From assembly GCF_041821065.1 (NCBI RefSeq), contig NZ_JBGUAX010000018.1, forward strand, positions 1 through 36,484: a DNA stretch of 36,484 nt. Direction: 5' to 3'. Shown here piece by piece: positions 1 to 36,484 of the stretch; position 1 is the first letter of the stretch; every line of letters starts with the position of its first letter. The position numbers and the translations under genes are program-made. The DNA comes from Egicoccus sp. AB-alg2 (GTDB taxonomy: Bacteria; Actinomycetota; Nitriliruptoria; Nitriliruptorales; Nitriliruptoraceae). Under the pieces are notes generated by a model, which did not search any database, was not told the DNA's origin, and saw nothing but the letters and a program-made list of their open reading frames with translations.

Positions 1-2
1 CC

Positions 3-275
3 GTGGCCACCAAGAAGCAGCTCGAAGACGCAGCGAAGGAAGCCGGCCTGGACGTGCCGGCCGGCGCGAACAAGGCCGACCTCGAGGCGCTGTTGGCGAA
101 CAACAACGTCACCGTCGAGGACGACGTCGAGGTCGAGGTCGAGTGGTTCAAGGCGACCGACACCGGCGTGGTGTTCGCCGCGAAGAAGGGGACCGCGCTG
201 CATCAGCGTGTCACCTCGAAGCGGAACGCCGCCAGCTACGAGAAGACCTCGAAGCCGGCCAAGAGCCGCAAGTAG
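3..275 (+). CDS. Small head protein with HeH/Rho-N-like domain
   Basis: A 90-residue, highly charged protein starting at a GTG only two bases into the window, so its RBS is not visible and the N-terminus could be longer. The first ~35 residues (ATKKQLEDAAKEAGLDVPAG, then KADLEALLA) look like the helix-extension-helix/Rho N-terminal-like fold often found in small proteins encoded just after phage capsid genes. The rest is acidic (VEDDVEVEVEW), then basic at the C-terminus. It heads the head-tail joining operon, consistent with a head-associated accessory role. The role is inferred from position; the fold is recognised by pattern only. Confidence 0.7.
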   Translation: MATKKQLEDAAKEAGLDVPAGANKADLEALLANNNVTVEDDVEVEVEWFKATDTGVVFAAKKGTALHQRVTSKRNAASYEKTSKPAKSRK

Positions 276-329
276 GGCTCCGAGTCGTACCGCCTGAGAA
301 CCGGTCCGCACCCACGTCAGGAGGACCAC

Positions 330-503
330 GTGCCGCTCTACAAGGACAAGAAGACCGGCCGCCGCCACCGCACCGTCGACGGCTCCCGTCAGGACGCCCG
401 TCTCGCCGCGGCGGACGGCTACGAGCTCGTCGAGGACGCCGACGAGCAGCGCGCCGCAGGCAAGACGAGCGGCCGCAAGGGCAGCAAGACCGAAGGCGAG
501 TAG
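330..503 (+). CDS. Small charged head-region protein, 57 aa
   Basis: A short ORF with a GTG start behind a strong RBS (AGGAGGA at 319-325). The product starts VPLYKDKKTGRRHRTVDG and ends in a lysine/glutamate-rich tail, with no recognised domain. It lies between the HeH-like gene and the connector gene in the same operon and direction. Codon use is G/C-rich at third positions, as in its neighbours. It is probably a minor head or decoration-associated protein; no specific function can be assigned. Confidence 0.55.
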   Translation: MPLYKDKKTGRRHRTVDGSRQDARLAAADGYELVEDADEQRAAGKTSGRKGSKTEGE

Positions 504-506
504 TCG

Positions 507-884
507 ATGGCACACGCGACGGTCGCCCAGCTCACCGCATGGCTCGCACACTCCGCCATCGCCGCCCCCGCCGACAACGAGGCGGGACGGCTGCTCGAGC
601 GTGCCAGCGTGACGGTGGACCGGGCGACCGTCGCCGCCATCTACGCCGTCAACGACCAGAACGACCCGACCGACGACAAGGTCAGGCAGGCGTTCGTCGA
701 CGCGACCTGTGCGCAGGTCGAGTGGTGGCTGGTCACCGGCGACGAGTACGGCCAGACCGCCGGGCTACATCACGTTACCCAAGGGTCCGCGAACATCTCT
801 GGCCGGTTCCCGCGGCTCGCCCCACGCGCCCGCGACATCCTCGTCACCGCCGGGCTCGGTGCTGCTGTGGCGGTGGGGCCGTGA
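507..884 (+). CDS. Head-tail connector (adaptor) protein
   Basis: A 125-residue protein of the size and helical make-up of HK97 gp6-like/SPP1 gp15-like adaptors, which form the ring docking on the portal after DNA packaging. It starts with a helical segment (MAHATVAQLTAWLAHS) and continues with a central helix containing DDKVRQAFVDATCAQVEWW, typical of the connector helical bundle. It begins three bases after the preceding stop and overlaps the next gene by four bases (GTGA), a tight late operon. The assignment rests on size, helical pattern and order. Confidence 0.65.
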   Translation: MAHATVAQLTAWLAHSAIAAPADNEAGRLLERASVTVDRATVAAIYAVNDQNDPTDDKVRQAFVDATCAQVEWWLVTGDEYGQTAGLHHVTQGSANISGRFPRLAPRARDILVTAGLGAAVAVGP

Positions 885-1189
885 AGCTCGGAACGTGGGC
901 TTACCCGTCGACCGCCTCGGTCGAACCTCCCGCCGGTTCGGGGCCCTATGGCGACGCCTACGGCGACCCGTACGAGATCCGGTGTGCCGTCGATGAGACG
1001 GTCCGGCTGGTCCGGGACCCGGCCGGGTCGGAAGTGACATCGAGCACGACGCTGCTGTGCCCGCCTGATGTTGAAGTCCCGTCGGGTGCGCGGGTCACTG
1101 TCCGCGGCAGGGTCGCGACCGTGATCGCTTCCAGGTTGCCGGACGCGCCGTTGGGTGGCGTGCGGCAGCGGATCGTGAGCTTGACATGA
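881..1189 (+). CDS. Putative head closure protein
   Basis: A 102-residue protein starting at a GTG that overlaps the connector stop (GTGA). The same frame is open far upstream, but only the part from 881 looks like protein (VKLGTWAYPSTASVEPPAGS). It is beta-rich, with SGARVTVRGRVATVIASR near the end, matching small beta-barrel head completion proteins of siphophages (SPP1 gp16-like position). It is followed by a four-base overlap with the next gene. The function is inferred from order and size. Confidence 0.6.
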   Translation: MKLGTWAYPSTASVEPPAGSGPYGDAYGDPYEIRCAVDETVRLVRDPAGSEVTSSTTLLCPPDVEVPSGARVTVRGRVATVIASRLPDAPLGGVRQRIVSLT

Positions 1190-1371
1190 AGCTCGCCCAG
1201 ATCACGTTCGAGCTGAAGCGGATCCGCGTCGTCGAAACCGGCGTGTGGTGCGACGGCTGCGCGCTGCCCTCCGCGGTCCGCGTCGAAGCGCTTCTCATCG
1301 GCCCGCTGATGTCCGCCTACGTCACCCGCGTGCTCTGCACCGAGTGCGGCGAGTCGAAGGCGGACCGATGA
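1186..1371 (+). CDS. Small zinc-ribbon-like protein, 61 aa
   Basis: A 61-residue protein with two CxxC pairs (CDGC near residue 23 and CTEC near residue 53) spaced as in a treble-clef or ribbon zinc site. It overlaps its neighbours by ATGA-type junctions on both sides, so it is translated with the head-tail operon. Small zinc proteins of this type are common between the head closure and gp10-like genes of actinophages, but their role is unknown. Confidence 0.65.
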   Translation: MKLAQITFELKRIRVVETGVWCDGCALPSAVRVEALLIGPLMSAYVTRVLCTECGESKADR

Positions 1372-1727
1372 CACGGATGAGCCTCAACTGGCGAGGCGCC
1401 GCCATCAAGGCAGCCGGAGAGCGCGGCGCCGAACGTGGCCTCGCCCTCGCCGCCGAACACCTCCTCGAAGAAGCCAACCGACACGTCCCCATCGAGGAAG
1501 GGACGCTGATGCGGTCCGGGACCACCCAGGTCGACGGGCTGGAAGCCGCCGTGTCGTACGACACCCCCTACGCGATCGTCCAGCACGAGAGGCTCGACTA
1601 CACCCACGCATCCGGCCGCACCGCGAAGTACCTCGAACGGCCCGCGATGTCCGAGCGCGACGTCATCGCGAAGCTGATCCAACGAGAGATCGCAGCGGCC
1701 CTCTCCCGCGGCGGGGGACTGCTGTGA
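1368..1727 (+). CDS. HK97 gp10-like head-tail joining protein
   Basis: A 119-residue protein starting MTRMSLNWRGAAIKAAG at the ATG overlapping the previous stop; the open frame upstream of 1368 is discarded. The pattern helix - EEANRHVPIEEGTLMRSG - YDTPYAIVQHE - ASGRTAKYLERP is typical of the HK97 gp10/minor tail completion family: conserved proline/glycine after the helix, PYA..QHE, and KYLE near the end. The family sits at the head-tail interface. Its position before the tail terminator gene fits. Confidence 0.8.
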   Translation: MTRMSLNWRGAAIKAAGERGAERGLALAAEHLLEEANRHVPIEEGTLMRSGTTQVDGLEAAVSYDTPYAIVQHERLDYTHASGRTAKYLERPAMSERDVIAKLIQREIAAALSRGGGLL

Positions 1728-2131
1728 ACGTCCCCACCGCGATCGCCCGCCTGCTCGACACGCTCGGCCTCGTCACCTACGACGGGCCCGGCAACGACGT
1801 GTTCATCGATGCGATGCCGACCACTCCCGATGTCGCCGTCGTCATCACCGGTTACGGCGGCCCGGAAGCCGACGTCGCAGGCGGCTGGGACCACCCCCGC
1901 ATCCAGATCCGGGTCCGAGGGACCGCTGACCCGCGCATCTCCCGCAGCCGACTGCAGGCCATCTACGACGCCCTGCACGGCCTGTCCGGCATCACCCTGC
2001 CGGACGGGACCTGGCTGGCCGACTGCCACGGCCTGCAGTCCTCCCCCCAAAGCCTCGGCCGCGACTCCAACGGCCGGCACGAGCACGCCATCAATTTCGA
2101 GCTCGATGTCCGCAACCCCGCACGTGCCTGA
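1724..2131 (+). CDS. Tail terminator / minor capsid protein
   Basis: A 135-residue protein with a GTG start overlapping the previous stop. The features VAVVITGYGGPEADV, HPRIQIRVRG and SRSRLQAIYDALHGL, with a beta-alpha order, match tail terminator proteins (minor capsid 3/gpU-like), which cap the tail tube at the head end. It sits directly before the tail tube gene, the conserved place for a terminator. Family membership is by pattern; order makes it fairly secure. Confidence 0.72.
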   Translation: MNVPTAIARLLDTLGLVTYDGPGNDVFIDAMPTTPDVAVVITGYGGPEADVAGGWDHPRIQIRVRGTADPRISRSRLQAIYDALHGLSGITLPDGTWLADCHGLQSSPQSLGRDSNGRHEHAINFELDVRNPARA

Positions 2132-2142
2132 AAGGAACGACC

Positions 2143-2580
2143 GTGCTCAGTGTCATCCCCGCCCGCGAATGGACCTTCGAGATCTCCGACGGCGCCGCCG
2201 AACCAACCTTCATCGAGATCGGTGGCCTCGACAACTTCGGATGGGACCGTCAGACCGCCTCCGAAGAGACCGACGACTTCTCCTCGCAGGGGCAGGGCGC
2301 GTCCCTGCCGATGCGACGGGCCAGCACCATCGCCCTGTCCGGCCACCGGCTCGAGGACCCCGACACCGGTGACCGCGACCCCGGCCAGGAAGAGATCGAG
2401 ACGTCCGCTGAACTGATCGGCGCCGCCGCGGTCCGCGACTTCCAGGTCACCACCCCGGGCGGGAAGGTCGGCACGTTCGTCGGCTGGGCCGAGATGGGCT
2501 CGACCGGCGGCGGGAAGAACAACAAGACCGGCTGGGCAGCCACCCTGCACATCAACGGTCGCATCGTCTGGGACGCCTGA
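2143..2580 (+). CDS. Major tail (tube) protein
   Basis: A 145-residue protein with a GTG start and an RBS (AAAGGAAC) just upstream. It is beta-rich with the tail-tube pattern: an early EWTFEISDG strand, FIEIGGLDNFGWDRQTASEE, SLPMRRASTIALSG, and a late TGWAATLHINGRIVW strand. The tube protein polymerises around the tape measure to form the siphophage tail. It lies between the terminator gene and the chaperone pair, the invariant order in siphophages. The next gene overlaps its stop (TGATG). Confidence 0.8.
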   Translation: MLSVIPAREWTFEISDGAAEPTFIEIGGLDNFGWDRQTASEETDDFSSQGQGASLPMRRASTIALSGHRLEDPDTGDRDPGQEEIETSAELIGAAAVRDFQVTTPGGKVGTFVGWAEMGSTGGGKNNKTGWAATLHINGRIVWDA

Positions 2581-2999
2581 TGGGCGAGTTCGTCGACTTC
2601 GACCAGGCGTGGGCCGAGCAGGCCGCCAACGCCCCGACGTTCAAGGCGTTCGGGCGGACGTTCACCCTGCCGATCTCGCCGCCGCTCAAGCTCACGCTGC
2701 TGGCCATGCGGGCAGCCCAGCGGGCCGACGCCGAAGCCGAGGTGGACGAGACGACGGTGCTGGACTCCGCCGCCGCGCTGGTCGGCCGCGACACCGTCAA
2801 GGAGCTGCTCGACGCGGGCATCTCCATGGACCAGCTCGGGGACGTCGTCCGGTTCGCCATGGAGTCCTACTCGAAGCGGTCCGCGGGCAGGGCCGACACG
2901 GGCCCTCCGACGGCGGGGACGGAGCAGCCCGAGCCGTCCTCGCCCACTGGCGATACCTCGAATCCGACTTCCAGCGGGAGTACCGACTGGATCTCGTGA
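2580..2999 (+). CDS. Tail assembly chaperone G
   Basis: A 139-residue zero-frame product starting MGEFVDFDQAWAEQ, with a helical core (LPISPPLKLTLLAMRAAQRA; DTVKELLDAGISMDQLGDVV) and a Ser/Pro/Thr-rich C-terminus. This is the short chaperone of the lambda G/GT type, which binds the tape measure during tail assembly. A -1 slippery heptamer at 2900-2906 inside this gene allows extension into the T frame. Its place between tube and tape measure genes is diagnostic. Confidence 0.85.
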   Translation: MGEFVDFDQAWAEQAANAPTFKAFGRTFTLPISPPLKLTLLAMRAAQRADAEAEVDETTVLDSAAALVGRDTVKELLDAGISMDQLGDVVRFAMESYSKRSAGRADTGPPTAGTEQPEPSSPTGDTSNPTSSGSTDWIS

Positions 3000-3154
3000 A
3001 GGAGATGGACGTCATGTCGACCCGCCGGTTCTCGGTCCTGCTCACCGGACTGTCGACCGGCGCGACGTGGCGTCAGGCGGCCCGTGACGACCTGAGGGCC
3101 CTACAAAACCCGGCAGAAGCGGAAGCGGCGTTCCTCGCCGCATTCGGAGGCTGA
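2580..3154 (+). CDS. Tail assembly chaperone GT, -1 frameshift product
   Basis: Predicted fusion join(2580..2906, 2906..3154), 191 residues. After the -1 shift the reading becomes SDGGDGAARAVLAHWRYLE and then DFQREYRLDLVKEMDVMS. That second part is the typical T-domain (DFQREY..DL, RRFSVLLTGL, W at 'ATWRQA') of actinophage chaperones and has no start codon or RBS of its own. The T part ends at 3154, 21 bases before the tape measure start. The frame relation (second frame one base back) fits a -1 shift. Confidence 0.8.
2900..2906 (+). promoter_or_regulatory. -1 ribosomal slippery site GGGCCCT
   Basis: The heptamer is G GGC CCT in the zero frame (codons acG GGC CCT). It fits the X XXY YYZ rule exactly and allows re-pairing on GGG and CCC. 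It sits about 100 bases before the zero-frame stop, in the stretch where both frames are open. No other perfect heptamer of this type was seen in the overlap. Confidence 0.7.
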
Positions 3155-3175
3155 GACGATGAGAGGAGGCATGTC

Positions 3176-5410
3176 GTGGCGCTGACCGTTGGCGAGCTGA
3201 CGGCCTTCCTCACCCTCGACGACTCCGACTTCGACCGCGGGGTCGACAAAGCCGACTCGAAGTTCGGGAGCTTCGCCGCCGGCCTCGGCAAGGCCGCGCT
3301 GGCCGGCGTCGCCGTGGCCGGAGCTGCAGTCGCCGGATTCGCCGCCGTCGGGGTGAAGGAGTTCGCCTCGTTCGAGCGCGGCATGAACGAGGTCTTCACC
3401 CTCCTCCCCGGCGCGTCGGCCGACGCCATGGGGAAGATGGAGAAGGACGTCCGCAAGTTCGCGGTCGAGATGGGCGTCACCACCGACAAGGTCGTCCCTG
3501 CGCTCTACCAGTCGCTCTCTGCCGGTGTGCCGCCCGACAACGTGTTCGCGTTCCTCGAGGTGGCCCAGAAGGCCGCTGTCGGTGGCGTCACCCAACTCGA
3601 AACAGCGGTAGACGGGATCACGTCGGTCGTAAACGCCTACGGCGCCGAGGTCATGGACGCCGGCCGGGCCTCGGACCTGATGTTCACCGCCGTGAGGCTG
3701 GGCAAGACGAACTTCGAGGAGCTGTCCGGGTCGCTCTACAACGTCCTGCCCACCGCGAGCGCGCTCGGGGTGGGGTTCGAGGACATCACCGCCGCAATGG
3801 CGCAGATGACCGCGCAGGGTGTGCCGACCTCGGTGGCAACCACGCAGATGCGGCAGCTGCTGGTTGAGCTGTCGAAGGAGGGCGGCAAGGCGTCCGACTC
3901 GTTCAAGGAGATCGCCGGGGTCGGGTTCGCCGAGTTCATCGCCCAGGGCGGCAACGTCGCTGACGCGCTCGACATCATGCAGCAGGCGGCCGATAACAAC
4001 GGCGTCGCGTTGCAAGACATGTTCGGATCCGTGGAGGCCGGTAACGCCGCGCTCGCGCTCGCGTCCGACGGCACCGACGACTACCGGGCCGCCCTGGCCG
4101 AGATGGCCGAGTCTGCTGGCGCGACCGAGCAGGCGTACGACCAGATGAACCAGGGCCTGGAACGCGCCCGGGAACGCATCGGTGCGCTCTGGGGCGAGCT
4201 CAAGCTGCAGGTCGGCGAGCTCCTCGCCCCGTACATCCAGGCGGCGGCGGAGTCCATGATCGAGTCGATCATGTCGTTCGTGACCGGCTGGCAGCAGGGC
4301 GCGACCGAGGTCGGCCGCAACGTCAACGAGATCATCGGTGGCGCCCAGGCGATGGGATCTCAGGCTCGTGAGGCGTTCGACACGGTCAAGACCTGGTGGG
4401 ACGAGAACGGGCCCGTCATCCGTGAGCGGTTCCAGCAGGTGATGGACAAGTCCGTCGAGATGGGCCAGGCGCTCAAGGTGTGGTGGACCGAAACGGCCAA
4501 GCCTGCGGTCGACGAGTTCTTGGCCGTCATCAGCGAGCATTGGCCACGGATCGAGGGCATCTGGAACAACCTGGCCACGGTGGTCACCGCTGCGGGGGAC
4601 GTCATCAGCAATGTGCTCGAGCTGATGCGCCGCGAGCACGACGTCACGGCGGACACCGCAGACGCGGCCGCCGGCAGGACTGTCACGTCGTTCGAACGGC
4701 TGGTCGGTGCGGGCGAGTGGGCTTCGTCGAACCTGTCGACGTCGATGGAGGTCCTGGCCGGCGCTATTGATCGCGACTCGGACCGGGTGATTCGGGCGCT
4801 GCACAATGCCACGGACGGTGGGTTCACCCGGTTCACCACCGAGTCGGCACGGCAGATGGTGCTGTTCAAGCGGGACATCGAGGAGCGGGTCGGCGAGGTC
4901 GTCGGGTTCTTCCGTGCCCTGCCCGGCCGGATCGTGGCGGCGTTCGGCAATGCCGGCGATCTCCTGCGCGGGATCGGCCGACAGATCATCGACGGTCTCA
5001 CCGCCGGGATGCGTGATGCCTGGAGCAACGCGCGGGACTGGTTGTCCGGACTTGGCGGCCAGATCCGCAATCTGAAGGGCCCGATCGAGAAGGACCGGGT
5101 CCTGCTGACCGACATCGGGCGCGAGATCATCGGCGGTCTCGGCCGCGGTATGGAAGACGAGTGGCGGCAGGTTGAGCGGCTGCTGGGGACGATGACGGCG
5201 GAGATCCCGCTGACTGTGGACGCCGGCGCGGTCGCTGCGGCGGCAGGTGGACGGGTGCCAGGCGCGGTTCTCGGCGGCGAGCGGGTCATCGAGGTGCACC
5301 ACCACCAGCCCATCCATGTGACCGGCACCATGATGGACCCGGAGGGTGTGGTGCGGGCGCTGGAGACGGCGACTCGCCGATCCCGCCGCGAGTTCGGGCC
5401 GGTGGTATGA
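3176..5410 (+). CDS. Tail tape measure protein
   Basis: A 744-residue protein, the longest in the window, with a GTG start behind GAGGAGG. The N-terminus (VGELTAFLTLDDSDFDRGVD) and the region ~60-180 (FERGMNEVFTLLPGASADAM ... TAVDGITSVVNAYG) match the TP901-type tape measure core. A hydrophobic alanine/glycine segment lies near residues 40-60, and helical and amphipathic segments follow to the end, with PGRIVAAFGNAGDLLRGIG late. At roughly 1.5 angstrom per residue this predicts a tail of about 110 nm. The stop overlaps the next ATG. Confidence 0.93.
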   Translation: MALTVGELTAFLTLDDSDFDRGVDKADSKFGSFAAGLGKAALAGVAVAGAAVAGFAAVGVKEFASFERGMNEVFTLLPGASADAMGKMEKDVRKFAVEMGVTTDKVVPALYQSLSAGVPPDNVFAFLEVAQKAAVGGVTQLETAVDGITSVVNAYGAEVMDAGRASDLMFTAVRLGKTNFEELSGSLYNVLPTASALGVGFEDITAAMAQMTAQGVPTSVATTQMRQLLVELSKEGGKASDSFKEIAGVGFAEFIAQGGNVADALDIMQQAADNNGVALQDMFGSVEAGNAALALASDGTDDYRAALAEMAESAGATEQAYDQMNQGLERARERIGALWGELKLQVGELLAPYIQAAAESMIESIMSFVTGWQQGATEVGRNVNEIIGGAQAMGSQAREAFDTVKTWWDENGPVIRERFQQVMDKSVEMGQALKVWWTETAKPAVDEFLAVISEHWPRIEGIWNNLATVVTAAGDVISNVLELMRREHDVTADTADAAAGRTVTSFERLVGAGEWASSNLSTSMEVLAGAIDRDSDRVIRALHNATDGGFTRFTTESARQMVLFKRDIEERVGEVVGFFRALPGRIVAAFGNAGDLLRGIGRQIIDGLTAGMRDAWSNARDWLSGLGGQIRNLKGPIEKDRVLLTDIGREIIGGLGRGMEDEWRQVERLLGTMTAEIPLTVDAGAVAAAAGGRVPGAVLGGERVIEVHHHQPIHVTGTMMDPEGVVRALETATRRSRREFGPVV

Positions 5411-6624
5411 ACTGGCAGCCGTCCTACGCCATCACCATCGATGGGGTGGATGAGACCACGTTCACGCTCGCTCGGGCGCAGATCGCTACCGGTCGTGGCG
5501 GCGTCGATGAGCAGGCGAAGGCCGGCTACCTCAAGCTGACAGTGCACGACGAGTCCGGCACCCGCCCTCGGCCGCGACTCAGGAGCCCGATCACTGTCGA
5601 CATCGACGCGGGCGACGGGCCGGTTCGGCTGTTCACGGGCACCATCGTCAACTGCCGCACGGCAATGTGGCAGGACGGCGCCCCGGTCAGGTACCACCTC
5701 ACCGCAGCCGGGCCGCTCGCCCGCCTCCATCGAGGACGCGTCCCGGACGGCGGGTACCCGCAGCAGCGGGATGGGGACAGGGTCGCGGCCGTGCTCGACA
5801 CGCTCGCCATCGATTGGACCCAGGCCGGGCCGTATAGCTGGGCGTCGTTTCCTGACCGGAGTTGGATCGACGCGGACCCAGTCGGGGTGGAGGTCGACAC
5901 GCCGGGGCAGTATCTCCTCGCAGGCGACCCGGAGCCGCGCGATGCGGCGTCGGTGGTGTTGCAGGCAGCCCAGGACGGGCTCGGGCAGCTCGAAGAAACG
6001 CGGCGCGGCGCCATCCGCTACACCGATGCGGTCGGGCGCCTGACCCGTGCCACCGCGGGCTACGTCGACCTGCCGACTCCGGCTCCCGGCCTGGAAGCGG
6101 TCCAGTCCATCGGCGACGTCGTCAACTCCGTCGCTGTCGAGTACATCGACGGGGATCAGGTGGGTGTCGTGTCGGCGCGGGACGAGCAGGCCATCGCCGA
6201 TCTCGGGGGCGAGGTGCTGCACGAGACGGTGCAGACCCGGCTCGTTAATGCGGGCGACGCGCAAGGTCGTGCCGACCGGTACGTCGGCCTTCGGTCCCGC
6301 CCTGCCGTTCGGGTCGAAGACCTGACCGTGCACGTCACCGGCGATCTGGACGTCGGCATGCGGCGGGCCATGTTCGAGCTCGAACCCGGCGCGCCGGTTC
6401 GTCTGCGGCGCCTGCCACGGGCTTTGGGCCGGTCGCTGGTCGGGTTCGTGGAGCGTCTCTCGTGGACGTTGACGGGCGGTGCGGCCACGGTCGTGTTGCT
6501 GGTGTCGGACTGGCGGCTGTCGGAGCAGGCGCTGACTTGGGGCGGGGTGGAAGACACCGTGGGCTGGGTCACCGTTGACGGGACCATTAGCTGGACAAGG
6601 GCGCAGGAGTTGACGAGTGGCTGA
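5407..6624 (+). CDS. Minor tail protein (tail tip/hub)
   Basis: A 405-residue protein directly after the tape measure, overlapping it by four bases. It starts MNWQPSYAITIDGVDETTFT and is beta-rich in its first ~130 residues (PITVDIDAGDGPVRLFTGTI), then mixed, with an OB-like stretch near residues 300-330 (VEDLTVHVTGDLDVGMRRAM) and a final beta part. Proteins here form the distal tail or baseplate hub of actinophage siphoviruses. The exact subtype (Dit- or Tal-like) cannot be decided from sequence alone. Confidence 0.75.
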   Translation: MNWQPSYAITIDGVDETTFTLARAQIATGRGGVDEQAKAGYLKLTVHDESGTRPRPRLRSPITVDIDAGDGPVRLFTGTIVNCRTAMWQDGAPVRYHLTAAGPLARLHRGRVPDGGYPQQRDGDRVAAVLDTLAIDWTQAGPYSWASFPDRSWIDADPVGVEVDTPGQYLLAGDPEPRDAASVVLQAAQDGLGQLEETRRGAIRYTDAVGRLTRATAGYVDLPTPAPGLEAVQSIGDVVNSVAVEYIDGDQVGVVSARDEQAIADLGGEVLHETVQTRLVNAGDAQGRADRYVGLRSRPAVRVEDLTVHVTGDLDVGMRRAMFELEPGAPVRLRRLPRALGRSLVGFVERLSWTLTGGAATVVLLVSDWRLSEQALTWGGVEDTVGWVTVDGTISWTRAQELTSG

Positions 6625-7210
6625 GACACCTACCTATGGCTGGCCGACACCGGATGACACGGATCTGGTGCGTGAGGGTGCTGCGGCGATCCGAGACCTG
6701 GCCGACGCCATTGACGTCACCCTTGACGGCGAGGCCGATGCCCGTGCCGCCGCGGTTGCCGCGCTCGACAAGCTCACCACCAAGGGCGACCTGCTGGTCC
6801 ACACTGGTGGCGGGTATGTCCGGCTGCCGGCCGGCGTCGATGAGCAGGCGCTGGTCGTCGATAGTGCGGCCGAGGTCGGGGTGCGCTGGGCTGCCCCGGC
6901 CGGCGGCGGGGACGTTGCGGTGGGCACCTACGTCGGCGACGGCACCAACGGCCGGCTGATCGTGCTGCCGTTCGATCCGGTCCAGGTCACGGTCATGGGG
7001 GTCTCGTCACGTCGTTGGGCGCAAGCGGTCGTCGGTGCGGGCGGCACGTCGGTGATCGGGCAGAGCACCAGCCACGGCGCGCAGACAGCGGCCGGCGTTC
7101 TCGACTGTGCCGCCAACGGTTTCGAGGTGCACAACTTCACCAGCAACAACGGCGTCTACAACGCCAACCAGAGTGGCGAAACCTACTCCTACGTCGCGAT
7201 TGGAGCCTGA
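6617..7210 (+). CDS. Minor tail / fibre-like protein
   Basis: A 197-residue protein starting MAETPTYGWPTPDDTDLVRE, the opening shared by many actinophage tail-tip proteins, followed by GAAAIRDLADAIDVTL. A trimerisation-like glycine-rich middle (TTKGDLLVHTGGGYVRLPAG) precedes a beta-rich C-terminal region that may contact the cell surface. It overlaps the previous gene by eight bases and is the likely fibre. The absence of a long fibre gene elsewhere suggests a simple receptor apparatus. Function is inferred from position and the recognisable N-terminal pattern. Confidence 0.7.
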   Translation: MAETPTYGWPTPDDTDLVREGAAAIRDLADAIDVTLDGEADARAAAVAALDKLTTKGDLLVHTGGGYVRLPAGVDEQALVVDSAAEVGVRWAAPAGGGDVAVGTYVGDGTNGRLIVLPFDPVQVTVMGVSSRRWAQAVVGAGGTSVIGQSTSHGAQTAAGVLDCAANGFEVHNFTSNNGVYNANQSGETYSYVAIGA

Positions 7211-7213
7211 CCC

Positions 7214-7615
7214 ATGCTGATCGTCTACCGCATCGACACGGGCGAGATCGTCGACAACACCGGCACGAACAGCCGCTGGCCCGAGGGGCCGCCGGACGAC
7301 CTCGCGTTCGTCAATACCGACGCGGCCGGCATCGACCGCGACGGACTGGCGCTGCTTCGATTGCACGACCGCGACGACGCCGAGTTGGTGCAGCAGGCGT
7401 TGACACACCAGATCATCGTGCAGGATGGCCAGTTGGTCATCGGTTATCCGCACCCCGAACCGGACCCGGTCGAGCCCGAACCGGACCCGGTGATGGAACG
7501 GCTTGAAGCGTTGGAGGTCGAAGTGCGTGGCATACGTGAACGTGCCGCCGCCGCCAACGTCGCGAACGCCGACGCGAAGGCTGTGCGTGACGCGGTCGCC
7601 GGCCCACGCGGCTGA
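7214..7615 (+). CDS. Tail-region protein with EPDP repeat and C-terminal coil
   Basis: A 133-residue protein. Residues 1-80 form a mixed domain starting MLIVYRIDTGEIVDNTGTNS, followed by an acidic-proline linker with a 7-residue direct repeat (PEPDPVE; 17 identical bases at 7454-7470 and 7475-7491), then a helix (MERLEALEVEVRGIRERAAA) that can coil. This is the layout of small tail-fibre accessory or chaperone proteins, but no family is recognised. The stop overlaps the following ATG region, so it belongs to the tail operon. Confidence 0.6.
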   Translation: MLIVYRIDTGEIVDNTGTNSRWPEGPPDDLAFVNTDAAGIDRDGLALLRLHDRDDAELVQQALTHQIIVQDGQLVIGYPHPEPDPVEPEPDPVMERLEALEVEVRGIRERAAAANVANADAKAVRDAVAGPRG

Positions 7616-8436
7616 TGGACTCCATGTTCGACGTCGTTGATGCTCCCTCCGGCAGGTCCGACATCTTCGCTGCCGTGGTGGACGGTTCGTCCTACCCGTG
7701 GGAACGGCTGGCCCTGTGGCTCGAGCGGACCGCCGGCGGCCGTCTCAGCGTGTTGTGGCGGCCGATGTCGATGCAGTTCACCGGCCAGTGGTGGGCCGCC
7801 GGTTCCGCCGCCGACGGCTACCCGCGCGCGTCGCTGGTGCTCAACACAGACATGCGGCCGTCGGCGCTGCCGTTCACCATCGCGCACGAGCTTGGCCATG
7901 CCGTCGACTCGGCCACGCTCGGCAACATTGACCGGGCCCGGTTGTCCGAGCTGATGCACCGCCGTCCGCTGCCGCAGCTCGGCCACTTCGATCACGACCA
8001 CCGCGACGCCGGCCACGCCAACGAGGACTGGTCGTCGCACGCCAACCACTACCCGTCCCGGCTCAACGAGGCGTTCGCTGACCTGTTCGTCGCCGCCTTC
8101 TGCCCCGAGCAATGGGAAAGGCGCTGGCCGAGGTTCGTGCACTGGACCGACGACCTCGACGCCTTCCGACGCCTGGTCCTCACCCGCGACATCCCCACCG
8201 CCACCGTCACGCCGGACGTCGTGGCGGCCAGCCAGGAGGACGACCCGATGGGACGCTTCGTCGACGTGCCAGACACCGCCACCCACGCCCGCGACATCGA
8301 AGACCTGGCGGCCGCCGGGATCATCGCGGGCAACACGGACGGGACGTTCAAGCCCGGCGCGCCAGTCCGGCGGGACCAGATGGCGGCCATGCTCGCCCGC
8401 GCGCTCGACAAGGTCGCACCGGGTTGGCGCGGCTGA
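7615..8436 (+). CDS. Zincin-type metalloprotease with C-terminal SLH domain
   Basis: A 273-residue protein. IAHELGHAVDSA at residues 89-100 is an HExxH zinc-protease motif, and NEAFADLF near 151-158 supplies a plausible third glutamate ligand (E152), as in gluzincin-like folds. Residues ~214-265 form one S-layer-homology unit (RFVDVPDTATHARDIEDLAA ... GTFKPGAPVRRDQMAAMLAR). No signal peptide is seen, so it is either virion-borne or released at lysis. It is the last gene of the tail operon, which suggests a tail-associated enzyme acting on surface protein. The substrate is unknown. Confidence 0.72.
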   Translation: MDSMFDVVDAPSGRSDIFAAVVDGSSYPWERLALWLERTAGGRLSVLWRPMSMQFTGQWWAAGSAADGYPRASLVLNTDMRPSALPFTIAHELGHAVDSATLGNIDRARLSELMHRRPLPQLGHFDHDHRDAGHANEDWSSHANHYPSRLNEAFADLFVAAFCPEQWERRWPRFVHWTDDLDAFRRLVLTRDIPTATVTPDVVAASQEDDPMGRFVDVPDTATHARDIEDLAAAGIIAGNTDGTFKPGAPVRRDQMAAMLARALDKVAPGWRG

Positions 8437-8615
8437 CCGACTCACATATGTCGAGTGGTGGCCTCGACGCTGCTGGGCTGAACGTCGAGACCAGCGCCAA
8501 CCCGCTGGCGGCGCGCCCGCCGCCTGCAGCGCGGCGAACCCGCCTGCGATCGTGGACGAGCGCGGCGGCCAGGCGTTGTCGCACTGTGCCCAGCCGGCCG
8601 TTGACCGTGCGGTCA

Positions 8616-8640
8616 GGCCCCGCGCGACTTGCCCGGGGCC
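8616..8640 (+). terminator. Possible terminator hairpin after the tail operon
   Basis: GGCCCCG (8616-8622) pairs fully with CGGGGCC (8634-8640) around an 11-base loop. It lies in the 291-base gap after the SLH protease, just before the late-type motif at 8680, so a unit boundary is plausible. There is no T-run, so intrinsic termination is uncertain. Apart from this hairpin and the motif, nothing is seen in the gap. Confidence 0.35.
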
Positions 8641-8679
8641 GAGCGACTCGACCTCACGTCAAGTGGGGGGCGGCGGACC

Positions 8680-8701
8680 GGGTCACTTCTCCTTCGAAAC
8701 T
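8680..8701 (+). promoter_or_regulatory. Late-type bipartite motif copy 1
   Basis: GGGTCAC (8680-8686), nine bases, then GAAACT (8696-8701), preceded by CC. It shares box 1 and the nine-base spacing exactly with four other gap sites in this window. It stands 26 bases before the first lysis-cassette gene, whose RBS (AGGAG, 8713-8717) follows it. It is read as a promoter or activator site for the lysis genes; this is inference. Confidence 0.5.
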
Positions 8702-8727
8702 GGTGCACGACCAGGAGCCGCCCCCCC

Positions 8728-9177
8728 GTGTCCCGCTACGACCTGCGATTCGCCGCCCGCCACCCCCTGCGCTGGGTGCGGCACTGGTGGCTCCACCTCG
8801 TCGTCGCCCTCACCCTTGTCGTCCTCGCCGCCGCCTGGGACGCCCCCGTCTTCGAGGCCGCATTCGCACCCAACCTCTGGCCGCTCGGCGCCATGTTCGT
8901 CGCCGGACTCGTCCTCGCCTCATCGATCGCACCGTTCGAACCGAAGATGCAGGCCACCGCCGGCGCCGCCCTGATCACCCTCGGACTCTTGCGGCTCGGC
9001 GCAATGATCGAAGCCCTCTGGGTCGACAAGGCCGACAGCGCACTCCTCATCTCGCTCGCCTGCCACGCCATCGTGATCGCCGCACTCGGTGTGATCTGGC
9101 CCTCGTGGACCGCAGCCTGCGGCGCCGCTGCCACCGTCGAAGCCGGCGAGGACGATCGGGGAGTGAGGGGTGCATGA
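8728..9177 (+). CDS. Four-helix membrane protein of the lysis cassette
   Basis: A 149-residue protein starting at GTG 8728 behind AGGAG; the open frame reaches further upstream, but those codons have no RBS. It has about four hydrophobic segments (residues ~22-40, 48-66, 75-97 and 103-125), with a basic N-terminus (RYDLRFAARHPLRWVRHWW). It leads the cassette upstream of the holin candidate and amidase, so a holin, antiholin or other membrane role in lysis is possible. No family is recognised. Confidence 0.62.
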   Translation: MSRYDLRFAARHPLRWVRHWWLHLVVALTLVVLAAAWDAPVFEAAFAPNLWPLGAMFVAGLVLASSIAPFEPKMQATAGAALITLGLLRLGAMIEALWVDKADSALLISLACHAIVIAALGVIWPSWTAACGAAATVEAGEDDRGVRGA

Positions 9178-9424
9178 GCTATTCACCCTCGAGGGGCTGG
9201 CCACCGTCGGACGCCTGGCAGGCGGGGGCGGCCTGTTCGTGTGGACGCTGCTGTGGCTGCTGCGCCGTGGTGACGCGCTGCAGCGCGAGAACATCGACGA
9301 GCTGCGCCGGCAGCGTGACCACTACCGCAAGCGGGCGGAGGCGGCCGAGGCGGAGCTGCGTGGCCGGCTCGATACCGGCGAGATCTTGATCACCAAGCCC
9401 CCCGATTCGGGGGGCTCGTCGTGA
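9170..9424 (+). CDS. Membrane-anchored coiled-coil lysis accessory protein
   Basis: An 84-residue protein, GTG start, overlapping the previous gene by eight bases. One transmembrane segment (residues ~20-34, GGGLFVWTLLWLLRR) is followed by a charged helix (ALQRENIDELRRQRDHYRKR) and a Pro/Gly tail. The N-terminal TM plus coiled-coil layout resembles spanin-like or holin-accessory proteins encoded next to actinophage lysins. A role in lysis is inferred from this layout and the gene order. Confidence 0.6.
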   Translation: MHELFTLEGLATVGRLAGGGGLFVWTLLWLLRRGDALQRENIDELRRQRDHYRKRAEAAEAELRGRLDTGEILITKPPDSGGSS

Positions 9425-9435
9425 AGGAGCACCAC

Positions 9436-9621
9436 GTGAACGAATCGACCCGCGCATGGATCTACCGGATCGCAACCGCGACCATCGCCCTCCTGGTCGT
9501 GTACGGCATCCTCGACGGTGAGCAGGCCGCCGGCTGGACCCTGTGGGCCGCCGCCGTGATGGCCGTCCCCGTCGGCGCGCTCGCGGCCGCACACACCTCC
9601 ACCAAGAACGACCAGCCGTGA
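9436..9621 (+). CDS. Holin candidate, 61 aa, two TM segments
   Basis: It starts at GTG 9436, seven bases after AAGGAG (9424-9429); an in-frame GTG at 9421 overlaps the previous stop but has no RBS. The product has two hydrophobic helices (residues ~11-27 and 34-52) with a short polar turn (DGEQAAG) and a short polar C-tail (TSTKNDQP). This is the size and topology of class II holins, and it lies just upstream of the endolysin. It is the best holin candidate in the window. Confidence 0.7.
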   Translation: MNESTRAWIYRIATATIALLVVYGILDGEQAAGWTLWAAAVMAVPVGALAAAHTSTKNDQP

Positions 9622-9737
9622 CGTCCTCCCTCGAACCGGGCGACGCCTACGACGACGTCCCCGTCGACGACACGGCCGAACCCGCGGACGCCAACTCCGA
9701 CCACGACGGCCCCGGCGCCGCCGAGGTCGACCGATGA
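9618..9737 (+). CDS. Tiny acidic protein between holin and endolysin
   Basis: A 39-residue ORF with a GTG start overlapping the holin stop (GTGA) and a stop overlapping the endolysin ATG. The product is almost entirely acidic (DAYDDVPVDDTAEPADANSD) with no hydrophobic segment. The double overlap and the lack of a gap argue for translational coupling that carries ribosomes into the lysin gene. It may serve mainly as a coupler. No function is recognised. Confidence 0.5.
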   Translation: MTSSLEPGDAYDDVPVDDTAEPADANSDHDGPGAAEVDR

Positions 9738-10522
9738 CCACCGCGACCCACGCAGGGTTCCTTTCTCGCGCCACCCTCGGGATGCGGCCACCGAAGTCGA
9801 TTTCGCGCAACATCGACGCCGCCCGCGGCGGCTGCGCCCTGCACTACGGCGGCGACAACGTCCCGATCGCCAGCCACGCCCAGTGCATTGCGACCTGGCT
9901 GTCCTGGCAGCGGTTCCACATGGACTCGCGAGGGTGGGCGGACCTCGCCTACACGCTCGGTGTGTGCCAGCACGGCTACGTGTTCGCCGGACGCGGCGCC
10001 GGCCTCCGCACCGCGGCGAACGGCAGCAACGACGGCAACCTGCGCTTCTACGCCATCGTATGGATCGGCGGTGCACGCCAGACCCCCACGGCCCTCGCGC
10101 TGGCCGCCATCGACTGGGCGATCGCCGAGCTACGTCGGCTGGGTGCCGGTGATCGTGTCGTGCGCCATGCCGATCTGAACTCCACCGGCTGCCCAGGCGA
10201 CCCGCTCGGCCGTCACGCGCGCCTGCGGGACCGGCAACCGATCCGCCAACAGTCGCAGGACGCAGTCCCACCGGCGACACCCATCGAGCAGGAGTACGAG
10301 ATGAAGCGTGGTGACCGCGGCGGCGACGTTCGCAAGATGCAGGAACGGCTCATCCAGCTAGGCCACTACACGGGTCAGCTCGACGGCGACTTCGGGCCGC
10401 AGACCGAGGCCGCGGTGCTCGCCTACCAGCAGGAACGACGCCTCGAGGTGACCGGCCGCGTGTCGCTCTGGACCGCCGTGGACCTACAGGCTCGTGCTCA
10501 CGCGCTGGGTAGCCACCGGTAG
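9734..10522 (+). CDS. Endolysin: amidase with peptidoglycan-binding domain
   Basis: A 262-residue protein. Residues ~25-160 carry the amidase_2/PGRP layout: a first zinc histidine in ALHYGGD (H37), GYVFAGRGAG near 81-90, and the second zinc pair in RHADLNSTGCPGD (H145, C153). Residues ~193-253 form a PG_binding_1 domain (GDRGGDVRKMQERLIQLGHY ... DGDFGPQTEAAVLAYQ). It cuts the N-acetylmuramoyl-L-alanine bond at lysis. No signal peptide is present, so export depends on the holin. Confidence 0.9.
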   Translation: MTTATHAGFLSRATLGMRPPKSISRNIDAARGGCALHYGGDNVPIASHAQCIATWLSWQRFHMDSRGWADLAYTLGVCQHGYVFAGRGAGLRTAANGSNDGNLRFYAIVWIGGARQTPTALALAAIDWAIAELRRLGAGDRVVRHADLNSTGCPGDPLGRHARLRDRQPIRQQSQDAVPPATPIEQEYEMKRGDRGGDVRKMQERLIQLGHYTGQLDGDFGPQTEAAVLAYQQERRLEVTGRVSLWTAVDLQARAHALGSHR

Positions 10523-10692
10523 TACTTCCCGAGCTGTGAATGAGTCGATCCGCGCCGCACTGCTGGCCGCCGCCGCGTTCTTCGGCTTCAGGCCGACGCC
10601 AACAGGTTCGCCCGCGCCGTCGGCTGCAGAGGATCCCGCGGTCACGGCGGATAGGATTGCACTCCGCGCCTTGCAGGGCGCATGTGGGTGGG

Positions 10693-11427
10693 GTGAAGTT
10701 GCTGGTAGTGGCGAAATTCCTACTGCTCGCAATCGCTGTTGTCGCCGGAGCAGTGGTTGGTCTCTCCGAGATTCCGTGGCCGGATGAATACTGGGAAGTT
10801 CGCCAAGGCTGGGTAACGGCAGCTCGGATCACGTTGGTCCTCGTCACGGCACTCGAGGCCATCCGAACCGCCGCTGCTGTCTCGCTCCGCCACCATCGGG
10901 AGAAGCGGGCGGGTCTTGTTGAGGGTGTTCTGTACTACACCCTTGTTCGCCTGGATGAGGCCACTGCAGATGCGTTGCGTTGGCACGACATCGGGATCCA
11001 CGTCTGGGAGCTTCCTCGCGTTCCTCGCTGGCCTCGCCAACTGAAGAAGGTGGCACGCGTTCGCATCGAGAACGATGGCCGCGGAGGCACCAACATCAGG
11101 TGGACCAGGGGCACCGGTGCCATCGGCATCTGCTGGGAAACCGGCGAAGGGCGCGTCTTCAACGCGTCGGCGCTGATGGCGGTCTCGCGAGACGAGTGGG
11201 AAAGCCGCACCGATGAGGAACGGATGGGCCTCGATTGGCGACAGGCGCAGATGACCAAGAACTACGGCGGCATCGTCGTCATGCCGATGCGTAGCAAGAA
11301 GGGAAGGTTCCGAGGGTGCGTAAGCGTTGATGGTCCTGAGGGATCTTTCCAGACCTTGAGAAATAAGAAAGTGCTTGAAGTGGTACAGAATTGCGCGTCA
11401 ACTTGCGCGAGCACCCTGTACCCCTGA
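10693..11427 (+). CDS. Two-TM membrane protein with possible GAF-like domain (cargo)
   Basis: A 244-residue protein; GTG 10693 begins the first hydrophobic segment (VKLLVVAKFLLLAIAVVAGA), and a second lies near residues 34-56. Residues ~75-240 form a soluble domain with GTGAIGICWETGEGRVFN and GGIVVMPMRSKKGRFRGCVS, a pattern suggesting a GAF-like ligand domain, though this is tentative. Base composition is less G/C-rich than its neighbours, especially near the end. A TAGGAT element at 10652-10657 may be its -10. It lies between lysin and integrase, the usual cargo slot, so lysogenic expression is likely. Confidence 0.6.
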   Translation: MKLLVVAKFLLLAIAVVAGAVVGLSEIPWPDEYWEVRQGWVTAARITLVLVTALEAIRTAAAVSLRHHREKRAGLVEGVLYYTLVRLDEATADALRWHDIGIHVWELPRVPRWPRQLKKVARVRIENDGRGGTNIRWTRGTGAIGICWETGEGRVFNASALMAVSRDEWESRTDEERMGLDWRQAQMTKNYGGIVVMPMRSKKGRFRGCVSVDGPEGSFQTLRNKKVLEVVQNCASTCASTLYP

Positions 11428-11527
11428 CTTCAGAAAGCTCAAACATCCCGTCAGATGACGTACCAGAGGACTAGCATCGTGCTGTCGTCTCAGGTGCACT
11501 GCACGTGAGGCGACCGAGGAGGCAAGA

Positions 11528-11710
11528 GTGAGCAACCCAGCACGCAGAAGGCGGAAGAAGTCCGACACGATCATCACGATCCGCACGGTTGACCAGAAGA
11601 TCTCCCCGGGATTCATCGACGGCATGCGCCGGTTTGGTGTGGACTCCCAGGTTGTAGAGGCAGCCGAGAAGCGCAACCGCGAACTCGCCCAACCGTCCCC
11701 GCGACGGTAA
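11528..11710 (+). CDS. Small basic protein, 60 aa
   Basis: It has a GTG start behind AGGAGG (11517-11522), and the product starts MSNPARRRRKKSDTIITIRT. The arginine/lysine-rich head followed by a short helical region (ISPGFIDGMRRFGVDSQVVE) suggests nucleic-acid contact. A TAGCAT element at 11472-11477 could be its -10. A strong hairpin terminator follows at 11721, so it is probably a single-gene unit in the cargo region. No family is recognised. Confidence 0.55.
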   Translation: MSNPARRRRKKSDTIITIRTVDQKISPGFIDGMRRFGVDSQVVEAAEKRNRELAQPSPRR

Positions 11711-11720
11711 CCCGCATCAA

Positions 11721-11748
11721 GGGGGCCCCGGTTTCGGCCGGGGCCTCT
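11721..11748 (+). terminator. Hairpin terminator
   Basis: GGCCCCGG (11724-11731) and CCGGGGCC (11738-11745) form a perfect 8-bp stem around TTTCGG, extendable by wobble and C-G pairs at its base, then CTCCCTTGTT. It ends the small basic gene and insulates the MBL gene's promoter. Confidence 0.65.
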
Positions 11749-11820
11749 CCCTTGTTCGTCGGGTGGCCGGACTTTTGGTTGAAGTGATGCCTTTTTCCAT
11801 CGCGGGGCGGGCAGTAGCCG

Positions 11821-11855
11821 GACGTTCGGCGTCAACCTGGCCGAACGTCTAGGGT
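11821..11855 (+). promoter_or_regulatory. Operator dyad and -10 element of the MBL gene
   Basis: GACGTTCGGC (11821-11830) and GCCGAACGTC (11840-11849) are perfect 10-base inverted half-sites with a nine-base spacer, so their centres are 19 bases (about two turns) apart. TAGGGT (11850-11855) follows at once and fits a TANNNT -10, which puts the dyad over the -35 zone. Transcription would start near 11862, leaving a ~43-base leader with RBS AGGGGGA. This indicates a regulated promoter; the regulator is not known. Confidence 0.5.
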
Positions 11856-11904
11856 GTCTGGCGCCGCGGGGGCCGCGGCGCCAACAGGGGAACAGGGGGA
11901 TCTT

Positions 11905-13695
11905 GTGCCACGACGTCTTGCCCTCATGCTTGCAATCGCCATGGTGGCCATGCTGCTGCCAGCCAACATGGCTGCCGCCGGCCCGGCCATCGTGGTCGGT
12001 GATCTCGAGGTCGTCTACCTCAATCACGGCAACGGCGACACGGCCGTCTACCGCGGCGCGTGCGGAGACGTGGGCATCGTCGACGTGAACGTCGGTGCAG
12101 ATGGCGCGGTGCTAGACCTGCTTGACCGGTGGGGCGCCCGCGACAAGGTCCGCTGGATCGCCGCATCGCACATGCATGCCGACCACATTGGCGGCATCCG
12201 CGCCGTCGCTGAAGCGACCGGCGCCACGATCGTCCACCGCGGCGCACCGGCGTACAACTCGCAGACCTACCGTGACCTGATGGCCTCCGCCGCCGGCCGC
12301 GAACACATCGTGGCCAGCGGCGACAGTTTCGACCTCTGCGACGGCACCTTCTTCGAAGTGCTGTGGTCCGGTTCGTCCAACGACACCGCCTCGTTCCCGA
12401 CCTCGGATGAGAACGCCCGCTCGATGTGTCTCAAGGTCGAACACTTCGAGTTCACCAAGGGCACCTGCGGCGACCTGCTGTCCGCCGGCGAAACGGCGCT
12501 CGCATCCACGCTTGGCCGCCTCGACGTCTGGAAGGTGTCCCACCACGGCTCCTCCACCTCCTCGCCCGCCAGCCTGATCGACACCATCCGTCCCGAAGCG
12601 GCGGTGCTCACCGTCGGCCGCAACAGCTACGGCCACCCGTCGTCGACCGTGGTCTCGCGCTACACCACCGCCGGCACCACGCTGTTCCAGACCGCCGACG
12701 CCACCGGCGCAGCGGTCGATGGCGACATCACCATCACCGCCGGCTTCGACGGCGACTTCTTCATCACGAGCTCGCAGGGCCGCACCTACACCTCCAGCGG
12801 CGTGCAGCCGCCCCAGCCGGTACCGGTGGGACCCGCGTGCGAAGGAACTCCCCGCAACCGTTTCCCTGACGTCACCTCGGGCAGCCACGCGTTCGCGATC
12901 GACTGCATCGGCTGGTGGGGCGTCACCCAAGGCAACCGCGACGGCACCTACAACCCGACCGGCACCGTCACTCGCGACCAGATGGCGTCGTTCGTGGCCC
13001 GCACCATCGAGCTTTCCGGCGGCACGTTGCCGAACTCACCGGCCAACCACTTCACCGACGACAACGGCAACGCCCACGAGCTGCGGATCAACCAGCTTGC
13101 CGAACTCGGTGTCGTCGGCGGAGTAGGTGGAGGCCGCTACGCGCCGGCACGCAACGTCACCCGCGCCCAGATGGCGACCTTCCTCGCCAACGCCTGGGAA
13201 GCCCGCACCGGCAGCCCGCTACCGGCCGGCCGCGACTTCTTCACCGACGTCGACGGCGACACCCATCAGGCCCGCATCAACGCCGTCGCCCAAGCCGGAT
13301 TGACCGGCGGAGCCGCGCCCGGAATCTACAACCCCGGTGGAGACGTGACCCGCGCACAAATGGGCACCTTCCTCGCGCGGTTCATGGCCAAGCTCGTCGC
13401 CGACGGGCACACCACACATCCGCCGGCGAACCCAGTTCCGATGCCGCCACCGCCGGCACCAGCGCCGCCGCCTCCGGCACCCGAACCGCCGGCCGACCCG
13501 GCACCGGGCTGCGTCAACATCAACACGGCGTCGACCGACGACCTGCAACGGATCATCCACATCGGACCTGACCGTGCCGCCGAGATCGTCAGGCTGCGGC
13601 CGTTCTCCCGTGTCGAGGACCTCGAGCGTGTCTCGGGCATCGGGCCCGCCCGCATCCGCGACATCATCAACCAAGGGGTGGCCTGCGTCAGCTGA
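11905..13695 (+). CDS. Secreted MBL-fold hydrolase with three SLH repeats and HhH domain
   Basis: 596 residues, GTG start five bases after AGGGGGA. A signal peptide covers residues 1-25 (RRLALMLAIAMVAMLLPANM, cut near AAA-GPA). The MBL domain (~27-300) has HMHADH (89-94), GD (189-190) and KVSHHGSS (210-217), the pattern of the ComEC-type metallo-beta-lactamase domain. Three SLH units follow (~319-372, 382-435, 445-498), then a Pro/Ala linker (~505-535) and a ComEA-like helix-hairpin-helix (CVNINTASTDDLQRI ... VSGIGPARIRDIIN). It should sit on the wall and act on DNA or a phosphodiester; the activity is inferred. It has its own regulated promoter and lies in the cargo slot. Confidence 0.85.
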   Translation: MPRRLALMLAIAMVAMLLPANMAAAGPAIVVGDLEVVYLNHGNGDTAVYRGACGDVGIVDVNVGADGAVLDLLDRWGARDKVRWIAASHMHADHIGGIRAVAEATGATIVHRGAPAYNSQTYRDLMASAAGREHIVASGDSFDLCDGTFFEVLWSGSSNDTASFPTSDENARSMCLKVEHFEFTKGTCGDLLSAGETALASTLGRLDVWKVSHHGSSTSSPASLIDTIRPEAAVLTVGRNSYGHPSSTVVSRYTTAGTTLFQTADATGAAVDGDITITAGFDGDFFITSSQGRTYTSSGVQPPQPVPVGPACEGTPRNRFPDVTSGSHAFAIDCIGWWGVTQGNRDGTYNPTGTVTRDQMASFVARTIELSGGTLPNSPANHFTDDNGNAHELRINQLAELGVVGGVGGGRYAPARNVTRAQMATFLANAWEARTGSPLPAGRDFFTDVDGDTHQARINAVAQAGLTGGAAPGIYNPGGDVTRAQMGTFLARFMAKLVADGHTTHPPANPVPMPPPPAPAPPPPAPEPPADPAPGCVNINTASTDDLQRIIHIGPDRAAEIVRLRPFSRVEDLERVSGIGPARIRDIINQGVACVS

Positions 13696-13984
13696 CTTGA
13701 GCGGCGTCACCGCCCCCGTTGTCGACGTTCGGGTCGGCGGCGGGGGCTTTCCGCTGTCGTCCCCACCAGCGTGTGTAATGCCGCAGGCACCAGCCTCGCG
13801 CGTAGTGGACCTCACCACACTCGGCGACGTCGCAAGTACGGCCCGACCGGAACTCCATCACGGGCACTCCGGCCTGCACGTCGCCGTGTGTACGCCAGCG
13901 GGCGTAGTGAGCCGAACACCAGCCGCGGGCTTCATGCTCACGATCGCAACCGTCGACGCTGCATGTCCGTGACCCAGCAGGCAT
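13688..13984 (-). CDS. Zinc-binding protein with two CxxxxC/HY repeats
   Basis: A 98-residue protein starting MPAGSRTCSVDGCDREHEAR, with GGAGG five bases upstream of its ATG on the minus strand. Two repeats share the pattern C...C..EHEARGWCSAHY.RW and C...C..VHYARGWCLRHYTRW, each with Cys and His spaced as a zinc knuckle. Repeats of this type are found in small actinophage DNA-related proteins. It overlaps the MBL gene end by eight bases (convergent) and follows the integrase in the same direction, so it may be co-transcribed and assist recombination; that is speculative. Confidence 0.7.
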   Translation of the reverse strand: MPAGSRTCSVDGCDREHEARGWCSAHYARWRTHGDVQAGVPVMEFRSGRTCDVAECGEVHYARGWCLRHYTRWWGRQRKAPAADPNVDNGGGDAAQVS

Positions 13985-14001
13985 CCGCACCTCCGGCAGC
14001 G

Positions 14002-15381
14002 TCAGGCTCGCCACTCTACGACGATCCGGTCCGCGTCGAACCGATTGCGCCCCTTCACGGCAGCTCGGATCACGGCCCGGTCGATGACGGCTCCAACGGC
14101 GGCACGCTGAAACTCCAAGTCCAGCCCGTCGTCCCACCGAGCTCGTAGCTGCATGCCGCGGCCGACCCACGGGGCGGCCTGCCGGTTGCGGGTTGTCGCG
14201 GCGGCCGCGGCGCGCGCTTGCTCGAGCTGCTGGTCGATGGATGTACGGGCGGTCATCCACTCGCGACGGGAGATGCCGCCGTTCGCCCACATGCCGGCCA
14301 GGTCGTCGAGTCTGCCGATCAGCACCCGGATCCGGGCGGCGTGGTCGTCACCATCGTCGTCGGGTCGGCCGAGGGCTGAAGCGAGGTCGGGGGAGTCGAG
14401 CGCATCGCAAACCATGTCGGCGAGCAGCTGGTCGGTCGGGTCGGCCAAGATCACGGTGCCGTTGCACCCTTCCGGCTTGGGCGGGCAGGCGTAGCGGCGC
14501 CGGCCGTTGGTGGCGATCGATCCGCGCATCCGGCTGTCACAGTTGTGGCAGCGGAGGATGCCTGAGAGCAGGAAGGTCCGGCCGGCGTGGGGGACGGTTC
14601 GGGCAGGGTCGGTGAGGACGGTACGGAGCCGGTCGCAGGTGTCGACGTCGAGGATGGCCGGCCACACGCCATCAGCGACGATCTCGCCGCGATGTTCACG
14701 TTGGCCGCAGAGCCGCCGTTGCAGCAGCAGGTTCCGTAGCGTCTGCGCGGACCAGGGCCTGCCGGTGCTAGTGGTGAGGGACTGACGGTTCCAGTCGAGC
14801 ACGATCGACCGGATCGACTCGCCGGCCAGCACACGCGCGGCGGCGTCGACGATCATGTCGGCCTCGTGAGGGACGATGTCGGTCCACCCGTCGGTGAGCC
14901 CGAACGCCCGAGGTCCGCCGTGCTTGGGCCGTCCGGCCTTGGCGGACGCTGCCTTGACCGAGCGCAGCCGGAGGCTCATGGTGGCGGACTCGAGGCGGGC
15001 GAACGCGACGAGGATGCGGACGATCACGAGGCCGAGCTCGTTGGAGGTGTCGACGGGTTCGTTGACTGAGGCGAGGGTCGCGTCGTGGGTCTCGCAGATG
15101 GCCCAGAAGCGTTCGAACTCGGCGGGTGACCGTACGAGCCGGTCGAGCTTCCAGACGAGCACACCGTCGACCTGGCGGGATGCCAGAGCGGTCAGCATCG
15201 ACTCGTAGCCGGGGCGGGTGACCTTCCGGTACGCGGAGAGGTCGACGTCCTTGAAGACTTCGGCGACCGTCCAGCCCTTGGCGGCTGCGAACGCGCGGGC
15301 GTCAGCTTCCTGCCGTGCGGTGGCGGTTTCGGTGCCGTCGGCGTCCTTGGACAGGCGGGTGTAGATCGCGCAGCGTTTCAT
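14002..15381 (-). CDS. int: Large serine integrase
   Basis: 459 residues from MKRCAIYTRLSKDADG; the longer frame upstream is discarded because MKR.AIYTR is the usual beginning. The resolvase domain (~1-145) has the catalytic serine at YTRLS (S11) and the WKLDRLVR motif (77-84). The recombinase domain (~155-260) is followed by a zinc ribbon with C278, C281, C299 and C306, and a helical coil near 345-395. It integrates phage DNA by attP x attB recombination. The gene is transcribed leftward, with TAGGAT (minus strand, 15389-15394) seven bases before the ATG, so a leaderless start is plausible. Confidence 0.93.
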   Translation of the reverse strand: MKRCAIYTRLSKDADGTETATARQEADARAFAAAKGWTVAEVFKDVDLSAYRKVTRPGYESMLTALASRQVDGVLVWKLDRLVRSPAEFERFWAICETHDATLASVNEPVDTSNELGLVIVRILVAFARLESATMSLRLRSVKAASAKAGRPKHGGPRAFGLTDGWTDIVPHEADMIVDAAARVLAGESIRSIVLDWNRQSLTTSTGRPWSAQTLRNLLLQRRLCGQREHRGEIVADGVWPAILDVDTCDRLRTVLTDPARTVPHAGRTFLLSGILRCHNCDSRMRGSIATNGRRRYACPPKPEGCNGTVILADPTDQLLADMVCDALDSPDLASALGRPDDDGDDHAARIRVLIGRLDDLAGMWANGGISRREWMTARTSIDQQLEQARAAAAATTRNRQAAPWVGRGMQLRARWDDGLDLEFQRAAVGAVIDRAVIRAAVKGRNRFDADRIVVEWRA

Positions 15382-15466
15382 CGGGTAGATCCTACGGATC
15401 GGCTGGGACACGCCACGTGTGTTCTCCACAAGTTCACCGGCGTGAAGTTGACGCTTGCACACTAGG
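15382..15466. other. Candidate attP and integrase promoter region
   Basis: An 85-base gap upstream of the serine integrase, the usual place of attP. It holds the inverted repeat ACACG-CCA-CGTGT (15408-15420) and a minus-strand -10-like TAGGAT (15389-15394). Without the host attB the crossover dinucleotide cannot be fixed. Supported by position only. Confidence 0.35.
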
Positions 15467-15500
15467 TCGGGATGGCGGCCATGCGAGGCCGCCATCCCGA
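15467..15500 (-). terminator. Perfect 14-bp inverted repeat (hairpin)
   Basis: TCGGGATGGCGGCC (15467-15480) and its exact complement (15487-15500) are separated by six bases. It begins six bases beyond the stop codon of the minus-strand membrane protein and separates the immunity operon from the integrase. The stem is very stable but has no T-run. Termination or a recombination-related structure are both possible. Confidence 0.55.
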
Positions 15501-15506
15501 GCGGCA

Positions 15507-16403
15507 TCAGCCGGCTTCTGCAGTCCAGTTGCCGTCAGCCACGATCTCGAGTGCCAACGAGTCGGGAAGACGCACGGTCCCTTCGTAGCTTCCGATCTCG
15601 TTCACAAGCAGCTCCCGGCGTGAGCCGTAGGCCATCACGGCGAAGTTCGACGATCCGGAGTGCGTCAGCGCGAGCCGGCCGGACCCGGTGTCGACGAGCA
15701 GTACCTCGTCTCCGCTCCCCGAACTGGTCTCGCTGAGCGTTGGCTGTTCGAACAGCGTGGTGACGGTGATCGTCCATGGGCCGCTTGCGGTGATTTCGAG
15801 TTCGGTGGGATCGCCGGTGAAGTTGAGCGGCCGGACTCCCTGGTAGTTGCCGATCTCGTTGACGAGCAGGTCCCGCCCGCCCGTGTCGTCGTGGGCGACG
15901 ATCGCGAAGTTCGACGAGCCTTGGTGTTCGATCGTTGCGACCAGTGGCCAGTCTGAGACCTCGAGGTCGACGATGTCGTCGCCTGAGCCTTCGTAGACGG
16001 TCGGTTCGATCTCGGGCTCGGGCTCGGGTTCGGGCTCCGGCTCTGGCTCTGGCTCGGGTTCCGGTTCGGGCTCCGGCTCGGCTTGGTCGAGTTCGGTCGG
16101 TTCCCCGTCGTCCTCCGCGATCTCCTCCTGGACCTCCTCGGGATCCTCGGGGTCGGGCGCTTCCTCGGGCAGATCGTTATCGGTTTCCTCAGGGGCACTC
16201 GCTGTGCCGTCGGCTAGCTCTTCGGGGTCGCCGGCGAGAGCTCCGATCACGATGAGCACCACGAAGATGATCAGTGCGATGCCCCACCACCGTTTCCACC
16301 ACGGCTTCTTACCGGATGGCGGCGGCGCGCTGGGCTGGGCTGACTCCGTTGCTTGCCCACCGCCGGCCGGCGGCGGGGGAGGGTTGGATGGTTGGTCGCT
16401 CAC
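15507..16403 (-). CDS. Membrane-anchored protein with two beta repeats
   Basis: 298 residues, GTG start overlapping the ImmA-like stop. A Pro-rich cytoplasmic head (~1-35), a TM segment (~40-57: GIALIIFVVLIVIGALAG), an acidic stalk and a Glu-Pro repeat (~108-132, from tandem hexamers near 16010-16080) come first. Two ~75-residue beta repeats follow, each with GSSNFA(I/V) and LLVNEIG(N/S)Y(Q/E)G. The topology puts the repeats outside the membrane. As the third gene of the repressor operon it should be made during lysogeny, so a surface exclusion role is attractive but unproven. Confidence 0.75.
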   Translation of the reverse strand: MSDQPSNPPPPPAGGGQATESAQPSAPPPSGKKPWWKRWWGIALIIFVVLIVIGALAGDPEELADGTASAPEETDNDLPEEAPDPEDPEEVQEEIAEDDGEPTELDQAEPEPEPEPEPEPEPEPEPEPEPEIEPTVYEGSGDDIVDLEVSDWPLVATIEHQGSSNFAIVAHDDTGGRDLLVNEIGNYQGVRPLNFTGDPTELEITASGPWTITVTTLFEQPTLSETSSGSGDEVLLVDTGSGRLALTHSGSSNFAVMAYGSRRELLVNEIGSYEGTVRLPDSLALEIVADGNWTAEAG

Positions 16404-16846
16404 TGGTTGCCCCTTTCGAATCGGGTGAGGTTGTCGAGCGCGTCACAAGCGACCGGCCAGGTCACTTCGAACTCGCGCGCGACGTCGTCCGGGCACACCC
16501 CGTGCCCGAGATCTGCATGCAGGTCGCAGTACCGCTGAAGGTCGAGCGTGGGGACGAGCCGTTCAGCGGTGATTCGTGCGACGCGTTGTTCTTCGCGGAT
16601 CCGGTCTGGCCGGAACCGTGGGTGCTCGCCGCCGGCTGCTCCGCCGTCGCGCTGGTGATGTACGAGTTCGTGCGCGAGGGCGTCACGGCGTGCTGGACCG
16701 GTCAGGCGACGGTCGATGAGTACAACCGTGCCGTGGCGGTCCCGGTATCGCACAGCGCCCCCCGTGGCGACCGGCAGCCCGTCGACGTACTCGACGAGCA
16801 CATCAGGATGTTGCTGTTCGAACTCGCGGGCAGGGTCCCACGCCAT
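16400..16846 (-). CDS. ImmA/IrrE-type metallopeptidase
   Basis: 148 residues starting MAWDPAREFEQQHPDVLVEY, with RBS AAGGGG upstream. RRDALAHELVHHQRD carries HExxH (H59, E60, H63), the zinc-protease signature of the ImmA/IrrE (COG2856) group, and the C-terminal part is helical (CDLHADLGHGVCPDDVAREF). ImmA-type proteases cleave XRE repressors to induce mobile elements (known for ICEBs1). It follows the XRE gene by ~50 bases in the same operon. Cleavage of this repressor is inferred. Confidence 0.82.
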   Translation of the reverse strand: MAWDPAREFEQQHPDVLVEYVDGLPVATGGAVRYRDRHGTVVLIDRRLTGPARRDALAHELVHHQRDGGAAGGEHPRFRPDRIREEQRVARITAERLVPTLDLQRYCDLHADLGHGVCPDDVAREFEVTWPVACDALDNLTRFERGNQ

Positions 16847-16895
16847 GCGTCCCCTTCGTGCGGCTGGGGCGGGACCGTGCCAGACGGGTGTGACG

Positions 16896-17285
16896 CTATC
16901 TGTTGCGCAGCCGTCGGACCAGGTTGCGGACTGCTTCGCGGTCCTCCTCATCGAGTTCGGCGATGTCGCCGGCGAGCTGGTCGATCTCGTTGCTGGTGAA
17001 GTCGGTACGCGGCTTGGGTTGGGGCGGATGGATGAGGGCGGCAGGGTCGTGCTTGCCGCGTGCGTGCTGGTAGGCGATATCTGCCGGCCAGTCGAGCGCC
17101 TGGGCGATGGCGGGCATGGCTCGGGAGCTGGCGGGGTCGGTTTCGCCTCGTTCGAGGGCTCCGAGGGTGGTGGGGGAGACGCCGGCTTCGGCGGCCAGGC
17201 GTCGCTGGCTCCATTTGCGGGCGTTGCGGGCGAGGGTGATGGCACGTCCGAAGTCCTGCCACCTTGAGGTGTCGGTCATTGGCAT
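16896..17285 (-). CDS. XRE-family repressor (immunity)
   Basis: 129 residues from MPMTDTSRWQDFGRAITLAR; ATG 17279 is an alternative start, and the open frame further upstream lies in the operator region. Residues ~12-65 form an XRE helix-turn-helix (KWSQRRLAAEAGVSPTTLGA LERGETD region), and the C-terminal half has a helix rich in acidic residues (EIDQLAGDIAELDEEDREAV). It is transcribed leftward from the divergent region that holds the TGAYGCA boxes, and is followed by the protease. This is the phage's lysogeny repressor by position. Confidence 0.85.
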   Translation of the reverse strand: MPMTDTSRWQDFGRAITLARNARKWSQRRLAAEAGVSPTTLGALERGETDPASSRAMPAIAQALDWPADIAYQHARGKHDPAALIHPPQPKPRTDFTSNEIDQLAGDIAELDEEDREAVRNLVRRLRNR

Positions 17286-17321
17286 GCCTGCACTCTGGTG
17301 CGCCGCAACGCACGAATTCAC

Positions 17322-17531
17322 TGCGTCATATTGCGTCAGGGTATGCGGGTGGGCGACTGACAGCGATGTCTTTCCGCTGCTAGCGCCCCGTTTCGGCCTC
17401 TTTGGACGCCTGTCGCGCGACACCGCTGTTATTCGTTTTACCGCACAGCGATGTGCATCAGGCGCTCCTGTCGCGTTCTGATGCATGACGCCGGTTGACG
17501 CCGGTCCAAAGTGATGCAACGCTCCGATGCA
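17322..17531. promoter_or_regulatory. Operator array in the divergent immunity region
   Basis: Repeats of TGAYGCM: leftward-facing copies TGCGTCA at 17322-17328 and 17332-17338 (ten-base phase) and TGCATCA at 17454-17460; rightward-facing TGATGCA at 17479-17485, TGACGCC at 17486-17492 and 17496-17502 (ten-base phase), TGATGCA at 17512-17518, and a variant CGATGCA at 17525-17531. TTGACG (17495-17500) could be a -35 of the rightward promoter. They cluster near both gene starts, as expected for the repressor and the Cro-like protein. Confidence 0.6.
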
Positions 17532-17560
17532 ACAAACCGGAGCGACAGAACGGACCACCG

Positions 17561-17785
17561 GTGCGCATCAACCGACACGCCCTACGCGAGATCCGCGAAC
17601 GGTCCGGCCTCTCCGTGCCGGCCCTCGCCAAGGAAGCGGGCTGCCGTCACGGGACGCTCTACGACATCGAGAACGGCAACAAGGGCGCCTCTCCGGAGAT
17701 GGCTCTGAAGCTGGCTCGGGCGTTGAAGTGCCCGCTCGTCGCGCTGCTCGCGGACCCGGACGAGCACGTAGGGGAGGCGGCCTGA
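17561..17785 (+). CDS. Cro-like XRE helix-turn-helix protein
   Basis: 74 residues from GTG 17561 (VRINRHALREIRERSGLSVP); a TTG at 17495 would add 22 residues of operator sequence and is unlikely. A clear XRE fold: LREIRERSGLSVPALAKEAG, then HGTLYDIENGNKG and PEMALKLARALKCPLVALL. It is the first gene of the rightward early operon, divergent from the repressor, so it takes the Cro/early-switch place. TGATG overlap with the next gene. Confidence 0.82.
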   Translation: MRINRHALREIRERSGLSVPALAKEAGCRHGTLYDIENGNKGASPEMALKLARALKCPLVALLADPDEHVGEAA

Positions 17786-17970
17786 TGAGCGCCGCCGAGA
17801 TCGCTGCCCGCGTCGCGTCCTCGCGCGCTGAGGCCGGCCTGCCCCGTCACGTCCAGGACCCCGTCGTCCTCGCCGACATCGCAGCCCTGCTGCGTCCACG
17901 CCTCGGCCTGTCGCGGCCGGCCGCCGCCTCGAAGCCGGCCGGCCGCGACGCCACCGACCAAGCCGCCTGA
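17785..17970 (+). CDS. Small early protein, 61 aa
   Basis: Starts MSAAEIAARVASSRAEAGLP at an ATG overlapping the Cro-like stop (TGATG). Mostly helical, with a Pro/Ala/Arg tail. Translationally coupled second gene of the early operon. Its size and place recall small switch partners or excision proteins, but no helix-turn-helix is apparent. The function is unknown. Confidence 0.6.
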   Translation: MSAAEIAARVASSRAEAGLPRHVQDPVVLADIAALLRPRLGLSRPAAASKPAGRDATDQAA

Positions 17971-18012
17971 ACCGGGCGGCCGAGCCCGCCACGGCGGGAA
18001 GGAGCACCACCA

Positions 18013-18399
18013 ATGGAGAACCAGGCCATCTACCACGCTGCCCGACCGCGGGCAGACATGATCGTCGAGGCTGCCGAGCTGATCGCATCCGGGGTCGCGT
18101 CCAAGTTCTGGCTGTCGTCCAGCCAGTTGGACGAGACCGGCACGAAGCTGACGACGATCGCTTTCACGGCGAAGGCGTTCCACGAGTCCGCCGTCGTGTT
18201 CGAAGCCGTCGGTGTCGAACCGGACGTCACCTTCGACGACGCCGGTAAGCCCACCGCGACGGCGACTCTGCCTTCGGGGCTGCGTGTCGAGGTTCAGGGC
18301 TACTTCGAGTGCGAGCGGATTCACGTCGGTGACGAGACCCGGCCGGTCTACGAGTACCGGCTGCCCGAGCAGCAGACCGCAGACATGGCAGCCGCGTGA
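18013..18399 (+). CDS. Early protein of unknown function, 128 aa
   Basis: ATG start with RBS AAGGAG at 17999-18004. Starts MENQAIYHAARPRADMIVEA and contains alternating strands (KLTTIAFTAKAFHESAVVFE; LPSGLRVEVQGYFECERIHV). A soluble alpha/beta protein with no recognised motif. It overlaps the next gene by four bases. Base composition fits the operon. Confidence 0.65.
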   Translation: MENQAIYHAARPRADMIVEAAELIASGVASKFWLSSSQLDETGTKLTTIAFTAKAFHESAVVFEAVGVEPDVTFDDAGKPTATATLPSGLRVEVQGYFECERIHVGDETRPVYEYRLPEQQTADMAAA

Positions 18400-18620
18400 G
18401 CCCGCTCGCGAGCTGGGCGGTCATGGCCGCGATCGGCGCCGGGGCGTGGCTGTTGTGGCTGCTGCTCCGCCGCCTCGAAGCCCGACACGTGCCGTTCTGC
18501 GTCTGCTCCGCCTGCATGGCCGGATCGGTGACGTGGAACCCCACCAACGCGAACGACCGGGCTCAGGTTGGCGCCCGCCCGGTCGTCGCCAGCCGCCCTG
18601 ATGAAAGGTTCCGACTGTGA
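18396..18620 (+). CDS. Small single-TM protein with CVCSAC motif
   Basis: 74 residues, GTG start overlapping the previous stop. One TM segment near residues 5-24 (ASWAVMAAIGAGAWLLWLLL), then RRLEARHVPFCVCSACMAGS, whose CxCxxC may bind metal on the membrane's inner face. It lies in the early operon between two uncharacterised soluble proteins. The role is not known. Confidence 0.6.
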   Translation: MSPLASWAVMAAIGAGAWLLWLLLRRLEARHVPFCVCSACMAGSVTWNPTNANDRAQVGARPVVASRPDERFRL

Positions 18621-18994
18621 CCGGCATCGTAACCGGACGCCGTACGACGTCCACGACCGTTTCCCCCAACCATGGTGACCGGCTCGTTGCTGTCGACACC
18701 CGCCACGGTCGGTTCTCGGTCCGCTGGCGGGCCGGCTCCACGATCGGCACCGCCGTGGTGACCGTCGAGCAGGACGCCTCCTACTACACCCACGGTGTCC
18801 CGACCGCCCGCATGCACGTGGGCCGGCTCGCGGTCTACGCACTCGACGGCGTGTGGCCGCCCTCCCATCTGGTCGCGCTCGCGGCCGCGGTGGACCACTG
18901 GGTCTACGTCGAGGAGCAGCTGCAGGCCGAGGCGGACTACGCGGCCGAGCAGGAGCAGGCCCGGGACGAGGATCGGGAGGCCGCCGATGTCTGA
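18617..18994 (+). CDS. Early protein of unknown function, 125 aa
   Basis: GTG start overlapping the previous stop. A beta-rich body (DRLVAVDTRHGRFSVRWRAG; IGTAVVTVEQDASYYTHG) is followed by an acidic helix (EEQLQAEADYAAEQEQARDE) that may coil. It overlaps the next gene by eight bases. No family is recognised. Confidence 0.6.
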   Translation: MTGIVTGRRTTSTTVSPNHGDRLVAVDTRHGRFSVRWRAGSTIGTAVVTVEQDASYYTHGVPTARMHVGRLAVYALDGVWPPSHLVALAAAVDHWVYVEEQLQAEADYAAEQEQARDEDREAADV

Positions 18995-19697
18995 CCAGAC
19001 GATCGAGGTGGTCGGTCTCGACATCATCGCGCGGCCGGGTGAGGCGCTGGACGAGAAGGTCCGGCGGGCAGGCCAGGCCAAGGCGCTGACGACGTTCGCG
19101 AAGGAGATCGAGGACGCCGCCCGCGAGGATCTGCAGGCCGAGGTGGAGCAGGTCGCGGCGCTGACCGGCACGGGTTTCTCGGCGAAGGTGGATGGGATCC
19201 GGGCGACGTTGACGGACCCGCAGCCACGCCCGCGCATCGCCGACCAAGACGCGTTCGACGCGTGGTGGGCGGCGCAGGGCCTCGAGCATGAGGTCCGCGA
19301 GACGCTGGACATCGACAATCACGCCTTCCGGTGGATCATGGCGATGCGTGAGCAGTTCGCCGCTGACGCGCCGGAGTCGGGCGCCGACTACGCCATCCCG
19401 GCCGACGAGTTCCACAACCTCATCTTCGGTGCCATCACCCCATCGCTGGAACGCGTGCTGCCAGCCAAGCCGCTCGACCACCTGATCGAGTCGGGTCGTG
19501 CCGTGATCCGTGGCAACCGTGACGACGGCTACGTCCTGCTCGACCCGTCGACCGGCGAGGCCATCCCGGGTGTGGATGTGGACCCGCCGTCGAAGCCGGT
19601 GCTGCAGGTCGTGCCGGACAAGCAGGCGAAGGCCCGCGACGCCGCCATCGTCCGCAGCTTCTTCGGCCTGTCGGTCGAGATCGGGGGTGGCCTATGA
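18987..19697 (+). CDS. Early protein preceding the RecA-like ATPase, 236 aa
   Basis: Starts MSDQTIEVVGLDIIARPGEA at the ATG with GGGAGG upstream; the longer frame from 18795 is a shadow. Helical segment ~25-60 (FAKEIEDAAREDLQAEVEQV), then NHAFRWIMAMREQFAADAP and a mixed C-terminal part. It overlaps the ATPase gene by four bases and is probably its functional partner in DNA recombination or protection. The family is not recognised. Confidence 0.65.
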   Translation: MSDQTIEVVGLDIIARPGEALDEKVRRAGQAKALTTFAKEIEDAAREDLQAEVEQVAALTGTGFSAKVDGIRATLTDPQPRPRIADQDAFDAWWAAQGLEHEVRETLDIDNHAFRWIMAMREQFAADAPESGADYAIPADEFHNLIFGAITPSLERVLPAKPLDHLIESGRAVIRGNRDDGYVLLDPSTGEAIPGVDVDPPSKPVLQVVPDKQAKARDAAIVRSFFGLSVEIGGGL

Positions 19698-21037
19698 GCT
19701 TCCAACTGCGCCCCGCCTCCAAGGTCCAGCTCAAGGCCCGCGTGGCACTCGTCGGCCCGTCTGGTGCCGGCAAGACCTACTCCGCCCTCGAAGCCGCCCT
19801 CGCACTCTGCGGCGATATCAGCAAGGTCGCGGTCATCGACACCGAACGCGGCTCCGCTGCGCTGTACGCCGACGAGTTCGGCGAGTTCCTTCACGGCGTC
19901 ATCGACCCGCCGTTCGCGCCGGCCCGCTACCTCGAAGCTCTCGAAGCGTGCACCGCCGCGGGTGCCGAGGTCGTCATCATCGACTCGCTGTCGCACGCCT
20001 GGTCCGGCCAAGGCGGCGTGCTCGAGATCGTGGACGACGCTGCCGCCCGCTCTCGCGGGAACAGCTTCGCGGCCTGGCGTGAGGGGACGCCGGAGCAGAA
20101 CCGGCTCGTCGACACCGTCATGCGCTGGCCCGGCCACGTCATCGTGACCATGCGCGCCAAGACCGAATACGTCGTCGAGGAAGGCGACAACGGCCGCACG
20201 CAGGTCCGCAAGCTCGGGCTCGCCCCGGAGCAGCGCAAGGGCATGGAGTACGAGTTCGACCTGGTGGCCGATGTCGACCACGAACACCGGCTCATGGTGT
20301 CCAAGTCGCGGTGTGCGCCGCTGCAGGACGCGGTTGAGCGCAAGCCGGACCGGGCGTGGTGGCAGCCGTTCGCGGAGTGGCTGAACCGTGGGGACACGGT
20401 GCAGCAGCAGGTAACCAGCCGGCTCGACGAGATCGGGTTCACGTCCGGCCAGCAGGCGTTCATCGTCGGCCGCTACCAGGATGGTGCAGCGGCGCCGGGC
20501 GACCTGACCGGCGCGAACGCCGGCAAGCTGCTGGTGCACCTCGGTGACGAGGGGGCGCTGAAGCGGATCCGGGCGGCGCTGCTGTCCGACGACAACCACC
20601 AGGCCGTCGAGCCTGACGACTCCCCGGCGGATGGTGAGGGGGACGGGGAAGTCTCCGATCCGTCCGCCGGGGCAACCGACTCCGACGTTCCCCCAACGTC
20701 GGACCATGTCGACGATCCCCCGTCGTCGACACTCACCGTGGAGGACACCGCAGCCGCGGCCTCTCCCACCGTTGCAGCGGATGCCCCATCCGCCGGCGCG
20801 GTGTCCTCCACGGGCTTCGACTGGCAGCAGCACGCCCGCGACCGTGGCGTCACCAAGCTCGACGTGATGAACGCATTACGGGCGAACTGGGAACGGATGC
20901 GGCCCGGGTTCGCATCGGAGGACGCGAAGAAGCTGCCACCCAACAAGTCGACCGAGATCGACGCATGGGCGGCCGGATATCCCGAGATCGTGCGTGCCGT
21001 GATCGATGACGTCGCCGACCCGAAGGCGGTGGCGTGA
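19694..21037 (+). CDS. RecA-like phage ATPase (Sak4-type)
   Basis: 447 residues. The N-terminal AAA/RecA-like core has Walker A GPSGAGKT (21-28), VAVIDTERGSAALYADEF, and Walker B VVIIDS (~93-98), the layout of the phage nucleotide-binding (Sak4-like) family that helps single-strand annealing and recombination. A long acidic Ser/Thr/Pro linker (~300-380) connects to a C-terminal helical domain (DWQQHARDRGVTKLDVMNAL). Phages with this protein lack a separate RecT, and no other annealase was seen here. Confidence 0.8.
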   Translation: MSFQLRPASKVQLKARVALVGPSGAGKTYSALEAALALCGDISKVAVIDTERGSAALYADEFGEFLHGVIDPPFAPARYLEALEACTAAGAEVVIIDSLSHAWSGQGGVLEIVDDAAARSRGNSFAAWREGTPEQNRLVDTVMRWPGHVIVTMRAKTEYVVEEGDNGRTQVRKLGLAPEQRKGMEYEFDLVADVDHEHRLMVSKSRCAPLQDAVERKPDRAWWQPFAEWLNRGDTVQQQVTSRLDEIGFTSGQQAFIVGRYQDGAAAPGDLTGANAGKLLVHLGDEGALKRIRAALLSDDNHQAVEPDDSPADGEGDGEVSDPSAGATDSDVPPTSDHVDDPPSSTLTVEDTAAAASPTVAADAPSAGAVSSTGFDWQQHARDRGVTKLDVMNALRANWERMRPGFASEDAKKLPPNKSTEIDAWAAGYPEIVRAVIDDVADPKAVA

Positions 21038-21507
21038 TGGGCGATCGCACCCCGCTGACATCGCCGCAGTCGTCACACGATGCGGCCGACCAGCTCGACC
21101 GCCTCGCCGTGAAGCTCGAGCAGGCCCGCGAGGTAGCCGAGACCCACGCGACGTTGCGTGACCGGTTCGAGCAGCTGTACCGGCAGGCGTCCGCCCGCGC
21201 GCTGATGCATGACGAGGTCCTGACGTTGAGGTCGGAGGACCGTCGGAAGGCTGCGGTCCAGGACTTTTCGTTGCCGCCTGAGGTGCGGGAGATGGGCGCG
21301 AAGCTGGCGACGTCGATGGGTCTGGACGGGACGGTCCCGTTGACCGTCGGTGATTTGCGCTGGCTTCGTGACCGAGCTGCTTCGTTGGCCGATTCGCATT
21401 CGGCGAAGGCGTACGACGCCCGTGCCCTGGTGGGCGCGTGGACTGTGGTCGCGTCGATGGCGAAGCACGAGATCGAGCTGGGACGTATCGATCGGAGGGC
21501 CGCATGA
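21037..21507 (+). CDS. Helical early protein, 156 aa
   Basis: The ATG overlaps the ATPase stop by one base (TGATG); GTG 21034 is an alternative. The protein is largely helical (DAADQLDRLAVKLEQAREVA; RDRFEQLYRQASARALMHDE), with a middle region EVREMGAKLATSMGLDG. It overlaps the HNH gene by four bases. Its place beside the recombination ATPase suggests DNA metabolism; nothing more is visible. Confidence 0.62.
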   Translation: MGDRTPLTSPQSSHDAADQLDRLAVKLEQAREVAETHATLRDRFEQLYRQASARALMHDEVLTLRSEDRRKAAVQDFSLPPEVREMGAKLATSMGLDGTVPLTVGDLRWLRDRAASLADSHSAKAYDARALVGAWTVVASMAKHEIELGRIDRRAA

Positions 21508-21917
21508 GCGCCCCCAAGATCCGTCTCGCCCCACTCCGTACGGCGGCGTGGACGCGTGCCGGCGACCGCTGTGAGGCGGTGTTCGAGCACGGCAACCGCT
21601 GCCGCAACCTGGCCGACGAACTGCACCATCGGATCAAGCGGGCTGCGGGCGGGAACACCCTCGACCGGCTCGCGGTCGACGCGATCGGCGACGGCACGTT
21701 CGAGCCGGCCCGGCACCTTGCCCACCTGGTCGCGCTGTGCGCCGTGTGTCATCACGAGGTCGCGCACGGCCAGCCGGCACGTGCCCGACGTCTCGGGCTG
21801 GCCGTGTCCGGGAACGTGATCTTCGAGCGTTGGTCGGGCCGCACCTACTACGTGGGGCCGTCGGACGAGTTCCGGGCCCTGTGGCCGGCAGGGGGTGGCG
21901 CGCATGACGTGGCGTGA
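21504..21917 (+). CDS. HNH-like nuclease
   Basis: 137 residues from MSAPKIRLAPLRTAAWTRAG. It has an early cysteine (GDRCEAVFEHGNRC), the metal/active site LADELHHRIKRAAGG, and the late HLVALCAVCHHEVAHGQPAR, which together give the HNH pattern (C..C; HH; C..CHHE..H). A DNA nicking or cutting activity in recombination or packaging is usual for this family. The early-operon place favours recombination. Confidence 0.75.
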   Translation: MSAPKIRLAPLRTAAWTRAGDRCEAVFEHGNRCRNLADELHHRIKRAAGGNTLDRLAVDAIGDGTFEPARHLAHLVALCAVCHHEVAHGQPARARRLGLAVSGNVIFERWSGRTYYVGPSDEFRALWPAGGGAHDVA

Positions 21918-22254
21918 GCGTGCCCTGTGCCAGGCGGTGCCGGAGATGCCGTGGGAGAACGACGGCAAGCCGACGGTGGAGCAGCTGCGTGTCTGTCTCG
22001 CCTGTCCGGTGCTGCGCGACTGTGCCGGGTTCGCGGAGTCGGCTGCCTGCAAGGTCGGGGACGACGCGGGCGTGTTGGCCGCGTCGAATCCGACCGACCG
22101 GCAGGCGATCCGAGAGGGCCGGCGTTCGTGGGAGGACGTGTGGGCGCGTGCCCGCCGTCGGGTCGAGGTTCATGACGAGCTGGTTGGCCGTCGGGTGGTC
22201 CGGTGGATGTTGGTCGAGGCGGGCCGGATGGCGGATCGGGTGGTGTCGGCGTGA
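21904..22254 (+). CDS. WhiB-like iron-sulfur regulator
   Basis: 116 residues from MTWRERALCQAVPEMPWEND with AGGGGG upstream; GTG 21895 is an alternative. Cys9 and the cluster C31-x2-C34-x5-C40 (VCLACPVLRDCAGF) give the four WhiB ligands. The usual GVWGG turn is changed to DAGVLAASN, and the C-terminal helix is arginine-rich (WARARRRVEVHDELVGRRVV). WhiB proteins bind the principal sigma factor in actinobacteria, and phage copies can alter host transcription. It overlaps both neighbours. Confidence 0.85.
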   Translation: MTWRERALCQAVPEMPWENDGKPTVEQLRVCLACPVLRDCAGFAESAACKVGDDAGVLAASNPTDRQAIREGRRSWEDVWARARRRVEVHDELVGRRVVRWMLVEAGRMADRVVSA

Positions 22255-22433
22255 GGTTGGTTCCTGGGCAGACGATCGTCACGCCGGCTGGTGCTGTGTC
22301 GGTGGCGGGGTGTGATCGGTGGCCGGCGTCTGAGGTGGGCGGCGGGGCGGTGGTGTCGACGATCGACGACGTCGGGGTGACGCGGTTCTTCCGGCGTCGT
22401 GCCGGCGAGTGGGTGGAGGTCTGGCATGGCTGA
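22251..22433 (+). CDS. Small beta-rich protein, 60 aa
   Basis: GTG start overlapping the WhiB stop; starts VRLVPGQTIVTPAGAVSVAG. It ends with RRRAGEWVEVWHG, overlapping the next gene by eight bases. No motif is recognised beyond a short beta pattern. Coupled in the early operon. Confidence 0.55.
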   Translation: MRLVPGQTIVTPAGAVSVAGCDRWPASEVGGGAVVSTIDDVGVTRFFRRRAGEWVEVWHG

Positions 22434-22980
22434 TCTGGTGCTGCCGAAGTCCGGCGACCGCGTCCTGTCCCTATGGCAGCCGTGGGCATCGCTCATCGCC
22501 CTACGCGTGAAGCGGATTGAGACCCGTGGCTGGTCGACCAGCTACCGAGGGCCGCTCTGGATCCACGCCGCCAAGCGGTACCCGACCCTGGATGACATGC
22601 TCGTCGTCGCAGCCAACGAGACGGCATGGAACGCGTGGCATGCGTCGGGGCTGGTCGCCGATGACGGCGAGATCGACCCCGGTCCTCTCGGCGCGATCGT
22701 CGCCCGCGTAGACCTGGTCGACGTCCTGCCGATGGTGGACGTCGTCGGCGCCGAGCACCAGACAGGTGCCTACGTCGAGGTGGCCGCGCCGTACCTCGGA
22801 CTGTGGCGGCCGGGAGCGCCGGTCCTCGCCCGCATCGATGACGAGCGGGCATACGGCATCTACGAGCCAGGTCGGTTCGCGTGGCTCATGGAGGACGTGC
22901 AGGCGCTCGACGAGCCAATCCCGATGCGTGGCCGTCAGCAGATCTGGCGGATCCCCGAGGGGGTGGCCGCCAATGGCTGA
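22426..22980 (+). CDS. ASCH-domain protein
   Basis: 184 residues from MADLVLPKSGDRVLSLWQPW with GGAGG upstream. VLSLWQPWASLIALRVKRIE and TRGWSTSYRGPLWIHAAKR are the ASCH (PUA-like) opening, with the K..E.R and RGPL.IHA signature; GPLGAIVARVDLVDVLP follows. The ASCH fold binds nucleic acid or modified bases, and some members cut N4-acetylcytidine or RNA. The stop overlaps the next ATG. Confidence 0.85.
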   Translation: MADLVLPKSGDRVLSLWQPWASLIALRVKRIETRGWSTSYRGPLWIHAAKRYPTLDDMLVVAANETAWNAWHASGLVADDGEIDPGPLGAIVARVDLVDVLPMVDVVGAEHQTGAYVEVAAPYLGLWRPGAPVLARIDDERAYGIYEPGRFAWLMEDVQALDEPIPMRGRQQIWRIPEGVAANG

Positions 22981-23311
22981 CCGTCTCGGACCCCGCTCCT
23001 GCGCCGTCTGCGGGCCGCAGCTCGACGGCTGCTGGCGCTGTGGCGGAAAGTTCGGCCATGTCCACGTCGTCGTCGTGTCCCGCGCTGGGAAGACGCTCGG
23101 TCGTGTGGCCGCCTGTGGCGCTCACGCACCCAAGTCGGGGGAGATGCTGCCCGGCGGGGTCGAAGTCGCCTCACGCGCCGCCTTGAGTGATGCCAGCGCC
23201 AGCGCGAAGCGCCGTCGTGATCGTGAGCGACGGAAGGCGCAGCGGATGGTGCTGGATCGGCATGCCGACGAGGTGGCGGCGGTGCTCGTCGAGATCCGAG
23301 GTGATGCATGA
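22973..23311 (+). CDS. Cys-rich zinc-binding protein, 112 aa
   Basis: Starts MADRLGPRSCAVCGPQLDGC at the ATG overlapping the ASCH stop. The C-x2-C...C-x2-C spacing (CAVC; CWRC) followed by VAACGAHAP makes a ribbon-like site; the C-terminal half is a basic helix (SAKRRRDRERRKAQRMVLDR). Probably a nucleic-acid contact protein. Four-base overlap with the next gene. Confidence 0.62.
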   Translation: MADRLGPRSCAVCGPQLDGCWRCGGKFGHVHVVVVSRAGKTLGRVAACGAHAPKSGEMLPGGVEVASRAALSDASASAKRRRDRERRKAQRMVLDRHADEVAAVLVEIRGDA

Positions 23312-23592
23312 CCGCCCGGACGAAGAAGCGGCGTCCCTACCGGGTTGAGCTCATCGGCAAGGGGACGCTCCGACGGCATTCCTACGCAACGTTGCGTGCC
23401 GCGGTGAAGGCGGCCCTGGCGGACGCGCAGCACGACACGGACCTGTACCTGACCCAGCACCGTCAGTACGTCGTCGAGCACCACACGTTCGAGGGGCCGT
23501 GGCTCCCGATCGAGATCGTCGTCGTTGACGGTGCAGGCAACGAGATCGAGCGGCGCCACTGGCGGCACGAGACCGCGGCGGTGACGTCTTGA
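23308..23592 (+). CDS. Early protein of unknown function, 94 aa
   Basis: ATG overlapping the previous stop. A basic head (MTARTKKRRPYRVELIGKGT) is followed by a helix (YATLRAAVKAALADAQHD) and strands (LPIEIVVVDGAGNEIERRHW). Its TGA overlaps the RusA ATG. No family is recognised. Confidence 0.6.
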   Translation: MTARTKKRRPYRVELIGKGTLRRHSYATLRAAVKAALADAQHDTDLYLTQHRQYVVEHHTFEGPWLPIEIVVVDGAGNEIERRHWRHETAAVTS

Positions 23593-23984
23593 TGCGGTCC
23601 TACACGCTCGAGATCCCGGACATGCCGGTCTGGAACGCCAACTCCCGCGGCCACCACCACGAACGCGCCCGCAAAGTCCGCTCCTGGCGTGACGCCGTCG
23701 CATGGATCGCCGCCGCCGACGGCATCCCCGCGCTCGACCTGGTCGAGATCGAGCTGGTCATGATCCCGGCCGACCGCCGCCGCCGCGACGTGGACAACAT
23801 CGCCGGCGTGTTGAAGCCGTGCATCGACGGGCTGCGCGACGCGGGTGTACTCATCGAGGACGACGCACGGCACGTCCGCGCGGTGACGTGCCGGATCGCA
23901 CAGCCGCAGCCGGCTCTCACGCGTCACCGGTGGCTGCTGACGGTTCGGCAACTGACGGCCGCCGACGAGGGTGAGGCCGCGTGA
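23592..23984 (+). CDS. RusA-like Holliday junction resolvase
   Basis: 130 residues from MRSYTLEIPDMPVWNANSRG; a TTG three bases earlier is less likely. IELVMIPADRRRRDVDNIAG followed by LKPCIDGLRDAGVLIEDDAR is the RusA signature, with the acidic residues of D.DN..K..DGL..AGV..DD. It resolves recombination or replication junctions. Last gene before a terminator-like hairpin and the replication genes. Confidence 0.88.
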   Translation: MRSYTLEIPDMPVWNANSRGHHHERARKVRSWRDAVAWIAAADGIPALDLVEIELVMIPADRRRRDVDNIAGVLKPCIDGLRDAGVLIEDDARHVRAVTCRIAQPQPALTRHRWLLTVRQLTAADEGEAA

Positions 23985-24003
23985 TCTCGTCCACGTACCT
24001 GTT

Positions 24004-24026
24004 GCCGCCTGCGGGCGGCTCTCTTT
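24004..24026 (+). terminator. Intrinsic terminator-like hairpin
   Basis: GCCGCC (24004-24009), TGCG, GGCGGC (24014-24019), then TCTCTTT. It lies 19 bases after the RusA stop, in the 146-base gap before the replication initiator gene. The short stem has a good tail. It could end part of the early transcripts. Confidence 0.45.
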
Positions 24027-24130
24027 GCAGCCGATCCGGAATCACATCGCTGGCATTCCGCAACTGCCGCGTAGCCGATCGACACCGACGGCCGACCGTG
24101 CCGGCCGACACCTACTCGACGAGGGAACAG

Positions 24131-24907
24131 ATGGCCTGGGTCAAGCTTGACGACGCGATGCCGCATCACCCGAAGGTGATGGCCGCCGGTGCGGAGGCGT
24201 TCGCGCTGGACGTGGCGGGGATCGCGTACTCGAACCGGTTTGGCACGGACGGGTTCATCTCGGACGACATGCTTCCGGCCGCGCTGCCGTGCCTGAAGCA
24301 GCCGAAGAAGCATGCGGCCCGCCTGGTGGCGGTGGGGCGTTGGGTCCGCGACGACGGCCGTGGCGGCTGGACGATCCACGACGTGCACGACTACCAGCCG
24401 ACGGCTGCGGACCAGGAGAAGGAGCGGGCGGAGGCGCGCGAACGAATGCGTGAGCTGCGGGCGAACCGCAAGGGAACCAAGACCAACCGTTCGAAAGATG
24501 TTCGCCCGAACACTTCGCGAACAGGTGCTGAACGTTCGCCCGATGTTCGTAACCCCGTACCCGTACCCCCTGTTCCTTCGGAACAGGAACCCCCCTCGCC
24601 TTCGGCTCGGTCCCCCCGCGGCACTCGATTGCCTGACGACTGGCGCCCGGCCGACGAACCGGACCTGATCGCTGCGGTCGGCGGCATCGAGGCCGCACGC
24701 GGCGAGTACCGCAAGTTCCGCGACTACTGGCAGGCCAAGCCGGGCAAGGACGGCCGCAAGGTCGACTGGCAGGCCACCTGGCGCAACTGGCTCCGCCGCG
24801 CCACCGAAGACCGGCCCGGCAGCGGACGGCCGAAGGGTCCGCCCCGCCCGCCCGACGGCGACGTCGACTACCGCGCCGGCTGGCACGGCAGAGAGGCAAC
24901 ATCGTGA
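24131..24907 (+). CDS. Replication initiator (replisome organiser type)
   Basis: 258 residues from MAWVKLDDAMPHHPKVMAAG with GAGGGAA upstream; the frame from 23981 crosses a hairpin and looks non-protein. Residues 1-90 are a winged-helix-like start common in phage replisome organisers (GFISDDMLPAAL; WTIHDVHDYQ). A basic linker (~95-165) contains the repeated DVR(P/N) elements, and the C-terminal domain (~167-230) has LPDDWRPADEPDLIAAVGG and WQATWRNWLRR. It should bind the origin in its own gene and recruit the loader that follows. Confidence 0.75.
   Translation: MAWVKLDDAMPHHPKVMAAGAEAFALDVAGIAYSNRFGTDGFISDDMLPAALPCLKQPKKHAARLVAVGRWVRDDGRGGWTIHDVHDYQPTAADQEKERAEARERMRELRANRKGTKTNRSKDVRPNTSRTGAERSPDVRNPVPVPPVPSEQEPPSPSARSPRGTRLPDDWRPADEPDLIAAVGGIEAARGEYRKFRDYWQAKPGKDGRKVDWQATWRNWLRRATEDRPGSGRPKGPPRPPDGDVDYRAGWHGREATS
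24489..24587. other. Probable replication origin iterons inside the initiator gene
   Basis: GTTCG boxes at 24489, 24500, 24534 and 24545, and reverse copies CGAAC at 24507 and 24518; each of the three pairs is spaced 11 bases. GTTCGCCCGA occurs twice (24500-24509, 24534-24543). The cluster is followed by an inverted repeat CCTGTTCC-TTC-GGAACAGG (24569-24587). It lies in the linker-coding part of the initiator gene, as lambda's origin lies inside O. Confidence 0.5.
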
Positions 24908-25566
24908 GCGAACCGACCCCGATCGGCGCCGAACTCGGCGACCCGCAGCAGCTCGTCGCCCGGCTCCGCCAGGCCGCGGCACGGGCTCCACGCCGGCCCG
25001 CACCGCCACCGCCGACGGAAGCCGTCCCAACGCTCGGCGCTCCGCCGCGGGTGCCGCCCCGCTACCACGCCCGCCTCGACGACCTCGAGCAGACCGGCGC
25101 GGTCAAGACCGCCCGCGTGTGGCTCGACCGGGTCCGCGAGCAGCCGGACCATGATTCCGGGTTGCTGATCCTCGGTCTACCCGGACGCGGGAAGTCGCTG
25201 ATCGCTGGGGCGTTGGCGGTCGAGATGGGTGCCCCGCAGTTCGCCCAGTTCTGGCCGACCCCGGATCTGATTCGGGCGATGCAGGGCGACATCGGCCAGC
25301 GTGACCGGATCCCGGTCGGTGAGCGGATCCTGCGTCGCCGGCTGTTGGTGCTCGACGACATCGGGGCGGAGCAGGCGACCGACTGGCGTGTCGGGGAGCT
25401 GAACGGCCTGCTCGAGGCGGTGTATTCGCGCCGGATGCTGCTGGTCGCGACGTCGAACCTGACCCTCGACCAGTTCGGTGAGCATCTGGGGGAGCGGGCG
25501 GTGTCTCGGCTGCACGAGATGACGGACCTGGTCGTCGTCGACGGCCCTGACCGGCGGAAGGCGTGA
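24904..25566 (+). CDS. DnaC-like helicase loader ATPase
   Basis: 220 residues, GTG start overlapping the initiator stop. After a Pro-rich head, the AAA core has Walker A GLPGRGKS (91-98), Walker B LLVLDDIGAE (147-156), sensor-1 VATSN (181-185) and the arginine-finger segment GERAVSRLHE (196-205), as in DnaC/IstB proteins. It loads the host DnaB-type helicase with the initiator. No phage helicase or polymerase gene is seen, so replication depends on the host. Confidence 0.88.
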   Translation: MSEPTPIGAELGDPQQLVARLRQAAARAPRRPAPPPPTEAVPTLGAPPRVPPRYHARLDDLEQTGAVKTARVWLDRVREQPDHDSGLLILGLPGRGKSLIAGALAVEMGAPQFAQFWPTPDLIRAMQGDIGQRDRIPVGERILRRRLLVLDDIGAEQATDWRVGELNGLLEAVYSRRMLLVATSNLTLDQFGEHLGERAVSRLHEMTDLVVVDGPDRRKA

Positions 25567-25569
25567 CCG

Positions 25570-25755
25570 ATGTCGTGCTCGAAGATCGGCTACGCGACCA
25601 AGCACGAAGCCAAGGCCGCGAAGCGGTCCTGCCAGACCGCTGCAGAAGACGGTTACGGGTGGCGTCAGGAGGGCCGGATCTACCGGTGCGGGTGCGGGTC
25701 GTGGCACCTGACGTCGATGCCGCACGCCCGGTTCGACCGTCTGGACGTGCCGTGA
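25570..25755 (+). CDS. Small zinc-finger-like protein, 61 aa
   Basis: Starts MSCSKIGYATKHEAKAAKRS and carries C3, C21 and YRCGCGSWHLTS near residues 38-49, a split zinc site typical of tiny phage proteins (CxCxxWH). It lies three bases after the loader gene and overlaps the next by four bases. Its role is unknown. Confidence 0.65.
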   Translation: MSCSKIGYATKHEAKAAKRSCQTAAEDGYGWRQEGRIYRCGCGSWHLTSMPHARFDRLDVP

Positions 25756-26057
25756 GCGCCGCGGTGCAGCTCGAGCTCGATGTGCCGGACGACCCGGTAG
25801 GCCGGATGGTCGCGGTGCTGGTGCAGTCGGAGGCGTGGGACCGGCCGTCGGCAGAGGCGTTCGCCCACCGTGTCGTCCCGAAACTCCGCACGCCGTGCGG
25901 CTGTGGTGGCCGGGGCGACCGTGCGTGTCGGCTGTCGGCGGGGGACGTCCGGCACGGAACCAGGAACGGCTACAAGCATCAGGGCTGCGCCTGCGCCCGG
26001 TGCACGAGGGCGAATGCCCGCTACATCGCTGATCTGCGTGCGAGGAGGCCCGCATGA
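25752..26057 (+). CDS. Zinc-finger protein, 101 aa
   Basis: GTG start overlapping the previous stop; starts VSAAVQLELDVPDDPVGRMV. The C-terminal half has CGCGGRGDRACRLSAGD and HGTRNGYKHQGCACARC, a Cys-rich motif (GT.NGY..HGC.C..C) found in small actinophage DNA-related proteins. The N-terminal part may be helical. Overlaps the next gene by four bases. Confidence 0.62.
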   Translation: MSAAVQLELDVPDDPVGRMVAVLVQSEAWDRPSAEAFAHRVVPKLRTPCGCGGRGDRACRLSAGDVRHGTRNGYKHQGCACARCTRANARYIADLRARRPA

Positions 26058-26386
26058 ACCCGAACGACATCCCGACTGATCTGCCGCCCCATCCGGAGGA
26101 GGCGAAGCTGCGCCGCCGCGAGAAGGAGCTGGCAGTGACGGTCCGGCGGCTGTCGAAGCAGACACAGCGGGCGTTGGAGGACGGGTCACCGCGGTCGCGT
26201 GTGGATGCGGCGGTGTTGCTGGCGCAGTTGGCGAATGTGGCGGCGACGGCGCAGAAGGGGATGGTGCGGGCGATTCAGGATCAGATGGACGCGCAGGCTG
26301 GGAAGCCCTACGTGCCGTTCGGGGAGCGGGAGCAGTCGGACCCGGGGTCGCTCGACGAGTGGCTCGACAGGCCACGCAGCGAGTAG
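26054..26386 (+). CDS. Coiled-coil early protein, 110 aa
   Basis: ATG overlapping the previous stop. Starts MNPNDIPTDLPPHPEEAKLR, then a long basic helix (RREKELAVTVRRLSKQTQRA) and an alanine-rich helix (DAAVLLAQLANVAATAQKGM). Likely a dimeric coil. It is the last gene of the early operon. The family is unknown. Confidence 0.6.
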   Translation: MNPNDIPTDLPPHPEEAKLRRREKELAVTVRRLSKQTQRALEDGSPRSRVDAAVLLAQLANVAATAQKGMVRAIQDQMDAQAGKPYVPFGEREQSDPGSLDEWLDRPRSE

Positions 26387-26430
26387 TGACGGTTATCGGC
26401 CGGGACGGTGTACATGCCGGCATCGCATCG

Positions 26431-26458
26431 TTGACATTCCCAGCCCGGTCGCTAGCCT
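26431..26458 (+). promoter_or_regulatory. Consensus-like promoter with no gene downstream
   Basis: TTGACA (26431-26436), 16 bases, TAGCCT (26453-26458, fitting TANNNT), the best vegetative promoter match in the window. It faces right, but no plus-strand gene starts before 27954; it points into the inverted repeat and, beyond that, antisense to the DUF3800 gene. It may drive a small RNA. Confidence 0.5.
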
Positions 26459-26471
26459 CGTTAGCAGACCG

Positions 26472-26569
26472 GAAGCCGGTAGGGAAGGGCGGGGGTCCGC
26501 ACGCTCGGGCAACTGAGCCGGCCGCCCCGCAGGTGGCTTGATTGTGACCCGCCTTTCCCTGCCGGCTTC
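26472..26569 (+). ncRNA. Possible structured RNA bounded by a 22-bp stem
   Basis: Bases 26472-26493 and 26548-26569 are inverted repeats matching at 20 of 22 positions; both mismatches become G-U pairs in plus-strand RNA, so the stem is continuous. The 54-base middle can fold further. It starts ~7 bases after the predicted start of the promoter at 26431. The right arm covers the last bases of the minus-strand DUF3800 gene. A terminator or antisense RNA are the main alternatives. Confidence 0.4.
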
Positions 26570-27356
26570 AACCCTTCCACCAGTCGGCGGTCCACCAAGG
26601 CATGGCCTGCAAGTAGTCCTCGCCTCCGAGCGACTTGATGCCGTAGCCGAGGATTCGCCCATCGCCGCTGCAATCGATGAGGCGTCCCAGGCGCATCAAG
26701 TAGGCCGGCTCATGGTTGCCGTACCTGTCCAGTTTGACGGCGGCGTCGAATGCACCAGCCGCGATGTCGGCCCACTGGAGTAGCGGGGATTCCGCCTGCC
26801 CCGCCACGGCGACCTTGGTAGTCAGCCCGTTGCTCCACGCCTCGTTGCCCTGCCTGGTTCGGAGCAGGCCGACATAGTCCTGCAGCAATCGGGGCCGGAA
26901 TCCCTTGACGCGGGCGAACGTCACCTTGGTCCGGCAGATTGCTGCCGGGTCCGTCTTCTGTTCAATGCGCTGCCGGGAAGCGGTGAAGTAGCCCACGCGT
27001 TCGAGCACCAGGCGGGCGGCGAAGTTGTAATAGCCCACGGTTGAGCGGGCGAGATGGGTGTTGGGTTGGATCGCTCGCTTCGGCACAACCACGAAGAGCA
27101 AACGGATCGGCAGGCCGGACAGAATCTGCGCAGCGTAGGTGCGTAAGGCGTGGTCCTTCATATTCTTCGACCAATGGAGGACGCTACCGGGTGGCTTGCC
27201 CGCTTCGCGGACGAGATCCGCCAGGGCTTCGCCGAGAACCGTCGTGTTCGCATCCCGGCACAGGACCGCAGCGAAGGCGAAGTACTCCGACGAAGAGGGT
27301 TTCATCCCCCGGTCGCCGGTTTCGTCCACGTAGGCGCGCAACAGATGCGTCGACAT
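26568..27356 (-). CDS. DUF3800 family protein
   Basis: 262 residues from MSTHLLRAYVDETGDRG with AAGGGGAAGG upstream. AYVDETGD (D11, E12, D15) is the DUF3800 hallmark, followed by a beta-alpha core (LPIRLLFVVVPKRA) and the late acid LLQWADIAAGAF (D197). The spaced acidic residues suggest an RNase-H-like metal site. DUF3800 genes occur in mobile and defence-linked regions of bacteria, but their role is not settled. It faces against the late and early operons, with a small coiled-coil gene upstream. Confidence 0.8.
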   Translation of the reverse strand: MSTHLLRAYVDETGDRGMKPSSSEYFAFAAVLCRDANTTVLGEALADLVREAGKPPGSVLHWSKNMKDHALRTYAAQILSGLPIRLLFVVVPKRAIQPNTHLARSTVGYYNFAARLVLERVGYFTASRQRIEQKTDPAAICRTKVTFARVKGFRPRLLQDYVGLLRTRQGNEAWSNGLTTKVAVAGQAESPLLQWADIAAGAFDAAVKLDRYGNHEPAYLMRLGRLIDCSGDGRILGYGIKSLGGEDYLQAMPWWTADWWKG

Positions 27357-27408
27357 CGCCTTCCCCTTTCCCCGCCACCAGCCTAGGCGCGATAATGCCC
27401 GTTCCCGG

Positions 27409-27549
27409 CTACCTCTCACGGCCGAGTTCGGCCTGCAAGTCTTTCAGGATTCGAGCCAATCCTCCTACAGCGACCGTTTGGTCTTCCTGTGCGCGGCGTA
27501 GCTGCCGCAACTCCGCCAGCACCAGCCTGATCAACTCTTCTGCCTGCAT
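27409..27549 (-). CDS. Small coiled-coil protein upstream of DUF3800, 46 aa
   Basis: Minus-strand ORF starting MQAEELIRLVLAELRQLRRA, with GAAGGA seven bases upstream of its ATG. Leucines recur with heptad-like spacing (LIRLVLAELRQL; LARILKDLQAEL), predicting a coil. It ends 52 bases before the DUF3800 start, in the same direction, so the pair is probably one operon. The small-first, enzyme-second layout recalls antitoxin-toxin pairs; no family is recognised. Confidence 0.5.
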   Translation of the reverse strand: MQAEELIRLVLAELRQLRRAQEDQTVAVGGLARILKDLQAELGRER

Positions 27550-27953
27550 TGTCCAGTCCTTCGATTACGTGCCGCCCCATAGGCAGCACAAGCCCTGTCG
27601 CCCCTCGAGGTGGGGGCGCTGCGCGTGAGCGCGAGGTGGCTCCTACGGACGTGGTCCGCGTGCGCGCACGCTTATGACCACCGATGGGAGCTGGGGTGCT
27701 GCCTGGCAACGTCGTTCCGCCGATGCACGCACGAAGCGAACGCCGGACGCAGGCGCGGCCAGTGTCGCATCCTGACGCCGACAACGCGAGCACCCACGCA
27801 CCAGCTCCTCGCGCAGCGGCGTGAGCGGTTGTCCGGCGTGAACACCAGGCACGGTCAGTCAGGCGGACGGCCTGGTCCACCGCGAAGGCATGGCACCGGC
27901 CTGTCTCGAAACCAAGAGCAGTCCGGGTCACGTGCGGCACGACACTCGCCGGC
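27550..27953. other. 404-base gap before the packaging genes
   Basis: No protein-like frame is seen on either strand. It contains a perfect 14-base palindrome GCGTGCGCGCACGC (27658-27671), a hairpin GCCCC/GGGGC (27600-27604 / 27613-27617), and the late-type motif at 27925-27946. Lying just before the small terminase gene, it may hold the packaging start (pac or cos). The promoter of the minus-strand cassette should lie in its left part (TTGTGC-like and TAATCG-like elements on the minus strand). Confidence 0.4.
27925..27946 (+). promoter_or_regulatory. Late-type bipartite motif copy 2
   Basis: GGGTCAC (27925-27931), nine bases, GACACT (27941-27946). Seven bases later comes the ATG of the gene at 27954, so transcription would begin at or near the A of the ATG, a leaderless start. 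It heads the terminase transcription unit. Confidence 0.6.
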
Positions 27954-28151
27954 ATGATCTCACGTGCGTTGCAGCGTGCCCTTGACGGCGCGACCTTCAC
28001 CCTCGACCTGTTGGCGTGGTGTGCCGGTGTCCTCCTGGTCCTCGCCCTCGTAACCGCGGCCGTCCTCACGGTCTGGGGGGCGACTCAGGCGGTCCGCCAC
28101 CGCGTCCACGTCGCTCTCACCGCTCGGCGTCTACGCCGACAAGCAGGCTGA
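27954..28151 (+). CDS. Small single-TM protein before the terminase
   Basis: 65 residues, ATG seven bases after the GACACT box and with no RBS, consistent with a leaderless message. A hydrophobic segment at ~19-44 (LLAWCAGVLLVLALVTAAVL) is followed by a basic tail (VRHRVHVALTARRLRRQAG). First gene of the late packaging unit. The role is unknown; a membrane position during late infection is likely. Confidence 0.6.
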   Translation: MISRALQRALDGATFTLDLLAWCAGVLLVLALVTAAVLTVWGATQAVRHRVHVALTARRLRRQAG

Positions 28152-28154
28152 CGT

Positions 28155-28649
28155 GTGGGCAAGCGCGGAGTCCCACTGACCGACAACGAACGTCAACGCA
28201 TCCTCGAGCTCGTCCAGCAAGGCAAGAGCTACGGCCAGGTCGCCCGCGAAACCGGCCGCTCCCAACAAACCGTCGGACGCATCGCCCGAGCCGCCGGGGT
28301 GGCCGTGGATCAGTCCAACCTTGCGCGCGTGGTGAGGGCGCAGGAGACGCGGCGTGCGTATGGGGCGGAGGCGCGGGCGGAGCGTCTGGCGAAGTTGCAT
28401 GGCCGGATCGACAGGATCATTGATCGGATGGGGGAGCCGCACACGGCGTTCAGCTTCGGGGGGAAGGACAACGATTACAACGAGCGGCGGTTCGATGAGC
28501 CGACGAGTGATGCGTTGCGGCAGTACGCGGCTGCGGTGGCGCAGCTGGTGCGGGCTGAGGTTGACATCTTGAAGTATGACGAGCGTGGGGATGACGACTC
28601 GGCGGATGTTGATCGCTGGCTCGACCACGTCACGGGGGCTTCACCGTGA
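28155..28649 (+). CDS. Terminase small subunit
   Basis: 164 residues, GTG start. The N-terminal helix-turn-helix (LTDNERQRILELVQQGKSYG QVARETGRSQQTVGRIAR region, ~8-45) recognises DNA; a long helical middle (ARAERLAKLHGRIDRIIDRM) and an acidic end (YDERGDDDSADVDRWLDHV) follow, as in small terminases. It selects phage DNA for packaging and hands it to the large subunit encoded ~190 bases further on. Confidence 0.82.
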   Translation: MGKRGVPLTDNERQRILELVQQGKSYGQVARETGRSQQTVGRIARAAGVAVDQSNLARVVRAQETRRAYGAEARAERLAKLHGRIDRIIDRMGEPHTAFSFGGKDNDYNERRFDEPTSDALRQYAAAVAQLVRAEVDILKYDERGDDDSADVDRWLDHVTGASP

Positions 28650-28657
28650 CTCGTCGC

Positions 28658-28822
28658 CTACACCCGGTCCGCCGCCGTCCGCGGCCCTTCGAGGTCATCA
28701 CACCGGCACACCAGAGTGACGGCAGTCTCCTCGAAGCCGCTATCAAGCGACGAGCCCAAACTCACGATTCGCGACCGCACCACTGTGTCGCACTTCACAC
28801 ACGTCTCGCCGACCTCTGGCAT
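28658..28822 (-). CDS. Small zinc-ribbon protein on the minus strand, 54 aa
   Basis: Minus-strand ORF from MPEVGETCVKCDTVVRSRIV, with GGGAGGAG six bases upstream of its ATG, one of the best RBSs in the area. C8-x2-C11 and C39-x-C41 could hold one zinc. Its third positions are more G/C-rich than those of the competing plus-strand frame 28646-28840, which is arginine-rich and has no RBS. It would sit between the terminase genes, head-to-head with the large subunit 14 bases away. Confidence 0.5.
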   Translation of the reverse strand: MPEVGETCVKCDTVVRSRIVSLGSSLDSGFEETAVTLVCRCDDLEGPRTAADRV

Positions 28823-28836
28823 GGCAGGCTCCTCCC

Positions 28837-30117
28837 GTGAGCGTCGCCCCCCTTGTTGGGAAGCAACTCGCGTCCGTCCAGCATGCCACGGCACGCCTCA
28901 ACATCTGGGAAGGCTCCGTCCGCTCCGGCAAAACCATCGGATCCATCCTCGCCTGGCTCCGCTTCATCCGCACCGCACCGCCCGGCAACCTCCTGATGGC
29001 CGGCCGCACCGAACGCACCCTCGAACGCAACGTCGTCCACCCGATGCAAGACATGCTCGGCCGCAAACGTGTCCGGTTCGTCCGCGGCGCCGGTGAACTC
29101 TGGGTCTGCGGCCGACGGATCTACATCGCCGGAGCCAACGACGAACGGGCCCAGGAGAAGATCCGCGGCCTCACCCTCGTCGGCGCCTACGTCGACGAGG
29201 TGTCCACGGTCCCTGAGTCGTTCTGGTCGATGCTGCTCACCCGCCTATCGATCGACGGGGCACGGCTGTTCGGGACCACCAACCCGGACAACCCGCGGCA
29301 CTGGCTGCTGAAGGACTACCTCAACCGTGCGACGGTGACGATCGACCGTGACGGCCAGATCCTCGGTGGTGACGGCGCCGAGCTGCTCGACCTCGCCCGC
29401 TTCCGGTTCACCCTCCACGACAACCCCCACCTCCCTGCCGCGTACATCGCCAGCCTCGAGCGCGAGTTCGTCGGGCTGTGGTACCGGCGGTTCATCTTGG
29501 GCGAATGGGTTGCCGCCGAGGGCGCGATCTACGACATGCTCGACCTCGACGGCGACAGCTCCCACGTCGTCGACCAGCTGCCCGACGTTCACGACTGGTG
29601 GCTGACCGTCGACTACGGCACCACCAACCCGTTCGTCGCCCTCCTGATCGGCGAACACACGGACGGCCTGGTGGTCGCGCGGGAGTGGCGGTGGGATTCG
29701 AGGGCGCAGCGCCGTCAGCTCACCGACGGGGAGTACGCGACGAAGCTGCAGTCGTGGGTCGACGGCGGCGCCGACGGCCTGGCCATGCCGCCCGACGTCA
29801 GCAAGGTGTTCGTTGACCCGTCCGCAGCCAGCTTCATCCGGCAGCTGTACCGCGACGGCTGGTCAGGCGTCACCCCCGCCGACAACACCGTCGAGGACGG
29901 CATCCGCGAAACCTCATCGCTGCTCGCGGCGAGGCGGCTGACGATCCACCGGTCCTGCTCGGGACTGCTCGACGAGATGGCCGGCTACAGCTGGGACCCC
30001 AAGGCACAAGACCGCGGCGAAGACGCGCCGCTGAAGCAGGACGACCACGGCCCCGACGCCCTGCGTTACGGGGTGCGGATGCTGCGGCGGGTCTGGCGCC
30101 GCTGGCTCGATAGCTGA
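28837..30117 (+). CDS. Terminase large subunit
   Basis: 426 residues, GTG start. The ATPase domain has Walker A GSVRSGKT (26-33) and Walker B AYVDEVSTVPE, then FGTTNPDNPRHWL as coupling motif. The nuclease domain has WWLTVDYGTTNPFVALLIG, KVFVDPSAASFI and DDHGPDALRYGVRM with the expected acidic residues. It drives and cuts DNA at the portal. No RBS is evident upstream. It ends three bases before the stop of a convergent minus-strand gene. Confidence 0.93.
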   Translation: MSVAPLVGKQLASVQHATARLNIWEGSVRSGKTIGSILAWLRFIRTAPPGNLLMAGRTERTLERNVVHPMQDMLGRKRVRFVRGAGELWVCGRRIYIAGANDERAQEKIRGLTLVGAYVDEVSTVPESFWSMLLTRLSIDGARLFGTTNPDNPRHWLLKDYLNRATVTIDRDGQILGGDGAELLDLARFRFTLHDNPHLPAAYIASLEREFVGLWYRRFILGEWVAAEGAIYDMLDLDGDSSHVVDQLPDVHDWWLTVDYGTTNPFVALLIGEHTDGLVVAREWRWDSRAQRRQLTDGEYATKLQSWVDGGADGLAMPPDVSKVFVDPSAASFIRQLYRDGWSGVTPADNTVEDGIRETSSLLAARRLTIHRSCSGLLDEMAGYSWDPKAQDRGEDAPLKQDDHGPDALRYGVRMLRRVWRRWLDS

Positions 30118-30120
30118 TCG

Positions 30121-30909
30121 CTATAGCCTCGGCATGAGGTGTTGGATCGCCTTCTCCGTGGCGTCGAGGAGGCGCTCGAGCAGGGGGCCGACGGGCGCGG
30201 CAGGAGCCGGCGTGTCGAGTCCAAATACGATGTCGAATCGCACATCGTGGTCTGTCCTGAAGTGAGAGTCGGCAGGCTGTTTGCGCGCTTCGGCTAGCAC
30301 GCGAAAAACCACTGCTTCGTCAAGCACCGGAACCTCGATGTTCTTGGGCTGCAGGACGATCGGATCCATCGTGATGGGGCTGTCACCCTCCTCGAACCCT
30401 CTGAAGGTCATCCGAAGGCCGATGCCTGTACTGGCTGACCCAACCACAAGCAGCAGCCGGTGCTTGTCCACGATGTTGAGCCGGTGGAGCAGCCAAAGGT
30501 CCTCGTTGCCGTCCCGCCAGGGACTAAGGCCACGAACCATCTGTCTGGCCTCCGGGGCGCCCCTCAGAGCTTTGCGTGCGCGGTCGCCGAAGCTTCGCTC
30601 TTTATCGGTGATGGGGAAGCAAGTCCACTCGTCGGGCTGACCTTCTTCGGCGACGAGTGCCCAGGCGACATGGTCCAAGGCGCTGCGAAGGTTGTGCACG
30701 ATGTCACCCGCGAGGGCGCTCCACTCCAAGGGTGGTTCGGCCGACACTCGGACGCGTGTCACAAGATCCCCGTTGGGTGCCTCCGCGGCTTCAAGGGTGT
30801 ACGGCCTCTCACGGAAGAAGCCGTTCATGGCCTCGCGAAGCTCTGAAAGCAGGAAATGGGCCCTCTGCAGCTTCACCGTGAAGCCCGGTTGGGGCGTAGA
30901 GCCGTCCAT
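30121..30909 (-). CDS. HEPN-like cargo protein
   Basis: 262 residues from MDGSTPQPGFTVKLQRAHFL. The helix GDIVHNLRSALDHVAWALV carries R75-x4-H80, the catalytic motif of HEPN ribonucleases, and LHRLNIVDKHRLLLVV (141-156) is a second conserved-looking block. The C-terminal half is beta-rich, with a final helix (LLERLLDATEKAIQHLM). Codons are less G/C-biased than those of the flanking late genes, suggesting a separate origin. TATCGT six bases before the ATG could be its own -10. HEPN enzymes often act in abortive defence; that role is inferred. Confidence 0.65.
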   Translation of the reverse strand: MDGSTPQPGFTVKLQRAHFLLSELREAMNGFFRERPYTLEAAEAPNGDLVTRVRVSAEPPLEWSALAGDIVHNLRSALDHVAWALVAEEGQPDEWTCFPITDKERSFGDRARKALRGAPEARQMVRGLSPWRDGNEDLWLLHRLNIVDKHRLLLVVGSASTGIGLRMTFRGFEEGDSPITMDPIVLQPKNIEVPVLDEAVVFRVLAEARKQPADSHFRTDHDVRFDIVFGLDTPAPAAPVGPLLERLLDATEKAIQHLMPRL

Positions 30910-30924
30910 CCTCGGACGATAGTC

Positions 30925-30946
30925 GGGTCACAGGCGGGTCGAGACT
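30925..30946 (+). promoter_or_regulatory. Late-type bipartite motif copy 3
   Basis: GGGTCAC (30925-30931), nine bases, GAGACT (30941-30946), then six bases to the ATG at 30953: a leaderless layout. It lies in the 43-base gap between the divergent HEPN-like gene and the portal unit and heads the portal operon. Confidence 0.62.
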
Positions 30947-30952
30947 CGTCCC

Positions 30953-31138
30953 ATGACCACCACCCGCGCGCTCCGCCGCCTCGCCATTGAAGCGCTGGCC
31001 GGCAAGACCCTCGTCCAGGCCGGCCTCGCCGCGCCACCGCCACGGTTCCGCCCCGTCGCCGATCCGGTCGTGGAGCTGACCGCCGACGGGTGGCTGGCGT
31101 CCGGGCGTGACGCCGAAGACGACGGGCTGGTTCGCTGA
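30953..31138 (+). CDS. Small protein before the portal gene, 61 aa
   Basis: Starts MTTTRALRRLAIEALAGKTL, ATG six bases after the GAGACT box with no RBS. A helical head and a proline-rich middle (AAPPPRFRPVADP). Its stop overlaps the portal ATG, so it is coupled to the portal gene and may act as a leader peptide gene. The family is unknown. Confidence 0.6.
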   Translation: MTTTRALRRLAIEALAGKTLVQAGLAAPPPRFRPVADPVVELTADGWLASGRDAEDDGLVR

Positions 31139-32700
31139 TGCCGCTTCCCGAAGACCCCAAGGCCCCGTGGCCCCCCAAGGCAATGAAGCCCATCCTGCGT
31201 GACATGCAGGAAGCCGACGCCTGGTTCTCAGGTGACGTTGATCGGCTCCGCAACTTCTACGGCACCACCGGGACCGGCACGTCCTCCCACCTCCCCGGCT
31301 TCGCCGGAGGTGCACCCGGCAAGGTCCGGTTCTGGCCACGCCGTGCTGCCGACCGGGCCCCCAACCGCACCCAAATCCATGTCCCCATTGCCGCAGACAT
31401 CGCGTCCACCTCCGCTGATCTGCTGTTCTCCGAGCAGCTCCGGTTTCCGATCCCTGGCGCTGCGGACGGCGGCAACCGTGCCGCGTCCGTGACGCAGGAC
31501 CGCCTCGACGTCCTCGTCGACGAAGGCGGGATCCTCACCTCACTGATCGAAGCTGCCGAGGTCTGCTCGGCCCTCGGCGGCGTCTACATCCGGGCCGTGT
31601 GGGACGACCGCGACCGGCTCCCGATGCCCACGTTGACCGTCGTCCATGCCGATGCTGCGTTCCCTGAGTGGCGGTGGGGCCGCCTCTCCACCGTGACGTT
31701 CTGGACCGTCCTCCTCGACGAAAACGGCAAGGTATGGCGGCACCTCGAACGTCACGAACCTGGTGTCATCCTCCACGGCCTCTACGTCGGCGAACGTGAC
31801 ACCCTCGGCAAGCGCGAGGCCATGTCCGCGCATCCGCACACCGAGGCGCTCCTGGACGGCGACGACCGCACCTACGACGAGTCGACGAAGATCCTCACCG
31901 TCGAGCTGCCCGACTCGCTCCGCAACGAGCTGACCGTCCGTTACGTCCCCAACGTCCGCCCGAACCGCCGTCACCGGCACACGCTGCACGGCCGGTCCGA
32001 CTACGACGGCACCTACAGCCTGATGGACGCCCTCGACGAGACGTGGTCGTCGTGGATGCGTGACCTCCGGCTCGGTCAGGCCCGTGTGGTCGTGTCCCAG
32101 GACGCGCTGACCCCGAAGGGCCGCGGCAAAGGGGCCACGCTCGACATCGACCAAGAGGTCTTCACCGGCCTCGACATGGAACCCACCGTCGACGGCAAGC
32201 CGATGATCGAGCAGATCCAGTTCGCCATCCGCACCAAAGACCACGCCGACACCGCGTTCGCGCTCGTCGAACGGATCGTCTCGACCGCCGGCTACTCGCC
32301 CCAGTCCTTCGGGCTACACATCGAAGGCAGAGCCGAGTCCGGGTCGGCCCTACGCATCCGTGAGGGAAAGACGCTCAGGACCGGCGGCCGCAAGCAACGC
32401 TACTGGACCCCCGAGACCGTGGACCTGCTCGAGGTGCTCCTGGTGCTGGACCGTGACGTGTACGGCTCGCCGGTAGAGCCGGACCGTCCCGCGATCCGGT
32501 GGGGCGACTCGCTGGTCGATGATCCGCAGGAGCAGGCGACCACGGTCGAGATGCTGCGCCGCGCTCAGGCAGCGTCGATCCGGACGCGGGTGCAGATGGT
32601 GCAGCCGGAGCTCGAGGGGCAGGCGCTCGAGGACGAGGTGGCCCGCATCCAGGCGGAAGAGGGCGTGACAGTGACGGACCCGACCGGGTTTGGTGACTGA
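31138..32700 (+). CDS. Portal protein
   Basis: 520 residues. Starts MPLPEDPKAPWPPKAMKPIL; contains DIASTSADLLFSEQLRFPIP, the typical portal segment where the wing begins, a long beta/alpha body, the stem-like stretch TKDHADTAFALVERIVSTAG YSPQSFGL, and late SALRIREGKTLRTGGRKQRY WTPE. It matches actinophage SPP1-type portals in size and in these segments. It forms the ring at the capsid vertex to which terminase and connector bind. Overlaps the small gene upstream. Confidence 0.9.
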   Translation: MPLPEDPKAPWPPKAMKPILRDMQEADAWFSGDVDRLRNFYGTTGTGTSSHLPGFAGGAPGKVRFWPRRAADRAPNRTQIHVPIAADIASTSADLLFSEQLRFPIPGAADGGNRAASVTQDRLDVLVDEGGILTSLIEAAEVCSALGGVYIRAVWDDRDRLPMPTLTVVHADAAFPEWRWGRLSTVTFWTVLLDENGKVWRHLERHEPGVILHGLYVGERDTLGKREAMSAHPHTEALLDGDDRTYDESTKILTVELPDSLRNELTVRYVPNVRPNRRHRHTLHGRSDYDGTYSLMDALDETWSSWMRDLRLGQARVVVSQDALTPKGRGKGATLDIDQEVFTGLDMEPTVDGKPMIEQIQFAIRTKDHADTAFALVERIVSTAGYSPQSFGLHIEGRAESGSALRIREGKTLRTGGRKQRYWTPETVDLLEVLLVLDRDVYGSPVEPDRPAIRWGDSLVDDPQEQATTVEMLRRAQAASIRTRVQMVQPELEGQALEDEVARIQAEEGVTVTDPTGFGD

Positions 32701-32869
32701 CGTGGATGCCGAGAGCCACCGTCGCCGGTACGTCACCAACATGGGCCAGATGTTCGCCGGCGTCCACCGGTGCGCCCGGCCCGGCGCGCCGGTCTGCCAA
32801 GCGTGTTGGGCGCGTGCTGGGATGACGTACGACCAGCTCCGTGCACGGGCACCTGTGGGTGCCGCCTGA
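32693..32869 (+). CDS. Small Cys-rich protein after the portal, 58 aa
   Basis: GTG overlapping the portal stop (GTGACTGA); a second GTG at 32702 is in frame. The product holds HRCARPGAPVCQACWARAGM, with three or four ligands for a zinc site. No RBS is seen, so coupling to the portal gene is likely. Small proteins of this kind sit after actinophage portal genes; the role is unknown. Confidence 0.55.
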   Translation: MTDVDAESHRRRYVTNMGQMFAGVHRCARPGAPVCQACWARAGMTYDQLRARAPVGAA

Positions 32870-32901
32870 TGTGCCCGTCGCGGCGGGCGTAGGGTCTCAG
32901 C

Positions 32902-34014
32902 ATGCCGATCTCGCCGCACATGGCCGAAGACCTCGCCAAGGGCGTCGCCGACATCATGGTCCGCGCCGAGGTCACGATGCTCGAGCAGGTCGCCCGCCGG
33001 GTCGAGCGTGGTATCGATCAGCCGGGATGGGCGGAGTCGAAGCTGACCGAGATCCAGCAGCTACGCGCCGAGGTGGAGGCCGAGGTGGCCCGCGCCCTCG
33101 GTGAAGCTCGAGAGGCGACCGAGGAGGCGGTCCGACACGCCTACAACCGTGGTGTCGCGACCGCTGGGTCTGATCTCGAAGCGATCGGCGTGTCCCGCGA
33201 ACTGGCGTACGGCCGGGTCGACATGGCCAAGGTCCGCGCCCTTGTGGCCGAGACGGTCGGCCTGGTCGAGCAGACCCGTACACGCATCCTCCGTGCGGTC
33301 CCTGACGTCTACCGGGACGTGATCGCCAACGCCTCCGGTGACGTGCTGGCCGGCACGGTGACCCGCCGGCAGGCCGCGCAACGGACGTTGTCGGACTTCG
33401 CCCGCCGTGGCGTCACCGGATTCCAGGACCGCGCTGGCCGATCGTGGGATCTCCCGTCCTACACGGAGATGGCCGTGCGCACCGGCACCGGTAGGGCGGT
33501 GGTCCAGGGGCACGTCGACCGGCTGGTCGAGCTCGGCCAGGACCTGGTGATCGTCTCGGACGCTCCGCAGGAATGCGTCTTGTGCCGGCCGTGGGAAGGC
33601 CGGGTGCTGAGCTTGACCGGGCAGACACGCGGGGCGGTGCGGGCGGAGAACCTGCGTGGTGACGGGACCGTGTCGGTGACCGTGAACGGGACGTTGGACG
33701 AGGCCCGCGGCGAGGGGCTGCAGCATCCGAACTGCCGGCACACGATCGCGCTGTATCAGCCGGGCGTTACCCGGCCTATGAGCCAGCGCGACACGGCGGA
33801 TCCGCAGGGCGACCAGGACAGGCAGGAGCTACGGCGTCTGGAGCGTGGGGTGCGGGAGTGGCGACGTCGTGAGGCCGTCGCGATCACCGATGATGAGCGC
33901 AGGCTGGCGCGGGACAAGGTGGGCGAGTGGGAGGCACGCCGGAAGGCGCAGGTCGCCAGGGTGCCAGCGTCTCTGTCGTACTCGGGAGGGCGGGCAAGGC
34001 TCGGAGCCCGTTAG
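32902..34014 (+). CDS. Minor capsid protein 2 (MuF-like)
   Basis: 370 residues. The N-terminal half is helical (VARRVERGIDQPGWAESKLT; EAEVARALGEAREATEEAVR). The C-terminal part shows the minor capsid 2 signature: YTEMAVRTGTGRAVVQGHVD, then DAPQECVLCRPWEGRVLSLTG with CxxC, and GLQHPNCRHTIALYQPG. It goes into the head with the portal and may be ejected with DNA. Its stop lies directly against the stop of a minus-strand gene. Confidence 0.87.
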   Translation: MPISPHMAEDLAKGVADIMVRAEVTMLEQVARRVERGIDQPGWAESKLTEIQQLRAEVEAEVARALGEAREATEEAVRHAYNRGVATAGSDLEAIGVSRELAYGRVDMAKVRALVAETVGLVEQTRTRILRAVPDVYRDVIANASGDVLAGTVTRRQAAQRTLSDFARRGVTGFQDRAGRSWDLPSYTEMAVRTGTGRAVVQGHVDRLVELGQDLVIVSDAPQECVLCRPWEGRVLSLTGQTRGAVRAENLRGDGTVSVTVNGTLDEARGEGLQHPNCRHTIALYQPGVTRPMSQRDTADPQGDQDRQELRRLERGVREWRRREAVAITDDERRLARDKVGEWEARRKAQVARVPASLSYSGGRARLGAR

Positions 34015-34413
34015 CTACTTGGCGTCCTTCAGAGCCAGCGCGTCGCGGATGAGTGGACCGATGTTCACGCGAAGCTTCTGCGGCTCGTAGTCATCGTCCG
34101 GTGACAACTTCCGATGCGCCTCTTCGATCTCGCGGTTGAGTTGATCGTTGAACCGCCAGATCGGTTCGATCTCGGCATAGCCCGCGGTCGACGCCATGCC
34201 GTTCAGCGCGTACTCGTCGCCATCGGGCGTTCGGAAGATCGCTCGACCGGCCGGCTCGTACCGCAGCCAGCCCCCCTCGATGGTGAGCGGCCAGCTGTCG
34301 CCGTAGTCGTCTCGGGACACGGCCCGCATCCTCGGCGACACGATCTCCTGGAACTTCCCCTTCAGGGTGGACGCCTCCCGCATCTCGCGGAGGGCGTCGT
34401 CTGTGGCGCCCAT
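34015..34413 (-). CDS. Unknown minus-strand cargo protein, 132 aa
   Basis: Starts MGATDDALREMREASTLKGK with AAAGGAG seven bases upstream; an ATG at 34437 is a weaker choice. A soluble alpha/beta protein (YGDSWPLTIEGGWLRYEPAG) with an acidic C-terminus (HRKLSPDDDYEPQKLR). It is inserted between the minor capsid and scaffold genes, against their direction, with TACCGT (minus strand) as a possible -10. No family is recognised; placement suggests lysogenic cargo. Confidence 0.68.
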   Translation of the reverse strand: MGATDDALREMREASTLKGKFQEIVSPRMRAVSRDDYGDSWPLTIEGGWLRYEPAGRAIFRTPDGDEYALNGMASTAGYAEIEPIWRFNDQLNREIEEAHRKLSPDDDYEPQKLRVNIGPLIRDALALKDAK

Positions 34414-34474
34414 GTGGCGCTCCTTTCGCACGTGCATCGACGGTAGCGACCGGTTGTGACATCGAGCCGTAGCC

Positions 34475-34496
34475 GGGTCACAGTGGGGCGCAGGCT
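34475..34496 (+). promoter_or_regulatory. Late-type bipartite motif copy 4 (degenerate second box)
   Basis: GGGTCAC (34475-34481), nine bases, CAGGCT (34491-34496), the poorest second box of the five. It stands 36 bases before the scaffold GTG, whose RBS follows, and just upstream (divergent) of the minus-strand cargo gene. Confidence 0.5.
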
Positions 34497-34532
34497 GGGC
34501 GCACCGTCTACGTGCGAACCAGGAGCTGCACC

Positions 34533-35258
34533 GTGCGACACCTCACCTCTGGCCGTCCTGGCCACCGCCAGCCCATCACCATCACCGACCCCGACACCGG
34601 CCGCAGCTACTTCGTCCCCCAGGGCGGCGACGAGGACGACGGCGACGAAGATGGTGACGACGAAGGCGACGGCTCCGAGGAAGGCGACGGTGAGGAGTCC
34701 GAGGAGGAGGGCTCCGGCGAGGGTGAGGGCGAGAAGACGTTCACTCAGGCCGACCTCGACAAGGCCATCGACGCCCGCATCGCCCGCGAACGCAAGCGCC
34801 ACGAACGCGAACTTCGGCAGGCCAAGCGCCAGGCCGGCAAGCAGACCGACAACGACGGCAGCGACGACGCCGACAAGAAGGTCACGGCCGCCACTGCTCG
34901 CGCGGTGAAGGCCGAAGCTCGCGCCGCCGCGATCGCCGCCGGAGTCTCCAAGGACCGCGCCGCCCGGTTCGTCGGGCTCGCCGACCTCGATGACATCGAC
35001 AGCCTGCTCACCGATGACGGCGACGTCGACACGGACGCGATCGAGGCCCTGGTCGACGACACCCTCGAGGAGTGGCCCGAGTTCAAGCCCGCGGAGGGCA
35101 AGGGCAAGACGGGTGCGTCCGGATCGGACGGCCACCGTGGTGAGGACAAGCAGACCAAGGTCTGGACCCGGGCGGAGATCGCCGAGCTGGACGACGTCGA
35201 GTACGAGAAGAACCGTGAGGAGATTCAGCGGCAGATCCGCAAGGGCCTCGTGAAGTAG
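34533..35258 (+). CDS. Scaffolding protein
   Basis: 241 residues from GTG 34533, with AGGAG eight bases upstream (GTG 34512 is the longer alternative). After a short head it has a very acidic run (~25-60), a coiled basic helix (KAIDARIARERKRHERELRQ), an alanine-rich helical middle, and a basic C-terminus (EIQRQIRKGLVK) of the kind that grips the capsid protein. It shapes the procapsid and leaves before DNA enters. No separate protease gene is seen in the window. Confidence 0.85.
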   Translation: MRHLTSGRPGHRQPITITDPDTGRSYFVPQGGDEDDGDEDGDDEGDGSEEGDGEESEEEGSGEGEGEKTFTQADLDKAIDARIARERKRHERELRQAKRQAGKQTDNDGSDDADKKVTAATARAVKAEARAAAIAAGVSKDRAARFVGLADLDDIDSLLTDDGDVDTDAIEALVDDTLEEWPEFKPAEGKGKTGASGSDGHRGEDKQTKVWTRAEIAELDDVEYEKNREEIQRQIRKGLVK

Positions 35259-35260
35259 CC

Positions 35261-35282
35261 GGGTCACAGCCCGGCCGACACT
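35261..35282 (+). promoter_or_regulatory. Late-type bipartite motif copy 5
   Basis: GGGTCAC (35261-35267), nine bases, GACACT (35277-35282), two bases after the scaffold stop. The tRNA 5' end is six bases beyond the second box, so the spacing equals that seen before two ATG starts. This is the strongest hint that the motif fixes a transcription start. Confidence 0.62.
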
Positions 35283-35288
35283 GGCCAC

Positions 35289-35360
35289 AGCAGGGAGGCG
35301 CGGAGCCAACCGGGGCTCATAACCCCGGCCCTGCGGGTTCAACTCCCGCCCCTGCAACCA
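35289..35360 (+). tRNA. tRNA-Met(CAT), initiator-like, with reduced D-arm
   Basis: Acceptor AGCAGGG pairs with CCCTGCA except for an A1-A72 mismatch; the discriminator is A and CCA is encoded (35358-35360). The anticodon stem CGGGG/CCCCG holds the loop CTCATAA (anticodon CAT at 35318-35320), and the T-arm GCGGG-TTCAACT-CCCGC is perfect. A weak 1-72 pair and three G-C pairs next to the loop are initiator hallmarks. The D-region is only ~13-15 bases (possible GGC/GCC stem), so function is uncertain. The ~105 bases from here to the capsid gene hold only that gene's RBS. Confidence 0.75.
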
Positions 35361-35465
35361 CGCTGACACCGAGCGCATCGGTGGGCGCCGACGGGCGAAA
35401 ACCGGGGTCCACGCCAGGACGGGAAACACGGCGACCGACACCCGAACCGTCCAGGAGAGCCCACC

Positions 35466-36484
35466 GTGCTCGCACTTCTCGCGCTCATCCTCGGGGCCAT
35501 CACCGCACTGCTCGGTGGGTTCCCGACCATCGCCGCCGCACTCGCCTTCGCCGCGGTCGCACTCATGCCCGCCCCCATCAAGGGCGTCCGCTCCCGCTTC
35601 GACCTCGCCGCCCAGACCGGCGACATCTCGAGCTTCGTGCCCGAGTTCTGGATCCGGGAGCTGCTCCGCAAGCTCCGGCACGCCCACATCTTCGGGCAGC
35701 CCAACGTCGCCAACCGCAACTACCAGGGCACCATCTCGCAGGCCGGCGACACCGTGACCATCAACCAGGTCGGCGAGGTCACGATCAAGGACTACGAGCG
35801 GGACGACATCGACCCGCCCGAGGAACTGTCCACCGAAGCCCGCCAGCTCCTCATCGACCAGGAGAAGTACTTCAACTTCATGGTCGACGACGTCGACGCG
35901 GCCCAGGCTGCCGGGTCGGTGATGGACGGCGGTATGGAGTCCGCCGCGTTCCAGCTCCGTGACGTGGCCGACCGCCACCTCGCGAGCTTCCACGCCGACG
36001 CTGCCGCCGCCAACCGGATCGGCACCGACGTCGACCCGGTGTCGATCTCCGACCCTGCTCACGCCTACTTCTACCTCAACCGGCTTGCCCTCAAGCTCGA
36101 CAACGCGGGCGTGCCGTCCGAGGGCCGCTACGCGGTCCTGCCGACCTGGTTCGCGTCGCTCCTGTCCCTGGACAAGCGGTTCACCTCCGCCGGCGACTAC
36201 GGCGGCGGCAACAGCCCGCTGCTCAACGGCGAGGTCGGGCGTGCGGCCGGGTTCAACCTGCTGACGTCCCGCAACGCCCCGTCTGGCACCGACGGCGTGG
36301 ACACCGACAACGACAAGGTGATCGCTGGCCACCCGATGGCGCTGTCGTTTGCCGAGCAGATCAACAAGGTCGAGGCGTACCGGCCCGAACGCCGCTTCGG
36401 CGACGCGGTCAAGGGCCTCCATGTGTACGGCGCCAAGCTCGTCTACCCGGAGGCGTGGGCCGTCGGCTCGTTCGTCGACGGCGT
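35466..36484 (+). CDS. Major capsid protein (C-terminus cut by window end)
   Basis: 339 residues seen. The body is the HK97-fold coat family: SSFVPEFWIRELLRKLRHAH, GDTVTINQVGEVTIKDYERD and DIDPPEELSTEARQLLIDQE, then KYFNFMVDDVDAAQAAGSVM, and late VYGAKLVYPEAWAVG. The GTG at 35466 has AGGAGA seven bases upstream, so ~37 hydrophobic residues (VLALLALILGAITALLGGF ...) precede the usual start; ATG 35565 is an alternative without RBS. The reading frame does not close if position 36484 is joined to position 1. Confidence 0.9.
   Translation, partial: MLALLALILGAITALLGGFPTIAAALAFAAVALMPAPIKGVRSRFDLAAQTGDISSFVPEFWIRELLRKLRHAHIFGQPNVANRNYQGTISQAGDTVTINQVGEVTIKDYERDDIDPPEELSTEARQLLIDQEKYFNFMVDDVDAAQAAGSVMDGGMESAAFQLRDVADRHLASFHADAAAANRIGTDVDPVSISDPAHAYFYLNRLALKLDNAGVPSEGRYAVLPTWFASLLSLDKRFTSAGDYGGGNSPLLNGEVGRAAGFNLLTSRNAPSGTDGVDTDNDKVIAGHPMALSFAEQINKVEAYRPERRFGDAVKGLHVYGAKLVYPEAWAVGSFVDG

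What the first reader, a model, noticed from the sequence alone, without database searches (positions are those of the whole stretch)
15507..16846. Repressor-ImmA operon extended by a surface-repeat membrane protein
The third gene of the lysogeny operon, overlapping ImmA, encodes a TM protein with a Glu-Pro stalk and two external beta repeats. Constant expression in the lysogen would suit superinfection exclusion. The Glu-Pro stalk is coded by tandem hexamers (16010-16080) that can change stalk length without frameshift.
Basis: inference. Interest (0 to 1): 0.5.

Follow-up and report, generated by a model that had tools for sequence, protein, structure and literature searches.

The report
Stalked surface protein in phage lysogeny operon
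A temperate phage of an actinobacterium carries, as the last gene of the operon that keeps it dormant, a protein that should stick out of its host's surface on a long acidic stalk; by its position and build it looks like a device that keeps rival phages out, but that function is untested.

Summary
Repressor, ImmA and a 298-residue membrane protein are consecutive minus-strand genes; the last two overlap by 4 bp, and a perfect 14-bp hairpin follows. The protein has a basic N-terminus, one transmembrane helix, an 81-residue acidic stalk and two β-repeats (45% identical; confident all-β AlphaFold model). The window is a temperate siphovirus. The same phage is integrated in a sister species; its attP lies between this gene and the serine integrase, so in the lysogen the gene ends the prophage. 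The β-pair family is widespread on chromosomes, mostly behind an N-terminal membrane segment. A related prophage has an unrelated lipoprotein in the same slot. Gene order and build (anchor, spacer, repeats) match Ltp of phage TP-J34, a proven superinfection-exclusion lipoprotein, but the protein lacks an Ltp sequence match and a lipid anchor. Superinfection exclusion is the best reading (about 45%); other surface conversion is the main rival. The pattern is not general: most other ImmA neighbours read are not surface proteins. Hexamer slippage is not supported: neighbouring units are no more alike than shuffled codons, and both phage copies have the same stalk.

The parts
16896..17279 (-). Cro/CI-type repressor, 127 aa, first gene of the lysogeny operon
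   Evidence: HTH_3 E 1.1e-9; PHROG transcriptional regulators
16400..16846 (-). ImmA-like metalloprotease, 148 aa, HELVH intact
   Evidence: translation; PHROG 87 E 3.8e-9; Pfam Peptidase_M78 E 3.5e-4, below cut-off
15507..16403 (-). anchored surface protein, 298 aa, third and last gene of the lysogeny operon
   Evidence: no Pfam or NCBIfam family above its cut-off; PHROG matches weak, best E 6.7e-4 over the helix and stalk start
16230..16289 (-). transmembrane helix (about residues 39-58), preceded by KKPWWKRWW
   Evidence: hydropathy 2.77; charges
15990..16229 (-). acidic stalk, residues 59-138, including the Glu-Pro run
   Evidence: 37 D/E and 0 K/R in residues 59-139
16011..16081 (-). period-6 array coding 11 Glu-Pro units
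   Evidence: TRF; codon shuffle test
15759..15989 (-). beta-repeat 1
   Evidence: 45% identical to repeat 2, E 2e-16; model
15510..15722 (-). beta-repeat 2
15467..15500 (-). perfect 14-bp inverted repeat, 6-base loop, starting 6 bp after the stop: likely end of the lysogeny transcript (no U tract)
   Evidence: dG -37.9, z -5.6; the terminator scan, which asks for a T run, does not list it
15425..15444 (.). attP core
   Evidence: both junctions of the integrated copy in G002
14002..15381 (-). large serine integrase, 459 aa; parted from the operon on integration
   Evidence: Resolvase, Recombinase and zinc ribbon domains; PHROG 95 E 6.9e-88
17495..17785 (+). divergent Cro-like HTH gene (TTG at 17495 or GTG at 17561)
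   Evidence: ORF and translation; HTH judged by eye, no family scan made

Best explanation
The gene makes a prophage-expressed envelope protein. Shown from sequence: it is the third of three close, same-strand genes (repressor, ImmA, this gene), is followed by a hairpin just before attP, and encodes a one-helix anchor, a long acidic spacer and two tandem beta-domains. Inferred: the three genes are one transcript made as long as the repressor is made; the stalk (stiff where it is Glu-Pro) carries the beta-domains out through the cell wall; there they meet the tail tip, tape measure or entry site of an incoming phage and stop DNA entry, as Ltp does and CwpV is thought to do. It would be a functional analogue of Ltp with unrelated sequence, probably taken from a surface protein of the host lineage.
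For: Gene order int, surface protein, metalloproteinase, repressor, divergent cro equals that of TP-J34 and TP-778 (PMC3952083 table passages). Ltp has the same three units: anchor, low-complexity spacer, repeat domain (Introduction read). CwpV, a host surface repeat protein, blocks infection after adsorption and needs its repeats (PMC4737114 abstract and passages). In the related prophage of G004 the same slot, overlapping the ImmA stop by 1 bp, holds an unrelated 127-aa lipoprotein. In G220 a 182-aa protein with one strong hydrophobic segment (2.28) sits between an ImmA-like gene and an integrase. Gordonia phage CarolAnn has defence genes co-transcribed with the repressor (PMC6426606 passages). 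The beta-pair matches once in G000 and once in G002, both inside the phage, so the phage brings it. Operon layout.
Against: No expression or infection data. No Ltp family listed in the Pfam scan at E up to 1. PADLOC gives only PD-T4-6, over residues 37-135, and the PHROG superinfection-exclusion families 4980 and 8545 match only residues 30-94 and 29-69; these look compositional. Relatives are mostly chromosomal: of 77 loci, none has a tblastn match (E up to 1e-4) to this phage's ImmA, repressor or serine integrase or to G004's serine integrase in the stretch held; 2 (L053, L069) match a tyrosine integrase. So the family as a whole is not a lysogeny-operon family. Of 80 phage records with a matching ImmA I viewed 4; in all 4 the next gene is a DUF3263 gene, an HTH gene or the integrase. 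Of 9 other ImmA relatives (8, G004), 2 have an anchored protein exactly in the slot and 7 do not.
Confidence: 0.45

Rival explanations
1. Lysogenic conversion of another kind: the beta-domains bind wall polymer, a surface or neighbour cells and change adhesion, aggregation or envelope strength of the lysogen; any effect on phages is incidental.
For: Same build is common in chromosomes of Actinomycetota, Bacilli, Chloroflexi and archaea. The beta-pair is fused to a cell-wall-binding-repeat-like protein (L026, recognised by eye) and lies under polysaccharide deacetylase annotations in 5 haloarchaeal plasmid records. Weak profile hints: MpAFP adhesin region II E 0.0017 and ColG collagen-binding domain E 0.44, PPC in 2 of 45 members; CBM29 is among the fold neighbours.
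Against: Does not by itself explain why the gene sits in the lysogeny operon right behind ImmA, nor the unrelated lipoprotein in the same place in G004.
Confidence: 0.3
2. Passenger: a host surface gene picked up by the phage and kept only because it does no harm at the end of the operon.
For: The closest relatives found, 52-54% identical in the beta-pair, are proteins of the same class.
Against: Intact frame, good ribosome site, 4-bp overlap and an adjoining hairpin suggest selection for co-expression.
Confidence: 0.15
3. Envelope sensor: the surface protein passes a signal across the membrane to ImmA, which then cuts the repressor; the pair is an induction switch.
For: Overlap with ImmA; cytoplasmic N-terminal tail of about 37 residues.
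Against: No known signalling domain; the tail is Pro-rich low complexity; the occupant of the slot in G004 is a lipoprotein, which would have no cytoplasmic part.
Confidence: 0.08

Closest known systems
Ltp superinfection-exclusion lipoprotein of Streptococcus thermophilus phages TP-J34 and TP-778 (PMC3952083)
   Same: Same slot and gene order in the lysogeny module; anchor, low-complexity spacer and repeated outer domain; prophage gene.
   Different: Here a transmembrane helix instead of a lipid, a Glu-Pro/acidic instead of Ser-rich spacer, all-beta repeats; no sequence match. Exclusion untested.
CwpV of Clostridioides difficile (PMC4737114)
   Same: Surface protein with tandem repeats; shows that such repeats can block infection after adsorption.
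   Different: Chromosomal, phase-variable, wall-anchored, 4-9 repeats of 79-120 residues; homology not tested.
Unnamed surface proteins with the same C-terminal beta-pair (74 genome loci)
   Same: Homologous beta-pair; 65 of 77 loci (genome and viral) have a hydrophobic segment or lipobox before it, often with a low-complexity spacer.
   Different: None found in a lysogeny operon (within the limits stated); some carry DUF2510 or are annotated TM2.
CarolAnn gp43/gp44 and lambda cI-rexAB (PMC6426606 passages)
   Same: Membrane protein gene co-transcribed with the repressor; defends the lysogen.
   Different: Four-helix membrane protein with a second protein; modelled as abortive infection, not surface exclusion.

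Membership tests
Ltp-type superinfection-exclusion lipoproteins | Sequence match to the Ltp repeat domain | tested here: not met
   Pfam scan at E up to 1 lists no such family; that Pfam holds an Ltp model is recalled
Ltp-type superinfection-exclusion lipoproteins | Lipid anchor (lipobox) | tested here: not met
   No lipobox found by pattern; a transmembrane helix instead
Ltp-type superinfection-exclusion lipoproteins | Gene between integrase and metalloproteinase-repressor pair in the lysogeny module | tested here: met
   against PMC3952083 tables
Ltp-type superinfection-exclusion lipoproteins | Anchor, low-complexity spacer, repeat domain | tested here: met
   compare PMC3952083 Introduction
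Superinfection-exclusion proteins in general | Made in the lysogen and blocks entry of other phages | not testable with these tools
   needs expression and infection assays
Stalked beta-pair surface proteins (unnamed) | Homologous C-terminal beta-pair behind an N-terminal membrane segment | tested here: met
   52-54% identity to a same-class protein; architecture
PPC / collagen-binding-like beta-sandwich domains | Profile or fold match clearly above background | tested here: inconclusive
   PPC matched 2 of 45 members, best E 5.9e-4, none for the window's own; ColG domain E 0.44; fold rows tied near Z 7-9

The most novel reading that the evidence does not exclude
The place right behind ImmA in lysogeny operons of Gram-positive phages is an exchange site for unrelated surface-anchored exclusion proteins, each built as anchor, spacer and outer domain: a beta-domain pair here, a small lipoprotein in G004, a one-helix protein in G220, and Ltp in streptococcal phages. 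Phages would recruit common host surface proteins into the lysogeny transcript to shut out rivals.
Probability: 0.3. Interest if true: 0.6.

Novelty: new variant of a known kind. Interest (0 to 1): 0.42.

Why it matters
If it excludes phages, it shows that the Ltp solution (an anchored repeat protein made with the repressor) was reached again with unrelated sequence, in a group of bacteria for which the one search made here (Nitriliruptor with prophage) listed three papers, none on its phages by title. It would also give a widespread unnamed surface domain family its first testable function, and a simple rule for finding such proteins: read the gene after ImmA.

Tried and rejected
Hexamer slippage as a length switch: unsupported; adjacent units are no more alike than shuffled codons and the gene does not differ between the two copies.

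PHROG 4980/8545 'superinfection exclusion', PADLOC PD-T4-6 and other weak matches (PHROG 197, Pfam Trypan_PARP, several NCBIfam models): set aside as compositional; they cover mainly the helix and the acidic or Glu-Pro stretch and are far below cut-off where one exists.

Fold search: Foldseek against PDB gave poor superpositions (highest query TM 0.46 among the 50 rows shown); VIA-align best Z 8.9 to the SIDT1 outer domain, then many tied beta-folds; the viral library gave rows of similarly low query TM. No function is read from these.

16 gave no ORF with the protease motif, L136 (G220) among them, whose copy lacks HExxH. Many of the rest look chromosomal by eye, not tested, so I count this survey neither for nor against; two (L152, L154) have a small membrane protein 2-3 bp behind the ImmA-like ORF. 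A viral-contig search with the ImmA alignment confirmed no relative; a single-protein viral search with the beta-pair confirmed none, the profile found 3. Integrase relatives in the class: 8 of 66 genomes; of the six loci given, three were read and show no ImmA by eye in the stretch held. No stable hairpin stands out after the G004 lipoprotein gene (z 0.66). The promoter scan found nothing. Papers listed but not opened: those and 99 other than PMC6426606 and PMC7542560; of PMC7542560 (Butters) only the outline was seen.

Full report
What the window is. The window is all of contig C18 of its assembly (36,484 bp). The class is probably Nitriliruptoria: same-class genomes G041 and G043 have contigs of the same length and match position as records titled Nitriliruptoria bacterium and Egibacter sp. 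(inference). The window is a temperate siphovirus: tape measure 3176-5410, endolysin 9734-10522, terminase 28837-30117, portal 31138-32700, head genes and scaffold. The same phage sits in the chromosome of a second species, G002:C6 346431-383039. One differing base was found in each of the two aligned pieces, at 15428 and 15441, both in the att core. There the contig ends 36484 and 1 are joined by 105 bp, so the phage genome is a circle of about 36.6 kb. The att core is 15425-15444.

The finding. The third gene overlaps ImmA by 4 bp, has a good ribosome site (AAAGGGG), and is followed 6 bp after its stop by a perfect 14-bp inverted repeat (dG -37.9, z -5.6). The hairpin lacks the T run that the terminator scan asks for; I read it as the end of the lysogeny transcript (inference). 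Next come attP and then the serine integrase. On integration the integrase and the operon end up at opposite ends of the prophage.

The protein. N-terminal 37 residues, Pro-rich, basic at the end; helix about 39-58; residues 59-139 with 37 acidic and no basic residues; two beta-repeats to the C-terminus. AlphaFold on 45 sequences gives pLDDT 97.0 and pTM 0.90, nearly all strands. The nearest solved folds are many tied beta-rows, best Z 8.9, rmsd 4.7 over 152 residues to the SIDT1 outer domain; nothing functional follows. Sequence profiles hint weakly at an adhesin repeat of MpAFP (E 0.0017) and a collagen-binding domain (E 0.44), and at PPC in 2 of 45 members. No named family fits.

The family. 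A four-sequence profile found 74 loci in one-genome-per-species contigs: Actinomycetota, Bacilli, Chloroflexi, an acidobacterium and archaea, and 3 viral contigs. Plasmid search: 14 records, Arthrobacter and haloarchaea. Phage records: 3, among them haloarchaeal virus HJTV-4. A crude script found a hydrophobic segment or lipobox before the beta-pair in 65 of 77 loci (48 with one or two segments, 7 with three or more, 10 lipobox-like), 10 with none and 2 cut by the contig end. Some of the 10 look like lipoproteins under my threshold or wrong frames. In most of these loci the beta-pair is C-terminal, and the spacer differs in make-up: Glu-Pro-Thr, Ser-Pro, poly-Thr, Asp/Glu. Among the window's genome and 60 relatives, 9 of 61 have a match; in G000 and G002 the phage copy is the only one. 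So the gene looks like a host-lineage surface gene adopted by the phage, and viruses of other hosts carry relatives too.

The slot. ImmA relatives: 4 of 66 class genomes and 9 of 396 phylum genomes. Leaving out the window and G002 and adding G004, there are nine places. G004 has a 127-aa lipoprotein directly after ImmA, overlapping by 1 bp. G220 has a 182-aa protein with one strong hydrophobic segment between its ImmA-like gene and an integrase (this ImmA-like protein lacks HExxH). G404 has a lipoprotein-like and a DUF2510-helix protein on the same strand before ImmA, not after it. The other six show no anchored protein in the slot. Of the 80 phage records with a matching ImmA, I viewed four, from Gordonia and Mycobacterium phages; there the next gene is DUF3263, an HTH gene or an integrase. 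So the pattern recurs but is not general in this sample.

Mechanism. The same gene order and three-part build belong to Ltp of TP-J34, a lipoprotein reported to stop DNA injection (PMC3952083: abstract, Introduction and passages with the gene tables). Escape mutants point to the tape measure protein, without direct proof of contact (PMC4737114 passages). CwpV shows that a surface repeat protein of another kind can protect after adsorption. CarolAnn shows in an actinophage that genes co-transcribed with the repressor defend lysogens. I therefore rate superinfection exclusion most likely, at 0.45; surface conversion 0.3; passenger 0.15; sensor for ImmA 0.08. Steps shown from sequence: gene layout, anchor, stalk, repeats, position at the prophage end. 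Steps inferred: single transcript, expression in the lysogen, orientation, exclusion.

The stalk. The hexamer array is real, but its DNA shows no recent copying: 2 of 10 neighbours identical, 1.95 expected from shuffled codons. Both copies of the phage have the same stalk. A (Glu-Pro)n run kept for its protein is enough to explain it.

Side finding. Integration in G002 splits a CpaF-like (Tad pilus) ATPase gene near residue 177-180, before the Walker A motif at residue 217 of the intact G000 protein; the first part runs into a phage stop within a few codons. Other ATPase paralogues in G002 are at most 36% identical. G000 keeps the gene intact although it carries the phage as its own contig, so in G000 the phage was outside the chromosome, or the culture was mixed, or the assembly misleads. 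If other phages of these hosts use Tad pili, integration alone would give resistance; this is speculation.

Noticed in passing
window 15425-15444; G002:C6 346431 and 383039: attP lies between the surface gene and the serine integrase; attB is inside a CpaF-like Tad-pilus ATPase gene, which the prophage splits in G002. Lysogens should lack this ATPase. A search for papers with four of five terms (prophage, cpaF, attB, integrase, Tad pilus) listed two, neither on this subject by title and abstract start; a looser one found 269, of which 8 were listed and none opened for this.
   Followed up: partly
window 1-36484 and G002:C6 346431-383039: The phage is identical outside the att core in two species whose attB flanks are about 83-86% alike: very recent transfer, or shared handling of the cultures. 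G000 has an empty site and the phage as a separate, nearly closed contig.
   Followed up: partly
window 11854-13695 (+): Phage-encoded 613-aa protein with metallo-beta-lactamase-like, S-layer homology and helix-hairpin-helix domains, between the endolysin and the integrase; an unusual mix, perhaps a secreted nuclease shown on the surface (guess).
   Followed up: no
L118 6680-7528, L117 6683-7525, L021 4779-5462: Two viral contigs (haloarchaeal by eye) and haloarchaeal virus HJTV-4 carry proteins with the same beta-pair; those of L117 and L118 have a membrane segment and a poly-Thr stalk, that of HJTV-4 looks like a lipoprotein.
   Followed up: partly
G004:C13 54991-58484 (L127): Related prophage whose serine integrase points away from its lysogeny operon and which seems to have entered a Mg-chelatase/ComM-like gene (read by eye from the truncated frame).
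   Followed up: no
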